Shown piece by piece: positions 1-64,000 of a stretch of 64,000 nucleotides of DNA. The notes beneath the pieces were generated by a model, which did no database searches, had not been told where the DNA came from, and worked only from the letters and a program-made list of their open reading frames with translations. The position numbers and the translations under genes were made by a program. Source of the stretch: Stenotrophomonas maltophilia (GTDB lineage Bacteria > Pseudomonadota > Gammaproteobacteria > Xanthomonadales > Xanthomonadaceae); assembly GCF_039555535.1 (NCBI RefSeq), contig NZ_CP154630.1, forward strand, positions 1,191,001-1,255,000, written 5' to 3'. Position 1 is the stretch's first letter; each line of letters starts with the position of its first letter.

Positions 1-245
1 TGCACGAAGCCCAGCAACGCAGCCAGCAGGGCGATCGAGGCATAGACTGTGGTCAGCAGCCAGGCATCGTCCAGCCCGCGTGAGTGGGCCACCCATCCAC
101 TGAGGCCAAGGAACGCCACTGCGGCGACCCAGTGGAAACCGGCCAGGGCGTAGAACAGCACGCTCAGTGTCTGCAGATGGCTGACCCGCTGCAGCTGCGC
201 CAGGGTCCGATGCGGCAGTGGCGGTGGATTGCCTGAGGCGGTCAT
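1..245 (-). CDS. Hypothetical membrane protein, 3' part cut off by the window
   Basis: The ATG at 245 overlaps the stop of the upstream gene (ATGA), so the two are probably translationally coupled. The 81 visible residues start with a Pro-rich, polar stretch and then give two hydrophobic segments, about residues 27-48 (LSVLFYALAGFHWVAAVAFL) and 62-80. It resembles its upstream neighbour in layout: a short polar N-terminus and then membrane helices. I do not recognise a characterised family. The gene runs off the left edge, so length and C-terminus are unknown. Confidence 0.6.
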   Translation of the reverse strand, partial: MTASGNPPPLPHRTLAQLQRVSHLQTLSVLFYALAGFHWVAAVAFLGLSGWVAHSRGLDDAWLLTTVYASIALLAALLGFV

Positions 246-730
246 GCGGTCGTGGTGGGAGCGTCGAAGGCAGCCTTGACCTGCGGACGCAGCAGAGTGA
301 TCAGGCTGAACACCCCCAGCACCGTGCCGACCGGCGTGAACAGGCAGGCCAGGCCAGCCGCGATCAGGCACAGCAGATGGCGGCGACGGCGGGCCAGGCA
401 GCGGCCGGCATAGGCCACGAACGCGCCCAGCGCGATGCCGCCGAACACGACGACGCAGCCGAGAACAGTGAACACCCAGCCCATCAGGCGCTGTTCCTCC
501 GGCGAGGAGGGCTCGCCGCCGGACTTCATCGGCAGGCTGCCGGTCAACGCAGCGATGCCGATCACGATGTGCAGGATGAAGATCAGCGAGAACAGCACGA
601 TCAGGCCACCGACCACGTAGTGTGCGATGACCAGCATGCGCAGGTGGTCGGCATCCTGCGCGCTGAACGGCGGTACCGTCACCAGCGGCGGCGGCACGGG
701 GGCGGGCGACAAGGGGGGCGATGCGTCCAT
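242..730 (-). CDS. Conserved hypothetical membrane protein (162 aa)
   Basis: The Pro-rich N-terminus (residues 1-22) is followed by a transmembrane helix around residues 34-63 (YVVGGLIVLFSLIFILHIVI), a second around 85-108, and a third around 120-145, with a basic RCLARRRRH loop between the last two. No signal peptide or catalytic motif is visible. It starts 22 nt after the purM stop on the same strand and overlaps the next small membrane protein by 4 nt, so the pair may be cotranscribed downstream of purM. The function is unknown; small polytopic proteins of this kind are common in Xanthomonadaceae genomes. Confidence 0.7.
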   Translation of the reverse strand: MDASPPLSPAPVPPPLVTVPPFSAQDADHLRMLVIAHYVVGGLIVLFSLIFILHIVIGIAALTGSLPMKSGGEPSSPEEQRLMGWVFTVLGCVVVFGGIALGAFVAYAGRCLARRRRHLLCLIAAGLACLFTPVGTVLGVFSLITLLRPQVKAAFDAPTTTA

Positions 731-751
731 GCGGGCTCCTGGTTGCCGGGC

Positions 752-1810
752 TCAGCCGATGTGGACGCGCTCGGCGCCTTCGGCGGTGACCACCTGGCCG
801 ATGGTCCAGTGCTCCAGGCCCTGCGCCTTGACCGCCTCGGACACCGCAGCCACCTGGTCCGGCGCGACGATCAGCACGAAGCCGATGCCGCAGTTGAAGG
901 TGCGCCACATCTCGCTGTCGGCTACCGCGCCCTCCTTCTGCAGCCACTGGAACACCGGCGGCAGGGTCCAGGACGACGCCTGGATGTCCAGGCCGAGGCC
1001 GTCGGGCACCACGCGGATGATGTTCTCGGTCAGGCCGCCACCGGTGATGTGGGCCATGCCATGGATGGCCTCGCCATGCGACTTCAGCAGCGACAGGATC
1101 GGCTTGACGTACAGGCGGGTTGGTGCCATCAGCGCATCGACCAGCTTCACGCCGCCTTCCAGCTCCAGATCGGCCGGGCGGCCGGCGCGGTCGTAGATGC
1201 GGCGGACCAGCGAGTAGCCGTTGGAGTGCGGGCCGGAGGAGGCGATGCCGATGAGCACGTCGCCAGCGGCCACGCTGGCGCCGTCCTTCAGCTCGCTCTT
1301 CTCTACCGCAGCGACCGTGAAGCCGGCCAGGTCGTACTCGCCCGGGGCATACATGTCGGGCATTTCAGCCGTTTCGCCGCCGATCAGCGCGCAGCCGGCC
1401 TCGGTGCAGCCGTTGGCGATGCCGCCCACGACCGCCGCCGCGGTGTCGATGTCCAGCTTGCCGGTGGCGAAGTAGTCCAGGAAGAACAGCGGCTCGGCAC
1501 CCTGCACCAGCACGTCGTTCACGCACATGGCGACCAGGTCGATGCCGATCGTATCGTGGCGGTTCAGCTGGTGGGCCAGCTTCAGCTTGGTGCCCACGCC
1601 GTCGGTGCCCGACACCAGTACCGGTTCGCGGTACTTGTTGGACAGGTCGAACAGGGCGCCGAAGCCACCCAGGCCGCCCATCACTTCCGGGCGGAAGCTG
1701 CGCTTGACCAGGGGCTTGATCCGCTCGACCAGCTCGTTGCCGGCGTCGATGTCGACACCCGCATCACGGTAGGTGAGGGGGGAGGGGGCGGAAGACGGGG
1801 TGTTGGTCAC
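752..1810 (-). CDS. purM: Phosphoribosylformylglycinamidine cyclo-ligase (AIR synthetase) PurM
   Basis: Cytoplasmic enzyme of de novo purine synthesis that converts FGAM plus ATP to aminoimidazole ribonucleotide. The 352-residue product has the expected N-terminal [20 protein letters not shown] block, the glycine-rich [10 protein letters not shown] loop, the [12 protein letters not shown] motif and the catalytic-region segments GGETAEMP and [16 protein letters not shown]. The GTG at 1810 gives the usual family length. The frame stays open further upstream, but that extension has no similarity and overlaps the leader of the divergent gene. The partner purN, adjacent in many bacteria, is not here; a DUF2066 gene and a permease lie divergently instead. 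No clear Shine-Dalgarno was seen before the GTG, so the exact start is moderately sure. Confidence 0.95.
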
Positions 1811-1909
1811 GGGCGTCGGCGCTGGCAGGGGTTGAACGGGCGATTTTAACAGGCCGCATTGGCGCAAAGACCGTATTCGGGCAACAATTCCCCCGGATAC
1901 GTCGAGCCA

Positions 1910-3049
1910 ATGGATGTCCTGATGCGCCGCAGCCTGATTCTGACCCTGCTCCTTGCGCTGAGCCTGCCGGTGGCCACGATGGCCCAGAGCGGCCTTCGCA
2001 CCGAGGGTGATGTCGCCACCGCCAGTGGCGCGTACGAGGCCGAAGTGCCCGTCAACAGCCAAGCCGAGGCCGATCGCAACGGCGCCCTGGCCCGCGCCCT
2101 GAGCGTGGTACTGGGCAAGCTGTCCGGCGACCGCAGCGTGATGTCCCGCCCTGGCGTGGTGCAGGCGCTGCGCAACGCCAAGGACTACGTGGCCAGCTAC
2201 GACTACAAGCAGGACCAGAGCGTGAGCGCCAACGGCGCCCCCAGCTTCCGTACCCTGCTGGTGGCCCGCTTCCGCGAGGACGACGTGGATTCGCTGGTGT
2301 CGGCGCTGGGCCTGCCACTGTGGCCGCAGCCGCGACCGAAGCCGGTGCTGTGGCTGGCCGTCGACGATGGCAGCGGCCCGCGCCTGGTCAGCGTGCAGCA
2401 GGCCAACGCCGCTCGGCCGTTGCTGAACCGCGCCATCGAGCGTGGCTACAAGCTGGGGCTGCCCACTGGGGGGGCTGCCGAACAGGCGCTGGCCGGGGCC
2501 ATCTGGCGCCAGGACAGTGCCGCCGTGGCCCGTGCCTCCTCGCGCTACTCGCCGCCGATGCAGCTGATCGGCAAGCTGTACCGGGCCAATGGCGGCTGGC
2601 AGGCGGATTGGGTGTTCGTCGACAACGGCCGCGAACTGAACAAGTGGACCAGCAAGGACGCCAACGCCATGCGTGCGATGGCCGCCGGTGCCGACGGCGC
2701 CGCCGATGCGCTGGTCAAGCGCTATGCCAAGGCGGGCGCCGCCGTCGGCCAGGCCGGGACCTACCGTGTGGTGGTCACCGGCATCAACAGTGCCGACGAC
2801 TACCTGCGGCTGGCTGCCGGCCTACGCGAGGTACCGGTGGTGCGCAACGTCACCCCGCTGCACGCTTCGGCCGGCCAGCTGGAGCTGAGCCTGGAGATGA
2901 CCACCGGCCTGGCAGGCTTCAACCGCATGCTGGGCGACAACGGCGTACTGGTGCCGAGCGCACCGCTGCCTGCCCTGCCGACGCCAATCGATGACACCAC
3001 CGGGGCTCCGGTGGCCCCGCCGGTCAGCAACGAGTACCGCCTGCGATGA
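1910..3049 (+). CDS. Exported DUF2066-family protein
   Basis: The 379-residue product begins with a clear signal peptide ([22 protein letters not shown]), so the mature protein should be periplasmic. The body matches the DUF2066 pattern, with [18 protein letters not shown] and conserved [10 protein letters not shown] and FRTLLVARF segments. No enzyme motif is visible. The frame is open from a TTG at 1859, but the ATG at 1910, or the one at 1922 that begins the signal peptide core, fits better. Its stop overlaps the start of the PerM-family permease by 4 nt, and that gene runs into hda. This three-gene order, divergent from purM, suggests a cotranscribed unit, though the functional link is unknown. 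Confidence 0.85.
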
Positions 3050-4215
3050 CTCTGACCCCGGAAGCGGAAATCGCGCAGTTCCTGCGTCGCCTGAAGTACA
3101 TCCTGTTCGCCGGCCTGATCGGCTGGGTGGTATGGCTGCTGGCGCCGATCCTGACCCCGTTCGTGCTGGCGCTGGCGCTGGCCTGGCTGGGTGACCCGCT
3201 GGTGGACCGCATCGAGGCCACCGGCCGCTCGCGCATGACCGGCGTGGTGCTGGTGTTCGCGGCGATGGTGCTGGTGATCGTGGCGCTGCTGCTGGTGCTG
3301 GTGCCGATGATCGAGCGCCAGATCACCACCCTGATCGCGGTCGCGCCGCAGGCACAGGCGTGGCTGATGGAAAAGGGCATTCCCTGGTTCGAGCAGAAGA
3401 CCGGCCTGGAAGTGATGCAGTGGCTGGACCCGGACCGCCTGATCGAATGGGTGCGCAGCCACTGGCAGCAGGCCGGCGGCTTCGCCACCACGTTCATGGG
3501 CTACGTCTCGCGCTCGGGCTTTGCGATGGTGACCTGGGTGGTCAACATCCTGCTGCTGCCGATCCTGGCGTTCTACTTCCTGCGCGACTGGGACAAGCTG
3601 GTCGAGCGGGTCGCGTCGGTGATTCCGCGCAACCAGATCGGCACCATCAGCGCGCTGGCGCGTGAATCCAACGAGGTGCTGGGCGCGTTCATCCGCGGCC
3701 AGTTCCTGGTGATGCTGGCGCTGGGCGTGATCTATGCCGGTGGCCTGTCGCTGGTTGGCCTGAAGCTGGGCCTGCTGATCGGCCTGATTGCCGGCCTGAT
3801 CAGCTTCATCCCTTACCTGGGCGCGACCACCGGCATCCTGATGGCGATCATCGCCGCACTGGTGCAGGCGCAGGGCTTTGACCTGAAGCTGCTGATCCTG
3901 GTCGGCGTGGTGTTCACCGTGGGCCAGCTGCTGGAAAGCTACGTACTGACCCCGCGCATCGTCGGCGACAAGATCGGCCTGCACCCGGTGGCGGTGATCT
4001 TCGCGGTGATGGCTGGTGGCCAGCTGTTCGGCTTCCTCGGCATGCTGCTGGCGCTGCCGGTGGCGGCGGTGACCAACGTGCTGCTGCGCTATGCACACCA
4101 GCGTTATCGCCAGAGCGAGCTGTACGTGGGCGAGAAGCCTTCGATCGTGCTTGATGGCGTGGTCGATGCCCCCCATATCATCATTCCGAACGACAAGGGC
4201 CCCGACCTGAAGTGA
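3046..4215 (+). CDS. AI-2E/PerM (YhhT) family permease
   Basis: The 389-residue inner-membrane protein has the family architecture: paired N-terminal helices (about residues 18-50), a helix at about 65-88, a soluble amphipathic middle region (about 90-150), then a run of C-terminal helices including GLKLGLLIGLIAGLISFIPY, a recognisable family block. Members are proposed exporters or permeases, some linked to AI-2 or to sodium/proton exchange, so the substrate cannot be read from sequence. It overlaps the DUF2066 gene by 4 nt at its start and hda by 1 nt at its end, which implies translational coupling with a replication regulator. Confidence 0.88.
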   Translation: MTLTPEAEIAQFLRRLKYILFAGLIGWVVWLLAPILTPFVLALALAWLGDPLVDRIEATGRSRMTGVVLVFAAMVLVIVALLLVLVPMIERQITTLIAVAPQAQAWLMEKGIPWFEQKTGLEVMQWLDPDRLIEWVRSHWQQAGGFATTFMGYVSRSGFAMVTWVVNILLLPILAFYFLRDWDKLVERVASVIPRNQIGTISALARESNEVLGAFIRGQFLVMLALGVIYAGGLSLVGLKLGLLIGLIAGLISFIPYLGATTGILMAIIAALVQAQGFDLKLLILVGVVFTVGQLLESYVLTPRIVGDKIGLHPVAVIFAVMAGGQLFGFLGMLLALPVAAVTNVLLRYAHQRYRQSELYVGEKPSIVLDGVVDAPHIIIPNDKGPDLK

Positions 4216-4922
4216 TGGGTGTGCCGCAACTGCCGCTGGCCCTGCATTACCCGCGGGACCAGCGCCTCGAGACCTTCATCGGCGCGCCGGATGGCGCGCT
4301 GGCGCAGCTGCGCGCGATCGCGGTGGGTGCCAGCCACGACTGGGTCTACCTGGAAGGTGCGGCGGGCACGGGCAAGACCCACCAGGCGCTGGCGATGTGT
4401 TCCAGCGCCGAGCAGGCCGGGCGCCTGCCGACCTACGTGCCGCTGGCCAGTGCGGCCGGCCGCGTGCGTGCGGCGCTGGATGGGCTGGAGGTGCGCGAGC
4501 TGGTGGCGCTGGATGGCCTGGATGAGGTTGCCGGCCATCGCGAGGACGAGATTGCGCTGTTCGATTTCCACAACCGCGCACGCGCCGCGGGGGTGACCGT
4601 GTTGTACACGGCGCAGAAGGCGCCGGAAGAACTGGGCCTGTTGCTGCCGGACCTGCGTTCGCGGCTGGGCCAGTGCGTGCGCGTGCTGTTGCAGCCGCTG
4701 GACGAAGAGGGCCGTGCGGCGGTGCTGCGCGAGCGTGCGCTGCGCCGTGGGCTGGCGATCGACGAGGCGGCCATCGAGTGGCTGTTGTCGCACACCGGGC
4801 GCGAGCTGGGTGGGTTGATCACGCTGCTGGACTGGCTGGACCGCGAGTCGCTGGCGGCGAAGCGGCGGATCACCGTGCCGTTCCTGCGCCAGGTGCTGGA
4901 AGAAGGCCGGCCTCGTTACTGA
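4215..4922 (+). CDS. hda: DnaA regulatory inactivator Hda
   Basis: AAA+ protein homologous to DnaA domain III that, bound to the DNA-loaded sliding clamp, stimulates ATP hydrolysis by DnaA and so limits re-initiation. The 235-residue length fits Hda and excludes DnaA, which also needs a DNA-binding domain IV. The N-terminus PQLPLAL resembles the clamp-binding motif of Hda. The Walker A loop is GAAGTGKT (about residues 48-55), and LDGLDEV looks like the Walker B region. The ATG at 4215 overlaps the permease stop by 1 nt (TGATG); the GTG 3 nt upstream is possible. It is convergent with murU across a repeat-filled gap. Confidence 0.92.
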   Translation: MGVPQLPLALHYPRDQRLETFIGAPDGALAQLRAIAVGASHDWVYLEGAAGTGKTHQALAMCSSAEQAGRLPTYVPLASAAGRVRAALDGLEVRELVALDGLDEVAGHREDEIALFDFHNRARAAGVTVLYTAQKAPEELGLLLPDLRSRLGQCVRVLLQPLDEEGRAAVLRERALRRGLAIDEAAIEWLLSHTGRELGGLITLLDWLDRESLAAKRRITVPFLRQVLEEGRPRY

Positions 4923-5012
4923 GGGTGGGGTTTGTTTGCAGGGCTGCGCCCTGCACCCGCCGAAGCCGAAGCCGAGGCAACGTCAACGTCAAAGGCTGGC
5001 TTCCTGAGGGGA

Positions 5013-5114
5013 GGCGGGGTGGCTCAGGTTGCGGGGGACGGCGCAAGTACGTCCATGTAGCCTCGATCGCGCCATCCATGGCGCTCACGCCCCCGCAACC
5101 TGAGCCACCCCGCC
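5013..5114. repeat. Long inverted-repeat element, copy 1
   Basis: The arms at 5013-5037 and 5090-5114 are perfectly complementary over 25 nt. The 52-nt interior contains a smaller palindrome, GCGCCATCCATGGCGC (about 5069-5084). The interior shares an ordered pattern with the opposite strand of the second element at 5242-5345 (GGGGGACG, then a CGTCC block, then CATCCATG), so the two look like related copies in opposite orientation. Confidence 0.75.
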
Positions 5115-5241
5115 TTCGACAGGTTCCCGCAGCTGTTGGTGGGTGTCGACCTTGGTCGACACCTGAGCAAGCGCAGCGAAGCGACCCGCTTCTGCTTTTC
5201 TTTCTTTCTTCCGTGGCTGGACGCCCACGGAAACTGTCAGA

Positions 5242-5345
5242 GGCCGGGCGGGGTGGGTTCGCGGGGGGGGCCGCGGCATGGATGCCGCGGCCAAGCCCCC
5301 AGGGACGGGTTCACGGCGTCCCCCGCGGGACCACCCCGCCCGGCC
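5242..5345. repeat. Long inverted-repeat element, copy 2 (opposite orientation)
   Basis: The outer arms at 5242-5256 and 5331-5345 are perfectly complementary over 15 nt and continue with a few mismatches. The centre carries a perfect inner palindrome at 5271-5290 (CCGCGGCATG/CATGCCGCGG type). It is related to copy 1 read on the other strand, though the palindromic arms themselves have different sequences. Confidence 0.7.
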
Positions 5346-5386
5346 AAGCAAGGCTTCTGCTCTCAAAACGTCCAGCCACGAGGGGC

Positions 5387-6097
5387 TCAGCCGTTCGCCG
5401 CCAACTCAACATCCAGCGCGCGCAGGCGATCCACGGTACCCACATCGGTCCAACGCCCGCGATGGTGCTGCCCCGTCATCAACCCCTGCGCCATGAAATG
5501 CTTCTGCAGCGGCACCACCGAGAACTTCGGCGGCACCCGCTCGCTGCCCGGCGCATCACCGATCACCGCGCGCCAATCGGCCACGACGGAAGGGCGATAG
5601 ACGCCGATGCCGGCATAAGTCAGGCACGGGCCCTCGCGGTCGTGATGCAGCACGCCTTGCGAGTCCAGCCGGTAGTCGCCGTCGGGGTGCTGCACCGGAT
5701 TGTCGACCAGCACCAGGTGCGCCTGGCCCTGTGGCTCTCGTGGCAGCGTGGCGAAATCGAAATCAGTCCAGATGTCGCCGTTCACCACCAGGAACGGGGC
5801 GTCGCCCAGCACCGGCAGTGCGTTGAGGATGCCGCCGCCGGTTTCCAGCGGGGTCTCGCCTTCGTGCACGAAGTGCAACTGCAGGCCCCACTGGCTGCCA
5901 TCGCCCAGCGTGGTCGGGAACTGCTCGGCCAGCCACGCGGTATTGACCACCACCTCGCGCACGCCGAGTGCGGCGAGGCGTTCCAGGTGCCAGGCGATCA
6001 GCGGCTTACCGGCCACTTCCAGCAACGGCTTGGGCGTGTGCAGGGTCAGCGGGCGCATGCGCTCGCCGAGGCCGGCAGCAAAGACAAGTGCTTTCAT
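5387..6097 (-). CDS. murU: N-acetylmuramate alpha-1-phosphate uridylyltransferase MurU
   Basis: Nucleotidyltransferase that makes UDP-MurNAc from MurNAc-1-phosphate and UTP, bypassing de novo MurA/MurB synthesis (and thus fosfomycin action) in peptidoglycan recycling. The 236-residue protein starts with the nucleotide-binding signature AAGLGERMRPLTLHTPKPLL (about residues 7-26), followed by ETGGGILNALP and VNGDIWTDFD, which supply base and metal contacts. On sequence alone it could be called a mannose-1-phosphate guanylyltransferase. The 4-nt overlap with an AmgK-like kinase upstream decides for MurU. Confidence 0.9.
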   Translation of the reverse strand: MKALVFAAGLGERMRPLTLHTPKPLLEVAGKPLIAWHLERLAALGVREVVVNTAWLAEQFPTTLGDGSQWGLQLHFVHEGETPLETGGGILNALPVLGDAPFLVVNGDIWTDFDFATLPREPQGQAHLVLVDNPVQHPDGDYRLDSQGVLHHDREGPCLTYAGIGVYRPSVVADWRAVIGDAPGSERVPPKFSVVPLQKHFMAQGLMTGQHHRGRWTDVGTVDRLRALDVELAANG

Positions 6098-7119
6098 CGG
6101 GCCACGCGCATCGGTGCGGCCAGCTCGGCCAGCGCCGGCTTGATGCGGTCGTCCAGCAACTGCTGCAGCGGCGCCAGTTCGCGATAGCGTGGCAGCACTT
6201 CATCCAGATAGGTGATGAAGCGCGGCGCGTCGTCGAGGTAATGGCCCTTGTTGTCGCGGTAGCGCAGGCGGCAGAACAGGCCGAGGATCTTCACGTGGCG
6301 CTGGATGCCCATCCAGTCGGCATCGCGCAGGAAGGTGGCGCGGTCGGGCACCGGCAGGCCGGCACCGCACGCACGCTCGTGGTACTGCGCCAGCCACTCG
6401 TCCACGCGCTGCAGCGGCCAGCTCAGGAAGGCGTCCTTGAAAAGGCTTACCGCGTCGTAGGCGATCGGACCGCGCACCAGGTCCTGGAAGTCCAGTACCG
6501 CTGGGCCGTCGTCGACTGGCATCAGGTTGCGCGGCATGTAGTCGCGGTGGGTCATCAGCTGGGCCTGGCCCAGCGCGTTGTCCATCAGGCGGCGGTGCAC
6601 CAGCTGCAGCCCTTCAATCTCGCCGCAGTCCAGTTCCAGGTTCAGGTGGCGCTGCAGGAACCATTCGTCGAACAGGCCGGCATCGCGCTGCAGCAGCGCT
6701 TCGCCGAACTGGCCGAAGTCGGCCGGCACCGGGATCGCCTGCAGGCGCAGCAGCTGTTCGATCGAACGGTCGAACCATTCATCGGCATTGCGCTCGTCGA
6801 GGATCTTCGCCAGGGTCGGGCCGCCGAGGTCTTCCAGCAGCAGGAAGCCGGCCTCCAGATCCTGGGCGAGCAGCATGGGCACGCGCAGGCCGTTGTCGTG
6901 CAGCAGGCCGCGCATGCGCAGCCACGGCCGCGGATCTTCCAGCCCCGGCGGGGCGTCCATCACGATGTGGCTGCCGCGCGTGCTGGTGGTGCGCCAGTAG
7001 CTGCGCATGCCGGCATCGACCGAGGCGCGTTCGACCACTGCATTGGCATCTTCGAGCTGGGTACGGGCCCACTGCAGGCGCTGCGCGCTGCGCTGGGGAT
7101 CGGAGGCGGGTTCGGTCAT
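6094..7119 (-). CDS. amgK: N-acetylmuramate/N-acetylglucosamine kinase AmgK
   Basis: Anomeric sugar kinase of the aminoglycoside-phosphotransferase fold that phosphorylates MurNAc (and GlcNAc) at C1, feeding MurU. The 341-residue product has the catalytic MTHRDYMPRNLM loop (HxD...N) and the metal-binding VLDFQDLVRGP motif. The ATG at 7119 opens MTEPASDPQRS. The longer open frame upstream overlaps the next gene and has no family similarity. It overlaps murU by 4 nt, the standard amgK-murU operon. In Gram-negatives with this pathway, turnover products can also influence AmpR-type beta-lactamase induction; no ampR or beta-lactamase gene is in this window. Confidence 0.92.
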   Translation of the reverse strand: MTEPASDPQRSAQRLQWARTQLEDANAVVERASVDAGMRSYWRTTSTRGSHIVMDAPPGLEDPRPWLRMRGLLHDNGLRVPMLLAQDLEAGFLLLEDLGGPTLAKILDERNADEWFDRSIEQLLRLQAIPVPADFGQFGEALLQRDAGLFDEWFLQRHLNLELDCGEIEGLQLVHRRLMDNALGQAQLMTHRDYMPRNLMPVDDGPAVLDFQDLVRGPIAYDAVSLFKDAFLSWPLQRVDEWLAQYHERACGAGLPVPDRATFLRDADWMGIQRHVKILGLFCRLRYRDNKGHYLDDAPRFITYLDEVLPRYRELAPLQQLLDDRIKPALAELAAPMRVAR

Positions 7120-7183
7120 GCAGGCATATCCGGGCGCGCCGGGCGCGCCAACGTCGGGAACAGGAAGGGAAGGGGATGCGGGC

Positions 7184-7453
7184 TCAGCGGCGGCCGCTGA
7201 ACAGGCGCAGGACGGCCAGCACGGCCACCGCGCCCACCACCGCACCGAGGAAACCGGCCGGTTCGCCGGGGGCGTACCAGCCCATGTACTGGCCGAACCA
7301 ACCGGCCAGCAGCGCGCCAAGGATGCCCAGCACGATGGTCAACAGGCAGCCCATGCGGTTGTTGCCGGGCATGAAGAAGCGCCCGAGCAGGCCGACGAAG
7401 AAGCCCACCAGCAGGATGTACAGCCAGCTGCTGCTGCCGAACAGACCATTCAT
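7184..7453 (-). CDS. GlsB/YeaQ/YmgE-family small membrane protein
   Basis: The 89-residue, glycine-rich protein has three short hydrophobic helices (about residues 8-24, 33-54 and 64-83) and the family-like motif RFFMPGNNRMGCLLTIVLGILGALLAGW. Members are called transglycosylase-associated or GlsB proteins and are often stress-induced, but their biochemical role is not settled. The ATG at 7453 (MNGLFGSSSW) is preferred to the start 13 codons upstream because it places the first helix close to the N-terminus. It lies 64 nt upstream of amgK on the same strand. Confidence 0.85.
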   Translation of the reverse strand: MNGLFGSSSWLYILLVGFFVGLLGRFFMPGNNRMGCLLTIVLGILGALLAGWFGQYMGWYAPGEPAGFLGAVVGAVAVLAVLRLFSGRR

Positions 7454-7522
7454 GCGCGCGGATTCCGCTTGAGTGTGGACGCAGCCTAGCAAGGCCAGGC
7501 TGCGTCCGTCACGGGTGCCGGA

Positions 7523-9016
7523 TCAGCAGCAGCCGTGGTCGCCGTGGCGGGTGCCGCTATCGGCGGCCACCGGCGAACCGCTGGTCTCGCCGCGCAGGCT
7601 GGCGGCGTAATGCTCGCTGATCACCTTGGATACGCAGGCGGTGACCTTCTTGCCCATCGGGATGTGCAGGAATTCGTTCGGGCCGTGCGCGTTGGAGTGC
7701 GGGCCGAGCACGCCGGTGATCATGAACTGCGCACCCGGGAACTTCTCGCCGAGCATGCCCATGAACGGGATCGAGCCGCCCTCGCCCATGTACATCGCCG
7801 GCTTGCCGAAGAAGGCCTGGCTGGCGTCGTCGATGGCCTGGGTCAGCCACGGCGCCATGGCCGGGGCGTTCCAGCCGGTGGAGGCCTTTTCAAGGTCCAG
7901 GGTGACCTGTGCGCCGTTCGGCGGGTCGCGCAGCAGCGCTTCCTTCAGCAGCTCGCCGCAGGTCTTGCCATCGGCGGTCGGCGGCAGGCGCAGCGACAGC
8001 TTCACCGAGGTCTGCGGGCGCAGCACGTTGCCGGCCGATTCCAGCGGCGGCATGCCGCCGACGCCGGTGACCGACAGCGCCGGGCGCCAGGTGCGGTTGA
8101 GCACCAGCTCGGTCAGGTCCTCGTTCATCGGGCGCAGGCCGTCGACCATCGGGAACTTCTCGAAGATCTCGGTATCGACCACTTCGGCGGCACGCTTGGC
8201 CTGCTCCTGGCGCTCGGCCGGGATCTCGACGTTCATGCCCTCGATCAGGATACGGCCGGTATCCTGGTCCTCGATGCGCGAAAGGATCTGGCGCAGCAGG
8301 CGGAAGCTGGATGGGATCACGCCGGAGGCATCGCCGGAATGCACGCCTTCGTTGAGCACCTTCACGGTGAAATTGCCGCCGGTCAGGCCGCGCAGCGAGG
8401 TGGTGCACCACAGCTGGTCGTAGTTGGCACAGCCCGAATCCAGGCAGACCACCAGCGAGGGCTTGCCGATGCGGTCGGCCAGGTGGTCGACGTAGGCCGG
8501 CAGATCGTAGCTGCCCGATTCTTCGCAGGCTTCGATCAGCACCACGCAACGCGCGTGCGGCAGGCCCTGGGCCTGCAGCGCCAGCACGGCGGCCAGCGAG
8601 CCGAAGATGGCGTAGCCGTCATCGGCGCCACCGCGGCCGTACAGCTTGTCACCGCGCAGCACCGGGGTCCACGGGCCGAGGTCGTCGTCCCAGCCGGTCA
8701 TTTCCGGCTGCTTGTCCAGGTGGCCATAGAGCAGGATGGTGTCGTCGCCGGTTTCGGCGCCGGTGGCCGGAATTTCCAGGAAGATCAGCGGGGTACGGCC
8801 TTCCAGGCGCACCACTTCAACCTTCAGGCCCGGCAGCTGCTGGGCCTTGGCCCAGTTCTCCATCAGGGTGACTGCCTGTTCCATGTAGCCGTTCTGCACC
8901 CAATTGGCGTCGAACATCGGCGACTTGTTGGGAATGCGGATGTAGTCGACCAACTGCGGGACGATCTCGCTGTCCCACTTGTCATTGACGAATTGGCCGA
9001 GCTTGGCGCTGTCCAT
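7523..9016 (-). CDS. M20-family metallopeptidase (dipeptidase-like)
   Basis: The 497-residue cytoplasmic hydrolase has the M20 di-metal site: LLYGHLDKQPE (first His, Asp), RGGADDGYA (bridging Asp) and ACEESGS (catalytic Glu and metal Glu), with a later ALGPHSNAHGPNEF-type His block (seen as VLGPHSNAHGPNE). This fits carnosinase/succinyl-DAP-like dipeptidases; the true substrate cannot be told. The ATG at 9016 follows CCGGAG at good spacing. The frame stays open upstream but has no similarity. The C-terminus HGDHGCC is His/Cys-rich and looks metal-binding. No signal peptide is present. A long perfect hairpin (7477-7507) lies just downstream. Confidence 0.9.
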   Translation of the reverse strand: MDSAKLGQFVNDKWDSEIVPQLVDYIRIPNKSPMFDANWVQNGYMEQAVTLMENWAKAQQLPGLKVEVVRLEGRTPLIFLEIPATGAETGDDTILLYGHLDKQPEMTGWDDDLGPWTPVLRGDKLYGRGGADDGYAIFGSLAAVLALQAQGLPHARCVVLIEACEESGSYDLPAYVDHLADRIGKPSLVVCLDSGCANYDQLWCTTSLRGLTGGNFTVKVLNEGVHSGDASGVIPSSFRLLRQILSRIEDQDTGRILIEGMNVEIPAERQEQAKRAAEVVDTEIFEKFPMVDGLRPMNEDLTELVLNRTWRPALSVTGVGGMPPLESAGNVLRPQTSVKLSLRLPPTADGKTCGELLKEALLRDPPNGAQVTLDLEKASTGWNAPAMAPWLTQAIDDASQAFFGKPAMYMGEGGSIPFMGMLGEKFPGAQFMITGVLGPHSNAHGPNEFLHIPMGKKVTACVSKVISEHYAASLRGETSGSPVAADSGTRHGDHGCC

Positions 9017-9216
9017 CTGAAACTCCGGTTGCATGGGCTGTGATCGCGCCATTCTACGCCTGTGCCGGGGTAGGGTTTTTCCTACATCACGTCGGGTATT
9101 TGGCTGGCTTACGGAAATACGGGAAACCGATAGGCTGTGCACATGTGGTGACGGACACTGTTCCTGCCGACGGGATTGCCGGTCGGGACGGCCAGAATCA
9201 CAAGGAGATACACGTT

Positions 9217-9543
9217 GTGCCTTGGTTTGTCGTGTTGAGGGTGCTGGTACTGGTAGTGGGGATCGCTGGGGCGCATGCCGCCGAACCGATCGACATCAAC
9301 CGCGCCGATGCCCAGGCGCTGCAGCAGGGATTGACGATGGTCGGAGCCGCCAAGGCCGAGGCGATCGTCGAGCACCGGCGCAGACACGGCCCGTTTCATC
9401 GCGTCGAGGACCTGACGCAGGTGAAGGGAATAGGGAATGCAATCGTCGAACGGAATCGACAGCGGATCACCGTAGGCAACAGGTTGTTGCCGGCGGATCC
9501 GGTACCCGGATCGGTACCGGTGCGAACCGTACCCAGGCGCTGA
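9217..9543 (+). CDS. ComEA-like helix-hairpin-helix protein
   Basis: The 108-residue product begins with a hydrophobic export segment (VVLRVLVLVVGIAGAHA). A helix-hairpin-helix DNA-binding unit follows: IDINRADAQALQQGLTMVGAAKAEAIVEHR then FHRVEDLTQVKGIGNAIVERN. Exported ComEA proteins bind incoming DNA in natural transformation. The GTG at 9217 is chosen because AAGGAG (9202-9207) lies 9 nt upstream; the open frame before it overlaps the promoter area of the divergent peptidase. In this orphan setting, with no comEC nearby, a role in DNA uptake is plausible but not shown. Confidence 0.82.
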   Translation: MPWFVVLRVLVLVVGIAGAHAAEPIDINRADAQALQQGLTMVGAAKAEAIVEHRRRHGPFHRVEDLTQVKGIGNAIVERNRQRITVGNRLLPADPVPGSVPVRTVPRR

Positions 9544-9895
9544 CAGCAGGAATCGTCGGAACCGGCAGGAAGCTGGTTCACCGGACACAGGCAGGACGCC
9601 TGTGCCCACCGACCGCCGCAGGACGCGGCACCAATCACCAGGATGGTGGCATCACAGACCTGTGGAAGGGGCTGAGATACAAACAGGACCGACGCGGCCG
9701 CGTGCAGGATGCAACGCTACCCCCAGAGCGCAGGATGCGAGGGGGCGGCAGCAGGCCGACAGGGACGTAACGATTGCCCGGTACGACACATGGCTGTGTC
9801 GCCGGGCAGTTTCATTTCCGGCGCCCGGTTTTGCCGCGGCCACCACGGGGCGATGGTGTACGGTGGCCGCTCCGCATGGAAAGGACACCCGCTGG
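9544..9895 (+). other. Gap of 352 bases with one strong hairpin
   Basis: No credible gene is visible; the open frames here lack start signals and have no recognisable content. A stem at 9776-9807 (GCCCGG and CGACAC arms pairing with GTGTCG and CCGGGC, with a 2-nt bulge) is followed by AGTTTCATTT, which could be a weak terminator for the ComEA-like gene. The promoter for the next gene presumably lies after it, but I see no confident -35/-10 pair. Confidence 0.5.
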
Positions 9896-10981
9896 ATGTT
9901 TCCGCATCGCCCCACGACCCTGATGCTCGCCCTTGCACTGGCCCTGCCGCTGCTGGCCCAGGCCGCTGCACCGACGCCGGCCGCCAAACCCGCGGCTGCC
10001 GCTGCGGCCACCCCCGAGGTACGCGGGCCGACCGACCTGAAGCCGGGCGAATACCTGTGGCATCCGGAAATCTCGCCGACCGGCCCGATCGTGCTGGTGG
10101 TCAGCCTCGATGAGCAGCGCGCCTATGTGTACCGCAACGGCATCGCCATCGGCCTGACCACGATCAGCTCGGGCAAGGCCGGGCACGAAACACCAACCGG
10201 TGTGTTCACCATCCTGCAGAAGGACAAGGACCACAAGTCCAACCTCTACAACAGCGCGCCGATGCCGTACATGCAGCGGCTGACCTGGGACGGCATCGCC
10301 CTGCATGGCGGCAGCCTGCCCGGGCATCCGGCCTCGCATGGCTGCGTGCGCCTGCCGCAGGCCTTCGCGCAGAAGCTGTTCAGCGAAACCCAGCGCGGCG
10401 ATACCGTGGTCGTGGCCGATGCCAAGAGCTCGCCGATGACTCTGGCCTATCCGTCGGTGCTGGCGCCGGTCAACGCACGTGGCCAGGCCTTGCCGGAGAC
10501 CGAGGGCGGCGCGCCGGCGCAGGCCTGGTGGGATGACAGCGCGGCCCCGGCCGGGCAGGTCGGCATCCTGGTCAGCCTGCACGACCAGCGCCTGTACGTG
10601 CTGCGCGATGGCGTGATGATCGGCGAGTCGCCGTTGAAGGCCGACGCGCTGCCGGCGTTCCAGGGCACCACCCTGTTCGTGATGGGGCAGGGTTACAGTG
10701 ATACCCCCAGCCCGCTGGACGCGAACCAGCGCCTGCACCAGTGGACGGCCTACCCGCTGCTGGGCCAGGACCGTGCCCAGGCCACGCCGGACCTGCTGGC
10801 CACGCCCTCGCTGCCGATGGCGCTGCCGACCGATTTCGCTCGCCAGCTGTACCAGGTGCTGGTGCCGGGCACGACCCTGCTGGTCACCTCGCTGCCGGCG
10901 GTCCGCCCAAGCCCGGCTGAATCCGGAATGCAGCCGGTCTTGGAATCCGAGCCGCCAGGGTCCACCCTCAAGGGCAACTGA
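9896..10981 (+). CDS. Exported L,D-transpeptidase with a degenerate second YkuD-like half
   Basis: The 361-residue protein has an export signal (LALALALPLLAQA) and an Ala/Pro linker (residues 23-42). An L,D-transpeptidase (YkuD) domain follows at about residues 62-176, with His137, His148 and catalytic Cys150 in the block HGGSLPGHPASHGCVRL. Such enzymes form 3-3 crosslinks or attach proteins to peptidoglycan in the periplasm. Residues 219-245 repeat the start of the domain (SLHDQRLYVLRDGVMIG against SLDEQRAYVYRNGIAIG), but no second His/Cys active site follows, so this half is probably structural. A second transpeptidase-like gene starts 17 nt downstream, implying an operon. Confidence 0.88.
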   Translation: MFPHRPTTLMLALALALPLLAQAAAPTPAAKPAAAAAATPEVRGPTDLKPGEYLWHPEISPTGPIVLVVSLDEQRAYVYRNGIAIGLTTISSGKAGHETPTGVFTILQKDKDHKSNLYNSAPMPYMQRLTWDGIALHGGSLPGHPASHGCVRLPQAFAQKLFSETQRGDTVVVADAKSSPMTLAYPSVLAPVNARGQALPETEGGAPAQAWWDDSAAPAGQVGILVSLHDQRLYVLRDGVMIGESPLKADALPAFQGTTLFVMGQGYSDTPSPLDANQRLHQWTAYPLLGQDRAQATPDLLATPSLPMALPTDFARQLYQVLVPGTTLLVTSLPAVRPSPAESGMQPVLESEPPGSTLKGN

Positions 10982-10998
10982 GTCCCCTCGTTGTGCCC

Positions 10999-11724
10999 AT
11001 GACTGCATCCCGCCTGTGCCGGCTGGCCGCGTTCGGCCTGCTGGCGACCTCGGCCAGCGCCCCGGCGCTGGCACAGACGCCCGCCCTCGCCACCTCTGCC
11101 GATGATCTGGCTGCCCTGCTGTCGCGCAGTGCGCCCAAGGCCGACCGCCACGTGCTGCAGCTGGCGGCGCACGCCATGCGCTGTGCGTTGCAGCGGCCGG
11201 AACTGGGCATCAATGGTGATCGCCTCAGCGTGATCGATTACTCGCGCCCGTCCACCGAGCCGCGGCTGTGGGTGTTCGACCTGGCCCATCAGCGCCTGTT
11301 GTTCGAAGAATGGGTGGCGCATGGCCGCAACAGCGGCGAGAACCGCACCGAGCACTTCTCCAACCGCGACGGCAGTTTCATGTCCAGTCTCGGCGCGTTC
11401 ACCGCGCAGGAGACCTACATGGGCGGCAATGGATATTCGCTGCGCCTGGCCGGTCTGGAACCGGGCTTCAATGACCGCGCGCGTGACCGAGCGATCGTCA
11501 TCCATGGTGCGCCGTACGTGAACCCGGCTACCGCGCAGCTGCAGGGGCGGCTGGGACGCAGCCTGGGTTGCCCGGCGGTGCGGCTGTCGGTGGCCAAGCC
11601 GCTGATCGATGCGTTGCGTGGTGGCACGATGGTGTTTGCTTACTACCCCGACCAGGATTGGCTGAAGCACTCGCAGCTGCTGGCCGGCGGGTGCGGTGGC
11701 CAGGGCACGCTCGCCACGCGGTGA
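10999..11724 (+). CDS. Murein L,D-transpeptidase catalytic-domain family protein (YkuD_2 type)
   Basis: The 241-residue product carries a signal peptide (about residues 1-25, ending APALAQ). Near its C-terminus are the conserved IVIHGAPYVN and RSLGCPAVR motifs, with His and Cys positioned as in L,D-transpeptidases of the YkuD_2 family. The middle has the family-like FDLAHQRLLFEEWVAHG and ENRTEHFSN. It probably acts on peptidoglycan in the periplasm, but few members are characterised. The ATG at 10999 is used; the GTG at 10993 is an alternative. It sits directly after another transpeptidase of a different family. Confidence 0.85.
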   Translation: MTASRLCRLAAFGLLATSASAPALAQTPALATSADDLAALLSRSAPKADRHVLQLAAHAMRCALQRPELGINGDRLSVIDYSRPSTEPRLWVFDLAHQRLLFEEWVAHGRNSGENRTEHFSNRDGSFMSSLGAFTAQETYMGGNGYSLRLAGLEPGFNDRARDRAIVIHGAPYVNPATAQLQGRLGRSLGCPAVRLSVAKPLIDALRGGTMVFAYYPDQDWLKHSQLLAGGCGGQGTLATR

Positions 11725-11758
11725 TGCACGACGGCGCGCGGCATGATGCAATGCGTGG

Positions 11759-12364
11759 ATGAACATCGACTCCCTGCTGCACACTCCGAGCCAGGTCATT
11801 TCCAGCCTGGACTATCGCCGCGAACGCTGGCGGAATGGACTTGGCTGGACCCGCGAGATCCTGCGCCTGCCTGCGGAGGGCGATGACTGGGCGCTGCGCC
11901 TGTCGGTGGCCGAGATCGAGCAGGACGCCGCGTTCTCCGCCTTCCCCGGCGTGGAGCGCGAGCTGGTGCTGCTGCAGGGCAATGGCGTGCGCCTGCGCTT
12001 CGACGATGGCCGCGTTGCCGAGGTGCTGCCGCCGCATGGACGGGTGCGCTTTGCCGGCGAGGAAACCCTGCACGGTGAACTGGTCGATGGCACCACCCAC
12101 GACTTCAACCTGATGTGGAAGCGCGAGCTGCTGCAGGCCGAACTGCTGCACCGGCCACTGGTGGGCGCGATGTTCTTCTTCTGCGAACCGGGCGTGGCCT
12201 GGGCGCTGCATCTGCTGTCCGGTCAGGCGGAGTTCGGTGCCGACAGCGGCCTGCCCGCGCTACGGGCCGGCGATACCGCGTGGTTGGCGGCCGGCGAGCG
12301 TCAGCGGCACGCGTTGCAGGGCGGTGGCGAGTTGTTGGCGATACGGGTGGCGAGCGCCGGGTAG
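11759..12364 (+). CDS. HutD/Ves family protein
   Basis: The 201-residue, cupin-like protein has the family signature near the N-terminus (ERWRNGLGWTREI), WALRLSVAEIEQDAAFSAFPG and a HDFNLMWKR block. HutD proteins are associated with histidine utilisation or cold response (Ves), but their molecular role is unclear, and no hut genes are near. The TAG stop at 12362-12364 is supplied by the GTAG sequence of the repeat that starts there, so the insertion of that repeat may have set the C-terminus. Confidence 0.85.
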   Translation: MNIDSLLHTPSQVISSLDYRRERWRNGLGWTREILRLPAEGDDWALRLSVAEIEQDAAFSAFPGVERELVLLQGNGVRLRFDDGRVAEVLPPHGRVRFAGEETLHGELVDGTTHDFNLMWKRELLQAELLHRPLVGAMFFFCEPGVAWALHLLSGQAEFGADSGLPALRAGDTAWLAAGERQRHALQGGGELLAIRVASAG

Positions 12365-12412
12365 CGCCGGACCATGCCCGGCGTCATGGTGCGAACCAAG
12401 GTTCGCACCCAC
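12362..12412. repeat. SMAG-like GTAG palindrome plus second palindrome
   Basis: A GTAGCGCCGGACCATGCCCGGCG-type imperfect palindrome overlaps the hutD-like stop codon. It is followed by a perfect palindrome around 12390-12410 of the GTGCGAACC/GGTTCGCAC type. Both families recur in this window. Confidence 0.75.
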
Positions 12413-12430
12413 CAGAGAGCATTTGTGGTT

Positions 12431-12469
12431 GGGGTCAGAGCCCTTTCCTGCGGAAAGGGATCCGACCCC
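12431..12469. repeat. RAYT-type REP palindrome (GGGGTCAG/CTGACCCC family)
   Basis: A 39-nt palindrome with arms of the form GGGGTCAGAGCCCTTTCC and its near-complement. It is the same family that flanks the RAYT gene at 26.1 kb, and lies between the 3' ends of convergent hutD-like and flavoreductase genes. Confidence 0.8.
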
Positions 12470-12479
12470 GAGGGTTCGT

Positions 12480-14084
12480 TCAATACACATCGCGCCGGTA
12501 GCGACCGGCCAGCAGCAGCGCTTCCTTGCCCGAAATACCCAGCACCTGCTCGATCACCGCATCCACCGCCGGGGCCATGCCCTGCAGGCTGCCGCAGACC
12601 AGGATCGTGGCGCCTTCATCCACCCACTGCCGCAGCGTTGCCGCTTCGGCCAGCAGCCGGTCCTGCACATAGCGATGCGCGCCGCCGTCGCGGCTGAACA
12701 CGGCATCCAACCGCGCCAGTGAGCCGTCGGCCAGCATTGCCTGCAGTTCTTCACCGAAGTGGAAGTCATGCGCGGCGGTGCGCTCACCGAACAGCAGCCA
12801 GGTCCGTCGTGCGCCACTGCGGATACGTTCGTGCAGATGCGCGCGCAGGCCGGCAATGCCGGTGCCGTTGCCGATCAACAGCAGCGGCACGTTGGCGGCC
12901 ACGCCATGGAAGTTGTCGTTGCGACGCAGCCGCAGCTGCACCGGTTCGCCGATGGCCGCGTGGTCGCACAGCCAGCCGCTGCCGATGCCAGGCGTGCCGT
13001 CCGCGCGCAGCTGTCGGCGCAGCAGCAGCTCGACCGCACCGTCGGCCATCACCGAGGCGATCGAGTACTCGCGATGGGGCAGCGGTTGCAGGGTCGCCAG
13101 CAATGCGGGCAGATCACCTGGGGGAACCAATGAGGGCAGGTGCGAGCGCGCGACGCGTGCCAGCAACGTCTGCCCATCATCCAGCACGGTATCCGCATCG
13201 AAGCGTTGCGCGTCCAGCCACGCGCGCGCGATGTGGCGGGCGTGTTGTGGCCCGATCTCGGCGATGTCACCGGCCTGCCACTGCGCATCTGCATCGGCCG
13301 GAGGCTGCAGGCGCAGCCAATACACGGGGCCGCCGGGGCTGCCCGGATTCAGATGCTCACGTTGCAGCAGCGTCCACGGCTGGTACTCGGCCGGGCTCCA
13401 GTCGGGCAGTTCACTGGCGCCGCCGGCAAGTTGTCCCAGCAACTGCTGCCAATGGCGCAGTGCCGCCGGATCGGCGTTGTCGACTTCGATCGCGTCGAAC
13501 AGCGGATGCGCGCCGTGCTGGCGCAGCCAAGTGTCCAGCTGGTGGCCGAATCCGCAGAAGTGGCCATAGCTGCGGTCGCCCAGCGCGAGCACGCCGTAGT
13601 GCAGGTGCTGCAGCGAAGGCGGCGCGGCCATCACCCCGCGCAGGAACGGCAGGGCATGATCGGGTGGGTCGCCTTCGCCAGTGGTGCTGGCGATGAACAA
13701 TGCACGCTGGCTACCGGCCAGCAAGGTGGCGTCGACCTCATGCAGGCCTCGCACGCGCACCGGCACGCCGGCACCACGCAATGCCTCGGCACTGCGTTCG
13801 GCCAGTTCGCGGGCGAAGCCCGTCTGGCTGGACCAGACCAGCAGGATCGGTGCGACGTCGGCAGAGGCAGCATCGTCGCGCGGTCGCCCACGCCACCACA
13901 GTGCGGCACAGGCCAGCGCATACAACGCGGTGGCGATGATCGCGACCTGCGTTTGCCGTGCAGGTGGCGCGCCCTGCCACCAGGCTTCGCTGAGGTGCAG
14001 GCGCAACAGCGCCCAGGCGATCAGCGCCAGCAGGATCAGTACAAGCGCGTTGCCGAGCAGCGCGCGCGACGGCCGTGCGCTCAT
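12480..14084 (-). CDS. Membrane-anchored flavodoxin/FNR-type reductase (sulfite reductase alpha-like)
   Basis: The 534-residue protein has two N-terminal transmembrane helices (about residues 10-27 and 47-64). A flavodoxin FMN domain follows (SSQTGFARELAERSAEAL, STTGEGDPPD, ALGDRSYGHFCGFGHQ), then a ferredoxin-reductase-like part with the FAD motif REYSIAS and the NADP-binding motifs IGNGTGIAGLR and LVCGSLQGMA. It resembles CysJ/P450-reductase cores, but the membrane anchor and the missing cysI partner argue against assimilatory sulfite reduction. It is the last gene of the PepSY-DUF2271-DUF4198-ApbE row and overlaps apbE by 4 nt. I infer electron delivery from NADPH to an inner-membrane or periplasmic acceptor, plausibly ferric siderophore. 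Confidence 0.85.
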   Translation of the reverse strand: MSARPSRALLGNALVLILLALIAWALLRLHLSEAWWQGAPPARQTQVAIIATALYALACAALWWRGRPRDDAASADVAPILLVWSSQTGFARELAERSAEALRGAGVPVRVRGLHEVDATLLAGSQRALFIASTTGEGDPPDHALPFLRGVMAAPPSLQHLHYGVLALGDRSYGHFCGFGHQLDTWLRQHGAHPLFDAIEVDNADPAALRHWQQLLGQLAGGASELPDWSPAEYQPWTLLQREHLNPGSPGGPVYWLRLQPPADADAQWQAGDIAEIGPQHARHIARAWLDAQRFDADTVLDDGQTLLARVARSHLPSLVPPGDLPALLATLQPLPHREYSIASVMADGAVELLLRRQLRADGTPGIGSGWLCDHAAIGEPVQLRLRRNDNFHGVAANVPLLLIGNGTGIAGLRAHLHERIRSGARRTWLLFGERTAAHDFHFGEELQAMLADGSLARLDAVFSRDGGAHRYVQDRLLAEAATLRQWVDEGATILVCGSLQGMAPAVDAVIEQVLGISGKEALLLAGRYRRDVY

Positions 14085-15052
14085 GCGTCCTGCTCGTCGA
14101 GCAGGCGCTGGAAGGCGCTGCTGAGAAATTCGTGCGGGCCATCCGCTGCGCGATGCAGGTAGCGTGCGGCCAGTCCTTCGCGTTCGGCCAGCGCCATGCC
14201 GTGCTCGCGGCCTAGTACGGTCAGTGCGGTGGCCCAGGCATCAGCATGCATCGCGTCGTCGGCGACCACCGTCACTGCCGCTGCAACCTGGCGCACCGGT
14301 CTGCCAGAGCGCGGGTCCAGGCTGTGACTGTAAGCCTCGCCATCGGCCTGGTACTGGTGCCAGCGATCACCGGAGGTGGCCACCGCCTTGTCCTCCAGCG
14401 CCAGCACCCGCGGTGGTGTTTCGGTGTGCGCGTCTTCTTCCGGTGCGGATTCCACCAGTACGCGCCAGGGGTGGCCGTCGGGCTTGCGGCCGTAGCCGGC
14501 CAGTTCGCCACCGACCTCGATCAGTGCAGCAGCGATGCCCTGATCGCGCAGCCAGGCGGCCACGTGATCGACGCCGAAGCCCTTGGCGATCGCAGAGAGA
14601 TCCAGTTCCAGTCCACCCGGTTGCAGCAGCGCATCGTCCTGCCACTGCAGGTGCTGCCAACCGCAGCGATCACGCGTGGCCTGCAGGGTAGCGTCGTTGG
14701 GCTGGCGGCGTTCGCCAGCATGTGCACCGAAACCCCACAGTGCCACCAACGGGCCGACGGTGGGATCGAATGCACCATCGCTGGCGGCGGCGATGGCCTG
14801 TGCGCAGGCCAGCACCTGGCGGGTCTCAGCCGGCAGCACGCACCATTGGCCAGCGTTGGCGCGGTTGTAGCGGCTCAGGTCCGAGCCGGGCTCCCAGGTG
14901 CTCATCTGCGCGACCACCTCGTCCAGCCGCGCCTGGATGCCGGCATGCAGCGGGTGCAGGTCGCGCTGGCGCGGCGCGACCAGCGACACGCTCCAGGTGG
15001 TGCCCATGGTGGTGCCACCGAGGCGGGCGATGTCGAGCTGGGGATCGGTCAT
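14081..15052 (-). CDS. apbE: FAD:protein FMN transferase ApbE
   Basis: ApbE attaches FMN from FAD covalently to Thr/Ser of target redox proteins, in a Mg-dependent reaction in the periplasm. The 323-residue product has family blocks: TTMGTTWSVSL near the N-terminus, DGAFDPTVGPLVALWGFG, LDLSAIAKGFGVDHVA, IEVGGELAGYG, VATSGDRW and YSHSLDPRSGRPV. No classical signal peptide or lipobox is seen, so its location is uncertain. It overlaps the flavoreductase by 4 nt. None of the neighbouring gene products shows the usual S/T-GA-S/T-x-T flavinylation motif, so its substrate is not evident here. Confidence 0.93.
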   Translation of the reverse strand: MTDPQLDIARLGGTTMGTTWSVSLVAPRQRDLHPLHAGIQARLDEVVAQMSTWEPGSDLSRYNRANAGQWCVLPAETRQVLACAQAIAAASDGAFDPTVGPLVALWGFGAHAGERRQPNDATLQATRDRCGWQHLQWQDDALLQPGGLELDLSAIAKGFGVDHVAAWLRDQGIAAALIEVGGELAGYGRKPDGHPWRVLVESAPEEDAHTETPPRVLALEDKAVATSGDRWHQYQADGEAYSHSLDPRSGRPVRQVAAAVTVVADDAMHADAWATALTVLGREHGMALAEREGLAARYLHRAADGPHEFLSSAFQRLLDEQDA

Positions 15053-15070
15053 GGTGGTGTGCTGCAGATG

Positions 15071-15094
15071 CGATGCCGGGGCTGCCCGGCATCG
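15071..15094. repeat. Perfect hairpin between apbE and the DUF4198 gene
   Basis: A 10-bp perfect stem (CGATGCCGGG/CCCGGCATCG) with a 4-nt loop lies in the 54-nt spacer inside the operon. It is REP-like and could stabilise the upstream message; no T-run follows. Confidence 0.6.
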
Positions 15095-15106
15095 CGTTCC
15101 ACGTCA

Positions 15107-15910
15107 TTACTGCGGCAGCACTTCCAGCGTGGCCACGTAGCTCAGGCGGCGCTTGGCGGCTTGCTTCACCGAGGTCTTGTTGTCCTCGGTGCCGGTTTCC
15201 AGCCAGTACATGCCAGCTTCCGGCCAGGTCACCTTGATCTCGCCCTTGGCATCGCTGGTGACCTTCAGTTCGTCCTGCGCGTTGCGGTAGCGGGTGGCGC
15301 CACGCACGATCTCGAATTCCAGGCCGGCGGCCGGCTTGCCGTCGACCAGCACGCGGAAGGTGGCTTCCTCGCCGGCGAACAGGTCGTTCGGGTGGCCGAC
15401 GGCGACCAGCTCGATGCCACGGTTGGTGGGCTTCAGCGCGGTGTCGTTCGGCGCACCGTTGGTGACGAAGGTCTCCACGCGGCCCACCGACTGGCTCACT
15501 TCCAGCTTCTTTGCGTCCTTGGGCAGTTCGCCGAAGGTGGCGGCGGTACCGCGCCAGCGCTTGCGCTCGCCGTTCTGTTCGTAGGTGGCGAACAGGCCGT
15601 CGTTGACTGAGGCGATGCGGTAGGTGCCCGCCTGCTTCAGTTCGAGGTCGAACACGCTGCGGTACTTGCCGGTGGCCGCGTTCTGCGGCTGCACGGTGCT
15701 GCCGTCCGGCGCGGTGATCACCACCGACTCCAGGCGCAGCGGCACGTGGTTGAAGTAGAACAGGTCGTTGGAGACCGCACCGTCGACAGTGATCCACGGC
15801 GCGCTGCCGGCGATCACGGTCTGCGAGGGCAGCAGCCAGGCCTTGTGGGCCAGGGCGGAGAAGGGAAGGGCAGCGGCCAGGGCGGCGGCGAGGACGAGCG
15901 TGCGCTTCAT
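15107..15910 (-). CDS. Exported DUF4198-family protein
   Basis: The 267-residue protein has a signal peptide ([22 protein letters not shown]) followed by [10 protein letters not shown], the typical start of mature DUF4198 proteins. Two Ig/CNA-like beta regions follow, with [18 protein letters not shown] resembling transthyretin-like repeats. Such proteins are often periplasmic and occur with TonB receptors for metals (some were called NikM/CbtA-like). No cysteine or catalytic site is visible. The ATG at 15910 starts the signal peptide; the frame continues upstream through a REP pair and is rejected there. It sits between a DUF2271 protein and ApbE. Confidence 0.85.
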
Positions 15911-15930
15911 GCGGAGGACTCCAGTTGGAA

Positions 15931-16020
15931 GGGGTCGGATCCCTTTCCAACGGAGAGGGCTCTGATCCCGGGGATGTGGCGATGGGGTCAGAGCCCTTCC
16001 TGTGGAAGGGATCTGACCCC
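15931..16020. repeat. Pair of RAYT-type REP palindromes (15931-15969 and 15984-16020)
   Basis: Two copies of the GGGGTCAG/CTGACCCC family are separated by 14 nt. The first has the variant GGGGTCGGATCCC and the second GGGGTCAGAGCCC, so the two run head-to-head as in a BIME. They lie between DUF2271 and DUF4198 genes inside an apparent operon. Confidence 0.82.
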
Positions 16021-16031
16021 GGAACAAACGG

Positions 16032-16550
16032 TCAGGGTTTGACGGCGAGGGTGACCTGGCCCAGTTCGGTGGCGCCCTGCGCCTTGCCGTTCTGTGCGGC
16101 GGTGGCCGGCCAGGTGAAGGGAATCTTCAGCAGTTCACGGCCGCCGACTTCGCGCACCGCTTCCACCACCAGGGTGTAGTTGCCCGGGGCCAGCTGCTTC
16201 AGCGCCGGCTGCCTGTCGTTGAACGACAGCGCGTGCTTGCCGGCCGGGCGGGTCGGGCCGGTCACGCCGTCCACCGGCACCTGCAGGGTGCGGCCGCTCT
16301 TGCGCCACCACTGGCGCAGGTCGGGCAGCCACTTGGTGCCATGGCCTTCACTGTTGCTGGTCTGCTGGTACCAGACCGACAGGTTGGCCGCGACTTTCTG
16401 GTCGGCGCCTTCCAGCCACACGGCCACATACGGGCGGTGGTATTCGGCCACGTTGAGCTTGGGCACTTCGACGTTGATGTCGAGGGTGGTGGCATAGGCC
16501 GGCGAGGTGGCCAGCAGGCCGCTGAGGGCGATGGTGAGGGTGACGCGCAT
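16032..16550 (-). CDS. Exported DUF2271-family protein
   Basis: The 172-residue product has a signal peptide ([20 protein letters not shown]) and a beta-rich body with the family pattern [39 protein letters not shown] and [23 protein letters not shown]2271 proteins are periplasmic and are found with PepSY and ApbE genes. A redox-accessory role is inferred from that context, but the function is unproven. The ATG at 16550 gives the signal peptide; it follows the PepSY gene by 26 nt. Confidence 0.85.
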
Positions 16551-16576
16551 GGGGCGGCTCCGGAAACGAGGGAAAG

Positions 16577-17215
16577 TCAGTGGATCAGCAGCAGGGCGAT
16601 CAGCAGCGGGATCATCAGACCGAGGCCGACCAGCGGCCAGGTCATGCGCCGCTGCCGCGCATGCAGGTGCAGCAGGAACAGGCCGGTGATGCAGAACACC
16701 AGGCAGGCCACGGCGAACACGTCCAGAAACCAGCCCCATGCCGGTCCGGCGTTGCGGCCCTTGTGCAGGTCGTTGAGGTAGGACACGACGCCGCGCGAGG
16801 TTGATTCGTACTCCACCGCGCCGGTCTCGCGATCGATGCTCAGCCAGGCGTCGCCGCCGGGGCGTGGCAGCGACAGATAGATCTCCTCGGCCGACCACTC
16901 GGCCGGGCGGCCGCCGATGGCGATGCCCAGCTGCGTGTCCAGCCATTGCCGGACAGGTCGCGGGATCGGCGCATTGCCGTCTTCGCGCGTGCCCAGCTGG
17001 CCGAGCAGATCGGCTGGCAGTTCCAGGTGCTGGTTCTGCACCTGGGGCTTGGCCTCGATCTTCGCCGCGTGGTTGAGGGTCAGGCCGGTCACCGCGAACA
17101 GCAGCATGCCGATCAGGCACACTGCCGAACTGATCCAGTGCCACTGGTGCAGCGTCCGCAGCCAGAAGCCACGGCTTTGTTGCTGCTGCACGGTGGAAGA
17201 GGCAGGACGGCTCAC
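16577..17215 (-). CDS. PepSY-associated transmembrane protein
   Basis: The 212-residue inner-membrane protein has a first helix with the family motif [20 protein letters not shown] then TGLTLNH (about residues 22-49). A periplasmic loop with [16 protein letters not shown] resembles PepSY, and two C-terminal helices follow (about 160-183 and 192-210), with the family block [22 protein letters not shown]. Related proteins (PiuB, FecR-independent iron reductases) are thought to pass electrons across the membrane via conserved His. The GTG at 17215 has no strong ribosome site. It begins a five-gene redox row after a weak Fur-like box at 17257-17276. Confidence 0.83.
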
Positions 17216-17256
17216 GGCACGGTTCGAGGCGGACGGGGACTGCCCATTACATCATT

Positions 17257-17276
17257 GGTGAGAATAGCTCGCAATT
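17257..17276. promoter_or_regulatory. Weak Fur-box-like sequence upstream of the PepSY redox operon
   Basis: On the minus strand the sequence GCGAGCTATTCTCA matches 11 of 14 positions of the GCGAATGATTCTCA form often seen in Fur boxes of this group. It is 40-60 nt upstream of the GTG at 17215. It is degenerate, so support is modest. Confidence 0.35.
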
Positions 17277-17302
17277 GCGTGTCGTTCTGTATCCCGGAGG
17301 CG

Positions 17303-17353
17303 GTAGATCCACGCCATGCGTGGATGAAGCGGTGCCGACCAAGGTCGGCACCC
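17303..17353. repeat. Two adjacent SMAG-like palindromes
   Basis: GTAGATCCACGCCATGCGTGGAT (17303-17325) and a perfect palindrome of GGTGCCGACC/GGTCGGCACC type (about 17331-17353) lie downstream of the receptor gene at 17379. Confidence 0.75.
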
Positions 17354-17378
17354 ACCGAAGCAGGGAGGAGCGCGGTGA

Positions 17379-19799
17379 TCAGAACTTCGCGTTCAACGAA
17401 ATCCAGTAGCTGCGGCGCTGGTCCTTGGTCGCGTAGTCGTCCACGCAGTTGAACTCGCTCTGGCTGATCAGCAGGCACGACTGCGAGACGAAGTTCTTGT
17501 CGAACAGGTTGTTGACCCGCGCGTTCACCGTCAGCCATGGCGTGGCCTTCCAGCTGCCACCCAGGTGGAAGAGGGTGTAGTCCTCGTAGTAACGGGTCTG
17601 GCTGACGCCGTTGGCGTCGAGCAGGGTGTCGCGGTAGCGGTCGTAGCGGCCCTCGCCGATCAGCGACAGGCTGATGGCCTCGTTGAGCTGCCAGTTCAGG
17701 CTGGCATTGGCCATGTGCCTGGCCGGGGTGGTGCCGGTGATCGGCAGACCCTTCTGCGGGCCACTGGTCTGCTCGCTCCTGGTCCAGGTGTAGTTGCCGC
17801 GCAGCTGCAGGGTGTCGAGAAGGTCGATGTGGCCGGCCAGTTCGGCGCCGCGGGTCTCGGCCTTGTCGATGTTCACGCTCTGGGTGAAGGTGCTGTAGCC
17901 CAGCGCGGCCCAGCCCGGGCCGATGTCCACGCAGTAGCCGCTGCTGGCCGGCGCCACTTCGCAGTTCGGGAAGGTGCCACCGCTGGCGATCTTGTCCTCG
18001 AATTTGTTGAAGAAGCCGGTGACGTTGAAGCCCCAGCGCTGGCCTTCGAAGTACGCGGCCAGTTCGTAGTTGGTGCTGGTTTCAGGCTTCAGGTTCGGCG
18101 AACCCACCAGTGGCAGCACGCCCTGGCCACCGAAGCCGGTGATGCCCGGGAACAGCTGGTCCGGACGCGGGGTCTTGTAGCCGGTGCTGACGCCGCCCTT
18201 GAAGGTCCACGCATCGCTGGCGTTCCACACCAGGTAGCCGCGCGGGCTGAGATGGCTGCCGAAGATGTTGTGGTCGTCGTAGCGCAGGCCGAAGGTGGCA
18301 GTGAGGGCATCGGTCAGCGCCCAATTGTCCTCGGCGAACAGCGCCCACATGCGGTGCTTCTGCTTGGTGTTGCTGCGGTAGCCGGCGCCGTCCATGCCGA
18401 ACACGCCGTCGATCATGTCGGTGTCGTTGTACTGGCCGCCGACAGCGAGCTTGTGCGCGCCGAAGTCCAGATCCAGCATCGTGTCGAGCACGTAGCCTTC
18501 CAGTTCCATGGTGCGCAGCGGACGCGGCAGGAACGCCTGCAGGCGCGCCATTTCGCTGGGATTGAGTGCGGTCAGCGCATTGCCACGGCCGGCCGCGCAG
18601 TTGTTGGCCGCGCCGGTGCGACGGCAGACGTCATTCCACAGCGTCTGCAGGTTGGCACGCTCGTCCAGGGTCAACGGCAGCGAGCGGCCGAGGTTGCTGC
18701 TCTTGCTGTGGGTCAGCGAGGTCTGCCAGGTGCCGAAGCTGTAGCGGCCCTGGTGGGTCAGCGACAGCTGGTCGCGCTCGTAGCGCTGGTAGGCGGTGTA
18801 GCCCACGCGCGGCTGCACCACGCGGCGGGTGACCGTGCCGCTGCCGTTCGGGTTCGGGATGACCGCATTGCCGACGCGCCATAGGCTGGCCAGGCTGTCC
18901 AGGGTGCCGGTCTGGCCTTCGCTGTTGTCGTACTTCTGCCGCGACACGTCGTAGTCCAGCCACAGCTCGTGGTCATCGTTGACGCGGAAGTCCAGGCGCA
19001 CGCCGGTGTTCCAGTTGGTGTTGGCCACCGACTTGCCACCGCCACCGAAGCCGATGCTGCGCTCCCACAGCGTGCCGTCGGGCAGGGTCAGTGCATCCCA
19101 TTCCGGATTCGATGCCTTGGCATCGTAGTAGCTGCCGCGCACTGCCAGGCTGAGGCGCTCCTTCAGCAGCGGGCCGCTGAGGTACAGGTCGGTGGTGCGT
19201 GCATCACCGAACTGGTCATCCTGCTGCACGGTGAAGCCCTGGGTCACGGCGCCGTGCCAGCTGTGCTGGTTGCGGCGGGTGATGATGTTGATGACGCCGC
19301 CCATCGCATCTGAGCCGTACAGCGTGGACATCGGGCCGCGCACCACTTCGATGCGTTCGATCGCGTCCAGCGGCGGCAGGTAGGCGAACTGGCCGCCGCC
19401 GAAGTTGTTCGGGTACAGCTGGCCGACATTGCTCTGGCGGCGGCCGTCGATCAGCACCAGGGTGTATTCGGACGGCAGGCCGCGCATCGAGATGGTGGCG
19501 CGGCCGTTCTTGTCGGTGGCCTCCAGGCCGACGTCGATGCCTTCGACGTCGCGCAGCGCATCGACCAGGTTGGTATACGGGCGCTTGCTCAGCTCCTCGC
19601 GGCTGACCACGCTGATGCTGGCCGGCGCATCGACCACCTTCTGTTCGAAGCCGGAGGCGGTGACCACCACCTTGTCCAGCGTCTGCGGGGCGCCGGCGAT
19701 CTCTGCATGTGCGAAAGCAGGGGCCGCCATCGCCGCCAGCACGGCGCTGGTCAGCAGGGGGCGGGACAGGGACGAACGGACACGATGGCGCTGGGCCAT
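17379..19799 (-). CDS. TonB-dependent receptor, CirA/FepA type
   Basis: The 806-residue outer-membrane receptor has a signal peptide ending around residue 30. The TonB-box region is LDKVVVTASGFEQ, followed by the plug motifs NLVDALRDVEGIDVG, ATISMRGLPSEYTLVLIDGR and YGSDAMGGVINIITRR. A long beta-barrel ends in the C-terminal aromatic signature SLNAKF. The plug pattern is closest to colicin-I/enterobactin receptors; the ligand is probably a catecholate siderophore but cannot be read from sequence. The ATG at 19799 has GAGG 8 nt upstream. It lies downstream of a Fur box and a small membrane protein, so iron repression is likely. Confidence 0.92.
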   Translation of the reverse strand: MAQRHRVRSSLSRPLLTSAVLAAMAAPAFAHAEIAGAPQTLDKVVVTASGFEQKVVDAPASISVVSREELSKRPYTNLVDALRDVEGIDVGLEATDKNGRATISMRGLPSEYTLVLIDGRRQSNVGQLYPNNFGGGQFAYLPPLDAIERIEVVRGPMSTLYGSDAMGGVINIITRRNQHSWHGAVTQGFTVQQDDQFGDARTTDLYLSGPLLKERLSLAVRGSYYDAKASNPEWDALTLPDGTLWERSIGFGGGGKSVANTNWNTGVRLDFRVNDDHELWLDYDVSRQKYDNSEGQTGTLDSLASLWRVGNAVIPNPNGSGTVTRRVVQPRVGYTAYQRYERDQLSLTHQGRYSFGTWQTSLTHSKSSNLGRSLPLTLDERANLQTLWNDVCRRTGAANNCAAGRGNALTALNPSEMARLQAFLPRPLRTMELEGYVLDTMLDLDFGAHKLAVGGQYNDTDMIDGVFGMDGAGYRSNTKQKHRMWALFAEDNWALTDALTATFGLRYDDHNIFGSHLSPRGYLVWNASDAWTFKGGVSTGYKTPRPDQLFPGITGFGGQGVLPLVGSPNLKPETSTNYELAAYFEGQRWGFNVTGFFNKFEDKIASGGTFPNCEVAPASSGYCVDIGPGWAALGYSTFTQSVNIDKAETRGAELAGHIDLLDTLQLRGNYTWTRSEQTSGPQKGLPITGTTPARHMANASLNWQLNEAISLSLIGEGRYDRYRDTLLDANGVSQTRYYEDYTLFHLGGSWKATPWLTVNARVNNLFDKNFVSQSCLLISQSEFNCVDDYATKDQRRSYWISLNAKF

Positions 19800-19944
19800 G
19801 GCAGTTACCTCGAAAGATGCAGAGAGGTGCGATGCCGGGCGCGAAGGGCGCGGCATGCACGGGAAGCCCGGTCAGGGGCGGCAGGGATGAAGCAGGCAGC
19901 GGCGTGCGGGTGCGACCGCGCAGGCGGTCACGTCGGGCCGTGGA

Positions 19945-20427
19945 TCAGGCGAGCGGCGGCGCCTGGCCGCGTTGCTGGCGACGCCCGGGCGCGTCGGCCC
20001 AAGGCGTGTCCGGAGCGGCCAGCGGCCAGTCCGGGCGCACGCCGGGCATGGCCGGCGTGGCGGGTACGAGTTCACGTTCGGTACGCAGCCACTGGCTGGC
20101 CAGCAGCAGCGGCGGACGTGCCTTCTCGGCCGCTTTCACCGGGGTGGAAGCACAGCGGCGCAGCTTGGCCGGGGCTTCTTCCTGCAACGGGCCTTCGCCG
20201 CCGCGTTCTTCCAGCGGTACCTGCACGGTCGCTGCTGTCGCCGGGTGCGGCAGCAGCGGCAGGGTGCCCAGCAGCAACGCCAGCATCGCCACCCACGCCA
20301 GCAGGCTGGCCAGCGCAGGACGCTGGCCGCGCATGGCGGCACCCATCTTGCGATGGATCAGTGGGCGAGGGCGAAGCGGGCGCAGCAAGCAAGGGTCCCC
20401 AGGTGGTTTGCCGGCAGCGGCCAGCAT
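19945..20427 (-). CDS. Small membrane protein upstream of a TonB receptor (160 aa)
   Basis: The 160-residue product has one clear transmembrane helix at about residues 41-66 (LASLLAWVAMLALLLGTLPL), a Pro/basic-rich cytoplasmic-side start and a long C-terminal region rich in Pro and Arg. No family is recognised; it recalls the small DUF2946-type proteins found beside metal-receptor genes but lacks their cysteines. The ATG at 20427 is preferred to a TTG one codon upstream. It stands 38 nt downstream of a good Fur box and 145 nt upstream of the receptor, in the same order as the 134-aa protein ahead of the PiuA-like gene. Confidence 0.6.
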   Translation of the reverse strand: MLAAAGKPPGDPCLLRPLRPRPLIHRKMGAAMRGQRPALASLLAWVAMLALLLGTLPLLPHPATAATVQVPLEERGGEGPLQEEAPAKLRRCASTPVKAAEKARPPLLLASQWLRTERELVPATPAMPGVRPDWPLAAPDTPWADAPGRRQQRGQAPPLA

Positions 20428-20464
20428 CAACGGGGCGTGATTGTAATGAGAGCCGTTAGCTGTT

Positions 20465-20483
20465 GCAAATGAGAATGATTGCC
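20465..20483. promoter_or_regulatory. Fur box upstream of the small membrane protein and CirA-type receptor
   Basis: GCAAATGAGAATGATTGCC matches about 13 of 19 positions of the Fur consensus GATAATGATAATCATTATC. It is close upstream of the ATG at 20427 on the minus strand, between that gene and the end of piuC, and should give iron repression. Confidence 0.7.
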
Positions 20484-20511
20484 AAAATGTCGCAGGCCGG
20501 CCAGATGGGGC

Positions 20512-21189
20512 TCAGACTTCGCTCCAGCGCCGCAGCAGGTTGTGGTACACGCCGGTCAGCTGCAGCACCGCTTCGGTGTCGCCGCCAGTCTGCCGCAGGC
20601 GTTCGATCGAGCTGTCCATCTCCCACAGCAGGCGCCGCTGCACGTCGTCGCGGATCATGCTCTGCACCCAGAAGAACGAGGCCACGCGCGCACCTCGGGT
20701 CACCGGCCGCACTTGGTGCAGGCTGCTGGACGGATACACGATCAGGTCGCCAGCCGGCAGCTTCACTTCATGCTCGCCGTAGGTATCGCTGATGATCAGC
20801 TCGCCGCCCTCGTACTCGTCCGGATCGGACAGGAACAGGGTGCAGGAGATGTCCGAGCGCAGCTGCTCGCCGTTGGCCAGGTTCATCACCGCGCCATCGA
20901 CATGGAAACCGTAGGTGCCTCCACCGCTGTAGCGGTTGAAGCGTGGCGGCAGGTACTTCAGTGGCAGCGCCGCGCTGAAGAACAGCGGGTGCCGGGCCAG
21001 CGCGACGAGGACGGTCTCGCCCAGCTCGCGGCGCAGCGGCGAGGCCTCGGGCAGCTGCTGGTTGTGCTTGGCCTGCGCACCCAGATGGCCAACCGTCTCG
21101 CGGCCATCGGTCCAGTCGGCGACGTCGAGGCGGCGGCGGAACTCGGCCACCTGCGCGGCGCTGAGGATGTCGGGGATGTGCAGCAGCAT
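20512..21189 (-). CDS. piuC: Fe(II)/2-oxoglutarate-dependent oxygenase PiuC (PKHD type)
   Basis: The 225-residue cytoplasmic protein has the His-x-Asp...His iron triad in [11 protein letters not shown] and [13 protein letters not shown], and the family blocks [16 protein letters not shown] and [24 protein letters not shown]. PiuC genes accompany PiuA/Fiu receptors, and iron-limited expression is known in Pseudomonas; the substrate of the oxygenase is not established. Here the order is receptor, Sel1 protein, piuC on one strand, with 10 nt between the last two. The same trio is known from the piuA region of Pseudomonas aeruginosa. Confidence 0.92.
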
Positions 21190-21199
21190 GCGGAACTCC

Positions 21200-21919
21200 T
21201 CAGTGGGACGGCGGTGCGACCAGGGCGCGCACCTGCGGATGCGGGGACGCTGCCAGCTCCGGCACGATGTGGGCCATGAACGCCGGGCTGCCGTGGGCCA
21301 GCGCCAGCCGCAGCCAGTGCACGGCCTGATCGACCTGGCCGGCCTGCAGCAGGATCGAGGCGTAGTTGGCCTGGCCGCGGAAATCGCCGGTCTCGGCGGC
21401 GCGCCGGTACCAGTCCAGCGCGGCCTGTGGATCGCGCTCGATCTCCAGGCCGTCCTCGAGATGGCGGGCCAGCAGGTTCATCGATTTGGCGTGGCCCAGG
21501 TGCGCGGCGCGCGTGTACAGCGCCAGCGCCTGCGCGCGGTCCAGCGGCACGCCGCGGCCGGTGGCCAGCAGGTTGGCCAGGTTGTACAGGCCCCAGTCCA
21601 GCCCGGTGTCGGCCGCGCGGCGGTACCAGACGGCCGCCAGCGCCGGGTCGGGCGCAGTGCCCTGGCCCAGCTCATGGCAGCGGCCGAGCATGTTCATCGC
21701 CATCGGCACGCCGTTGTTGGCGGCGGTTTCGTACCAGAGCAGCGCGGCAGAGGCATCCTGCGCGGTGCCTTTGCCTTCCATGTGCATCTGCGCGAGCAGC
21801 AGTTGTGCATCGACCTGGCCGGCCTGCGCGGCATCGCGGATGTGCACGAACGCGGCTGCCGGGTCGTGCTGCAGCAGTTCGGCCAGGGCGTCGCTGTCGA
21901 TGGGGGTAAGGGTCGCCAT
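21200..21919 (-). CDS. Sel1-repeat protein of the piu locus
   Basis: The 239-residue protein lacks a signal peptide and is built of about five Sel1-like helical repeats, seen as A...[53 protein letters not shown] and [18 protein letters not shown]. Such repeats mediate protein contacts; a partner is unknown. It lies between a PiuA-like receptor and piuC. A strong terminator separates it from the receptor gene, so it may have its own promoter or depend on read-through. Confidence 0.88.
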
Positions 21920-21939
21920 GGGGTGAGTATCGCCGGAAA

Positions 21940-21970
21940 CAAAAACGGCGGCAGGAGAGCCTGCCGCCGT
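21940..21970 (-). terminator. Intrinsic terminator after the PiuA-like receptor gene
   Basis: On the minus strand an 11-bp perfect GC stem (ACGGCGGCAGG/CCTGCCGCCGT, loop of 4) is followed by TTTTTGTTT. It starts 18 nt after the receptor stop codon. Confidence 0.85.
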
Positions 21971-21987
21971 GGTGGAGCGAAGTTACA

Positions 21988-24294
21988 TCAGAACTTCACG
22001 TTCAGTGCCAGGGTGGCCGAGCGACCCGGGGCGATGCTCGCGTAGTGCGAGGCATAGGCCTTGGTGAAGTAGGTCTTGTCGGTCAGGTTCTGCACGTTCA
22101 GCTGCAGGCTGATGTTGTCCTGGATCGCGTAGCTGGCCATCGCATCGAAGCGGGTGTAGCTGGCGATCCACTTGGTGTTGGCGACATCACCGTACTGCTT
22201 GTCCGAGTAGAACGCGCCGGCGCCGATGGTCAGGCCGATCGGGAAGCGGTAGGTGGTCCACAGGTTGGCGCTGTGCTTGGCGGTGTTCGGGAACATGTTG
22301 CCGTTGTTCGGCGACGGTACGTAGATACCGCTCGGGCAGGTGCGGCCCGACACGGCGCAGACGAAGCCGTTGTCCTTCAGCTCCGAATCCAGGTAGGTGT
22401 AGCCGCCATACAGGCTCCAGGCGTCGGTCAGCTGGCCGTTGAAGCCCAGCTCGAAGCCGTTGATCTCCTTCTTGCCGGCGTTCTGGCTGGTACCGTTGTC
22501 GACGGTCACGCGTGCGTTGTTCATCACGGTGTGGAAGATCGCGGCGGTCAGGTTCAGGCGGTTGTCGAGCAGGTCCCACTTGGTGCCGAGTTCGAGGTTC
22601 CTGGTGTCCTGCGGCTTGAGGTCGGCCACCAGCCCGGTCAGGCCGTCGGAGCCATCGCCACCGTCCATACCCGGCGGGGTCGAGGAGGTGCCCCAGGACA
22701 GGTAGATGCTGCCGTTGGCCACCGGCTTGAACACTACGCCGGCCTGGTAGTTCACGAAATCGTTGTCGTTGCGCAGGCGGGTCGGCGCTGCGTTGAGCAC
22801 CGGCGTGGTCAGCGTGGTGCTGTAATCGTCATAGCGCAGGCCGACGTTGAAGCTCCACTGTGCATTGAGCTCGATGGTGTCGAACAGGTAGGCGGACTTG
22901 GTCTTGGTGCGCTGTTCAACGTCCAGCGCCTTGTTGCTGCGGTAGACGATCTGACCGGCCGCCCACGGATCGTTCGGGTTCGGATTGTTGAAGTCGGTGC
23001 AGTTGAAGTTGGTGGCAGCGCCGGACACCCGGCACACCGAGCTGTTGGCCGCGAGAGGTTCCAGCGGATTGGCGGTGCCCGGCGTCATCTGATAGCTGCC
23101 GCGGGTCATCTTCTCGTCGCTGTACTCCACGCCCGCGCTGTAGCTGTGCTTGAGCGCGCCGGTCTGGAAGGCGCCGGTCAGGCCCAGCTGGTCGGCGAAG
23201 CTCTTGACGTCGACGGCGCGGCTGTTGGTGCGGCGCCACAGGGTGCCGTAGTTGTTCGGATTACCCTTGCTGTCGTCCGGCTGGGTCCACAGGTAGTCGT
23301 TGCTGGTGTTGCCCAGGCGCGCGATGTTGCGCAGCTTGTGGCCGCCGAAATCGTAGCTGGCGTCGAGGGTGCTGATATCGGCGCGGGTACGCTGGAAATC
23401 ACGGTCGACCAGGCCGTAGTAGTTGTTGCGGTCCGGCACCATCGGGCGGCCGTCGCCGTTCTTGGCCACGTTCGGGCCGCTGGTGAACGGGTTGTTGTAC
23501 GGGAAGCCGCCGGCATCGGGCAGGTCATCGCTCTGCATGTGGTAGTGGCTGGCGATCAGCTGCGCCGGGCCGTTCAGGCCGAACGCGATCGACGGTGCGA
23601 TGCCCCAGCGGCTGACGTTGGCCGCATCACGACCGGCGATGTCCGACGCGTGCTTCATCAGGTTCAGGCGGGCGGCGACGCCATCGCCCAGCACATAGTT
23701 GGCGTCCACGGTGCCGCGCGCGTAGCTGTCGGTGCCGATGCCCATGCTGGCGCTGGTTTCGTTCTTCAGCTTCGGCGTCTTGCTTACCAGGTTCAGGCTG
23801 CCACCACCGGAATCACGGCCGCCGTAGGCCGAGCTCGGGCCCTTGACCACTTCCACCTGCTCCAGGTCGAAGATCTCGCGGGTCTGCGAGCCGACGTCAC
23901 GCAGGCCGTCGACGAAGATGTTGCTCTGGGAGTCGAAGCCGCGGATGAAGGGGCGGTCGCCGGTCGGGTTGCCGCCTTCGCCGGCACCGAAGGTGATGCC
24001 CGGCACCATGCGCAGCGCATCCTGCAGGTTGGTCGCGCCGGTCTCGGCAATCAGCTTCTCCGAGACGATCGACACCGACTTCGGGGTGTCCAGCAGTTCG
24101 GCGGTGAACTTCGGCGAGGACGGATTGAACCAGCTGCCGCGCACCTGCACCTTGTCCAGGTCGGTGGCCTTGTTGGTGCCGGAGGCGGCGCCGTCGGCGG
24201 CCTGTGCGGCCAGCGGTGCGAAGCCGGCGGCCAGGGTGGCCGAGGCGAGCAGGGAAACGCGCGGGGCGTACTTGCGGGTCTTGATGTGGGTCAT
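21988..24294 (-). CDS. piuA: TonB-dependent siderophore receptor, PiuA/Fiu type
   Basis: The 768-residue outer-membrane receptor has a signal peptide (ending near AAQAADG) and a plug with the catecholate-receptor pattern: LLDTPKSVSIVSEKLIAETGATNLQDAL, TFGAGEGGNPTGDRPFIRGFD and KGPSSAYGGRDSGGGSLNLVSK. The barrel ends ATLALNVKF. Pseudomonas PiuA and E. coli Fiu import catechol siderophore mimics and siderophore-conjugated beta-lactams. Assignment here rests on the plug and on the piuC-Sel1 neighbours. The ATG at 24294 is chosen because the frame upstream is unrelated; no strong ribosome site is present. A Fur box heads the unit 600 nt upstream. Confidence 0.88.
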   Translation of the reverse strand: MTHIKTRKYAPRVSLLASATLAAGFAPLAAQAADGAASGTNKATDLDKVQVRGSWFNPSSPKFTAELLDTPKSVSIVSEKLIAETGATNLQDALRMVPGITFGAGEGGNPTGDRPFIRGFDSQSNIFVDGLRDVGSQTREIFDLEQVEVVKGPSSAYGGRDSGGGSLNLVSKTPKLKNETSASMGIGTDSYARGTVDANYVLGDGVAARLNLMKHASDIAGRDAANVSRWGIAPSIAFGLNGPAQLIASHYHMQSDDLPDAGGFPYNNPFTSGPNVAKNGDGRPMVPDRNNYYGLVDRDFQRTRADISTLDASYDFGGHKLRNIARLGNTSNDYLWTQPDDSKGNPNNYGTLWRRTNSRAVDVKSFADQLGLTGAFQTGALKHSYSAGVEYSDEKMTRGSYQMTPGTANPLEPLAANSSVCRVSGAATNFNCTDFNNPNPNDPWAAGQIVYRSNKALDVEQRTKTKSAYLFDTIELNAQWSFNVGLRYDDYSTTLTTPVLNAAPTRLRNDNDFVNYQAGVVFKPVANGSIYLSWGTSSTPPGMDGGDGSDGLTGLVADLKPQDTRNLELGTKWDLLDNRLNLTAAIFHTVMNNARVTVDNGTSQNAGKKEINGFELGFNGQLTDAWSLYGGYTYLDSELKDNGFVCAVSGRTCPSGIYVPSPNNGNMFPNTAKHSANLWTTYRFPIGLTIGAGAFYSDKQYGDVANTKWIASYTRFDAMASYAIQDNISLQLNVQNLTDKTYFTKAYASHYASIAPGRSATLALNVKF

Positions 24295-24373
24295 GGTCTG
24301 GGTGGCGGTGGCTTGGATCAGGAAAGGGCGCGGGCCGGCACGCAGGCGTGGCGGCAGGCAGGAGACGGGTGCT

Positions 24374-24397
24374 GTAGAGCCGAGCCGATGCTCGGCT
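24374..24397. repeat. SMAG-like palindrome
   Basis: GTAGAGCCGAGCCGATGCTC type palindrome with the 5' GTAG tetranucleotide, in the gap before the PiuA-like receptor gene. Confidence 0.8.
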
Positions 24398-24441
24398 TGC
24401 CCGAAACGCAATGAGGCGCACGGCAAAGGCCGCAGGGCGCC

Positions 24442-24846
24442 TCAGCTGGCGTGCGGTGCGGGCGGTGCGTGGCCGGGGTTCAACCGCAGTGCGGGATCGT
24501 GCAGCTGCCAGCGCAGGGCGTCGGAGCGCCACAGCGGGATGTGTGCGACAAGCGCGGCGCGCGGTGACGCCAGGCCGGTGCAGGGTGTACTGCCCTCGCC
24601 ATCGAGCGGTGGCTCGGGGGCAGGGGCGGCGTGTTGCGGGCATTCGTCGGCCGGCGCTTCCGGCAGCGGCAGGGCCTGCAGCAGATCATCCGCGTGGGCC
24701 TGCCAGCCGTGTGCGGCCGGATCGCTGCCGCGCCCCTCGTGCAACGCCGACCAGCCCAGCAGCAGCGTCAGCAGCACGGCCACAAGCAGCGGCCACCCGT
24801 GGCGGGCGAGCTGGCACAGCGTGGCGGTGGGCGCGGGCGAAGCCAT
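24442..24846 (-). CDS. Small membrane protein upstream of the PiuA-like receptor (134 aa)
   Basis: The 134-residue product has one hydrophobic segment at about residues 16-36 (HGWPLLVAVLLTLLLGW), then a His/Pro/acidic C-terminal region with two cysteines and several His. No family is recognised. It lies just after a Fur-box-like sequence and 147 nt before the receptor gene. This mirrors the arrangement of the 160-residue protein before the other receptor, so a shared role in receptor energisation or metal handling is possible, but not shown. Confidence 0.55.
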   Translation of the reverse strand: MASPAPTATLCQLARHGWPLLVAVLLTLLLGWSALHEGRGSDPAAHGWQAHADDLLQALPLPEAPADECPQHAAPAPEPPLDGEGSTPCTGLASPRAALVAHIPLWRSDALRWQLHDPALRLNPGHAPPAPHAS

Positions 24847-24895
24847 GGCGCAGGGGCGGAGTCGTTACGAAGATGTTACGTAGAATAACATCAAC

Positions 24896-24914
24896 GATAA
24901 TGATTCGCATGTAC
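24896..24914. promoter_or_regulatory. Fur box upstream of the PiuA-like receptor unit
   Basis: GATAATGATTCGCATGTAC matches the Fur consensus perfectly over its first 9 positions and partly beyond. It lies 50 nt upstream of the ATG at 24846 on the minus strand, in a locally AT-rich patch. Confidence 0.6.
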
Positions 24915-25020
24915 GGAATGTGGCCAGCCGCCGGGGTGTCCCCGAAACGCCTTGGGAAGGCCCTCAAGGCGCTTCCGTAGATCCGCCCCATGGGTGGTGC
25001 CCTGGGGCGGGCGCGCGGCC

Positions 25021-25353
25021 TCAATCGCGGTCGTCGCGGGTCCAGACCGCGTCGTGCTCCCGCTTCACCGGGAACTTGGGCACCGGGGTATAGGCCGGGG
25101 CGCACAGGGCGCGGCCATCGCGCACGTCGAAGCGCGCACCGTGCAGCACGCACTCCACACTGCCTTCGGTGGTGTCGAACTCACCCGAGGACAGCTCGAA
25201 CTCTTCATGCGTGCACTGGTCTTCCAGTGCGTACAGCTCGCCGTCGAGGTTGAACACCACGATCGGGGTGCCGGTCACTTCGTCGAACACGCTCTTCATT
25301 TCACCCGGCAGCAGCTCGTTGCCGGCACAGACAAAGGTCCAGGCCTCGCTCAC
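25021..25353 (-). CDS. Rieske [2Fe-2S] ferredoxin-like protein (NirD-type)
   Basis: The 110-residue soluble protein has both Rieske cluster motifs: CTHEEFELSSGEF (C-x-H) and CVLHGARFDVRDG (C-x2-H), followed by VPKFPVKREHDAVW typical of NirD-like small Rieske proteins. Such ferredoxins occur with suf operons in several proteobacteria. The GTG at 25353 overlaps the stop of the GNAT gene by 3 nt, so they are coupled. Its distance from sufS is explained by the RAYT element lying between. Confidence 0.88.
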   Translation of the reverse strand: MSEAWTFVCAGNELLPGEMKSVFDEVTGTPIVVFNLDGELYALEDQCTHEEFELSSGEFDTTEGSVECVLHGARFDVRDGRALCAPAYTPVPKFPVKREHDAVWTRDDRD

Positions 25354-25889
25354 GCGGCGGCTCCGGCCAGCGGCTTTTCCAGGATCTCGAAGCGCAGGTC
25401 GTCGCGCTTGGGAATGCCGAAGCGTTCGTCGCCATACGGGAACGGCTTCTTGATGCCGGTGCGGCTGTAGCCGCGGCGCTCGTAGAAGGCAATCAGTTCG
25501 TCGCGCACGTCGATGACGGTCATCTGCATCACCGGCACGTTCCATTCGCGCGCGGCGTGCGCTTCGGCGGCATCCATCAGCTGCTTGCCGACGCCACCGC
25601 CCTGCTGGGCCGGGTCGACCGAGAACATGCCGAAGTAGCCCTTGCCGTCGACATCGGCGACGTGGGCGCAGGCCACCAGTTGGCCCTCGCGTTCGGCCAG
25701 CAGGATGGTGGAGCGCGGGCGGTCGAGGTCGCCCTGGATGCCTTCGGCGTCGATGCGGGCGCCATCCAGCAGGTCGGCTTCGGTGGTCCAGCCGACGCGG
25801 CTGGCGTCGCCACGGTAGGCCGAGGTGACCAGGGTGATCAGGGCGGGGATGTCGGCCGACGTCGCGGCGCGGAAGGTCAGGGTGCTCAT
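25350..25889 (-). CDS. GNAT-family N-acetyltransferase
   Basis: The 179-residue protein shows the GNAT fold: the N-terminal FRAATSADIPALITLVTSAY, the beta4-alpha3 acetyl-CoA loop FSVDPAQQGGGVGKQLMDAAEAHA (Q-x2-G-x-G/A) and the C-terminal FYERRGYSRTGIKKPFPYG. The substrate is unknown. The ATG at 25889 is used; a GTG 6 nt upstream is also possible. It is translationally coupled to the Rieske gene and separated from sufS by the RAYT island, whose removal would place it in line with the suf operon. Confidence 0.87.
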   Translation of the reverse strand: MSTLTFRAATSADIPALITLVTSAYRGDASRVGWTTEADLLDGARIDAEGIQGDLDRPRSTILLAEREGQLVACAHVADVDGKGYFGMFSVDPAQQGGGVGKQLMDAAEAHAAREWNVPVMQMTVIDVRDELIAFYERRGYSRTGIKKPFPYGDERFGIPKRDDLRFEILEKPLAGAAA

Positions 25890-25938
25890 GGGCACATTCT
25901 AGGTGGGGTGGGGGCGGGCGCAAATGGGGGCGCGGCGT

Positions 25939-25979
25939 GGGGTCAGATCCCTTTCGCCGGGCGAAAGGGCTCTGACCCC
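25939..25979. repeat. RAYT-type REP, outermost left copy
   Basis: A 41-nt palindrome with arms GGGGTCAGATCCCTTTCGC and GCGAAAGGGCTCTGACCCC. It is the first of three copies around the RAYT gene. Confidence 0.88.
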
Positions 25980-26044
25980 GGCGTCTACCGACCGAGCGGC
26001 AGGTCATGGACCGACTGGTACGGGCACGGAATCAGCAGATGCTC

Positions 26045-26083
26045 GGGGTCAGATCCCTTTGCGCAGCGATGGGTTCTGACCCC
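26045..26083. repeat. RAYT-type REP directly upstream of the RAYT gene
   Basis: A 39-nt copy with arms GGGGTCAGATCCC and GGGTTCTGACCCC, more degenerate in its loop-proximal part. It ends 18 nt before the RAYT start codon. Confidence 0.88.
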
Positions 26084-26101
26084 TATTCCCAGGAGACACC
26101 T

Positions 26102-26752
26102 ATGCCAAGGCCACCACGCATCGATGCGCCCGGTTACCCGCAACATGTCGTTCAACGTGGCAACAATCGCCAGCCCGTGTTCTTCACCGATGGCGACCGC
26201 GTGGCCTACCTGCGCCTGCTGTGTCATCACGCAGGCCAGCAGCACTGCCGGGTCCACGCGTATGTGCTGATGGACAATCACGTTCATCTCCTGGCGACGC
26301 CTGATGTCTCCGGCGGGCTGTCGCGGATGATGCAGGCCGTAAGCCGGACCTACGTGCGGCGGGTGAATGATCGGCAGGGCCGCACGGGAACCCTGTGGGA
26401 GGGGCGTTTCCATTCCACGTTGGTGGATACGGATCGCTATCTGCTGGCTTGCCAGCGCTACATCGAGCTCAACCCTGTCCGTGCGGGGAGGGTGGCGCGT
26501 CCAGGGGACTATCGCTGGTCGAGCTATCGGGCGAATGCGCAGGGCAGGCCGAATGCGCTGCTCGAGCCGCATTCGGCATTCGAGCTGATTGCCCTGGATC
26601 TGGATGAACGGCGCAGGCGCTATGCGGAGTTCATCGAGGAGGGTATTCCTGCCGCGGATGTGGCGGCGATCCGGCGAGCATTGCAGTCGCAGCGACGACT
26701 GGCCGGTTCGCTAGCGGGGTCAGAGCCCTTTCGCGATGCGAAAGGGATCTGA
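26102..26752 (+). CDS. REP-associated tyrosine transposase (RAYT, IS200/Y1_Tnp family)
   Basis: Single-strand DNA transposase-like protein of the HUH class that recognises REP hairpins. The 216-residue product has the HxH metal motif His60-Val-His62 in LMDNHVHLLA and a candidate nucleophile Tyr120 in QRYIELNPVRAG, with the family start PGYPQHVVQRGNNRQPVFF. RAYTs are usually single-copy, domesticated and flanked by the REPs they may have spread. The ATG at 26102 follows AGGAGA. REPs of one family flank it, and the stop codon lies inside the downstream one. It is opposite in strand to the suf genes on either side. Activity is not shown. Confidence 0.93.
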   Translation: MPRPPRIDAPGYPQHVVQRGNNRQPVFFTDGDRVAYLRLLCHHAGQQHCRVHAYVLMDNHVHLLATPDVSGGLSRMMQAVSRTYVRRVNDRQGRTGTLWEGRFHSTLVDTDRYLLACQRYIELNPVRAGRVARPGDYRWSSYRANAQGRPNALLEPHSAFELIALDLDERRRRYAEFIEEGIPAADVAAIRRALQSQRRLAGSLAGSEPFRDAKGI

Positions 26753-26756
26753 CCCC
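26716..26756. repeat. RAYT-type REP overlapping the RAYT stop codon
   Basis: A 41-nt palindrome with arms GGGGTCAGAGCCCTTTCGC and GCGAAAGGGATCTGACCCC. Its ATCTGA part encodes the last Ile codon and the TGA stop (26750-26752), so about the last ten residues of the RAYT come from REP sequence. Confidence 0.9.
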
Positions 26757-26767
26757 GGTGTGCCGGG

Positions 26768-28024
26768 TCACCCCAACAGCTTGCGCACCTTGGTCAGTGC
26801 GGTCATGAAGCGCTCGATCTCGGCGTGGGTGTTGTAGAACGCCAGCGAGGCGCGGCAGGTGGCTGCGACGCCGAAGTACTGCAGCAGCGGGTGCGCGCAG
26901 TGCTGGCCCGAGCGCACGGCCACGCCTTCCAGATCAAGCAGCGTGGCCAGGTCATGGGCATGCGCGCCGTCGATCAGGAACGAGACCACGGCGGCCTTTT
27001 CCGGCGCTTCGCCGATGATGCGCAGGCCATCGACGCGGCGCAGCTCTTCGGTGAAGTGCGCCAGCAGTTCGGCTTCGCGCGCTTCCACGTTGTCCTGGCC
27101 GAGCTGCTGAAGGTAGTCGGCGGCCACGCCCAGGCCAATGAAGCCGGCGATGTTCGGGGTGCCGGCTTCGAACTTGTGCGGGGCATCGTTGAACACGGTG
27201 CCGTCGAAGCTGACTTCCTTGATCATCTCGCCGCCACCGAGGAATGGCGGCATCGCGTCCAGGTGCTCGCGGCGTGCCCACAGCGCACCGGTGCCGGTCG
27301 GGCCACACATCTTGTGGCCGGTGATGGCGTAGAAGTCGCAGCCGATCGCGGCGACGTCGACCTTGCGGTGCGGCACCGCCTGCGAGCCGTCGACCACGGT
27401 GATGATGCCGCGCTTGCGCGCCTCACGGCAGATCTCGCGTACCGGGTTGACCGTGCCCAGCACGTTGGACACATGGGTGACCGCCAGCAGCTTGACCTCG
27501 GGGGTCATCGCCGCACGCAGCGCATCCAGGTCCAGCGCGCCATCGGGGGTGATCTCGGCCACGCGGATGGTGGCGCCGGTACGCTGTGCGACCAGCTGCC
27601 ATGGCACGATGTTGGCGTGGTGCTCCATGCGCGAGACCAGGATCACGTCGCCGGCCTTCAGCCGCGGCAGCGCCCACGAATACGCCACAAGATTGATGGC
27701 GAAGGTGGTGCCGCTGCACAGCACCAGGTCGCTGGCACGCACGTTGAGGAAGCGCGCCAGCTTGTTGCGCGCGCCTTCGTAGGCGTCGGTGGCTTCGCTG
27801 CCCAGTGCATGCACCGCGCGGCTGACGTTGGCGTTGTAGCGGCGGTAGAACTCGTCCACCGCGCCGATCACCTGCACCGGCTTCTGGCCGGTGTTGGCAT
27901 TGTCGAAATAGACCAGCGGCTTGCCGTGCACTTCGCGCATCAGCAGCGGGAAGTCGAGGCGGACGCGGTCCCAGTCGGGCGCGCCGTTGGGGGTTTCGAT
28001 CGGGCGCGGGGTGGACAGGTTCAT
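26768..28024 (-). CDS. sufS: Cysteine desulfurase SufS
   Basis: PLP enzyme that takes sulfur from cysteine as a persulfide for Fe-S assembly by SufBCD. The 418-residue length fits group II desulfurases. The PLP lysine lies in AITGHKMCGPTG, with DGSQAVPH before it and the catalytic Cys in RSGQHCAHPLL. The N-terminus YFDNANTGQKP is typical. It overlaps sufD by 4 nt. No sufE or sufU (persulfide acceptor) is in this window, so that partner must lie elsewhere. A RAYT lies immediately downstream. Confidence 0.96.
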   Translation of the reverse strand: MNLSTPRPIETPNGAPDWDRVRLDFPLLMREVHGKPLVYFDNANTGQKPVQVIGAVDEFYRRYNANVSRAVHALGSEATDAYEGARNKLARFLNVRASDLVLCSGTTFAINLVAYSWALPRLKAGDVILVSRMEHHANIVPWQLVAQRTGATIRVAEITPDGALDLDALRAAMTPEVKLLAVTHVSNVLGTVNPVREICREARKRGIITVVDGSQAVPHRKVDVAAIGCDFYAITGHKMCGPTGTGALWARREHLDAMPPFLGGGEMIKEVSFDGTVFNDAPHKFEAGTPNIAGFIGLGVAADYLQQLGQDNVEAREAELLAHFTEELRRVDGLRIIGEAPEKAAVVSFLIDGAHAHDLATLLDLEGVAVRSGQHCAHPLLQYFGVAATCRASLAFYNTHAEIERFMTALTKVRKLLG

Positions 28025-29283
28025 GCCACACCCGCCTCGGCCAGGGCCTTGTCCAGGCGGCGTGCCAGCTGTTCGCGCAGGGCTTCCGGCAGGATCTTCA
28101 GCGGTTCGTGGCAGAACGCGGCACTGAGCAGTGCCTGCGCCTGTGCCTGCGGCAGGCCGCGCGAGCGCAGGTAGAACAGCGCATTGGCATCGAGCTGGCC
28201 GACGGTCGCGCCGTGCGCGGCCTTCACTTCATCGGCGTCGATCACCAGCGTCGGCTGGGTATCGATCTCGGCGTCGGCCGACAGCAGCAGGTTCTTGTTG
28301 GACAGGTTCGCGTCGGTACCATCGGCGCCTTCGCGGATCTGGATGCCACCATGGAACACCACGCGGCTGCGGTTGGCGGCGACGCCGCGCCACAGCAGTT
28401 CGCAGCTGGTGTCGCGCGCGATGTGATCGATGCCCAGCCGGGTCTCGACGTGGCGGCGGCCATTGCCGAGCAGCACGCCGTTGGCGGTCAGCTGGGCGTT
28501 GTCGCCTTCCAGGCGTACGTTCAGTTCGTGGCGGCTGAGTGCGGCGCCCAGTTCCAGGTCGACGCGGTGGTACTGCGCGTCGCGGGCCAGCACCGCGTCG
28601 GTACGCAGGAAGCTGGTCTGGCGTGCGCTGCCGGTCTGCACGCGGGCGTGCTTGAGCACGGCATCGCGGGCGACATGGGCGTGCAGCACGGTGTTGTCCA
28701 GGTGGGCCGAATCGCCGACGCTGAAGCGGTGCTCGACCACGCCCAGGCTGGCGCCGGCACGCAGTTCGATCAGGTGGCTGTGGTGCCAGGCCAGATCGGT
28801 CTCGCCGGCGACGCTGGCGAATACCAGCTGCAGCGGCGCTTCGACCTGCACGCCTTCGTCCACGCGCAGCACCACGCCTTCATCGGCCAGTGCGGCGTTG
28901 AGGCGGGCGAAGATCTCCTCGCTGCGCTCGTAACGGCGGCCAAGGAAACGCACGGCGTCTTCGCCGGATGCCAGTGCGGCCGACAGCGGCTGCGCCTGCA
29001 CGCCGGCCGGCAGGGCCTGCGCATCGCTCAGCGCGGCATCCAGGCGGCCATTGACGAACACCAGGCGCGGTGCCGGGATGTCCTCCAGCAGTGCGGCATC
29101 CAGTGCCGGCGGGGCCAGCGGTGCAGCTGCGAACGCACGGCGCTCCAGCTGGCGCAGCGAGGTGTACTTCCAGGCTTCGTTGCGTGCGGCCGGCAGGCCG
29201 TCGCGCAGGGCCGCGTCGAGCACTTCGCGGCGCGCATCGCTGCCACAGAAGGCCTGGGCCATGGAGTCGAGCAGGGCGCTCAT
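28021..29283 (-). CDS. sufD: Fe-S cluster assembly protein SufD
   Basis: Scaffold-complex subunit that pairs with SufB and the SufC ATPase, forming SufBC2D for de novo cluster assembly in the cytoplasm. The 420-residue protein has the SufB/D right-handed beta-helix pattern (VRLEGDNAQLTANGVLLG, IDHIARDTSCELLWRGVAAN, VFHGGIQIREGADGTD) and the C-terminal LDANALFYLRSRGLPQAQAQALL. It is weakly conserved at the N-terminus as usual. The start at 29283 overlaps the sufC stop by 1 nt and its own stop overlaps sufS by 4 nt. Confidence 0.95.
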   Translation of the reverse strand: MSALLDSMAQAFCGSDARREVLDAALRDGLPAARNEAWKYTSLRQLERRAFAAAPLAPPALDAALLEDIPAPRLVFVNGRLDAALSDAQALPAGVQAQPLSAALASGEDAVRFLGRRYERSEEIFARLNAALADEGVVLRVDEGVQVEAPLQLVFASVAGETDLAWHHSHLIELRAGASLGVVEHRFSVGDSAHLDNTVLHAHVARDAVLKHARVQTGSARQTSFLRTDAVLARDAQYHRVDLELGAALSRHELNVRLEGDNAQLTANGVLLGNGRRHVETRLGIDHIARDTSCELLWRGVAANRSRVVFHGGIQIREGADGTDANLSNKNLLLSADAEIDTQPTLVIDADEVKAAHGATVGQLDANALFYLRSRGLPQAQAQALLSAAFCHEPLKILPEALREQLARRLDKALAEAGVA

Positions 29284-30047
29284 CAGACCGCCGCCTCGCG
29301 CACCACGCGATCCTTCAGGAAATCGTAGCCGTGCGCTTCCAGTTCCAGGGCCAGTTCCGGACCGCCGGTCTTGACGATGCGGCCATCGGCCAGCACGTGC
29401 ACCACGTCCGGCTTGATGTAGTCGAGCAGGCGCTGGTAGTGGGTGATGACCAGGAACGAACGGTCGGCCGCACGCAGTGCGTTGACGCCGTCGGCCACGC
29501 TCTTCAGCGCGTCGATGTCCAGGCCCGAATCGGTTTCGTCGAGGATCGCCAGCTTCGGCTCCAGCACGGCCAGCTGGAAGATCTCGTTGCGCTTCTTCTC
29601 GCCACCGGAGAAGCCTTCGTTGACGCCACGGTGCAGCAGTTCGTCCTTCAGGTGCAGCACGGCCAGCTTCTGCCGCACCAGCTTCAGGAACTGCATGGAA
29701 TCGAGTTCTTCTTCACCACGCGCCTTGCGCTGTGCATTCAGTGCGGCGCGCAGGAAGTAGGTGTTGTTCACGCCCGGGATTTCCACCGGGTACTGGAAGG
29801 CCAGGAACAGGCCGGCGGCGGCGCGGGCTTCCGGGTCCTGGTCCAACAGGTCGGCGCCCTCGAACTGGACGCTGCCTTCGGTCACTTCATAGCCGTCACG
29901 GCCGGCCAGGACATTGCCCAGGGTGGACTTGCCGGCGCCGTTGGGGCCCATGATGGCGTGCACCTGGCCGGGCTTCACGTCCAGCGACAGGCCCTTGAGG
30001 ATTTCCTTGTCGCCGATGCGGGCGTGGAGGTTTTCGATCTTCAGCAT
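29283..30047 (-). CDS. sufC: Fe-S assembly ATPase SufC
   Basis: ABC-type ATPase of the SufBCD complex. The 254-residue product has the Walker A GPNGAGKST, the SufC-type signature FSGGEKKRNE in place of LSGGQ, Walker B LAILDETDSGLD and the switch His in VITHYQRLL. The ATG at 30047 starts the usual MLKIENLHA; the frame extends a few codons upstream but that part falls in the repeat-containing spacer. Sixty-four bases, including a REP-like palindrome, separate it from sufB. Confidence 0.96.
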   Translation of the reverse strand: MLKIENLHARIGDKEILKGLSLDVKPGQVHAIMGPNGAGKSTLGNVLAGRDGYEVTEGSVQFEGADLLDQDPEARAAAGLFLAFQYPVEIPGVNNTYFLRAALNAQRKARGEEELDSMQFLKLVRQKLAVLHLKDELLHRGVNEGFSGGEKKRNEIFQLAVLEPKLAILDETDSGLDIDALKSVADGVNALRAADRSFLVITHYQRLLDYIKPDVVHVLADGRIVKTGGPELALELEAHGYDFLKDRVVREAAV

Positions 30048-30059
30048 GGTATGAATCCA

Positions 30060-30082
30060 GTAGAGCCACGCCACGCGTGGCT
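30060..30082. repeat. SMAG-like palindrome between sufB and sufC
   Basis: GTAGAGCCACGCCACGCGTG with its partner arm; it sits within the operon and could alter the ratio of upstream to downstream message. Confidence 0.75.
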
Positions 30083-30111
30083 GAAATATTCAGACGAAGG
30101 TGGTTGGCGTG

Positions 30112-31587
<1,476 letters not shown>

Positions 31588-31604
31588 GGGGGGCTGCCTA
31601 CGGA

Positions 31605-32060
31605 TCAGGAGACGACGTCGACAGCGATGGTGCGGCGCTGTTCGTCATCGGCAAGGGGGAGAGGGGGCAGGATCTGCGCCAGGGTGACATCGCGCAGGGC
31701 CTCGGAGACCACGTCGTTGATCAGCCGCCAGCTGCTGCGCGCGCCGCACTTGGGCGCCATGCCGCACTGGTGGTGGTCGTGGCTGCATTCGGTCAGGGCC
31801 AGCGGCCCTTCCATCGCTTCGACCACTTCGAACAGCGAGATCTCGATGGCCGGGCGGGTCAGGCGGTAGCCGCCTCGGACACCGCGCAGGCCTTCGACCA
31901 GGCCGGCCTGGGCCAGTGGCTTGAGCACCTTGCTGACGGTGGGCGGCTCCAGGCCGGTGAATTCGGCCAGCTCGGTGGCACTGAGCACCTCGCCCGGACG
32001 GGCGGCAAGCACGGTCAGTACCACGGTGGCGTAATCGGTGAGCTTGGTGACACGCAACAT
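31605..32060 (-). CDS. Rrf2-family SUF operon regulator
   Basis: The 151-residue DNA-binding protein has a winged helix ([54 protein letters not shown]) and three clustered cysteines ([19 protein letters not shown]) like the cluster ligands of IscR/SufR-type sensors. It probably senses Fe-S status and represses the suf operon. The ATG at 32060 begins [11 protein letters not shown], a family-standard start. It is the first gene of the operon, behind a good sigma70-type promoter at 32093-32121. Confidence 0.92.
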
Positions 32061-32092
32061 GGGAATGCGAGCGGTTCTTAAAGCGGACTGAA

Positions 32093-32121
32093 ATTGTACG
32101 CTTTTATTCGCCGGCATCCAA
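32093..32121 (-). promoter_or_regulatory. Candidate sigma70 promoter of the suf operon
   Basis: On the minus strand TTGGAT is followed after exactly 17 nt by TACAAT. The -10 end is 33 nt upstream of the regulator's ATG at 32060, so autoregulation through this leader is plausible. Confidence 0.6.
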
Positions 32122-32268
32122 CCCGGACATTCAGCCGGCGCTGGGACGGACCGGGACGACACACCGGGGCCATTGCCGGGGCGCCATGCTGCGCCAACGG
32201 GGTGATTTTCGCAATCACCCGGAATGGGCGAGAATCAACGTTCCTTTCGCTGCAGACCTCCCTTGCCG

Positions 32269-32736
32269 ATGCCCAAGAAGATCCAAGCCCGCAAGTCCGC
32301 CATCCATGGCAACGGCGTGTTCGCCGTGGCCCCGATCAAGCAGGGCGAGCGCGTGATCCAGTACAAGGGCCTGTTGCGCAGCCACGGCGACGTTGATGCC
32401 GATGACAGCGGCGACGTCGAAAGTGGCCATACCTTCCTGTTCACCCTCAACGACGACTGGGTGATCGATGCCAACTACAAGGGCAATGACGCGCGCTGGA
32501 TCAACCACAGCTGCGACCCGAACTGCGAGGCAGTGATCGAGGAAGACGAGGACGGTGACAGCCGAGGTGACAAGGTGTTCATCGAGGCGCTGCGTGACAT
32601 CAAGGCCGGTGAGGAACTGACCTACAACTACGGCATCACCCTGGCCGAGCGCCACACCGCCAAGCTGAAGAAGATCTGGGAGTGCCGCTGCGGCTCACCC
32701 AAGTGCACTGGCACCATGCTGCAGCCCAAGCGCTGA
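32269..32736 (+). CDS. SET-domain protein (putative lysine methyltransferase)
   Basis: The 155-residue soluble protein is essentially a single SET domain: an N-terminal HGNGVFAVAPIKQGERVIQYKG, the cofactor/catalytic block RWINHSCDPNCEAV (N-H-S-C), the GEELTYNYG motif with catalytic Tyr, and a post-SET-like Cys cluster CRCGSPKCTG that should bind zinc with Cys from NHSC. SET proteins use S-adenosylmethionine to methylate protein lysine. The target is unknown; a Lys-rich HU protein is encoded 2.6 kb away. It starts 208 nt from the suf regulator, divergently. Confidence 0.9.
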   Translation: MPKKIQARKSAIHGNGVFAVAPIKQGERVIQYKGLLRSHGDVDADDSGDVESGHTFLFTLNDDWVIDANYKGNDARWINHSCDPNCEAVIEEDEDGDSRGDKVFIEALRDIKAGEELTYNYGITLAERHTAKLKKIWECRCGSPKCTGTMLQPKR

Positions 32737-32745
32737 CCGGTACCG

Positions 32746-32807
32746 GGTAGTGCCGGCCGCTGGCCGGCAAGGCGCAATCCGGGTGCCGGCCAGCGGCCGG
32801 CGCCACC
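32746..32807. repeat. Pair of GTAG palindromes in opposite orientation
   Basis: GGTAGTGCCGGCCGCTGGCC (from 32746) and a second copy with reversed polarity ending 32807; a SMAG-like dimer downstream of the SET gene. Confidence 0.8.
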
Positions 32808-32898
32808 CGGAGGCTCTCCACCTGCCGTGCACGGCAGGGTCACCGCCGTGCAAGGGCCGTTCTTCCATTCTGTCGGCACCCCCAACCGGAGTGCACCC

Positions 32899-33441
32899 AT
32901 GGCAGAACGATTGAAGGGCAAGCAGATTGCCATCCTTGCCACCCACGGCTTTGAACAGTCCGAACTGACCGAACCCAAGCGTCTGCTGGAAGCCGAAGGC
33001 GCGCGCGTCAGCGTCGTGTCGCCTGCAAAGGAGGCGACGATCAAGGGCTGGAAAGAGAAGAACTGGGGCGACGCCGTCGCGGTGGATATTCCGCTGGATG
33101 AGGCCGATCCGGCCAGCTTCGATGCGCTGGTGCTGCCGGGAGGGGTCATCAATCCGGACACGCTGCGTACCGACGAGGCTGTACTCGGCTTCGTCCGCGC
33201 AGTAGACGAGGCCGGCAAGCCTGTGGCGGCGATCTGCCATGGCCCGTGGCTGCTGATCAACAGTGGCCTCGCCGATGGCCGCGAGCTGACGTCCTGGCCT
33301 TCCCTGCAGCAGGATCTGACCAATGCGGGGGCGAACTGGCGCGGTGCCGAGGTCGTGGTCGACGGCAACGTGATCACCAGCCGCAAGCCGGATGACATCC
33401 CGGCCTTCAGTGAGGCGGTGGTCAAGGCACTTGCCGCCTGA
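32899..33441 (+). CDS. DJ-1/PfpI-family protein
   Basis: The 180-residue protein has the class-I glutamine-amidotransferase-like fold of PfpI: IAILATHGFEQSELTEPKRLLE, the conserved ALVLPGGVINPDTLR loop, and the nucleophile elbow VAAICHGPWLL with Cys followed by His. Proteins of this group act as proteases, deglycases or chaperones, and the precise reaction is not clear. The ATG at 32899 follows an ACCGGAGTG stretch. It sits between SMAG repeats and is not tightly linked to neighbours. Confidence 0.9.
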   Translation: MAERLKGKQIAILATHGFEQSELTEPKRLLEAEGARVSVVSPAKEATIKGWKEKNWGDAVAVDIPLDEADPASFDALVLPGGVINPDTLRTDEAVLGFVRAVDEAGKPVAAICHGPWLLINSGLADGRELTSWPSLQQDLTNAGANWRGAEVVVDGNVITSRKPDDIPAFSEAVVKALAA

Positions 33442-33450
33442 TGCGCTAGC

Positions 33451-33479
33451 GGTAGTGCCGGCCGCTGGCCGGCACCACC
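33451..33479. repeat. SMAG-like GTAG palindrome
   Basis: GGTAGTGCCGGCCGCTGGCC followed by its complementary arm, immediately between the convergent PfpI and DUF1439 genes. Confidence 0.8.
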
Positions 33480-34076
33480 TTACTTGCCCAGCACGCCTGC
33501 CGGCACCAGGTTGCCCAGGTTCTGGTTGAAGGTGACCACCAGCTTGCCGTTCTTCACCTGTGCCGACTGCACCTGCAGCGCGCCAAGCACGCCGGCCACG
33601 GCCGGATCCAGCTTGTAGATCGGCTCCCGCTGGGCGTAGTCGCTCAGCCAGGCGTTGAGCAGGCCGCGGGTACGGGAGTCGAGACGACCACCCTGGTTGG
33701 CCGGGGTGAAGTCATCCACGCTGGGCTGCTGCAGGTGGAAGCCCTGGGTCTGTGCGTCGTAGCGCAGGCCGCTGCTGAGCTTCACCGTACCCAGCTTGGC
33801 CGGATTGCCACCGGCAGTGGCCAGTGCAACGTCCATGCCGAGGTTCAAACGCTCGCCGGCCGGGAGGCTCAGCTGAGGGTGGCTCATGGTCAGGGCGATC
33901 AGTCCGCCCAGGGCGTCCTGGGTGCGCGGGAAGCTGCCATCGAGGTATTGCTGCACATCGCTGGCGCCCACCGACAGTTCGCGGCCGGAAATGGAAGGGG
34001 CGGCCTGGGCACCGATCGCGGCTGCGATCAGTACGGTGGAGGCGGCGAGGCGGGTCATCAGGGAACGCAGGCGCAT
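33480..34076 (-). CDS. Exported DUF1439-family protein
   Basis: The 198-residue product has a signal peptide (MRLRSLMTRLAASTVLIAAAIGAQAA, cleaved before PSISGRE). The body ISGRELSVGASDVQQYLDGSFPRTQDALGGLIALTMSHPQLSL resembles DUF1439/YceB-like lipid-binding folds with long beta-strands. It lacks a lipobox Cys. The ATG at 34076 starts the signal peptide; the longer open frame upstream crosses the neighbouring gene and is rejected. The function is unknown. Confidence 0.78.
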   Translation of the reverse strand: MRLRSLMTRLAASTVLIAAAIGAQAAPSISGRELSVGASDVQQYLDGSFPRTQDALGGLIALTMSHPQLSLPAGERLNLGMDVALATAGGNPAKLGTVKLSSGLRYDAQTQGFHLQQPSVDDFTPANQGGRLDSRTRGLLNAWLSDYAQREPIYKLDPAVAGVLGALQVQSAQVKNGKLVVTFNQNLGNLVPAGVLGK

Positions 34077-34158
34077 GGCGGTGGCCGCTGGACAGGGAAT
34101 GGATGGAGGAAAGAGTAGCCGGGTCGGCTGAATCGTGCGTGCATGCCGCTGCAACGGT

Positions 34159-34689
34159 TCAGTCCAGCGTTGGCCGCAGTTGCGCCGACTGGATCTGCCA
34201 GGCGCGACCGTCCGGGCTGGGCTGCACGCGATACCAGCCGCGGAAGCGGAAGGTGCCTTGTGCGGTGGTCGCGCGGAGCCGCACCGGCACCTCCAGCAAC
34301 CGGGATGGCTGCCGGCCATCGCGTGCCAGCGGGGTGCCACTGTCCAGGCGCAGCGTGCGCAGGTCCTGCAGTTGGCGTATGGCAGCGTCATCTGCGCGGT
34401 GCGGATCGACCGGTGGAATCGCCCATGCCGCGTCGCTGGCGCTGCGGTTGCGGTTGAGCAGCGCGATCACGTAGCGGTTGAGCATCACCGATGGTGGTTC
34501 GGCGTCGGCAGCGACCGCGGCGAACAGCGGATCGATCGTTGCTCGCTGCAGCGGTGCTGCGTCGGTGTCTGCAACGGCCTGTGCATCGGCGCTCGCTGGC
34601 GCCGGCACTGGCGCAACCTCCGGTTGTGCAGTGGGTCTGGAACAGCCCAGCAGCACCAGTGGCGCGATCAGGAAAAGCGTCCTGCGCAT
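34159..34689 (-). CDS. Hypothetical lipoprotein
   Basis: The 176-residue product begins with a classic lipoprotein signal (MRRTLFLIAPLVLLGC, lipobox LLGC with Cys16). A Pro/Ala-rich linker follows, then a region with PPSVMLNRYVIALLNRNR and a beta-rich C-terminal half (FRFRGWYRVQPSPDGRAWQI). No known domain is recognised. It should be anchored in the periplasm or outer membrane. It is one of three small minus-strand genes before the HU gene. Confidence 0.75.
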   Translation of the reverse strand: MRRTLFLIAPLVLLGCSRPTAQPEVAPVPAPASADAQAVADTDAAPLQRATIDPLFAAVAADAEPPSVMLNRYVIALLNRNRSASDAAWAIPPVDPHRADDAAIRQLQDLRTLRLDSGTPLARDGRQPSRLLEVPVRLRATTAQGTFRFRGWYRVQPSPDGRAWQIQSAQLRPTLD

Positions 34690-34739
34690 GCCTCCTCCCC
34701 GAGGCGATGTGGGTTGACAGTGTATCGGCTGCGCGGGAA

Positions 34740-35048
34740 TCAGCGGGAGGAGGGCAACTGTTCCAGTGCATCCAGCGCCGGCAGCACCTGCCCGGCGATG
34801 GCGGCCAACGCATGTCCATCGGTTTCGGCGTGGCGCTGCACGATGTCGCGCAGCAGCTGGGTGGCAATCACCAGGGTCGCGCGTTCATCGCCGCTGAGCC
34901 CTGCCGTCCGCGGTGCCGCTTCCAGCAGGCGCATCAGGTCGCGGCTGGCGCGATGTTCCAGTTCGATGGTGCAACGCCCGGTGCACTGCACCCCGTCCTT
35001 TTCGATGGGGGTCACCGAGATCCGGTAGCGGGTGGAGGGGCTGGCCAT
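34740..35048 (-). CDS. DUF3861-family protein
   Basis: The 102-residue soluble protein fits DUF3861: the start STRYRISVTPIEKDG is followed by CTIELEHRASRDLMRLLEA and VIATQLLRDIVQRH. No function is known. The ATG at 35048 gives the usual family N-terminus; the longer upstream frame would run through a non-coding stretch holding the terminator of the HU gene. No clear Shine-Dalgarno is seen. Confidence 0.7.
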   Translation of the reverse strand: MASPSTRYRISVTPIEKDGVQCTGRCTIELEHRASRDLMRLLEAAPRTAGLSGDERATLVIATQLLRDIVQRHAETDGHALAAIAGQVLPALDALEQLPSSR

Positions 35049-35247
35049 GAGGAGATGCTCGCCGTAGCTGTGGAGGATGTGCCAACCATAGGCAAGGCCA
35101 CGGTCGGCGGCGACGGCCGGCGCTGCACGCAGTGTTCCACCCGGTACGTTCCGGCACCGCCGCAGGCGGGGCCCAGCCAATGGCGACGGGCCTGTACGGG
35201 CATTCCCTGGGATGCGGCAACGCTGTGTTGCGGGCCGTGGTTGGGAC

Positions 35248-35278
35248 AAAAAAAACGGGACGGCCAGAGCCGTCCCGT
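35248..35278 (-). terminator. Intrinsic terminator of the HU-like gene
   Basis: On the minus strand a stem of 10 bp (ACGGGACGGC/GCCGTCCCGT, loop of 4) is followed by eight T. It begins 25 nt after the HU stop codon. Confidence 0.92.
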
Positions 35279-35302
35279 CGGAATCCGCGTTGGGGCGCGC
35301 GC

Positions 35303-35701
35303 TTACAGCGCGGCGTCCTTCAGCTTCTTCAGCGGACGCACCTTCAGCTTGGTGGTGGCCGGCTTGGCGGCGAACCACTGTTCTTCCTTGGTGAACGGGT
35401 TGATGCCCTTGCGCTTCGGCTTGGCCGGCACATTGACGGTGGTGATCTTCAGCAGGCCCGGCAGGGTGAAGGAGCCAGCGCCCTTCTTGTGCACCGAGGA
35501 TGCGACGGCGCTTTCCAGCGAGGCCAGCACAGCGCGGACGTCCTTGGCGATGACGCCGGAGGCTTCAGCGATGTGTGCAACCAGGCCGGACTTGGTCAGC
35601 ACTTCCTTGATCGGCTTCGGAGCGGCCGGCTTGGCGGCTGCCTTCGTCGCGACTTTCTTCACTGCCTTCTTCGGGGCAGCCTTCTTAGCGGTCTTTGCCA
35701 T
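35303..35701 (-). CDS. HU-family DNA-binding protein with Lys/Ala-rich N-terminal tail
   Basis: The 132-residue protein has a histone-H1-like tail of about 30 residues (KTAKKAAPKKAVKKVATKAA) fused to a diverged HU fold (IKEVLTKSGLVAHIAEASGVIAKDVRAVLASLESAVASSVHKKGAGSFTLPGLLKITT), ending in a basic segment with NPFTKEEQWFAAKPATTKLKVRPLKKLK. It should bind and compact DNA. Related Xanthomonadaceae genomes carry such tailed HU proteins besides normal HU. The ATG at 35701 has AGGAAACC just upstream. A -35/-10 pair lies at 35762-35790 and a strong terminator follows, so it is monocistronic. Confidence 0.93.
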   Translation of the reverse strand: MAKTAKKAAPKKAVKKVATKAAAKPAAPKPIKEVLTKSGLVAHIAEASGVIAKDVRAVLASLESAVASSVHKKGAGSFTLPGLLKITTVNVPAKPKRKGINPFTKEEQWFAAKPATTKLKVRPLKKLKDAAL

Positions 35702-36071
35702 GGTTTCCTGTTCCGTGAACGGTTGGTTGTTTGGTCGGCGCCGAACCCCGTCGGCAAGCGCAATGTAGGGCAACTCTCGGGCGCCGCCAATAGCCCGAAG
35801 CGCGGAAAGTGCATGTTTTTTCATATCCAGGCCGATTCAGTACATGGCCGGCGATGGGGGCGGGGGTGTCGGGACGCGGCTGGCCGCCAGCGCCCGGTCA
35901 TTGGAGGAATGCGCGAAACCACTGAAAACAAGGGGGAAATGCGTTTCCGGCTGGCGAGGAAGTGTCCATCTGCCCGGCGCCGGAGCGACGTGGCGCGTGC
36001 GGCGGAGCGACGCAGGGCTAACGCGCCACGTGCGAGGGTGATCGTTCATCACCGTCACGCAGGAGCAGCAC
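35702..36071 (+). other. Gap of 370 bases between the divergent HU and OsmC genes
   Basis: The left part contains the HU promoter. The right part has a perfect 11-bp inverted repeat, ACGTGGCGCGT at 35988-35998 and its complement at 36021-36031, 40 nt upstream of the osmC ATG, which may be an operator or hairpin. Short open frames here have no credible coding content. Confidence 0.5.
35762..35790 (-). promoter_or_regulatory. Candidate sigma70 promoter of the HU-like gene
   Basis: On the minus strand TTGGCG is followed after 17 nt by TACATT, close to consensus spacing. The -10 lies about 60 nt before the ATG at 35701. Confidence 0.5.
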
Positions 36072-36503
36072 ATGGGAATCTCGCGACACGCCACCGCGCA
36101 CTGGGAAGGCGACCTGAAGTCGGGCAAGGGGCAGTTGAGCACGCCGCAGAGTGGCCTGCTGGACAAGACCCGCTACGGCTTCAACAGCCGCTTCGGCGAC
36201 GAGAAGGGCACCAATCCGGAAGAACTGATCGCTGCCGCGCATGCTGGCTGCTTCACCATGGCGCTGTCGGCCAAGCTCGGCGAAGCCGGTTTCACCCCGA
36301 CCTCGCTGGACACCGAAGCCAAGGTCGATCTGTCGCTGGAAGGCGGCCCGCAGCTGTCTCAGATCCGCCTGAAGGTAAAGGCCGTAGTGCCGGGTATCGA
36401 CGCGGCCAAGTTCCGCGCCATTGCCGATGACGCCAAGCAGAACTGCCCGGTGTCCAAGGCGCTGAGTGCGGTGCCGATCAGCCTGGAAGCCGAGCTGGGC
36501 TGA
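36072..36503 (+). CDS. osmC: OsmC-family peroxiredoxin
   Basis: The 143-residue cytoplasmic thiol peroxidase for organic hydroperoxides has two cysteines at the expected positions: AAAHAGCFTMALS and QNCPVSKALS, with the family blocks GTNPEELIAAAHAGC and IRLKVKAVVPG. Ohr and OsmC are related; length and the N-terminus HATAHWEGDLKSGKG favour OsmC. The ATG at 36072 follows AGGAGC. A perfect inverted repeat lies 40 nt upstream and may be a control site. Confidence 0.9.
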   Translation: MGISRHATAHWEGDLKSGKGQLSTPQSGLLDKTRYGFNSRFGDEKGTNPEELIAAAHAGCFTMALSAKLGEAGFTPTSLDTEAKVDLSLEGGPQLSQIRLKVKAVVPGIDAAKFRAIADDAKQNCPVSKALSAVPISLEAELG

Positions 36504-36518
36504 GCGCCGGATGCTCTT

Positions 36519-36598
36519 GTAGAGCCGAGCCCACGCTCGGCTTCTGCAGCTGCCGTGATCTGGCCGAAGAGCAGTCGAGCGTGGGCTCGGCTGTACAG
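36519..36598. repeat. SMAG-like palindrome pair in opposite orientation
   Basis: GTAGAGCCGAGCCCACGCTC (36519 onward) and an inverted copy ending near 36598 with GCGTGGGCTCGGCTGTAC. Both flank a 30-nt spacer between osmC and the convergent phzF-like gene. Confidence 0.82.
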
Positions 36599-36605
36599 TG
36601 CCCCT

Positions 36606-37484
36606 TTACCAATCGAGGGTGCCGGCAATCACCGTCTGCACCTGACCGCCCGACCAGACCTCGCCGTCCTCATCGACCAACAGGGTCAGGCGCGCATCGT
36701 GGCCGACTTCGCGGCCCTGACTGACTTCGAACGGCGCACGGCCCCGCGGCAGTGCCTCGCGCAGGTCCAGCCACGCGGCCAACACGGCGTTGGCGGCACC
36801 CGAGGCGGCGTCTTCGAAGCGGCGACCGTTGCCGACGAAGGCGCGTACCGCAAGATCGAACCCCTCGCTGCCATCGCTGAAGGCATAGGCGAACACGCCC
36901 ATGCTGTCGGTGGATTCAGCCACTGCCGCCACCGCATCCCAGTCCGGCTGCAGGGCGCGCAATGCGGCTTCATCGGCCACCTGCACCACCCACCAGCTGC
37001 GGCCACCCTGCATGCGTGCCGGCGGCAGTGTGCCCAGTGGCCAGCCCTTCAATGCGGCCTGCAGGCGTGGATCGGTGGCTTCGGCGGTTTCGGCCAGCTG
37101 CGCGCGCGGGGTGCGGATGGCGATGCGCTGCTGCGCACCTTCACCACTGACGCGCAGCGGCAGCGCACCAGCAATGCCCTCCTGCACCAGCACGCCCTCG
37201 ACCGGTGTAGCAAGGCCCGCCTGCAGCACCGCATGCGCGGTGCCGACGCTGGGGTGGCCGGCGAACGGGACTTCCTTCTGCGGGCTGAACATGCGCAGCC
37301 GGTAGCTGGCACCAGGTGCCTGCGGCGCGAACACGAAGGTGGTTTCCGGTAGGCGCGTCCAGCGTGCGATGGCCTGCATGCTGGCGTCATCCAGGCCCTC
37401 GGCATCGAGTACCACGGCCAGTGGGTTACCGGCGCCGGCGCGCGGGGAGAACACATCCAGCTGCAGGAAACGGCGGGTGGTCAT
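36606..37484 (-). CDS. PhzF-family isomerase/epimerase-like protein (copy 1)
   Basis: The 292-residue protein has the PhzF start LQLDVFSPRAGAGNPLAVVLD, the catalytic-Glu block LPETTFVFAP, MFSPQKEVPFAGHPSVGTAHAV and the C-terminal half motif EDAASGAANAVLAAW. It folds as two related halves and usually isomerises a metabolic intermediate; the substrate is not known and no phenazine genes are near. The ATG at 37484 is chosen as the family start. A second, diverged copy lies directly upstream on the same strand. Confidence 0.9.
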   Translation of the reverse strand: MTTRRFLQLDVFSPRAGAGNPLAVVLDAEGLDDASMQAIARWTRLPETTFVFAPQAPGASYRLRMFSPQKEVPFAGHPSVGTAHAVLQAGLATPVEGVLVQEGIAGALPLRVSGEGAQQRIAIRTPRAQLAETAEATDPRLQAALKGWPLGTLPPARMQGGRSWWVVQVADEAALRALQPDWDAVAAVAESTDSMGVFAYAFSDGSEGFDLAVRAFVGNGRRFEDAASGAANAVLAAWLDLREALPRGRAPFEVSQGREVGHDARLTLLVDEDGEVWSGGQVQTVIAGTLDW

Positions 37485-37516
37485 AGGGGGCAGATTCCGT
37501 AAACGAGAGGGGATAC

Positions 37517-37579
37517 GGTAGCGCCGGGCCATGCCCGGCGTCCGTGTACTGCGTTCGCCGGGCGTGGACCGGCGCTACC
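37517..37579. repeat. SMAG-like palindrome pair between the two phzF genes
   Basis: The copies are GGTAGCGCCGGGCCATGCCC from 37517 and an inverted copy ending GGCGCTACC at 37579. The latter supplies the TAG stop of the upstream gene (37575-37577). Confidence 0.82.
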
Positions 37580-38447
37580 AATGGATGCTGCCGTCGATCA
37601 CGCACTGCACCTGGCCGCCGATCCACACCGTGCCCTGCGCGTCGACCTGCACCTGCACGCGGCCATCGCGGCCCACTTCGCGGCCCTGGCTGGCCACGTA
37701 GCGGCCCTCGCGGCCGGGCAGGGCATCGCGCTGCCGCAGCCAGACGCCGATCAGCGCATTGGCGCTGCCGGTCACCGGGTCCTCGGGCACGCTGGGCGCA
37801 TCAGCAGGACAGAACGCGCGGACCACGCGGCTGTGGTCGGTGCCGGCTTCGTCGGCGAATACCGCCACGCCAGTGGCATCGGTGGCGAGACTCCAGGCGG
37901 CCACCGATGCCATGTCCGGCTCCAGGTCGCGCACGGCGGCGCCATCGCGCAGCGGCAGCAGCCACCAGCGTGCGCCGTTGTCCCACAGCTCCGGTGCATG
38001 GCCGTCGGCAGCCAGCGCAAGCAGCGTTGCGGGTGCCGCGTCGGCGGCGGTTGCCAGCTGCCGGGCCGGTGGGCTGGCCAGCTGGATCTCCAGCGCCTCG
38101 GCCGGCCCACTCACCTTTACCGGCAACAGCCCGGCCGCGCATTGCTGCAGCAGGGCACCGTCACGTGGAGTCGCCAGGCCACAGGTCACCGCCACCCAGG
38201 CCGCACCGACGCTGGGATGGCCGGCGAACGCCAGTTCCCGGGTCGGGGTGAAGATGCGGATGTGGTAGTCGGCGCCGGGCGCGCTGGGGCGCAGGAAGAA
38301 CACCGTCTCGGACAGGTTCAGCCAGGCGGCCAGGGCCTGCATCTGGCTGCTGGAGAGCCCGTCGGCGTCCAGGATGGCGCCCAGTGGGTTGCCGGTGCCG
38401 GGGCGGGGGGCGAAGACATCGAGCTGCAGGTAACGAAGGACGGCCAT
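37575..38447 (-). CDS. PhzF-family isomerase/epimerase-like protein (copy 2)
   Basis: The 290-residue paralogue of the downstream gene has LQLDVFAPRPGTGNPLGAILD, the Glu block LSETVFFLRPS, IFTPTRELAFAGHPSVGAAW and VPEDPVTGSANALIGVW. Residue identity to copy 1 is clear but moderate, so the duplication is old. Its TAG stop is formed by the GTAG of a SMAG repeat. The start at 38447 is the family start. It diverges from the lysC-lysA gene with 75 nt between them. Confidence 0.9.
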   Translation of the reverse strand: MAVLRYLQLDVFAPRPGTGNPLGAILDADGLSSSQMQALAAWLNLSETVFFLRPSAPGADYHIRIFTPTRELAFAGHPSVGAAWVAVTCGLATPRDGALLQQCAAGLLPVKVSGPAEALEIQLASPPARQLATAADAAPATLLALAADGHAPELWDNGARWWLLPLRDGAAVRDLEPDMASVAAWSLATDATGVAVFADEAGTDHSRVVRAFCPADAPSVPEDPVTGSANALIGVWLRQRDALPGREGRYVASQGREVGRDGRVQVQVDAQGTVWIGGQVQCVIDGSIHW

Positions 38448-38522
38448 CTACGGGGATATTGCGCTTAGAATCAAAGGTTCCGCCCCCGAGGGCGGCTTCC
38501 CCACATTCTACATAGCCAATCC

Positions 38523-41117
38523 ATGTCAGCTTCCCCCCTTGTCGATCGTTGGATCGTACTGAAGTTCGGCGGCACCTCGGTGTCGCGTCGTCATCGCTGG
38601 GACACGATCGGGAAGCTGGCGAAAAAACGTGCGGAAGAGACCGGCTCGCGCGTGCTGGTAGTGGTGTCGGCGCTGTCCGGGGTCACCAACGAACTGACCG
38701 CGATCGCCGATGGCGCGCCGGACAGCCGTGATCGCGTGGCCGCGCTGGTAGAGCGCCACGAGGGCTTCCTGGTTGAACTGGGCCTGGGCCGCGAGGTGCT
38801 GGCCGAACGTCTGGCGGCGCTGCAGGGCCTGTTGGACGACGCGCGCGCGGCCACCCGTCCGCTGGACTGGCAGGCCGAAGTGCTGGGCCAGGGCGAGCTG
38901 CTGTCCTCCACACTGGGTGCGGCCTACCTGCGCGCGTCAGGTCTGGACATGGGCTGGATGGATGCCCGCCAGTGGCTGGATGCGATGCCGCCGCAGCCGA
39001 ACCAGAGCGACTGGTCGCAGCGCCTGTCGGTGAACTGCCAGTGGCGCGCCGACGCAGAGTGGATGCAGCGCTTCCGCGCGCAGCCGACCCGCCTGCTGAT
39101 CACCCAGGGCTTCATCTCGCGTCACGCCGATGGCGGCACCGCCATCCTCGGTCGCGGCGGTTCGGATACCTCGGCGGCGTACTTCGGTGCATTGCTGGGT
39201 GCCAGCCGCGTGGAGATCTGGACCGACGTGCCGGGCATGTTCAGCGCCAACCCGAAGGATGTGCCGGACGCGCGCCTGCTGACCCGCCTGGACTATTACG
39301 AGGCACAGGAAATTGCCACGACCGGCGCCAAGGTGCTGCACCCGCGCTCGATCAAGCCGTGCCGTGATGCCGGCGTGCCGATGGCCATTCTCGATACCGA
39401 GCGCCCGGAACTGCCGGGTACCAGCATCGATGGCAGTGCCGCGCCGGTCCCGGGGGTGAAGGCGATCAGCCGCCGCAACGGCATCGTGCTGGTGTCGATG
39501 GAAGGCATCGGCATGTGGCAGCAGGTCGGCTTCCTGGCCGATGTGTTCAACCTGTTCAAGAAGCACGGCCTGTCGGTGGACCTGATCGGTTCGGCCGAAA
39601 CCAACGTCACCGTGTCGCTGGACCCGTCCGAGAACCTGGTCAACACCGATGTGCTGGCCGCGCTGTCGGCGGACCTGTCGCAGATCTGCAAGGTGAAGGT
39701 GATCGTGCCGTGCGCGGCCATCACCCTGGTCGGCCGTGGCATGCGCTCGCTGCTGCACAAGCTGTCGGACGTGTGGGCCACGTTTGGCCGCGAGCGCGTG
39801 CACATGATCTCGCAGTCGTCCAACGACCTGAACCTGACCTTCGTCATCGACGAGGCCGATGCTGACGGCCTGCTGCCGATCCTGCACGCCGAGCTGATTG
39901 ACAGCGGTGCGATGCCGGTGGAAGAGACCGAGGTGTTCGGCCCGCGCTGGCGCGAGATCGCCGGCACCGTGCGCCCGCGTGGCACGCCCTGGTGGCGTGG
40001 CCAGCGCGCGCACCTGCTGCAGCTGGCCGATGCCGGTACGCCGCGCTACGTCTACCACCTGCCGACCGTGCGCGCCCGTGCCCGCGCGCTGGCCGCGATC
40101 AAGCCGATCGACCAGCGCTACTACGCGATCAAGGCCAACAGCCACCCGGCCATCCTGCAGCTGCTGGAAGCCGAGGGCTTCGGCCTGGAGTGCGTCTCGC
40201 ACGGCGAACTGAAGCACGTGTTCCAGCACCTGCCGGAACTGTCGCCCAAGCGCGTGTTGTTCACTCCCAGCTTCTGCCCGCGCAGCGAATACGAAGCGGC
40301 GTTCGCGCTCGGGGTGACCGTGACCGTCGACAACGTCGAAGCACTGCAGCGCTGGCCGGACCTGTTCCGCAACCGCGAGCTGTGGCTGCGTGTCGACCTG
40401 GGCCGTGGCGAAGGCCACCATGCCAAGGTCCGTACCGGCGGCAAGGACTCCAAGTTCGGCCTGCCGATCGCCCGCGTCGACGAATTCGTGCGCACGGCCA
40501 CCGACCTGGGCAGCCGCGTGGTCGGCCTGCACGCGCACCTGGGCAGCGGCGTGGAGACTGCGCAGCACTGGCGCCTGATGTGCGATGAGCTGGCCGGTTT
40601 CGCCCGCCGCATCGGCAGCGTGCAGACCATCGACATCGGCGGCGGCCTGCCGATTCCGTATTCCGCCGAGGACGAGCCGTTCGACCTGGATGCGTGGGCC
40701 GAGGGTCTGGCCGAGGTCAAAGCGCTGCATCCGGCGTTCCGCCTGGCGATCGAGCCGGGCCGTTACCTGGTCGCCGAATCCGGCGTGCTGCTGACCCACG
40801 CCACTCAGGTTGTGGAAAAGGACGGCGTGCGCCGCGTCGGCCTGGATGCCGGCATGAACACCCTGATGCGCCCGGCGCTGTATGACGCCTGGCACGACAT
40901 CGAGAACCTCAGCCGCCAGGGCGGCTATGCCGAGGCGGCATTCGATGTGGTCGGCCCGATCTGCGAATCCAGCGATGTGTTCGGCAAGCGCCGCAAGCTG
41001 CCGGTGTCCACCGCACCGGATGATGTGATGCTGATCGCTGATGCCGGTGCCTACGGCTATGTGATGTCCAACACCTACAACCAGCGGGCGATGCCGCGCG
41101 AAGACGTGATCGAGTGA
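38523..41117 (+). CDS. Bifunctional aspartate kinase / diaminopimelate decarboxylase (LysC-LysA fusion)
   Basis: The 864-residue protein joins the first and last steps of lysine/DAP metabolism. Residues 1-470 are an aspartokinase: KFGGTS at 14-19, WTDVPGMFSANP at 233-244, and two ACT-like segments (VSMEGIGMWQQVGFLADVF and TLVGRGMR) that bind effector lysine. Residues 500-864 are a PLP-dependent DAP decarboxylase: PLP-binding Lys537 in YYAIKANSHPAI, LHAHLGSGVE, DIGGGLPIPY, EPGRYLVAESG and GPICESSDVF with the inter-subunit Cys. The fusion is characteristic of Xanthomonadaceae. No lysine riboswitch fits the 75-nt leader. murL follows 76 nt downstream. Confidence 0.95.
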   Translation: MSASPLVDRWIVLKFGGTSVSRRHRWDTIGKLAKKRAEETGSRVLVVVSALSGVTNELTAIADGAPDSRDRVAALVERHEGFLVELGLGREVLAERLAALQGLLDDARAATRPLDWQAEVLGQGELLSSTLGAAYLRASGLDMGWMDARQWLDAMPPQPNQSDWSQRLSVNCQWRADAEWMQRFRAQPTRLLITQGFISRHADGGTAILGRGGSDTSAAYFGALLGASRVEIWTDVPGMFSANPKDVPDARLLTRLDYYEAQEIATTGAKVLHPRSIKPCRDAGVPMAILDTERPELPGTSIDGSAAPVPGVKAISRRNGIVLVSMEGIGMWQQVGFLADVFNLFKKHGLSVDLIGSAETNVTVSLDPSENLVNTDVLAALSADLSQICKVKVIVPCAAITLVGRGMRSLLHKLSDVWATFGRERVHMISQSSNDLNLTFVIDEADADGLLPILHAELIDSGAMPVEETEVFGPRWREIAGTVRPRGTPWWRGQRAHLLQLADAGTPRYVYHLPTVRARARALAAIKPIDQRYYAIKANSHPAILQLLEAEGFGLECVSHGELKHVFQHLPELSPKRVLFTPSFCPRSEYEAAFALGVTVTVDNVEALQRWPDLFRNRELWLRVDLGRGEGHHAKVRTGGKDSKFGLPIARVDEFVRTATDLGSRVVGLHAHLGSGVETAQHWRLMCDELAGFARRIGSVQTIDIGGGLPIPYSAEDEPFDLDAWAEGLAEVKALHPAFRLAIEPGRYLVAESGVLLTHATQVVEKDGVRRVGLDAGMNTLMRPALYDAWHDIENLSRQGGYAEAAFDVVGPICESSDVFGKRRKLPVSTAPDDVMLIADAGAYGYVMSNTYNQRAMPREDVIE

Positions 41118-41193
41118 TCGCCACCCGCGCCCTGCACCCGCCCACCGACACGCCCCGTGCTGCTGCGCGGGCCCGTGCCTGACCGGATACACC

Positions 41194-42546
41194 ATGACTG
41201 CTTTCGATAAACACCAGGTTTCCCGCTTCCGCTTCGTCCGCTGCGAATTCGCTGCGGAAACCGGCGTGGCCAAGCTGGTCTACGCCTTCGATGACGGCCC
41301 GGAGATGGTGGAAACCATCACCGTGCCGGGCGCCCCGTTCGTACTGGACCAGGCGCGCGCCGCCGCCGTGCAGCGTGCGCTGCAGCTGCTGCACCTGATT
41401 GCCGGTGTCAGTTACTACAAGGCCGGCGTGCCGGAGACGGTCAGCATCGACAGCTATTCAATCGATGCCGATACCGCGGCGTTGGTGGAGACGGTCTACC
41501 TCAACGGCCTGGGCGAGTTCGCCTACCGCAACGGCCTGAACCTGCGTGGGCGTTTCCGCCTGCCGGTGCAGGGCGAAGCGGTGCAGGCCCCGGTGCTGGG
41601 CCTGCAGGCGCATGCGCTGGTGGCCATCGGTGGCGGCAAGGATTCGCTGGTCAGCATCGAAGCGCTGCGCCGTGCCGGCGTGGACGAAACGGTGACCTGG
41701 ATTGGCGGTTCGCAGCTGATCCGCGCCTGCGCAGAGCGCACCGGCCTGCCGACGCTGAACCTGGGCCGCGCGCTGGCGCCGGAACTGTTCGAGCTCAACC
41801 GCCAGGGCGCGTGGAACGGGCATATTCCGGTCACCGCGGTGAACTCGGCGATCATGGTGCTGGCCGCGCTTCTGCAAGGCGTGGACCAGGTGGTGTTCTC
41901 CAACGAGCGCTCGGCCAGCTACGGCAGCCAGATTCCGGGCACCGGCGAAGTGAACCACCAGTGGTCCAAGGGCTGGGCCTTCGAGCAGGCGTTCGGCAGC
42001 CATGTGCAGAAGCACGTGGCGGCGGACCTGCAGTACTACTCGCTGCTGCGCCCGATGTCCGAGCTGGCGGTGGCCCGCCAGTTCGCCAAGACCGATTTCT
42101 ACGACGCGCATTTCTCCAGCTGCAACCGCAACTTCCACATCCTCGGCGAGCGCCCGGTGAACCGCTGGTGCGGCGTCTGCCCGAAGTGCCACTTCGTGTT
42201 CCTGGCGTTGGCCCCGTTCATGCCGAAGACGCGCCTGGTGCGCATCTTTGGCCGCAACCTGCTGGATGATGCCGAACAGGCCGGTGGCTTCGATGCACTG
42301 CTGGAGTTCCAGGACCACAAGCCGTTCGAGTGCGTCGGCGAAGGCCGCGAATCGCGTGCGGCGATGGCGACCCTGGCGCAGCGCCCGGAATGGAAGGAAG
42401 ACGTGCTGGTGAAGCGCTTCTGCAATGAGATCCAGCCGCAGCTGGATGCCGCCGAACTGGAACTGGCACCGCTGCTGCTGTTGCAGGGCGAGCACCGCAT
42501 TCCGACCGCGTTGTGGGAACAGGTGCGTGAAGATTTCGCAGCTTGA
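41194..42546 (+). CDS. murL: UDP-MurNAc-L-Ala-L-Glu epimerase MurL
   Basis: The 450-residue ATP- and Mg-dependent epimerase converts the terminal L-Glu of UDP-MurNAc-L-Ala-L-Glu to D-Glu. This pathway was described in Xanthomonas and replaces glutamate racemase plus classical MurD specificity. Visible marks are [13 protein letters not shown] (PP-loop-like nucleotide site), the conserved [21 protein letters not shown], and a Cys-rich block with [21 protein letters not shown]. No signal peptide. It overlaps murD2 by 20 nt, the expected partner, and follows lysC-lysA by 76 nt. Confidence 0.92.
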
Positions 42547-43936
42547 AGGAAAGCGCGTCGCGCTGTGGGGCTGGGGGCGTGAGGGCCGTGCGGCATTTTC
42601 GGTGCTGCGTGCGCGCCTGCCCGCGCTGGCCCTGAGCCTGTTCTGCCCGGCCGCTGAGGCCGAGGCGGCGCGTGCGGAAACGCAGGAATTGCTGGACGTG
42701 CGCGGTGAACCCACTGCCGAAGCGCTGGCCGCGTTCGATGTGGTGATCAAATCGCCTGGTATCAGCCCCTACCAGCCGATCGCACTGGCGGCGGCGGAGC
42801 AGGGCACCACGTTCATCGGTGGCACCGCGCTGTGGTTCGCCGAACACGCCGCCGACGATGGCATCGTGCACGACACCGTGTGCGTGACCGGCACCAAGGG
42901 CAAGAGCACCACCACCGCGCTGGTCGCGCACCTGCTGCGTGCCGCCGGCCACCGCACCGGCCTGGTCGGCAACATCGGCCTGCCGCTGCTGGAAGTGCTG
43001 GATCCGCAGCCGGCGCCGGAATACTGGGCGGTGGAACTGTCCAGCTACCAGACCGGGGAAGTGGCGCGCAGTGGCGCCCACCCGCAGGTGGCGGTGGTGC
43101 TGAACCTGTTCCCGGAACACCTGGACTGGCACGGCAGCGAACAGCGTTACATCCAAGACAAGCTGCGGCTGGTGACCGAAGCTGCGCCGCGCATCGCCGT
43201 GCTCAATGCCGCCGATCCGCACCTGGCCGCGCTGTCGTTGCCCGACAGTGAAGTGGTCTGGTTCAACCAGCCGCAGGGCTGGCACATGCGCGGTGACGTC
43301 GTGCATCGCGGTGAACAGCCCGTATTCGATACCTGCAACACGCCGCTGCCGGGCCGCCACAACCGCGGCAACCTGTGCGCGGTGCTGGCCGCGCTGGAAG
43401 CGGTGGGCCTGGACGCGGTGGCGCTCGCTCCGGCGGTGCAGGATTTCCGTCCGTTGCCGAACCGCCTGCAGCGCATCGGCGTGGCCGAGGGCCTGACCTA
43501 CGTCAACGATTCGATCAGCACCACGCCGCATGCCAGCCTGGCCGCGCTGGAGTGCTTTGCCGGCCAGCGCATCGCGCTGCTGGTGGGCGGGCACGATCGT
43601 GGGCTGGACTGGACCGATTTCATGCAGCACATGGCGCACGACGTGCCGCCGGTGGAGATCGTGACCATGGGCAGCAACGGCCCGCGCATCCACGCGATGC
43701 TGCAACCGTTGGCCGATGCCGGCCGCTTCGGCCTGCACGCGGCGGGCGATCTGCCCGAGGCGATGGCGCTGGCTCGCAGCGCGCTGGGGGCGCAGGGCGG
43801 GGTGGTGCTGCTGTCGCCGGGCGCGCCGAGTTTTGGTGCCTACCGCGACTACGTGGCGCGTGGCCGCCATTTCGCCGAGCTGGCCGGATTCGACCCGGAC
43901 AGCATCAGCGCGATCCCGGGGTTGGGCATCGCTTGA
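42527..43936 (+). CDS. murD2: UDP-MurNAc-L-Ala--L-glutamate ligase MurD2
   Basis: MurD-family ligase that adds L-Glu (not D-Glu) to UDP-MurNAc-L-Ala, after which MurL epimerises it. The 469-residue protein has [18 protein letters not shown] (P-loop), [32 protein letters not shown] and [17 protein letters not shown] (Mg/nucleotide), and an [14 protein letters not shown] end. The GTG at 42527 lies inside the murL end (20-nt overlap), and its first residues [19 protein letters not shown] match the family start. Without the neighbouring MurL it would be called MurD. Confidence 0.92.
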
Positions 43937-43947
43937 TCCGCCGGATC

Positions 43948-43986
43948 GGGCTCGGATCCCTTTCCTCAGGAAAGGGCTCTGACCCC
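43948..43986. repeat. RAYT-type REP palindrome
   Basis: Its arms are of the GGGCTCGGATCCCTTTCC and GGAAAGGGCTCTGACCCC form. It is the same family as the copies at 12.4, 16.0 and 26 kb, downstream of murD2. Confidence 0.8.
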
Positions 43987-44032
43987 GGCGAGTTACCATG
44001 GGGCGCATCCCCGGACGGACCCGGATAGCCGC

Positions 44033-44566
44033 ATGTGCACGTTCATCACCTTGTTCCTTCCTGCGTCGATTGCGCAGGTCGATGCCGCCGCGATCATGCA
44101 GCGCAGTGGCCGGCGCCTGTTTGCGCAGGATTCGCCCAGCCTGCAGTCAGCGGTCGGGCCCGGTTGGCAGCCGTGGTTGAGTGCCGTGCACTGCGATTGC
44201 GGCACGTCGCTGGCCTCGGCGCAGGCGGTTCGTGAGTGGAACGGCGATGCCGAACGCTGGCGCAGGAAGGGCTGGAGCGAAGCGAAAATCGCGCGCGCGT
44301 TGGCGGCGCAGTTGGCGCGGCATGAACAGGATCAGCAGGCACGCCGCGATGAAGCCTTGGGGGATGCCGGCCAGTGGTTGCAGCGTATCGAAGCGCTGTT
44401 GCAGGCCGGTGCCGCGCGTATCGGCCTGCTGGTGCGTGACTACGACGGTGCGGTGGGTGCCCGGCAGCCGAAGCCGCCGGAACGCCACTGGCCGCGCGCG
44501 TCGCTGGAGGCAGCGGATCTGCTGGCCTTCGCGCCGGGGACGCTGCACTGGATCGAGCGCGGGTGA
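44033..44566 (+). CDS. Hypothetical protein
   Basis: The 177-residue product starts MCTFITLFLPASIAQVDAAAIMQRSGR and has a CDCGTS segment, then a helical middle rich in Ala, Arg and Glu with WRRKGWSEAKIARALAAQLARHEQDQ that could be a coiled coil, and a C-terminal LLAFAPGTLHWIERG. No signal peptide or known domain is recognised, and there is no catalytic motif. It follows a REP after murD2 and is followed by a SMAG pair. Proteins of this kind are common in Xanthomonadaceae, so a real gene is likely. Confidence 0.65.
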   Translation: MCTFITLFLPASIAQVDAAAIMQRSGRRLFAQDSPSLQSAVGPGWQPWLSAVHCDCGTSLASAQAVREWNGDAERWRRKGWSEAKIARALAAQLARHEQDQQARRDEALGDAGQWLQRIEALLQAGAARIGLLVRDYDGAVGARQPKPPERHWPRASLEAADLLAFAPGTLHWIERG

Positions 44567-44572
44567 GGACGC

Positions 44573-44621
44573 CATCCACGCATGGCGTGGATCTACTGTA
44601 GAGCCGAGCCCATGCTCGGCT
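44573..44621. repeat. SMAG-like palindromes, two types side by side
   Basis: A hairpin ATCCACGCATGGCGTGGAT at about 44575-44593 is followed by GTAGAGCCGAGCCCATGCTC from 44598. It lies between convergent genes. Confidence 0.8.
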
Positions 44622-44626
44622 GGATT

Positions 44627-45220
44627 TCAGTCGTCCTGATCGAGGAACGCGTACCCGCCATCGATCAACTGTTGCAGGTACACATCGAAGCTCGGCGCGA
44701 TCACCGCATAGCTGTCCGGATCATGCAGGTAGCGAACCACCTGGCCGACGGTGCCGCGCGGCGCCGGATCGAAATCCAGGTACAGCATCGAGGTGCCGCC
44801 ATTGTTCATGCAGTGCGAGAAGCACAGGCGGCGGTTCATCGGCACGTCGGCGTCGATGCCGTCGCCGAGGATCTCCGGTTCGTCATCCAGCCACTCCTCG
44901 TAGATCGAGCGGATGCTGTCGTCCCACTGCTGCTGGTCCTCGAAGATCTGTGCCACCGAGCGCAGGTAGTAGGGATAGCCGCCGTCCTCGACGTCCGAAC
45001 CCAGCATGAGCACGCAGACCTCGCCGCCGGGGTATTCGCGGAAGTGCGTGCCATCCACGCGCGAGAGCAGTTCCACCAGGCTGTCCGGCACCTGCGGCCA
45101 CTGCACACGCAGGCGCTGCAGGTCCTCGGCGCTGGCGCCCCGTACGTGGGCCCACTGCGGGGCATCGTCGGCAGGCAGGCGCGGGATCAGGCCAGACAGA
45201 AAGCGATCAACAAGGTTCAT
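44627..45220 (-). CDS. SMI1/KNR4-family protein
   Basis: The 197-residue soluble protein has the SMI1/KNR4 pattern: RGASAEDLQRLRVQWPQVPDSLVELLSRVDGTHFREYPGG in the N-terminal half and FSHCMNNGGTSMLYLDFDP with a C-terminal SFDVYLQQLIDGGYAFL. Many SUKH-type proteins are immunity proteins against toxins, and others are regulatory; no toxin is adjacent. The ATG at 45218-45220 is immediately next to a long inverted repeat, and no Shine-Dalgarno is visible, so its expression may be unusual. Confidence 0.82.
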   Translation of the reverse strand: MNLVDRFLSGLIPRLPADDAPQWAHVRGASAEDLQRLRVQWPQVPDSLVELLSRVDGTHFREYPGGEVCVLMLGSDVEDGGYPYYLRSVAQIFEDQQQWDDSIRSIYEEWLDDEPEILGDGIDADVPMNRRLCFSHCMNNGGTSMLYLDFDPAPRGTVGQVVRYLHDPDSYAVIAPSFDVYLQQLIDGGYAFLDQDD

Positions 45221-45224
45221 GCGA

Positions 45225-45337
45225 AAAAAGGGGACGGAGGGGATCAAGTCGTATCCAACCACACCTGCGTCACGTCGCCAATGCAGAATGCGACGCGGGA
45301 GGGGCGAATACGGCTTGATCCCCTCCGTCCCCTTTTT
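45225..45337. repeat. Long inverted-repeat element between divergent genes
   Basis: The arms at 45225-45248 and 45314-45337 are perfectly complementary over 24 nt and continue with mismatches to about 45257 and 45305. The interior has further complementary stretches (CCTGCGTC and GACGCGGG). It fills the space between the SMI1/KNR4 start codon and the dienelactone-hydrolase leader. No transposase gene is present. Confidence 0.85.
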
Positions 45338-45353
45338 CTTGCGGAGCAGGCGC

Positions 45354-46139
45354 ATGAAACGTTGGCGATGCGGTGTGGCGGTGATCCTGGGCCTGGCGGC
45401 GCTGCCGGCGTGGGCGGCGATGAAGGCGCAGCCGGTGGAATGGAAGCACCAGGGAACGACCTTCAGTGGCGTGCTGGTCTATGACGACGGCGAGCATGAC
45501 AAGCGCCCTGGCCTCGTGATGGTGCCGAACTGGAAGGGCGTGAACGAATCGGCCATCGAGAAGGCCAAGCAGCTGGCCGGTGACGACTACGTGGTGCTGG
45601 TGGCCGATGTCTACGGCAAGGGTGTGCGGCCGAAGACCGATGCCGAGGCCGGGCCGGTAGCGACCAAGCTGCGCAACGACCGGCCGTTGCTGCGTGCCCG
45701 CGCGCTGGAGGCGGTGAACGTGCTCAAGGCGCAGGCCGGCAAGGTGCCGCTGGATGCCAGCCGGATCGGCGCGGTCGGGTTCTGTTTCGGCGGCACCACG
45801 GTGCTGGAGCTCGCCCGGGCCGGCGCTCCGTTGGCCGGTGTGGTCAGCCTGCATGGTGGGCTGGGTTCGCCGCTGCCGGCGCAGGCCGGTGGCACGCACC
45901 CGTCGGTGCTGGTGCTCAATGGTGCCGACGACAAGAGCGTGACCGCCGAGGACATCGCCGGTTTCCAGAAGGAAATGGACGCGGCCAAGGTCGATTGGGA
46001 GTTCACCAATTACAGCGGTGCGGTGCACTGCTTCGCCGAGCGCGATGCGAACAGCCCGCCGGGCTGCCAGTACAACGAACGGGCGGCCAAGCGCGCCTGG
46101 AAGGCGCTGGATGAGTTCTTCGAGGAGCGTTTCCGGTAA
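45354..46139 (+). CDS. Exported dienelactone hydrolase-family protein
   Basis: The 261-residue alpha/beta hydrolase has a signal peptide (MKRWRCGVAVILGLAALPAWA). The nucleophile elbow is GAVGFCFGGTT with Cys as nucleophile as in dienelactone hydrolase. Asp is in VLNGADDKSV, and His in YSGAVHCFAERDA. The Cys nucleophile and the FCFGG motif favour the dienelactone hydrolase subfamily, though periplasmic export and substrate are unknown. The ATG at 45354 has GCGGAG upstream. It diverges from the SMI1/KNR4 gene across the long inverted repeat. Confidence 0.88.
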   Translation: MKRWRCGVAVILGLAALPAWAAMKAQPVEWKHQGTTFSGVLVYDDGEHDKRPGLVMVPNWKGVNESAIEKAKQLAGDDYVVLVADVYGKGVRPKTDAEAGPVATKLRNDRPLLRARALEAVNVLKAQAGKVPLDASRIGAVGFCFGGTTVLELARAGAPLAGVVSLHGGLGSPLPAQAGGTHPSVLVLNGADDKSVTAEDIAGFQKEMDAAKVDWEFTNYSGAVHCFAERDANSPPGCQYNERAAKRAWKALDEFFEERFR

Positions 46140-46144
46140 ACAAA

Positions 46145-46211
46145 GGCGTGCCAACCAAGGTTGGCACCCACCCACAGCGGCGGGAATGCCGGCCAGCGGC
46201 CGGCACTACCG
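46145..46211. repeat. Palindrome pair, SMAG-like
   Basis: A GTGCCAACC/GGTTGGCAC palindrome (about 46147-46171) and an inverted copy of the CCGGCCGCTGGCCGG type with GTAG on the minus strand (about 46187-46211). Confidence 0.78.
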
Positions 46212-46218
46212 GAGTTGG

Positions 46219-47217
46219 TCAATGCGAGCGCTGCACCGCGTAGCGTGCCAGGCCGCGCAGGGCGGCCACCGCATCGTTATCACCCAGGCCATCGAGCGCA
46301 CGCTCGGCGGCGTCGGCGTATTCCTCGGCACGCGCGCGGCTGTACTCCAGGCCGCCGGTGGCGCGGATCGCGGCCAGCACTTCCGGCATCGCCGAGGCGT
46401 CGCCGTCCTGCACGATGGTGCGCAGGCGCTCACGGGTGGCATCGTCGGAGTGCGCCATCGCGTGGATCAGTGGCAGCGTCGCCTTGCCTTCGGCGAGATC
46501 ATCGCCCAGGTTCTTGCCCAGCTCGTCAGCGTTGGCCGAGTAGTCCAGCACGTCATCGGCGATCTGGAACGCGTAGCCCAGGTGCATGCCGTAGTCGAAC
46601 AGGGCCTGCTGGGTGGCTTCGTCCACACCGCTGGCCAGCGCGCCCAGGCGGGTGCCGGCGGCGAACAGCACCGCGGTCTTGCGCTCGATCACGCGCAGGT
46701 AAGCCGCTTCGTCGGTGTCCGGGTTGTGCACGTGCAGCAGCTGCAGCACCTCACCCTCGGCGATGCGGTTGGTGGCATCGGCCAGGATCTGCATCACCGA
46801 CATGCGCTCCAGCTCGACCATCAGCTGGAAGCTGCGCGAGTACAGGAAGTCGCCGACCAGCACGCTCGGCGCGTTGCCCCATAGCGCGTTGGCGGTGCTG
46901 CGGCCACGCCGCAGGCTGGATTCGTCCACCACGTCGTCGTGCAGCAGGGTGGAGGTGTGGATGAATTCGATGATCGCGGCCAGCTGGTGGTGGTCCGCGC
47001 CGACATTGCCGACCGCACGGCCGGCCAGCATCACCAGCATCGGGCGCAGGCGCTTGCCGCCGGCGGAAATGATGTGATCGGCGATCTGGTTGATCAGCAC
47101 GACGTCCGAAGACAGCCGGCGCCGGATCAGGGCATCGACGGCGGCCATGTCGGCCGCAGCAAGCGACTGGATCTGGGGCAGGCCCAGGGCGGGACGGGTG
47201 TCTTCGGTGATGGTCAT
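46219..47217 (-). CDS. ispB: Octaprenyl diphosphate synthase IspB
   Basis: Trans-prenyltransferase that makes the C40 side chain of ubiquinone from farnesyl and isopentenyl diphosphates. The 332-residue protein has both Asp-rich motifs: LLHDDVVDESSLRRG (first DDxxD with the following RRG) and YAFQIADDVLDYS, with GKRLRPMLVMLAGR near the N-terminus. Length and motifs fit the long-chain all-trans class. It diverges from the GH13 alpha-glucosidase with an operator-like 15-mer between them, so the operator could also touch ispB, though its promoter is not located. Confidence 0.94.
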   Translation of the reverse strand: MTITEDTRPALGLPQIQSLAAADMAAVDALIRRRLSSDVVLINQIADHIISAGGKRLRPMLVMLAGRAVGNVGADHHQLAAIIEFIHTSTLLHDDVVDESSLRRGRSTANALWGNAPSVLVGDFLYSRSFQLMVELERMSVMQILADATNRIAEGEVLQLLHVHNPDTDEAAYLRVIERKTAVLFAAGTRLGALASGVDEATQQALFDYGMHLGYAFQIADDVLDYSANADELGKNLGDDLAEGKATLPLIHAMAHSDDATRERLRTIVQDGDASAMPEVLAAIRATGGLEYSRARAEEYADAAERALDGLGDNDAVAALRGLARYAVQRSH

Positions 47218-47322
47218 GCGATCAGGCTTTCAGGCTCACCACTGATTATAGGCGCTGGCCGTGAATTCGGGCGCAAACCGGGCTGGCCGGCGTCCGCGGC
47301 CCCGCCAAGGCTGCCGCCTGCG

Positions 47323-47337
47323 TGAATACGTATGCAG
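47323..47337. promoter_or_regulatory. Operator copy 1 upstream of the alpha-glucosidase
   Basis: Exact TGAATACGTATGCAG with a palindromic ATACGTAT core (47326-47333), 94 nt upstream of the GH13 start codon. The same 15-mer recurs at 52150 and 54430, each in the sugar locus. The form suits a LacI-family repressor. Confidence 0.8.
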
Positions 47338-47431
47338 GCCGCGCCATGCCCGGGAGGCCGCCGCTAAGCTTGCCGGAACAGGATTTCGGCCCGCTTCCGG
47401 CGGGCCCTGCATGCCCGGAGGGGGGCTGTCG

Positions 47432-49045
47432 ATGTCGCACTATCCATGGTGGCGCGGAGCCGTCATCTACCAGATCTACCCGCGCAGCTACCTCGATGCC
47501 AACGGCGATGGCGTGGGCGACCTGCCGGGCATCATCGAGCGGCTGGACCACATTGCCGCGCTGGGCGTGGACGCGATCTGGATCTCGCCGTTCTTCAAGT
47601 CCCCCATGGCCGACTTCGGCTACGACATCGCCGACTACCGCGACGTCGACCCGCTGTTCGGCAGTCTGGACGACTTCGATCGCCTGCTGGCCAAGGCGCA
47701 CGGCCTGGGCCTGAAGGTGATGATCGACCAGGTGCTGAGCCACACTTCGATCGAGCACGCCTGGTTCCGCGAGAGCCGTCAGGACCGCAGCAATCCGAAG
47801 GCCGACTGGTACGTGTGGGCCGACCCGCGCGAGGACGGCACCCCGCCGAACAACTGGCTGTCGCTGTTCGGTGGCGGCGCCTGGCAGTGGGAGCCGCGCC
47901 GTGAGCAGTACTACCTGCACAACTTCCTGGTCGACCAGCCGGACCTGAACTTCCACCACCCGGACGTGCAGCAGGCCACCCTGGACAACGTACGGTTCTG
48001 GCTGGACCGCGGCGTGGACGGCTTCCGCCTGGACGCCATCAATTTCTGCTTCCACGACGCGCAGCTGCGCGACAACCCGCCAAAGCCCGCCGACAAGCGC
48101 GTGGGCCGCGGCTTCAGCCCGGACAACCCCTACGCGTACCAGTACCACTACTACAACAACACGCAGCCGGAGAACCTGCCCTTCCTGGAGCAGTTGCGCG
48201 CGCTGCTGGACGAGTACCCGGGCGCGGTGAGCCTGGGCGAGATCTCCTCGGAGGACTCGCTGGCCACCACCGCCGAGTACACCCGGGGCGGCCGCCTGCA
48301 CATGGGCTACAGCTTCGAGCTGCTGGTGGACGACTACAGCGCGGCCTACATCCGCGACACGGTCTCCCGCCTGGAAGCGGCGATGACCGAAGGCTGGCCG
48401 TGCTGGGCGGTTTCGAATCACGACGTGGAGCGGGCGGTCAGCCGTTGGGGCGGGCACCCGGCCGACCCGCGGCTGGCGCGTATGCTGGTGGCGCTGCTGT
48501 GCTCGCTGCGCGGCTCGGTGTGCCTGTACCAGGGCGAGGAGCTGGGCCTGGCCGAGGCCGAGGTGCCGTTCGAGGCCCTGCAGGACCCCTACGGCATCAC
48601 CTTCTGGCCGAACTTCAAGGGCCGTGATGGCTGCCGCACGCCGATGCCGTGGACCGATGCGCCGCTGGCCGGTTTCACGTCCGGCCAGCCGTGGCTGCCG
48701 ATTCCGGCCGAGCACCGGGCGGCGGCGGTGGCCGTGCAGGAACGCGACCCGCACTCGGTGCTGACCGCGTTCCGGGCATTCCTGGCCTGGCGGCGCAGTC
48801 AGCCGGCACTTCTGCATGGCAGCATCCGTTTCATCGACAGTACCGAGCCAGTGCTGCTGTTCGAGCGTATGCTTGCAGATGAAACCCTTCTGCTGGCCTT
48901 CAACCTGTCGGCCGAGGCGGTGCGCCATCCGCTGCCGCCGGGCAACTGGCAGCAGGTGGCGGTGCCGGGCCCGGATGCGGGCACGGTGCAGGGCAATGAA
49001 CTCCAGCTGCCGCCGCGCGCGGTGTATTGCGCCCGACGCAGCTGA
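47432..49045 (+). CDS. GH13 alpha-glucosidase (XgtA-like, intracellular)
   Basis: The 537-residue enzyme hydrolyses maltose or transfers alpha-glucosyl groups. It has the GH13 blocks with catalytic Asp201 (GFRLDAINF), Glu270 (SLGEISSE) and Asp331 (SNHDVERAV). These numbers coincide with those I recall for the Xanthomonas alpha-glucosyl transfer enzyme. The N-terminus WWRGAVIYQIYPRSYLDANGDG is typical of alpha-glucosidases of the GH13_23 type. No signal peptide is visible, so it should be cytoplasmic and act on imported maltose/maltodextrin. The ATG at 47432 has GGAGGGGGG upstream, and an operator lies 94 nt upstream. An intrinsic terminator follows. Confidence 0.92.
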   Translation: MSHYPWWRGAVIYQIYPRSYLDANGDGVGDLPGIIERLDHIAALGVDAIWISPFFKSPMADFGYDIADYRDVDPLFGSLDDFDRLLAKAHGLGLKVMIDQVLSHTSIEHAWFRESRQDRSNPKADWYVWADPREDGTPPNNWLSLFGGGAWQWEPRREQYYLHNFLVDQPDLNFHHPDVQQATLDNVRFWLDRGVDGFRLDAINFCFHDAQLRDNPPKPADKRVGRGFSPDNPYAYQYHYYNNTQPENLPFLEQLRALLDEYPGAVSLGEISSEDSLATTAEYTRGGRLHMGYSFELLVDDYSAAYIRDTVSRLEAAMTEGWPCWAVSNHDVERAVSRWGGHPADPRLARMLVALLCSLRGSVCLYQGEELGLAEAEVPFEALQDPYGITFWPNFKGRDGCRTPMPWTDAPLAGFTSGQPWLPIPAEHRAAAVAVQERDPHSVLTAFRAFLAWRRSQPALLHGSIRFIDSTEPVLLFERMLADETLLLAFNLSAEAVRHPLPPGNWQQVAVPGPDAGTVQGNELQLPPRAVYCARRS

Positions 49046-49072
49046 CCGTTTTCTCCGGTGGCGGTACTTGCG

Positions 49073-49104
49073 GGGACGGGGCCGAAGCGCCCCGTCCCTT
49101 TTTT
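49073..49104 (+). terminator. Intrinsic terminator after the alpha-glucosidase gene
   Basis: A 9-bp perfect stem (GGGACGGGG/CCCCGTCCC) with an 8-nt loop is followed by six T. It starts 28 nt after the stop. Confidence 0.92.
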
Positions 49105-49142
49105 GTGGGCGGGGCCCTGTCGACCAACGGCCAGCCTTTGCG

Positions 49143-49175
49143 CAAAAGAAAACCCGCTGCCTGCGCAGCGGGTTT
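49143..49175 (-). terminator. Intrinsic terminator after the sugar-locus TonB receptor
   Basis: On the minus strand a stem AAACCCGCTGC/GCAGCGGGTTT, loop of 4, is followed by TTTTCTTTT. It can also work on the plus strand. Confidence 0.85.
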
Positions 49176-49199
49176 CCGGTCCTGCTCCCTGTTTTCTGT

Positions 49200-49257
49200 T
49201 GCCGGCCAGCGGCCGGCACTACCGAGTCCGGGGCGCCGGGCAGGGCCCGGCACGACC
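49200..49257. repeat. Two GTAG-family palindromes in tandem
   Basis: A minus-strand GGTAGTGCCGGCCGCTGGCC copy and a second of the GCCGGGC/GCCCGGC type, directly downstream of the TonB receptor stop at 49258. Confidence 0.75.
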
Positions 49258-52026
49258 TCAGAACTTGTAGTTCACGCCCAGCATGTAGGTGCGGCCCCAC
49301 TCGATGTACTCCAGCGGGCGGTCCTTGCTGCCGGCATAGGTGCGGTACGGCTCGTTGGTCAGGTTGCTGCCCTGCAGCAGCAGGGTCAGCCCGCGCAGGC
49401 TGCTGCTGTCGCTGAAGGTGTAGCTGATCTGTGCATCGGTCACGTTCTCGCCCACCACGTAACGCAGCGTGCGGTTGCCGTTGAAGTTGCCGATCTCACC
49501 AATGAAGTCCGAGCGGCGGCGCTGGCTCACGCGTGCTTCAAAGCCACTGCGCTCGTAGTAGGCGGTGAAGTTGTACACGCGCTTGGACAGGCCGGGCAGG
49601 CTGATCGGGTCACTGCCCACGCTGGAGGCGCTTTCCGGATCCAGGATGGTGATGTCGCTCTTGTTGAAGGTCGCGCTGGCCTGCACGCCGAAGCCACGCA
49701 GGCTGTCGGTCAGCATCTCCAGCGGGAACGACCCGGTCAGTTCCAGCCCCTTCAACGTGCCGCCCTTGCCGTTCTGCGGCGTGGAGAAGGTGCCGGTGGT
49801 CAGCACCGGTGCGGTCATGCCCGGTGGCGGCAGGTAGTTGCCCAGCAGGCCGCTGAAGTCATAGTTGTCCACCGATTGCGTGTAGACGTAGCTCTTCAGG
49901 TCCTTGTAGAAGATCGCCGCAGCCACGTAGGCCTTCTCGCCGAAGTACTTCTCATAGGACAGGTCCAGCGCGGTTGCGCGCCACGGATCCAGCAGCGGAT
50001 TGCCGCCGCTGCCACCGGGGCGGCCGTTGTTGGTATCCACGCCGAATTCCAGGCCGGCACGCATCTGGTCCACGCGCGGGCGCGCCACCTGCTTGGCGGC
50101 GGCAAAGCGCAGCGTCTGCTGGTGCGGGAACATGAACACCAGGTTCAAGCTCGGCAACCAATCCTTGTAGGTCTTGCCGGCAGAGAAGGGCTGGATGTTG
50201 CTGCCCGCCGGCTGCGAGCTGTCCCAGTAGCGCGAATCCGAGCTCTGGTCGGTGTGCTGCATCTGCACGCCGATGTTGCCGCGCACGCCGACCACGCCGA
50301 TGTCGGTGTTGATGTTCAGGCGTGCCCACGCGGTGGTGATCTTCTCCTCGACCGTCCACGACTTGGGAATCAGGTAGTCCAGGTTGTCGACCGGATTGAA
50401 GGTCATGTAGCGACCCACCGCTGCCGGCACGTTCCACGACGGGATGTAGCCGATGCCGGCGAAACCGAGGTTGACCGGCCGGTACTGCAGGTCCGGGGCG
50501 ATGGTGGATTCGCCTTGGGCGCCGAGCAGGATGTTGCCTTCGGCCTGGGCCTTCTGCTTGCGACGGTCGGCATAGTTCACGCCCACGTCCACATCCGAGA
50601 ACCAGCTGGACATGGCTTCGGGAACCGGCAGCGTCGCCGCCAGCTTTGCGCCCTTCAAACGGTCTTCGACCTCCGGCACCTTGCCGTAGCCGGAACCATA
50701 GATCGTGTTGGTCAGGAACAGGCTGTCCGGATTGGAATAGTCACGCCCCGGCGTGATCTGCGAGAAGCTGTTGTTGTTCACCACCAGGCCGATCGTGTCG
50801 AACTGCGGGCGCGGCACCAGCTGCAGGTTGTTTTCCAGATTGATCTCGCGGCGGGTCGCCTTCGAGTAGTTCAGGTCGGCGACCAGCTTCACGCCGCCGA
50901 CGTTGAACTCGTTGTTCCAGCCGAACGCGTCGATCTTGTCCTTGCGCTTGTTGTACATGCCGCGGACCAGCGGGTACGCATTGCTGATCGTGCCACCGGT
51001 GAAGCTGCCATCGGCATTGCGGCCGACATTGCTGAACACCGGCAGGATCGCGTTGGGATTGTTGCTGTCCTCGCCATTGCCACTGAGGCTCAGCTCGAAC
51101 TGGTTGGCGGTGTCGATCTGCTCGGCTTCGGTGTGGAACGCGTCGAAGGTGCTGGTCCAGCTGTTGCTCGGGCGGAACTGGATCGTCGCCATCACGCCGT
51201 CGCGCTTGTTGTTGCCGGTACGGCGCAACGCCTTGATGCCGTCGGTGAAGTAGGTGCCTGGCGCGATTCCGCGACGCTGGCCTTTGTCGGTGTGCTCGGT
51301 GGTCCAGGGCTCGTAGAGGCCGACCTGGTTCTCCTGGATCGGCATGTCGCTGTGCGCGTAACCGATGGCGATGCCCAGGGTGTTGTCGAAGAACTGGTCG
51401 ATGTAGCTGGCACTGAAACGATTGCCGTACGGATCGATGTTGGCGGCGCGGCCCAGGGAGCTCTTCTGGTAGCGGCCGCTGACCGCGATCACGCGCTCGC
51501 CGAAGCTGAGCGGGCGTGCGGTCTGCATGTCGATGGTGCCCGACAGGCCCTGGCCGACCAGGGCCGCGTCCGGGGTCTTGTAGACGGTCACGCCGTTGAC
51601 CAGCTCGGACGGGTACTGGTCGAACTCGACACCGCGGTTGTCGCCGGTGCTGACCACTTCACGGCCATTGAGCAGGGTGGTGGCGAAGTCGGGTGACAGG
51701 CCGCGCACGCTGATCACCTGCGCACGGCCGGCAACGCGCTGGGCGGCCAGGCCGGGAAGGCGCGAGATGGATTCGGCGATGCTGACGTCGGGCAGCTTGC
51801 CGATGTCTTCGGCGGAGATCGCCTCGACCACCGAGGTGGCGTCCTGCTTGACTGCGATCGCGCTCTCGATGCCGCGGCGGATGCCGGTGACCTGCACCGT
51901 ATCCAGGTTGGTGGCGGCGGTGCCGGCCGGCGTGGTGGTGCTCTGCGTGGACTGTGCCGACGCCAGCGTCGGCGCCAGCACAACGGCCAGCGCGAGACTC
52001 AGCGCACTGTGCTTGTGGTTCAACAT
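49258..52026 (-). CDS. TonB-dependent receptor of the maltodextrin locus
   Basis: The 922-residue outer-membrane receptor has a signal peptide (ALSLALAVVLAPTLASA) and the TonB-box region LDTVQVTGIRRGIESAIAVKQDATSVVEAI, typical of the carbohydrate (CUT-type) receptor group with longer plugs. It continues with EDIGKLPDVSIAESISRLPG, VISVRGLSPDFATTLLNGR and TIDMQTARPLSFG, and ends in GVNYKF. These receptors import oligosaccharides under TonB energy. The ATG at 52026 has GGGAGGGGAAA just upstream; the frame upstream is unrelated. An operator copy lies 124 nt upstream. The substrate, probably maltodextrin, is inferred from neighbours. Confidence 0.92.
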   Translation of the reverse strand: MLNHKHSALSLALAVVLAPTLASAQSTQSTTTPAGTAATNLDTVQVTGIRRGIESAIAVKQDATSVVEAISAEDIGKLPDVSIAESISRLPGLAAQRVAGRAQVISVRGLSPDFATTLLNGREVVSTGDNRGVEFDQYPSELVNGVTVYKTPDAALVGQGLSGTIDMQTARPLSFGERVIAVSGRYQKSSLGRAANIDPYGNRFSASYIDQFFDNTLGIAIGYAHSDMPIQENQVGLYEPWTTEHTDKGQRRGIAPGTYFTDGIKALRRTGNNKRDGVMATIQFRPSNSWTSTFDAFHTEAEQIDTANQFELSLSGNGEDSNNPNAILPVFSNVGRNADGSFTGGTISNAYPLVRGMYNKRKDKIDAFGWNNEFNVGGVKLVADLNYSKATRREINLENNLQLVPRPQFDTIGLVVNNNSFSQITPGRDYSNPDSLFLTNTIYGSGYGKVPEVEDRLKGAKLAATLPVPEAMSSWFSDVDVGVNYADRRKQKAQAEGNILLGAQGESTIAPDLQYRPVNLGFAGIGYIPSWNVPAAVGRYMTFNPVDNLDYLIPKSWTVEEKITTAWARLNINTDIGVVGVRGNIGVQMQHTDQSSDSRYWDSSQPAGSNIQPFSAGKTYKDWLPSLNLVFMFPHQQTLRFAAAKQVARPRVDQMRAGLEFGVDTNNGRPGGSGGNPLLDPWRATALDLSYEKYFGEKAYVAAAIFYKDLKSYVYTQSVDNYDFSGLLGNYLPPPGMTAPVLTTGTFSTPQNGKGGTLKGLELTGSFPLEMLTDSLRGFGVQASATFNKSDITILDPESASSVGSDPISLPGLSKRVYNFTAYYERSGFEARVSQRRRSDFIGEIGNFNGNRTLRYVVGENVTDAQISYTFSDSSSLRGLTLLLQGSNLTNEPYRTYAGSKDRPLEYIEWGRTYMLGVNYKF

Positions 52027-52149
52027 TTTCCCCTCCCAGGCAATGTTGCAGATCGATCTGTGAGCGTTCCGGCGGTGCCGTGAACGTGCGACGCGGTGGC
52101 CGCTGTCGTCGCCGCTATGGTAGGCAGCGCATTCTTCGCGGGAATCACC

Positions 52150-52164
52150 CTGCATACGTATTCA
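52150..52164. promoter_or_regulatory. Operator copy 2 upstream of the TonB receptor
   Basis: Reads TGAATACGTATGCAG on the minus strand, identical to copies 1 and 3, with the ATACGTAT core at 52154-52161. It is 124 nt upstream of the receptor start. Confidence 0.82.
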
Positions 52165-52207
52165 ATGGCGTTTGCAGGGGTGTAATCGCTTTCAAGTGTC
52201 TCGTTCT

Positions 52208-52279
52208 GTAGAACCGAGCCCATGCTCGGCTGCATTTCGGTGCTGCGCACCGCCGCCCGAGCGTGGGCTCGGGCGCTAC
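52208..52279. repeat. SMAG-like palindrome pair
   Basis: GTAGAACCGAGCCCATGCTC from 52208 and an inverted copy ending GGGCGCTAC at 52279, between the receptor leader and the GH97 stop. Confidence 0.8.
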
Positions 52280-52301
52280 GGGGGCGCAGGCAGGAAAACG
52301 T

Positions 52302-54356
52302 TCAGCGGATCGGCGTGAAGCGGATGGCCTGCCCACCGCCCGGCGCCAGCACCAGCGTCAGGGCATCGGCGCTGGTCACCTCGCGGGTTTCCCGGGCGAA
52401 TGCGAACGGGTTGCTGCGGAAGTCGGCGCCGTCACCATCGCGGTAGATCTCTGCGCGATAGCGCACGCCGGGTTCCAGGAAGCCCAGCGACACCGGCAGC
52501 ACGCGGCCGTGTTCATCGGTGATGCTGCCGAGGAACCAGTCGCGGCTGTTGCGGTCGCGGCGCACGATGGTCACGTAGTCGCCCACTTCGCCATCGAGCA
52601 CGCGGCTCTGCTCCCAGTCCACCGCCACGTCCTCGATGAAGCGGAACGCCTCGCGGTGCTGCAGGTAGTGCTCGGGCAGGTCGGCGGCCATCTGGATCGG
52701 GCTGTACAACACCACGTACAGGGCAAGCTGGCGGGCCAGCGTGCTGGGGATGGCCAGGCCGTGGCGGCCCTTCAGGCTGAGGATGCCGGGGGTGTAATCC
52801 ATCGGCCCGGCCAGCATCCGGGTGAAGACCAGGTTGACCTCGTGCTCCGGCGGGTTCGGCGGCTGGCCCCAGGCGTTGTACTCCATGCCGCGCGCGCCTT
52901 CGCGAGAGATCCAGTTGGGGTAGGTGCGGCGCAGGCCGGTGTCCTTGATCGGCTCATGCGGGTTCACCGACAGGTGCCGGCGCGCGGCCTCCTGCACCAC
53001 CTTCAGGTGATGGCGGGCCATGAACTGCCCGTCGTGCCACTCGCGCCAGAGCGGGCCGCCGGCTGGGTTGCGGCGGTCGACCTGGCCATCGTCGCAGACG
53101 TAGCCGGTCTTGAACTGGTCCACGCCCAGCCGTGCGTACAGGTCCAGCGCGGCGCCCAGCTGATCCTCGTAGTGCTCGATGGCGCAGCCGGTTTCGTGGT
53201 GGCCGATCAGGTGCACGCCCTTTTTCAGGCCATACGCCGACAGCGCGTCGATATCGAAATCGGGCGTGGCGCGGGTGAAATCGAATTCGTAGCCGTTGCC
53301 CACCCACATGCCGTCCCAGCCGGGATTCCAGCCTTCCACCAGCACGCCACGGAAGCCGTGCGCAGCGGCGAAGTCGATCACCTTCTTCGTCTTGGCGGTG
53401 GTGGCCGCATGCTTCGGCCCGGTCGCCCAGCTCTCGTTGTCCAGGTGCATCGACCACCACACGCCCAGGTACTTGGCTGGCTTCACCCAGCTCACGTCGC
53501 CCAGCGCGTTGGGCTCGTTGAGGTTGAGGATCAGGTCCGATTCGACCAGCCCACCTGCGCGGTCAGCAATCTGCAGCGTGCGCCACGGTGTGGCGAAGGG
53601 CAGGGCGCGGCGCACCTTCCAGCCTTCGGCCGCAGGCGAAAGCTGCGCGCGCAGGCGCTGGCCCTCGGTGCGGCGTAGCCACATGCCGGCGTAGTCCACC
53701 AGCGCGGCCTCGTGGATTGCCACGTGCAGGCCATCGCGGCTGCGCAGGGTCATCGGCGTATGTACCAGCGGCACTTCGCGCAGCGGGGTGCGCTGGTACA
53801 GGTATTCGTAGTGGATCGGCTCGCCGGCCAGAATCCACCAGGCGGTCGATTCCGGCGCGATGGCGAACTCGGTCAGCTCGTCATCGATGATCGCCTCGCG
53901 CAGGTTGGGCTGCTCGGGGAACACATAGCGGAAGCCGAGGCCGTCGTCATAGACGCGGAACACCACATCCAGGCGGCGCTTGTTGCCGGTGTTCTCGGCC
54001 AGCTGAACTGTCAGTTCGTTGAAGTGGTTTCGGGTGAGCCGGCGCTCGCCCCAGGGCTGTTCCCAGCGGTCGTCGACGCTGCGTTGCTGCTGGCCGATCA
54101 CCGCGAAATCACGATCCAGCCGGCCGTCGCGCAGGGCGAAGCCCAGCTTCGAATCCTCCACCACGGTCTGGCCGAAACGCTCGACGCGATAGCGCGCCGT
54201 GCCGCCGTCCAGCACCAGGCTGGCCCTGAGCACTTTGCCCGGCGATTCGACGCTGACAACCTGCGGCGCAGCCTGCGACAGCGCCGCCATTCCCAGCAAT
54301 GCCAGGCCGAACACATGCGCGAGCGCGCTGCGTACAGCAGTGGGTGACATCGGCAT
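52302..54356 (-). CDS. GH97-family glycoside hydrolase (SusB-like alpha-glucosidase)
   Basis: The 684-residue exported enzyme has a signal peptide (VFGLALLGMAALSQA). GH97 marks are SPGKVLRASLVLDGG, DDGLGFRYVFPEQP and an (alpha/beta)8 part with LVEGWNPGWDGMWVGN, LIGHHETGCAIEHYE, SVNPHEPIKDTGLRRTYPN and GMEYNAWG. The Glu in HHETG and NPHEP matches the residues that define the inverting, alpha-glucosidase-like branch (SusB) rather than the retaining one. Start codons at 54356 and 54350 both have GGGAGGGG upstream. It diverges from the six-hairpin gene over the third operator. Confidence 0.9.
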   Translation of the reverse strand: MPMSPTAVRSALAHVFGLALLGMAALSQAAPQVVSVESPGKVLRASLVLDGGTARYRVERFGQTVVEDSKLGFALRDGRLDRDFAVIGQQQRSVDDRWEQPWGERRLTRNHFNELTVQLAENTGNKRRLDVVFRVYDDGLGFRYVFPEQPNLREAIIDDELTEFAIAPESTAWWILAGEPIHYEYLYQRTPLREVPLVHTPMTLRSRDGLHVAIHEAALVDYAGMWLRRTEGQRLRAQLSPAAEGWKVRRALPFATPWRTLQIADRAGGLVESDLILNLNEPNALGDVSWVKPAKYLGVWWSMHLDNESWATGPKHAATTAKTKKVIDFAAAHGFRGVLVEGWNPGWDGMWVGNGYEFDFTRATPDFDIDALSAYGLKKGVHLIGHHETGCAIEHYEDQLGAALDLYARLGVDQFKTGYVCDDGQVDRRNPAGGPLWREWHDGQFMARHHLKVVQEAARRHLSVNPHEPIKDTGLRRTYPNWISREGARGMEYNAWGQPPNPPEHEVNLVFTRMLAGPMDYTPGILSLKGRHGLAIPSTLARQLALYVVLYSPIQMAADLPEHYLQHREAFRFIEDVAVDWEQSRVLDGEVGDYVTIVRRDRNSRDWFLGSITDEHGRVLPVSLGFLEPGVRYRAEIYRDGDGADFRSNPFAFARETREVTSADALTLVLAPGGGQAIRFTPIR

Positions 54357-54429
54357 TTCCCCTCCCAAGGCGCCGTTGGCAGACCCGGACCATAAGCCAG
54401 CGCAGCCGGCGCGCTACCGCGCAGCGCCA

Positions 54430-54444
54430 TGAATACGTATGCAG
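54430..54444. promoter_or_regulatory. Operator copy 3 in the divergent GH97/six-hairpin promoter region
   Basis: Exact TGAATACGTATGCAG on the plus strand. It is 74 nt from the GH97 start and 150 nt from the six-hairpin start, so it could control both units. Confidence 0.85.
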
Positions 54445-54593
54445 CTGGGCGCAGTCGACAGCCCCGCGTCTACCATGGGGCCAAGGCCCCTTGAGGGAGG
54501 GGCCGCGCCCGCCCGCCGGCAACGACGGTACGGACCTACAACGCGTGCAGAGAGGGAGGGAGGCCGACGGGCGCAAGCCGGTCCGCCGCTTCG

Positions 54594-56786
54594 ATGCTGA
54601 AGATCATTTGCCTGACCGCTGCCCTTGGGGCAGCGCTGGGATCGACCGCGCAGGCGGCCGACCTGCAATTCGACGGCCGCCACGCGCGCGCCGAAGCCGC
54701 TGCCAACGGCAGCTTCGTGCTGCATGCGCCGAAGGGGGCAGTCCAGATCGCAGCCGCACCGATGCGCAGCCGCACCGGCAGCGTGATGTTCGATGCACTG
54801 TTCGCGCTTGCCCAGCAGGAGATGGACCAGGACCGCGTGGACGCGATCCGTGATCCTGCCTTCGACGAAGGCAGGCCGGTGCCGTGCGAGTGTTTCCAGA
54901 CCGGCGCACGCTGGCCCTATGTCTGGACCCGCGATGTCAGCTTCGCCGCCGACCTGGCGCTGGCGCGGCTGGACCCCCTGCGCACCCGTCAGTCGCTGCA
55001 GTTCAAGCTGTCGGCGGCGCGCGACGGGCACACGCCCGGCCTGTTCGTGGCGCAGGACACCGGTTCCGGCGGCAGCTGGCCGATCAGCAGCGACCGCGTG
55101 GTGTGGTTCCTGGCCGCGCGCCACCTGCTGGATGATCCGGCGTTTGCCGATCAGGTCTGGCAGGCGCTGCAGGGTACGCTGGCGCAGGACCGGGCGATGG
55201 TGTTCGACGCGCAGATGGGCCTGTACCGCGGCGAGACCTCGTTCCTGGACTGGCGTGAGCAGACCTATCCGGACTGGACCCGCGAGGATGTGCGTTTCAT
55301 CGGTGATTCCTATGCGTTGTCCACCAACGTGCTGCACTACCAGGCGCTGCGCCTGGCCGAGCAGCTGGCCGCCCAACGCGGTGACGCCCGTGCGGCCGAA
55401 TACAGGGCCTGGGCCGACGCGCTGGCGCAGCAGATCGATGCGCGCTTCTGGCGCGAGGACATCGGCCTGTACATGAGCTACATCGGTGAAGCCGCGCACC
55501 CGGTGCCGTATGCCAAGGTGGATCTGCTCGGCCTGTCGCTGGGCATCCTGGCCGACGTGCTGCCGCCCGAGCGTGCGCGCCGTGCGCTGGCGGCGTACCC
55601 GATCGGGCCGGCTGGCAGCCCGGTGGTCTGGCCGCAGGAAGCGCAGCAGCCGATCTACCACAACCGTGCGATCTGGCCGTTCGTCAGCGCCTATTCGCTG
55701 CGTGCAGCGCGGCAGCTGGACGATGCGCCGCGCATCGCCGCCGAGATCCGCTCGCTGATGCAGGGTGCCGCGCTGGCCGGTTCCAACATGGAGAACTACG
55801 AGCTGGTCAGCCAGGCGGTGCATGTCGAGGAAGGCGCGCTGAGCGGCCCGGTGGTCAATTCCGAGCGGCAGCTGTGGTCGGTGGCGGGGTACCTGTCGAT
55901 GGTGGTCGAAGGTGTATTCGGCGTGCAGGACGATGGCAGCGTGCAGCCCAAACTGCCGGCCAGCCTGGTGCCCGAGCTGTTCGGCAAGCAGCGCCGCATC
56001 ACCTTGGAGGCCAACGGCAAGCGCTACGTGCTGGAGCGCCCGCAGACCGTAAGCGATGGCCTGCTGGTGTCAGGCAGGACCACCACGCGTGGCAGCATCA
56101 CGACGGTGCAGCTGGTCGCCGCCCCGGCAGCAACTGGTTTCGCTGCCACGACTGCGGATGCCAACGCCCGTGCGCCGGTCACGCCGGTGGCACCGCAGGC
56201 CCTGCGCAAGGGCGCGGGTTGGAACGTTGCGGTGGCAGCCGATCAGGTGCTGTGGAAGGACGGCAAGGCAGTCACTGCCAGCAACGGCGTGGCGCGCATC
56301 AGCGACGATGGCCTGCAGCACTGCCTCAGCCTGACCCGCCGCGAAGGCCGGCTGGAATCGCTGCACAGCCCGATGGTCTGTGTCGGGCCGGAGCAGCGGC
56401 TGAAAGGGGGACAGCGCTGGCAGTTCACTTCGGCCAAGGCCGGGCACGTACGCCTGCGGTTGCAGTACGCCAACCCGAACGGGCCGATCAATACGGGCGT
56501 CACCGCTGCGGTGAAGCAGCTGGCGCTGCAGTGCGCGGGCCAGCCGCTGCAACGGCACACGGTTGCCTTGCCGCACAGCGTGGCCGTTCAGGATTCCACG
56601 GCGGCGACGTTCGCAGTACCCAAGGGACCGTGCACGGTCACGCTTGAAGAGGGTTTCAACATGAGCGCGCTGGAACACTTCGCGCATTACACCGGTGGCA
56701 AGGGCGGGCGCGACGGTGTGCTCAACCAGGCGCAGGTGCTGGCATTGAAGGTGGTGCAGGTGGCCGTGGAAGAGGGCGCACGATGA
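54594..56786 (+). CDS. Exported six-hairpin glycosidase-like protein
   Basis: The 730-residue protein has a signal peptide (MLKIICLTAALGAALGSTAQA). Its large central domain is of six-hairpin ((alpha/alpha)6) type: YVWTRDVSFAADLALARL, GSWPISSDRVVWFLAARHL, SMYLYRGETSFLDWREQ-like segment (as GLYRGETSFLDWREQ), VWPQEAQQPIYHNRAIWPFV. A C-terminal part is probably beta-rich. The catalytic acids and family number cannot be fixed from sequence; an exo-acting alpha-glucosidase is likely from context. The start has GAGAGGGAGGGAGG about 30 nt upstream. It overlaps the MFS gene by 4 nt, heading a three-gene operon. Confidence 0.82.
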   Translation: MLKIICLTAALGAALGSTAQAADLQFDGRHARAEAAANGSFVLHAPKGAVQIAAAPMRSRTGSVMFDALFALAQQEMDQDRVDAIRDPAFDEGRPVPCECFQTGARWPYVWTRDVSFAADLALARLDPLRTRQSLQFKLSAARDGHTPGLFVAQDTGSGGSWPISSDRVVWFLAARHLLDDPAFADQVWQALQGTLAQDRAMVFDAQMGLYRGETSFLDWREQTYPDWTREDVRFIGDSYALSTNVLHYQALRLAEQLAAQRGDARAAEYRAWADALAQQIDARFWREDIGLYMSYIGEAAHPVPYAKVDLLGLSLGILADVLPPERARRALAAYPIGPAGSPVVWPQEAQQPIYHNRAIWPFVSAYSLRAARQLDDAPRIAAEIRSLMQGAALAGSNMENYELVSQAVHVEEGALSGPVVNSERQLWSVAGYLSMVVEGVFGVQDDGSVQPKLPASLVPELFGKQRRITLEANGKRYVLERPQTVSDGLLVSGRTTTRGSITTVQLVAAPAATGFAATTADANARAPVTPVAPQALRKGAGWNVAVAADQVLWKDGKAVTASNGVARISDDGLQHCLSLTRREGRLESLHSPMVCVGPEQRLKGGQRWQFTSAKAGHVRLRLQYANPNGPINTGVTAAVKQLALQCAGQPLQRHTVALPHSVAVQDSTAATFAVPKGPCTVTLEEGFNMSALEHFAHYTGGKGGRDGVLNQAQVLALKVVQVAVEEGAR

Positions 56787-58270
56787 ATCGTCCCGCCAAA
56801 CCGCAGCTGTCGTTCTGGCAGATCTGGAACATGTGTTTCGGCTTCCTTGGCATCCAGTTCGGTTTCGCGCTGCAGAATGCCAATGCCAGCCGCATCTTCG
56901 AGACGCTGGGCGCGGACATCGAGGCGGTGCCCGGGCTGTGGATCGCCGCACCGCTGACCGGCCTGCTGGTGCAGCCGGTGATCGGCTACCTGTCCGACCG
57001 CACGTGGACGCGCTGGGGCCGCCGCCGTCCGTTCTTCATGATCGGTGCGGTGCTGACCACGCTTGCCCTGCTGGTGATGCCGAACTCGCCGACGCTGTGG
57101 ATCGCCGCCGGCACGCTGTGGGTGCTCGACGCTTCGATCAACGTGTCGATGGAACCGTTCCGAGCCTTCGTGGGCGACCAGCTGGCACCGCGGCAGCGGC
57201 CCACCGGCTATGCGATGCAGAGCTTCTTCATCGGCGTGGGCGCGATTGTCGCCAGCTTCCTGCCGTTCATCCTTGCCCACTTCGGCGTGGCCAATACGGC
57301 TGCCGCCGGTGAAGTGCCGGACACCGTGCGCTATGCGTTCTACTTCGGCGCGGTGGTGCTGCTGGCGGCGATCACCTGGACGGTGGTCAGTACCCGCGAG
57401 TATTCGCCGGCACAGCTGGCTGCATTCGATGATGCCGAGCCACCTTCGCACCATGCCGCGCGCGCTGTCAGCGGACCGGCACCGTGGACGCAGGTGGCGC
57501 TGTGGCTGGGGCTGGGCGTGCTGCTGGCCCTGCTGATCGCCTGGCGCCAGGGTGACAGGATGCTGTACGTGCTGGCGGGACTGTGTGCAGGCTACGGCCT
57601 GCTGCTGGCCGTGGCCCGCGCGCTGCCTGGCACGCATATGCTGGCCGCCATCGTCGGCGACCTGCGAGCGATGCCGGTGACCATGCGGCGGCTGGCCTGG
57701 GTGCAGTTCTTCTCGTGGTTCGCGCTGTTCGCAATGTGGATCTACACCACCGCGGCGGTGGCTGGTGTCCACTTCGGTTCGGCCGACCCGAAGACGGCGG
57801 CCTACAACGAGGGCGCCAACTGGGTGGGCGTACTGTTCGGCGCCTACAACGGCTTCGCTGCGCTGGCTGCGGTACTGATTCCACCGATGGTGCGTGCCAT
57901 CGGCCTGCGCTGGAGCCACCTGGTCAACCTGTGGTTGGGTGGCGCCGGTCTGGTGTCGCTGATGTTCATCCGCGACCCGCACTGGCTGTTGCTGTCGATG
58001 GTCGGCGTCGGCTTCGCCTGGGCGTCGATCCTGTCGCTGCCGTATGCGCTGCTGTCCGACAGCGTGCCGGCGTCGAAGATGGGCGTGTACATGGGCATCT
58101 TCAATTTCTTCATCGTGATCCCGCAGCTGGTCGCGGCCAGCGCGCTCGGCTTTGCGCTGCGCGCGTGGCTGGGTGGCCAGCCGATGCATGTGCTGGTACT
58201 GGGCGGCTGCAGCCTGTTCGTCGCCGGCCTGTGCGTGCTGCGGGTTCCGTCCCGTCCGGAGGTGGTGTGA
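56783..58270 (+). CDS. MFS/GPH-type sugar transporter (maltose-like)
   Basis: The 495-residue inner-membrane carrier has about 12 helices. The N-terminus WQIWNMCFGFLGIQFGFALQNANASRIFETLG, the loop SDRTWTRWGRRRPFFMIG (MFS signature between helices 2 and 3), and SMEPFRAFVGD match MalY/sucrose-type sugar:proton symporters. The substrate is inferred as maltose or glucose oligomers from the flanking hydrolases. It overlaps the six-hairpin gene by 4 nt and the amylase by 1 nt, so all three are translationally coupled. Confidence 0.9.
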   Translation: MNRPAKPQLSFWQIWNMCFGFLGIQFGFALQNANASRIFETLGADIEAVPGLWIAAPLTGLLVQPVIGYLSDRTWTRWGRRRPFFMIGAVLTTLALLVMPNSPTLWIAAGTLWVLDASINVSMEPFRAFVGDQLAPRQRPTGYAMQSFFIGVGAIVASFLPFILAHFGVANTAAAGEVPDTVRYAFYFGAVVLLAAITWTVVSTREYSPAQLAAFDDAEPPSHHAARAVSGPAPWTQVALWLGLGVLLALLIAWRQGDRMLYVLAGLCAGYGLLLAVARALPGTHMLAAIVGDLRAMPVTMRRLAWVQFFSWFALFAMWIYTTAAVAGVHFGSADPKTAAYNEGANWVGVLFGAYNGFAALAAVLIPPMVRAIGLRWSHLVNLWLGGAGLVSLMFIRDPHWLLLSMVGVGFAWASILSLPYALLSDSVPASKMGVYMGIFNFFIVIPQLVAASALGFALRAWLGGQPMHVLVLGGCSLFVAGLCVLRVPSRPEVV

Positions 58271-59985
58271 TGCGTGCTGCGTTGGCTGTTGCTGTTTCCC
58301 TTGCCCTGTTCGCCGGCCAGGCCGTGGCCACTCCGCGCCCGGACTACGTTGGTACCACCGAGCCGTTCGCCAGCGATGCGGTGTACTTCGTGGTCACCGA
58401 CCGCTTCGTCAATGGCGATCCCTCCAACGATCACCGCGACCAGGGTGGCAAGCACCGCACCTTCGATATCCCGGTGCCGTGCCCGGACAAGGTGGACGGC
58501 AACATCGGCTACCTCGGCGGTGACTTCCGCGGCGTGCTCGACAATGCGCAGTACATCCGCAGCCTGGGTTTCGGTGCGGTATGGATCACGCCGATCGTCG
58601 ACAACCCGGATGAAGCCTTCACCGGCAGCAAGCCGATCAGCTGCACCAGCACGCTGACCGACCGCGGCAAGACCGGCTACCACGGCTACTGGGGCATCAA
58701 CTTCTACACACTCGACGAGCACCTGCCGAGCAAGGACCTGGACTTCGCCGGCCTGACCAAGGGCCTGCACGGCGCCGGCCTGAAGGTGGTGCTGGACATC
58801 GTCGGCAACCACGGTTCGCCGGCCTGGACCATGCCCACGCGGCAACCGCAGTTCGGCCAGATCTTCGACAAGGATGGAACGCTGATTGCCGACCACCAGA
58901 ACCTGCCGCCGCAGAAGCTGGACCCGAAGCACAACCCGCTGCACGCGTTCTACAACAACATCGGTCCGGTCGACAGCAAGGACGGTTCGATCTTCGATGG
59001 CAACCTGGCCGAGCTGTCCGACTTCAACCAGGACAATCCGGCGGTGATGGACTACCTGGTCGGTGCTTATCTGCAATGGACCGCGCAGGGCGTGGACGCG
59101 CTGCGCATCGACACCATCGGCTGGCTGCCGCACCCGTGGTGGCACGCCTTCGTCAAGCGAATCCGCGCCGAGCACCCGGGCATGTTCATGTTCGGCGAAG
59201 CGTTCGACTACGATGCCGCGCGCATCGCCGAGCACACCTGGCCGGCCAATGCGAACGTGAGCGTGCTCGATTTCCCGCTGCGTGGCGCGCTGGAGCAGAC
59301 CTTCGGCACTGCCGGAAAAGGCTTTGAGATGCTGGCCGAGCCGCTGCACCTGAGCGGTGGTCCGTACGCCAACCCGTACGAGCTGATGAGCTTCTACGAC
59401 AACCACGACATGCCGCGCCTGCAGGCCAGTGACAACGGCTTCATCGACGCGCACAACTGGCTGTTCACCGCGCGTGGCATTCCGGTGCTCTATTACGGCT
59501 CGGAGACCGGTTTCATGCGTGGCCGCGCCGAGCACGCCGGCAACCGCGCCTACTTCGGCCAGCCGCGTGTGGATGCGGCGCCGAAGAGCCCCATCTTCGC
59601 GCCGCTGCAGCGTATCGCGCGACTGCGTGAAGCCACCCCGGCGCTGCAGCGCGGCCTGCAGGTGAACGAGCGCCTGCAGGGTGATGAGGCGGTGTTCTTC
59701 CGTGTGCTGCAGCAGGGCGAGGTGGCGCAGACCGCGCTGGTGCTGCTGAACAAGGGCGACCAGGCCAGGAGCTTCACCGTGGCGCGTTACGTCCAGGCTG
59801 GCCGCTGGCGTGATGCGCTGGACGGCGGTTCGTTGCAGGTGGATGCCTCCCTGAAGGCCGAAGTGCCTGCGCATGGCGTGAAGGTGTACGTGCTGGATGC
59901 CGCCGTGCAGCAGCCAGCGCTGCAGGTCGAGCTGGACAAGGCGATGACCGACCAGAAGGCTCGGGACCAGCGTCTGGGACGGTGA
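58270..59985 (+). CDS. Exported GH13 alpha-amylase-family enzyme
   Basis: The 571-residue enzyme has a signal peptide (about residues 1-20, LAVAVSLALFAGQAVA). The GH13 core has a Asn/Asp-rich start FVVTDRFVNGDPSND (seen as VYFVVTDRFVNGDP), catalytic Asp281 (DALRIDTIGW), Glu310 (FGEAFDYD) and Asp380 (FYDNHDMPR), and a C-terminal beta domain. It degrades starch or maltodextrins outside the inner membrane; the exact product pattern cannot be told. The ATG overlaps the MFS stop (TGATG). It ends the operon, before a repeat cluster. Confidence 0.92.
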   Translation: MRAALAVAVSLALFAGQAVATPRPDYVGTTEPFASDAVYFVVTDRFVNGDPSNDHRDQGGKHRTFDIPVPCPDKVDGNIGYLGGDFRGVLDNAQYIRSLGFGAVWITPIVDNPDEAFTGSKPISCTSTLTDRGKTGYHGYWGINFYTLDEHLPSKDLDFAGLTKGLHGAGLKVVLDIVGNHGSPAWTMPTRQPQFGQIFDKDGTLIADHQNLPPQKLDPKHNPLHAFYNNIGPVDSKDGSIFDGNLAELSDFNQDNPAVMDYLVGAYLQWTAQGVDALRIDTIGWLPHPWWHAFVKRIRAEHPGMFMFGEAFDYDAARIAEHTWPANANVSVLDFPLRGALEQTFGTAGKGFEMLAEPLHLSGGPYANPYELMSFYDNHDMPRLQASDNGFIDAHNWLFTARGIPVLYYGSETGFMRGRAEHAGNRAYFGQPRVDAAPKSPIFAPLQRIARLREATPALQRGLQVNERLQGDEAVFFRVLQQGEVAQTALVLLNKGDQARSFTVARYVQAGRWRDALDGGSLQVDASLKAEVPAHGVKVYVLDAAVQQPALQVELDKAMTDQKARDQRLGR

Positions 59986-59992
59986 GGGCGCC

Positions 59993-60113
59993 GCCGGGCA
60001 TGGCCCGGCGCTACCGCTCTGGTAGGTGCCAACCTCGGTTGGCACTCCCGCTCTGGTAGATGCCAACCTTGGTTGGCACGCTCTTCGAGCAGTCGAGCAG
60101 GCTCGGCTCTACA
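59993..60113. repeat. Cluster of four GTAG/REP-type palindromes
   Basis: In order: a GCCGGGC/GCCCGGC palindrome, GTGCCAACC/GGTTGGCAC with GTAGG upstream, a second copy of that with GTAGA, and a GAGC/GCTC type with CTAC at the end. The two middle copies share a 10-base spacer, CTCTGGTAG-like, which mimics a direct repeat. Confidence 0.78.
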
Positions 60114-60142
60114 ATAGGAGCCCCTATCTCCCCGCCGTTGCC

Positions 60143-60529
60143 ATGACCGACCTCGCCCCGCAGACCCCGATCGAAACCCTGCTGAAGGCGGCGATGGACG
60201 GTGCCGTGCCGATCCGCGCCTTCATGGAGGCCTTCGTTGCCTCCGAGGTGGTGCTGCTGACCGGCAGCCTGGTAACCCCCGACGGCAGCGGCTTCGACCC
60301 GTTGCTGTTCGACAAGCAGGGCACCCTGCACGTGGCAGTGTTCACCGACCCGTCGCGGGTCGGCATTTACAGCCAGCAGGTCCCCCACCAGATCCGCTGG
60401 CTGATGCTGGACGTGCTGCGCCGCGTACCGGGTGGCTACGGCGTGGTGATCAACCCCGGCACGTCGCTGGGCTTCGAGATCTCGCCCAGCGGTATCGGCG
60501 AAATCCTGAAGGACTTCGCCCAGGGCTGA
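60143..60529 (+). CDS. SseB-family protein
   Basis: The 128-residue soluble protein shows the SseB pattern: TPIETLLKAAMDGAVPIRAFMEAFVASEVVLLTG, PLLFDKQGTLHVAVFTDPSRVG and NPGTSLGFEISPSGIGEIL. E. coli SseB enhances serine sensitivity; the biochemical role is not settled. The ATG at 60143 is used; the open frame before it covers repeats only. No operon partner is apparent. Confidence 0.82.
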   Translation: MTDLAPQTPIETLLKAAMDGAVPIRAFMEAFVASEVVLLTGSLVTPDGSGFDPLLFDKQGTLHVAVFTDPSRVGIYSQQVPHQIRWLMLDVLRRVPGGYGVVINPGTSLGFEISPSGIGEILKDFAQG

Positions 60530-60536
60530 TTGTCCT

Positions 60537-60605
60537 GTAGAGCCGAGCCCATGCTCGGCTGCCTTCCGCGCAATGCCTGATCAGTCGAGCACGGCTCGAC
60601 GCTAC
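60537..60605. repeat. SMAG-like palindrome pair
   Basis: GTAGAGCCGAGCCCATGCTC from 60537 and an inverted copy ending GCTAC at 60605. Confidence 0.82.
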
Positions 60606-60669
60606 AGAAGGCTTCCTTTCGAACGCCGTCCGTGATCCCCTTGGGCGACATCGGGATCGAGGCTTCGCC

Positions 60670-60984
60670 ATGGAACTCAGAGGACTACCCGCCGACGCGC
60701 CGGCACGATCACGCCATTCCCGCTCGGCCCTGATCTTCCTGATCGCGGCCATCGTTGCCGCCCTGGTGGCCATGCCGCTGCTGCGCGCGGTGGGCATGGT
60801 GCTGTGGCCGGTGTTCGTCATTGCCTGGCTGATCAACCTGGGCGCTGCCTGGCATCTGGCCCAGTGGGCGCGGCAGCAGGGGCGCTCGGCGTGGGCATTC
60901 GGATTGTTGGCGGCGCTGGGTACCGTCGCCTCGATCGTGGTGTACGTACTGCTGGCGTTGCTGGGACCGAAGGCCGCGCGCTGA
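60670..60984 (+). CDS. Small hypothetical membrane protein (104 aa)
   Basis: The 104-residue product has a short basic N-terminus and three hydrophobic segments at about residues 20-40 (ALIFLIAAIVAALVAMPLL), 44-62 and 76-98. No family is recognised. It lies between two SMAG clusters and has no close partner. The start at 60670 gives a compact protein with the first helix at residue 20. Confidence 0.65.
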   Translation: MELRGLPADAPARSRHSRSALIFLIAAIVAALVAMPLLRAVGMVLWPVFVIAWLINLGAAWHLAQWARQQGRSAWAFGLLAALGTVASIVVYVLLALLGPKAAR

Positions 60985-61007
60985 ATCCGCGCGGCCAGTC
61001 CGGGCCA

Positions 61008-61056
61008 TGTGCCGAGCATGGCTCGGCACTACAGTAGAGCCGAACCATGCTCGCCT
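61008..61056. repeat. SMAG-like palindrome cluster
   Basis: A GTGCCGAGCATGGCTCGGCAC palindrome followed by GTAGAGCCGAACCATGCTC, next to the end of the ABC/M1 gene. Confidence 0.78.
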
Positions 61057-61066
61057 GCTTGGGGCC

Positions 61067-64000
61067 TCACATCGTCACCTTGCGCCGGTTGTCGTCGCTC
61101 ACCCGGTCGATCAGCTTGTTGTACGGGTCGAAGCCTGCTTCGTCCGGCTTTTCATCCACGGTCACCGTAATCTTCGGCTCGGCGCTGGTGATGTGGTGGC
61201 GCTGCAGGTACAGCACTTTCTGGTCGCGTTCCTTGCCGGAAGGGCCGTTGGCGAACACGCCGATCTCGACCCAGTCATCCATCTTCCCGTCGCTTTCCTG
61301 GCCCTTGCCGTCGGCATACTGCTTGGCCGCGTGCAGGTCCACGGTCACGTCGTAGCGGCCGTCATCGCGCTTGCGGGCGCTGGCGGCCATCACCCGGTTG
61401 TCGTAGAAGCTGATCTTCTCGAACAGGTCGGTAACCAGCTGCTGGCGGTCGGCCGGGGTCTCGGCGCGGATGTAGCCCAGCAATTCGCGCGAGGTGGTGT
61501 AGGGCGGTTGCTGGTAACCCTTGTCCTGCAGGAAACGCTTCAATGCCCGGTTAAGCGCCTGCTCGCCGATCTCCTCGCGCAGCCGGTAGAACACCAGCGA
61601 ACCCTTCTGGTAGTGGATGTACTGCTGGTTCTCCACACGTTCCAGCGGCTGTTCCTCGATGGCCTCGCCACCACGCCCGGACAGGTAGCCGTCCAGTTCG
61701 CGCTTGAGGAACTGGCGCATGTGCTGGCGGCCGTACTCCTGCTCCATCACCATCAGTGCCGAATACTGCGACAGCGATTCGGACAGCACCGTCGCGCCCT
61801 GCACGTTGGCACCGATTACCTGGTGCGCCCACCACTGGTGTGCGATCTCGTGCGCGGTCACGTAGAAAACGTAGTCCACCTTGTCCGGGTCACGCAGGTC
61901 GGCGATGAAACCGATGGCCTCGGAGTAGGGGATGGTGTTGGCGAACGACTGCGCGAAGCGCGCATAGCCCGGGAACTCGATGATGCGTACCTGGCGGTGC
62001 TGGTACGGGGTGAAGTTCGCTTCGTAGTAGGCCAGCGACTTCTGCACCGCCTCGATCATCCGGTCCACGTTGTAGCCGTGCGCCGGGTCGAAGTAGACCT
62101 CGATCGGGATGTCCTTGTACTTCGCCTTGCGCACGTCCCAACGCGCCGACAGGTAGGCATAGAAGTTCAGCATCGGCCGGTCCATGGCATAGCTGAAGCA
62201 ACGCCGGCCTTTCACCGTGGTCTCGTGCTGCAGGTAGCCCGGGGCCAGCGCGACCTGGTCAGCCGCGGTGCAGACGGTGGTGCGGAAATCGAGCCAGTCA
62301 GCATCATTGGAAATGTAGGTGTTGGCGCGCGCCGCTTCGTCTTCCAGCTTGGGCATGCGCCGCGGCTCGCCGAGATCACGCTTGCGCCGCTCGTTGCGGT
62401 CGGTGATCTCCGCGCCTTCGTTGTAGCCGAATGACGGCAGCACGCGGCTGTTGAAGAACGTGCCGTTGTCCACAAGGTTGCTCGGCGCCTGGCCGGCGGT
62501 GATGCCATTGGGCTTCTGCACCACCCGGAAATGGACACGGCGGCTTTCGCCCGGTTGCAGGGGCTTGTCCAGCCGGTAGATGCGATACCCCAGGTCCTTG
62601 TCATGGAAGGCCATCGTCTGTCCGCCAAGATCGGCGGCTACCAGCTGTTTGTCATCACCCATCGAGACATGCAGTTCCGGGATCGGCTGCGCGTGCAGGT
62701 TGCGGATCGTCCAGTTCGCATCGATCACCATCGACTGCGATTCGGGGGACAGGTCCACGCGGTTGTCTACCGCCACGATGCGCGGCTGCGGCAGGTTGCG
62801 GTACTTCGACAGCTCGCGCTCGTAGCGGGCCTGCAGGTCCAGCTGTTGATCCGGGGAAAGGAACTCGTTGCGGATGTTGGTGCTCCAGTACAGCCAGCCG
62901 CCCACGCCGACAAAGGCCAGGGCGGCCACTGCGGCGAAGACACCGGTCGGACCCCACAGGCGACGCCGGGCCAGGGCCAGGCGCTGGCGCAGGCCCTGGC
63001 TGACACCACGCACCCAGAACGCGGAGGCCACGCACATCATCGCGAGCAGGAACAACGCCCAATAGCCCTGGAACGCCAGCTGTCCGGTGAGGAAGTGGCC
63101 GTAGCCGTTCATATCCGAATAGGGAGCGATCGGCCAGCTGCCGAAGTTGTAGATGTTCTGCGTGTAGTCGAGCATGCCCAGCACGCCCTGGCCGATCATC
63201 ACCACGATCAGCAGCGCGTAACCGACGAACTTGTTGTTGGTGAGCACCTGCAGCACCAGCGCCAGGCCCCCCATCAGGATGTAGACCACCGAATCCAGCG
63301 CCAGGCTGCGCAGGTAGAGCAGCGGCTCCAGGTGCGTATAGCCCTTGGCCAGCTGCACGCTCATCGCGGCCAGCGCGCCGGCCGCCTGGAAACAGGCGAT
63401 CACCGCCACCAGCGCGACGAACTTGGCCAGCAGCGGTACCCAGTTCGGCACCGGCATGGCGTCGGTCACTTCATTGATGCGCGCGCCGCGTTCCTTCCAG
63501 ACCAGCTCGCCGGCGAAGAACAGCACGATGATGATCAGCAGCCAGCTGAAGGCGCCCTGCAGGCCCATGATCATCTGTGAGGTGACCGGCCAGATCGAGG
63601 TGCCATACAGCGTCTGCCGGAACAGGGCGCTGGGCAGGAAGTTGGCCAGCCCCAGCACCAGCAGCACGATGAACGGGACGCTGCGCAGCACGCCGCCGGT
63701 GTCGAAACGCACCTGGCGCAGGAACTGGTGCCATGCGGTGCTGCCAGTGAACGCCGGTACCACGCGGGGTAGGGCTGCGCGGGCAGGACGAACAGTCACC
63801 GTATCGGCGGCCGCCAGCGTGAGCTTGCGTCCCCAGCGCCGGCGGCCGCTGCCGCTGCGTTCGGTGCGGAACAGCGCGAACGTGGCGGCGAACAGCACCG
63901 CGGCCACGCCCAGCCACAGGGCGCGGTTGGCCAGCAGGTAACCGGCCAGCGCCGGAATGCCGCTGTTGCGTTCGGCGGTGGACCAGTAGCGGATGGTGCG
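61067..64000 (-). CDS. ABC permease / M1 aminopeptidase fusion protein (5' part outside the window)
   Basis: The 978 visible residues run off the right edge; the frame stays open to base 64000, so an apparent start at 63907 is only an internal GTG. The first half is an ABC-type membrane domain with several helices (for example FIVLLVLGLANFLPSALF, SWLLIIIVLFFAGELVWKERG with the cytoplasmic basic loop). The C-terminal half is an M1 peptidase with the zinc site HEIAHQWWAHQ and ESLSQYSALMVMEQEYG downstream. Such fusions pair a permease with a periplasmic aminopeptidase; the partner ATPase should lie beyond the edge. The function is unproven. Confidence 0.88.
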   Translation of the reverse strand, partial: RTIRYWSTAERNSGIPALAGYLLANRALWLGVAAVLFAATFALFRTERSGSGRRRWGRKLTLAAADTVTVRPARAALPRVVPAFTGSTAWHQFLRQVRFDTGGVLRSVPFIVLLVLGLANFLPSALFRQTLYGTSIWPVTSQMIMGLQGAFSWLLIIIVLFFAGELVWKERGARINEVTDAMPVPNWVPLLAKFVALVAVIACFQAAGALAAMSVQLAKGYTHLEPLLYLRSLALDSVVYILMGGLALVLQVLTNNKFVGYALLIVVMIGQGVLGMLDYTQNIYNFGSWPIAPYSDMNGYGHFLTGQLAFQGYWALFLLAMMCVASAFWVRGVSQGLRQRLALARRRLWGPTGVFAAVAALAFVGVGGWLYWSTNIRNEFLSPDQQLDLQARYERELSKYRNLPQPRIVAVDNRVDLSPESQSMVIDANWTIRNLHAQPIPELHVSMGDDKQLVAADLGGQTMAFHDKDLGYRIYRLDKPLQPGESRRVHFRVVQKPNGITAGQAPSNLVDNGTFFNSRVLPSFGYNEGAEITDRNERRKRDLGEPRRMPKLEDEAARANTYISNDADWLDFRTTVCTAADQVALAPGYLQHETTVKGRRCFSYAMDRPMLNFYAYLSARWDVRKAKYKDIPIEVYFDPAHGYNVDRMIEAVQKSLAYYEANFTPYQHRQVRIIEFPGYARFAQSFANTIPYSEAIGFIADLRDPDKVDYVFYVTAHEIAHQWWAHQVIGANVQGATVLSESLSQYSALMVMEQEYGRQHMRQFLKRELDGYLSGRGGEAIEEQPLERVENQQYIHYQKGSLVFYRLREEIGEQALNRALKRFLQDKGYQQPPYTTSRELLGYIRAETPADRQQLVTDLFEKISFYDNRVMAASARKRDDGRYDVTVDLHAAKQYADGKGQESDGKMDDWVEIGVFANGPSGKERDQKVLYLQRHHITSAEPKITVTVDEKPDEAGFDPYNKLIDRVSDDNRRKVTM

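Follow-up and report, generated by a model that had tools for sequence, protein, structure and literature searches.

An oriented, phase-locked operator and its candidate LacI-family regulator, MalR, at the maltodextrin genes of Stenotrophomonas maltophilia

Three identical 15-mers lie in the promoter regions of carbohydrate-utilization genes within a 64,000-nt stretch of Stenotrophomonas maltophilia DNA (hereafter, the window). They are probably the sites of a single LacI-family regulator, here named MalR, that controls a maltodextrin regulon and, together with maltodextrin, activates it. The predicted regulon would comprise the TonB receptor, the GH97 and GH13 enzymes, the six-hairpin glycosidase, and the MFS transporter. 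The operator is oriented with transcription and phase-locked to the −10 element. The sites, their conservation, their co-occurrence with one LacI gene, their spacing, and their orientation were all computed. Starch and maltodextrin utilization in Stenotrophomonas, in Xanthomonas, and in related bacteria thereby gains a candidate regulator gene and an operator; the LacI gene of these bacteria had been taken for that of a repressor.

Occurrence and conservation of the operator

We found exactly three matches to TGAATACGTATGCAG in the window, upstream of the GH13 gene, the TonB receptor gene, and the divergent GH97/six-hairpin pair (Table 1), in agreement with the preliminary description, which had reported three identical 15-bp operators at these places. 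Allowing up to three mismatches gave six listings, i.e., the same three places, each on both strands, whereas counts in 100 shuffles at this setting averaged 0.52 and never exceeded 4. A scan of the 4,830,894-base genome with up to two mismatches found TGAATACGTATGCAG nowhere outside the three window sites (the reversed 15-mer, used as a control, had zero matches), so that the 15-mer is not common in other promoters and a widespread motif is ruled out; the preliminary description had named such a spread as its refuting condition, and the scan did not refute it. Exact matches to the 14-bp pseudo-palindrome TGNATACGTATNCA fall at these three sites only, and two one-mismatch sites occur elsewhere in the genome, which by eye lie upstream of a TetR-like frame and within a 571-aa frame.

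The core had been described as palindromic, which holds overall: the 14-mer TGAATACGTATGCA is an even palindrome with a central CG, but one symmetric pair (A at position 3, G at position 12) breaks the symmetry. The operator is asymmetric in 213 of 224 sites. According to passages of PMC4052901, LacI operators are even palindromes with a central CG that are located 30–140 nt before starts. Here, the boxes are 94 nt (GH13), 123 nt (TonB receptor), 149 nt (six-hairpin gene), and 73 nt (GH97) from the gene starts, and the earlier figure of 74–150 nt is correct because it corresponds to these measured distances of 73–149 nt. The product of the MFS gene also has a weak match, below cut-off, to a GPH sucrose symporter.

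Table 1. Predicted operators, −10-like elements, and genes, in window coordinates
Feature	Position	Strand	Remarks
MalR box 1, GH13 promoter (predicted)	47323..47337	+	exact 15-mer; kept at GH13 gene in 48 three-site loci
−10-like element TAAGCT	47365..47370	+	starts 29 nt after 14-bp box 1
GH13 alpha-glucosidase-like gene	47432..49045	+	Pfam Alpha-amylase, E 1.3e-118
TonB-dependent receptor, TonB-Xanth-Caul type	49258..52026	-	Pfam plug and barrel; TIGR01782 above cut-off
−10-like element TACCAT, TonB receptor	52117..52122	-	starts 29 nt after 14-bp box 2
MalR box 2, TonB-receptor promoter (predicted)	52150..52164	-	exact 15-mer; conserved
Second LacI-type palindrome TGAAAGCGATTACA	52181..52194	-	starts 30 nt upstream of box 2, gene strand
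GH97 glycoside hydrolase	52302..54356	-	three GH97 Pfam domains
Candidate GH97 −10 TATGGT	54389..54394	-	36 nt from box 3, opposite side
MalR box 3, divergent GH97/six-hairpin promoter (predicted)	54430..54444	+	exact 15-mer; conserved
−10-like element TACCAT, six-hairpin/MFS unit	54471..54476	+	starts 28 nt after 14-bp box 3
Six-hairpin glycosidase-like protein (MGH1-like)	54594..56786	+	Pfam PF22422, E 1.8e-07
MFS sugar transporter	56783..58270	+	Pfam MFS_1; 4-nt overlap with six-hairpin gene

The motif is conserved in Stenotrophomonas and Xanthomonas loci, and among 80 loci retrieved by means of GH97, 48 show the three-site arrangement. In other genera, 41 of 49 sites, which came from 40 regions chosen among the matches listed, precede a gene for a TonB receptor, amylase, GH13, GH97, MFS, or SSF protein by ≤450 nt; three of the reference proteins for this count (AmyGD, Amy2, and SSF) were drawn from regions of the same set, with region L140 entering only via its own SSF protein and L142 only via its own amylase (Pfam).

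Promoter geometry

Further analysis of the sites revealed that a −10-like TANNNT starts 28–31 nt after the box at 124 of 133 distinct sites in one set and at 44 of 52 in another. In comparison, the reverse side yielded 1 of 52, shuffles yielded 0.97 of 52, and the 30 flanks of 15 other LacI-type palindromes in this genome yielded 0 at 28–31 nt. Of the 22 asymmetric sites that have targets on just one side, 21 point with the gene. Six genomes from three other families (f140, f144, and f162) show the same phase at their receptor, GH13, and amylase genes. Genome G145 has a fourth site without a recognized target, at which TANNNT occurs only at 40. No conserved −35 stands out between the box and the −10 (TTG occurs at −33 in 9 of 44 and at −36 in 5 of 44), and taking the −10 to start at −12 puts the box centre near −47.5; transcription starts are predicted close to window positions 47377, 52110, and 54483. 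Box 3 breaks the 28–31 nt rule on its GH97 side, with an index of 35–36 in 35 of 48 loci and no element in 9, and in 11 cases, divergent or single, an AmyGD-type amylase lies across the box from the expected side. Both exceptions speak against the reading favoured here.

At the TonB-receptor promoters of Stenotrophomonas and Xanthomonas, a second LacI-type box is located 30 bp upstream, which may accommodate a tandem dimer or a second regulator. The preliminary description had noticed neither this box nor the orientation, the fixed −10 spacing, and the case for activation.

The candidate regulator MalR

The regulator had been described as not encoded here. This holds for the window; the gene that we name MalR lies 1.7 kb beyond the window end (G000:C1:1256701-1257729, minus strand). 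Its product contains PF00356 (LacI HTH) above cut-off, is similar over its full length to LacI-family structures, and is similar to LacI-family NCBIfam models, none of those listed being above its own cut-off, in keeping with a regulator that combines the LacI HTH with a sugar-binding domain. Across 297 genomes of the family, 202 of the 216 that have a MalR ortholog carry the motif vs 6 of the 81 without (phi 0.84), where the ortholog cut of E 1e-80 was chosen after a gap from ~1e-70 to 1e-83 was seen, 28 non-matching genomes were assigned by elimination, and the Fisher p values ignore kinship. Two control LacI genes gave phi values of 0.38 (139 of 162 vs 69 of 135) and 0.40 (150 of 176 vs 58 of 121). 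Likewise, 12 of the 13 ortholog-less genomes among five genera (17 sampled genomes each) are also without the motif. Nine of the 14 genomes with an ortholog and without the motif were read individually. Genome G069 is motif-positive only via a variant site that has no −10, and its GH13/MFS promoter carries a two-mismatch box with a −10 at 29; G243 has a MalR ortholog and one exact site only, at an amylase.

MalR is located inside the locus in Xanthomonas, and the six f140, f144, and f162 genomes all have an ortholog (6 of 6; 54–62% identity), on the same contig as the boxes. In this genome, scans with TGAATACGTATGCAG and TGNATACGTATNCA found no box at malR; autoregulation is reported in PMC4052901 for 72% of LacI regulators, making it common and not defining. 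We also considered covariation of the recognition helix, since MalR orthologs of genera with TGAATACGTTTGCA have VSQATVSRV, not VSQPTVSRA; this explains nothing because VSQATVSRV is also present in genomes counted as positive for the exact motif. As TonB-receptor, GH13, and MalR genes are often co-inherited, co-occurrence alone is no proof of binding. Taken together, gene content, three unique sites, conservation in Stenotrophomonas and Xanthomonas, and co-occurrence with a LacI gene support the earlier proposal of one LacI-family regulator of a maltodextrin regulon, and the regulator of the three boxes is very probably the putative LacI protein MalR.

Sign of control and comparison with known systems

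Binding by MalR, its ligand, and the sign of control are deduced from these patterns. The box, at its fixed phase and orientation, lies just upstream of the would-be −35; the promoters have a clear −10, and their −35 region is not conserved. From this arrangement we infer activation: MalR with its maltodextrin ligand would aid RNA polymerase binding, and MalR without sugar may additionally hold the genes down. Since a position near −47.5 is that of an activator, maltodextrin-dependent activation, or else dual control, seems more likely to us than repression alone. With somewhat less assurance, we lean toward a broader picture, in which a LacI-family protein acts as a sugar-dependent, direction-specific activator at −35-less promoters in several gammaproteobacterial families, distinguishes the half-sites of its asymmetric operator (TGAATA away from and TGCATA beside RNA polymerase), and is accompanied by tandem LacI sites 30–32 bp apart at outer-membrane receptor genes. 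Should MalR prove to be an activator, the regulon's sign of control needs revision, and hundreds of natural fixed-geometry promoters become available for studying the contact of a LacI dimer with RNA polymerase.

It is rather unlikely that MalR is instead a classical repressor, which would be bound without sugar, block RNA polymerase, and leave on maltodextrin, with the spacing marking the best blocking position or an unseen activator. Repression is the habit of the family, most characterized LacI proteins being repressors, and a Caulobacter malI mutant reportedly may make MalA constitutively, which would favour repression in that distant relative. Moreover, repression by XAC2595 has been suggested for X. 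citri, and the Xcc gene bears the label maltose transport gene repressor (PMC1790865 and PMC10714752). The induction of locus genes by starch or maltose fits relief of repression too. However, the 28–31 nt spacing and the orientation are kept across families, the box lies upstream of a core promoter that has no conserved −35, and the other LacI-type palindromes of the genome show no such phase.

That a different transcription factor binds the box and MalR merely travels with the locus appears very improbable. Co-inheritance of the locus could mimic the co-occurrence, no box accompanies malR in this genome, and G024 (83% complete) has the motif beside mal genes and no MalR match; yet a CG-centred TG-N10-CA palindrome suits LacI proteins (PMC4052901, in part), and MalR recurs within Xanthomonas loci and on the box-bearing contig of six distant genomes. 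A functionless chance or repeat origin, which only the identity of the 15-mers would suggest, has a negligible probability, being contradicted by sites that are unique in the genome, retained at these promoters throughout 48 three-site loci, and phased to the −10.

The geometry of MalR-box promoters resembles that of Cra-activated and HrpX/PIP-box promoters. At the promoters that it activates, Cra binds immediately upstream of the −35, and Xanthomonas HrpX PIP boxes lie ~30–32 nt before a −10-like YANNNT. Cra differs from MalR in being global and in sensing fructose phosphates, and HrpX differs in being an AraC-family protein with another box. The E. coli Cra (FruR) protein is described as a repressor/activator in a section of PMC4052901.

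The literature covered here (on the motif letters, on LacI/MalR maltose control in Xanthomonas and Stenotrophomonas, and on Caulobacter MalI) reports neither the operator nor a directional, phase-locked box; RegPrecise and most subscription papers, which were beyond this scope, may record it. The maltose/starch CUT locus of Xanthomonas (XCC2469 region; XAC2595-XAC2602) has the same gene set, i.e., LacI, TonB receptor, GH97, GH13, and MFS, and is induced by maltose or starch; its LacI is taken as a repressor and no operator is given in the portions consulted of PMC1790865 and PMC10714752. Our analysis adds to this an operator and its phase, as well as a site at an amylase gene beyond the locus. 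In Enterococcus faecium, the LacI-family MdxR is titled an activator of maltodextrin genes, and its deletion impaired growth on maltodextrin; MdxR differs in belonging to a Gram-positive and in acting with ABC-transporter genes, and the available text of PMC3737153 holds 0 promoter or binding-site passages for it. In Shewanella, a LacI-type MalR regulon has already been predicted, whose sites precede the gene for an outer-membrane TonB receptor, malZ, susB (GH97 type), and operons for transporters; phase and direction are unmentioned in the excerpts of PMC2996990, and the likeness lies in the gene content. What is new here, relative to that description, is an operator that is asymmetric, oriented, and phase-locked.

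The maltodextrin locus and the malR gene

The preliminary description had placed three identical 15-mers in the window, and an exact-match scan recovered all three; allowing up to two mismatches, no further copy was found in the whole 4.83 Mb genome (G000). The surrounding genes form a maltodextrin locus encoding a GH13 enzyme, a TonB receptor, GH97, a six-hairpin glycosidase-like protein and an MFS transporter, and the GH97 gene places the genome near Stenotrophomonas maltophilia records (best identity, 97%). No NCBIfam model matches the six-hairpin protein, and XAC2598, probably its counterpart in X. citri, is reported to lack a GH-family assignment (PMC10714752). The name of the NCBIfam model "beta-galactosidase BglA" looks doubtful, because it matches the GH13 enzyme at E 1e-245, below the cut-off. 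Elsewhere, the box relative TGAATACGAATTCA (one mismatch; L023) has, by eye, a TetR-like frame downstream and an acyl-CoA-dehydrogenase-like frame on its other side, and is probably the site of another regulator.

Locations of the genes and the box relative discussed
Feature	Location	Strand	Match
GH13 enzyme	window 47432-49042		
Six-hairpin protein	window 54594-56783		
malR	G000:C1:1256701-1257729 (would be window 65701-66729)	minus	LacI-type HTH
TGAATACGAATTCA (L023)	G000:C1:260214-260227		

G000 contains eight LacI-type HTH matches, including MalR, which shares 78-84% identity with the LacI protein from the mal locus of Xanthomonas records and whose gene adjoins ABC-transporter genes. Across 297 genomes of the family, the motif TGNATACGTATNCA was found in 202 of 216 with a MalR ortholog versus 6 of 81 without (phi 0.84), compared with 139/162 versus 69/135 (phi 0.38) and 150/176 versus 58/121 (phi 0.40) for two control LacI genes of G000. 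Nine of the 14 genomes with the ortholog and no exact motif were inspected: eight carry TGAATACGTTTGCA by GH13 and MFS genes, with a −10-like TANNNT starting 29 nt (seven genomes) or 30 nt (one) after the box (the index), and in the ninth the contig stops too early. Among genomes with the motif and no ortholog, G221 has an 82-residue MalR piece (84% identity) at the extreme contig end; G024, 83% complete, has its site adjoining mal genes; and in G080, G180 and G193 the letters vary and no mal gene was recognised nearby. G265 keeps the site (L215) with no −10 and no adjoining amylase hit, and this box looks like a decaying relic.

Spacing and orientation of the box

An index of 28-31 was found at 124 of 133 distinct sites in 80 GH97 loci plus the window, and at 44 of 52 in other genera, versus 0.97/52 with shuffled flanks and 1/52 on the reverse side of the box. 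Where the three-site arrangement is present (48 loci), every GH13 and every receptor promoter has index 29 (nine of the latter with an additional match at 34), and 44 of the 48 six-hairpin unit promoters have 28; the window has TAAGCT at 29, TACCAT at 29 and TACCAT at 28. By comparison, 15 other LacI-type palindromes in G000 gave no TANNNT match at 28-31 in any of their 30 flanks. No −35 stands out between box and −10, and the box spans about −54 to −41, provided that the −10 starts at −12.

In other genera, 41 of the 49 sites read precede a TonB receptor, amylase, GH13, GH97, MFS or SSF transporter gene by no more than 450 nt; of the eight that do not, five vary in their outer letters. Three genomes of genus g18, probably Xanthomonas-like judging by MalR identity, have an additional site ahead of an alpha-amylase relative (index 31). 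In X. citri on starch, amylase XAC0798 and several locus genes are reported as raised (PMC10714752).

The box is also directional: in the fetched loci, 213 of 224 sites have TGAATACGTATGCA on one strand, the other 11 being symmetric TGAATACGTATTCA (2), symmetric TGCATACGTATGCA (5) or further variants (4). With one-sided targets, 21 of 22 asymmetric sites point with the gene; another 18 lie between divergent targets, where the receptor side is mostly forward (receptors overall: 21 forward, 1 against) and AmyGD-type amylases lie opposite in each of their 11 cases. GH97, opposite the box that it shares with the six-hairpin unit, shows a candidate −10 at index 35-36 in 35 of 48 loci; nine loci have no such element. 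Genes behind the box therefore break the spacing rule, which is a point against one control mode for all targets.

A palindrome, TGNAANCGNTTNCA (up to one mismatch), begins 30 or 31 nt before the box at 39 of 179 distinct sites, 38 of them at the receptor in Stenotrophomonas/Xanthomonas loci; the preferred distance reported for tandem LacI sites is 32 bp (PMC4052901). The TGNAANCGNTTNCA family has 18 sites in G000, two just upstream of the LacI genes L007 and L008, which suggests autoregulated LacI regulons.

Sites beyond the family

Among 369 genomes of the class, 16 contain the exact 14-mer, 12 of them outside the family. In six of these 12 (G434, G641, G438, G550, G645 and G461), which all have a MalR ortholog (54-62% identity), boxes adjoin a receptor, GH13 or distant amylase relatives and have their −10 at 29 or 30. 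Some points count against this pattern: certain boxes in G438, G550 and G645 are doubled with one member unphased, L226 (G645) is likewise unphased, and TANNNT is commoner in these A+T-richer genomes (L228 and L242 have an additional match at 24). No MalR ortholog was found in the other six (G588 has only a 32% match). Four of them, G588 (two sites), G444, G596 and G335, lack both a −10 and a recognised mal gene; in G534 and G528 the index is 29, with no recognised target in the former and a distant receptor relative in the latter. Of 12 genomes that lack the site, none had an ortholog at E 1e-30. In an alphaproteobacterial GH97 locus from an Asticcacaulis record (L115), which also contains two MalR-like genes (45% and 40% identity), none of the three boxes is followed by a TANNNT at 28-31.

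Mode of control and known systems

The sites, their association with one LacI gene, their phase and their orientation are established computationally. MalR would bind the box, may sense a maltodextrin and would activate the mal genes. It could instead be a repressor; family habit favors this, as does the wording of Xanthomonas papers, which cite no mutant of the LacI gene in their available text, but steric repression demands no 28-31-nt spacing kept across families. We found no account of a directional, phase-locked box in the literature on the motif or on LacI/MalR maltose control in Xanthomonas/Stenotrophomonas. The regulon itself is of a known kind: a similar LacI-type MalR regulon has been predicted in Shewanella (PMC2996990), and in E. 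faecium the maltodextrin genes are reported to have a LacI-family activator (PMC3737153).
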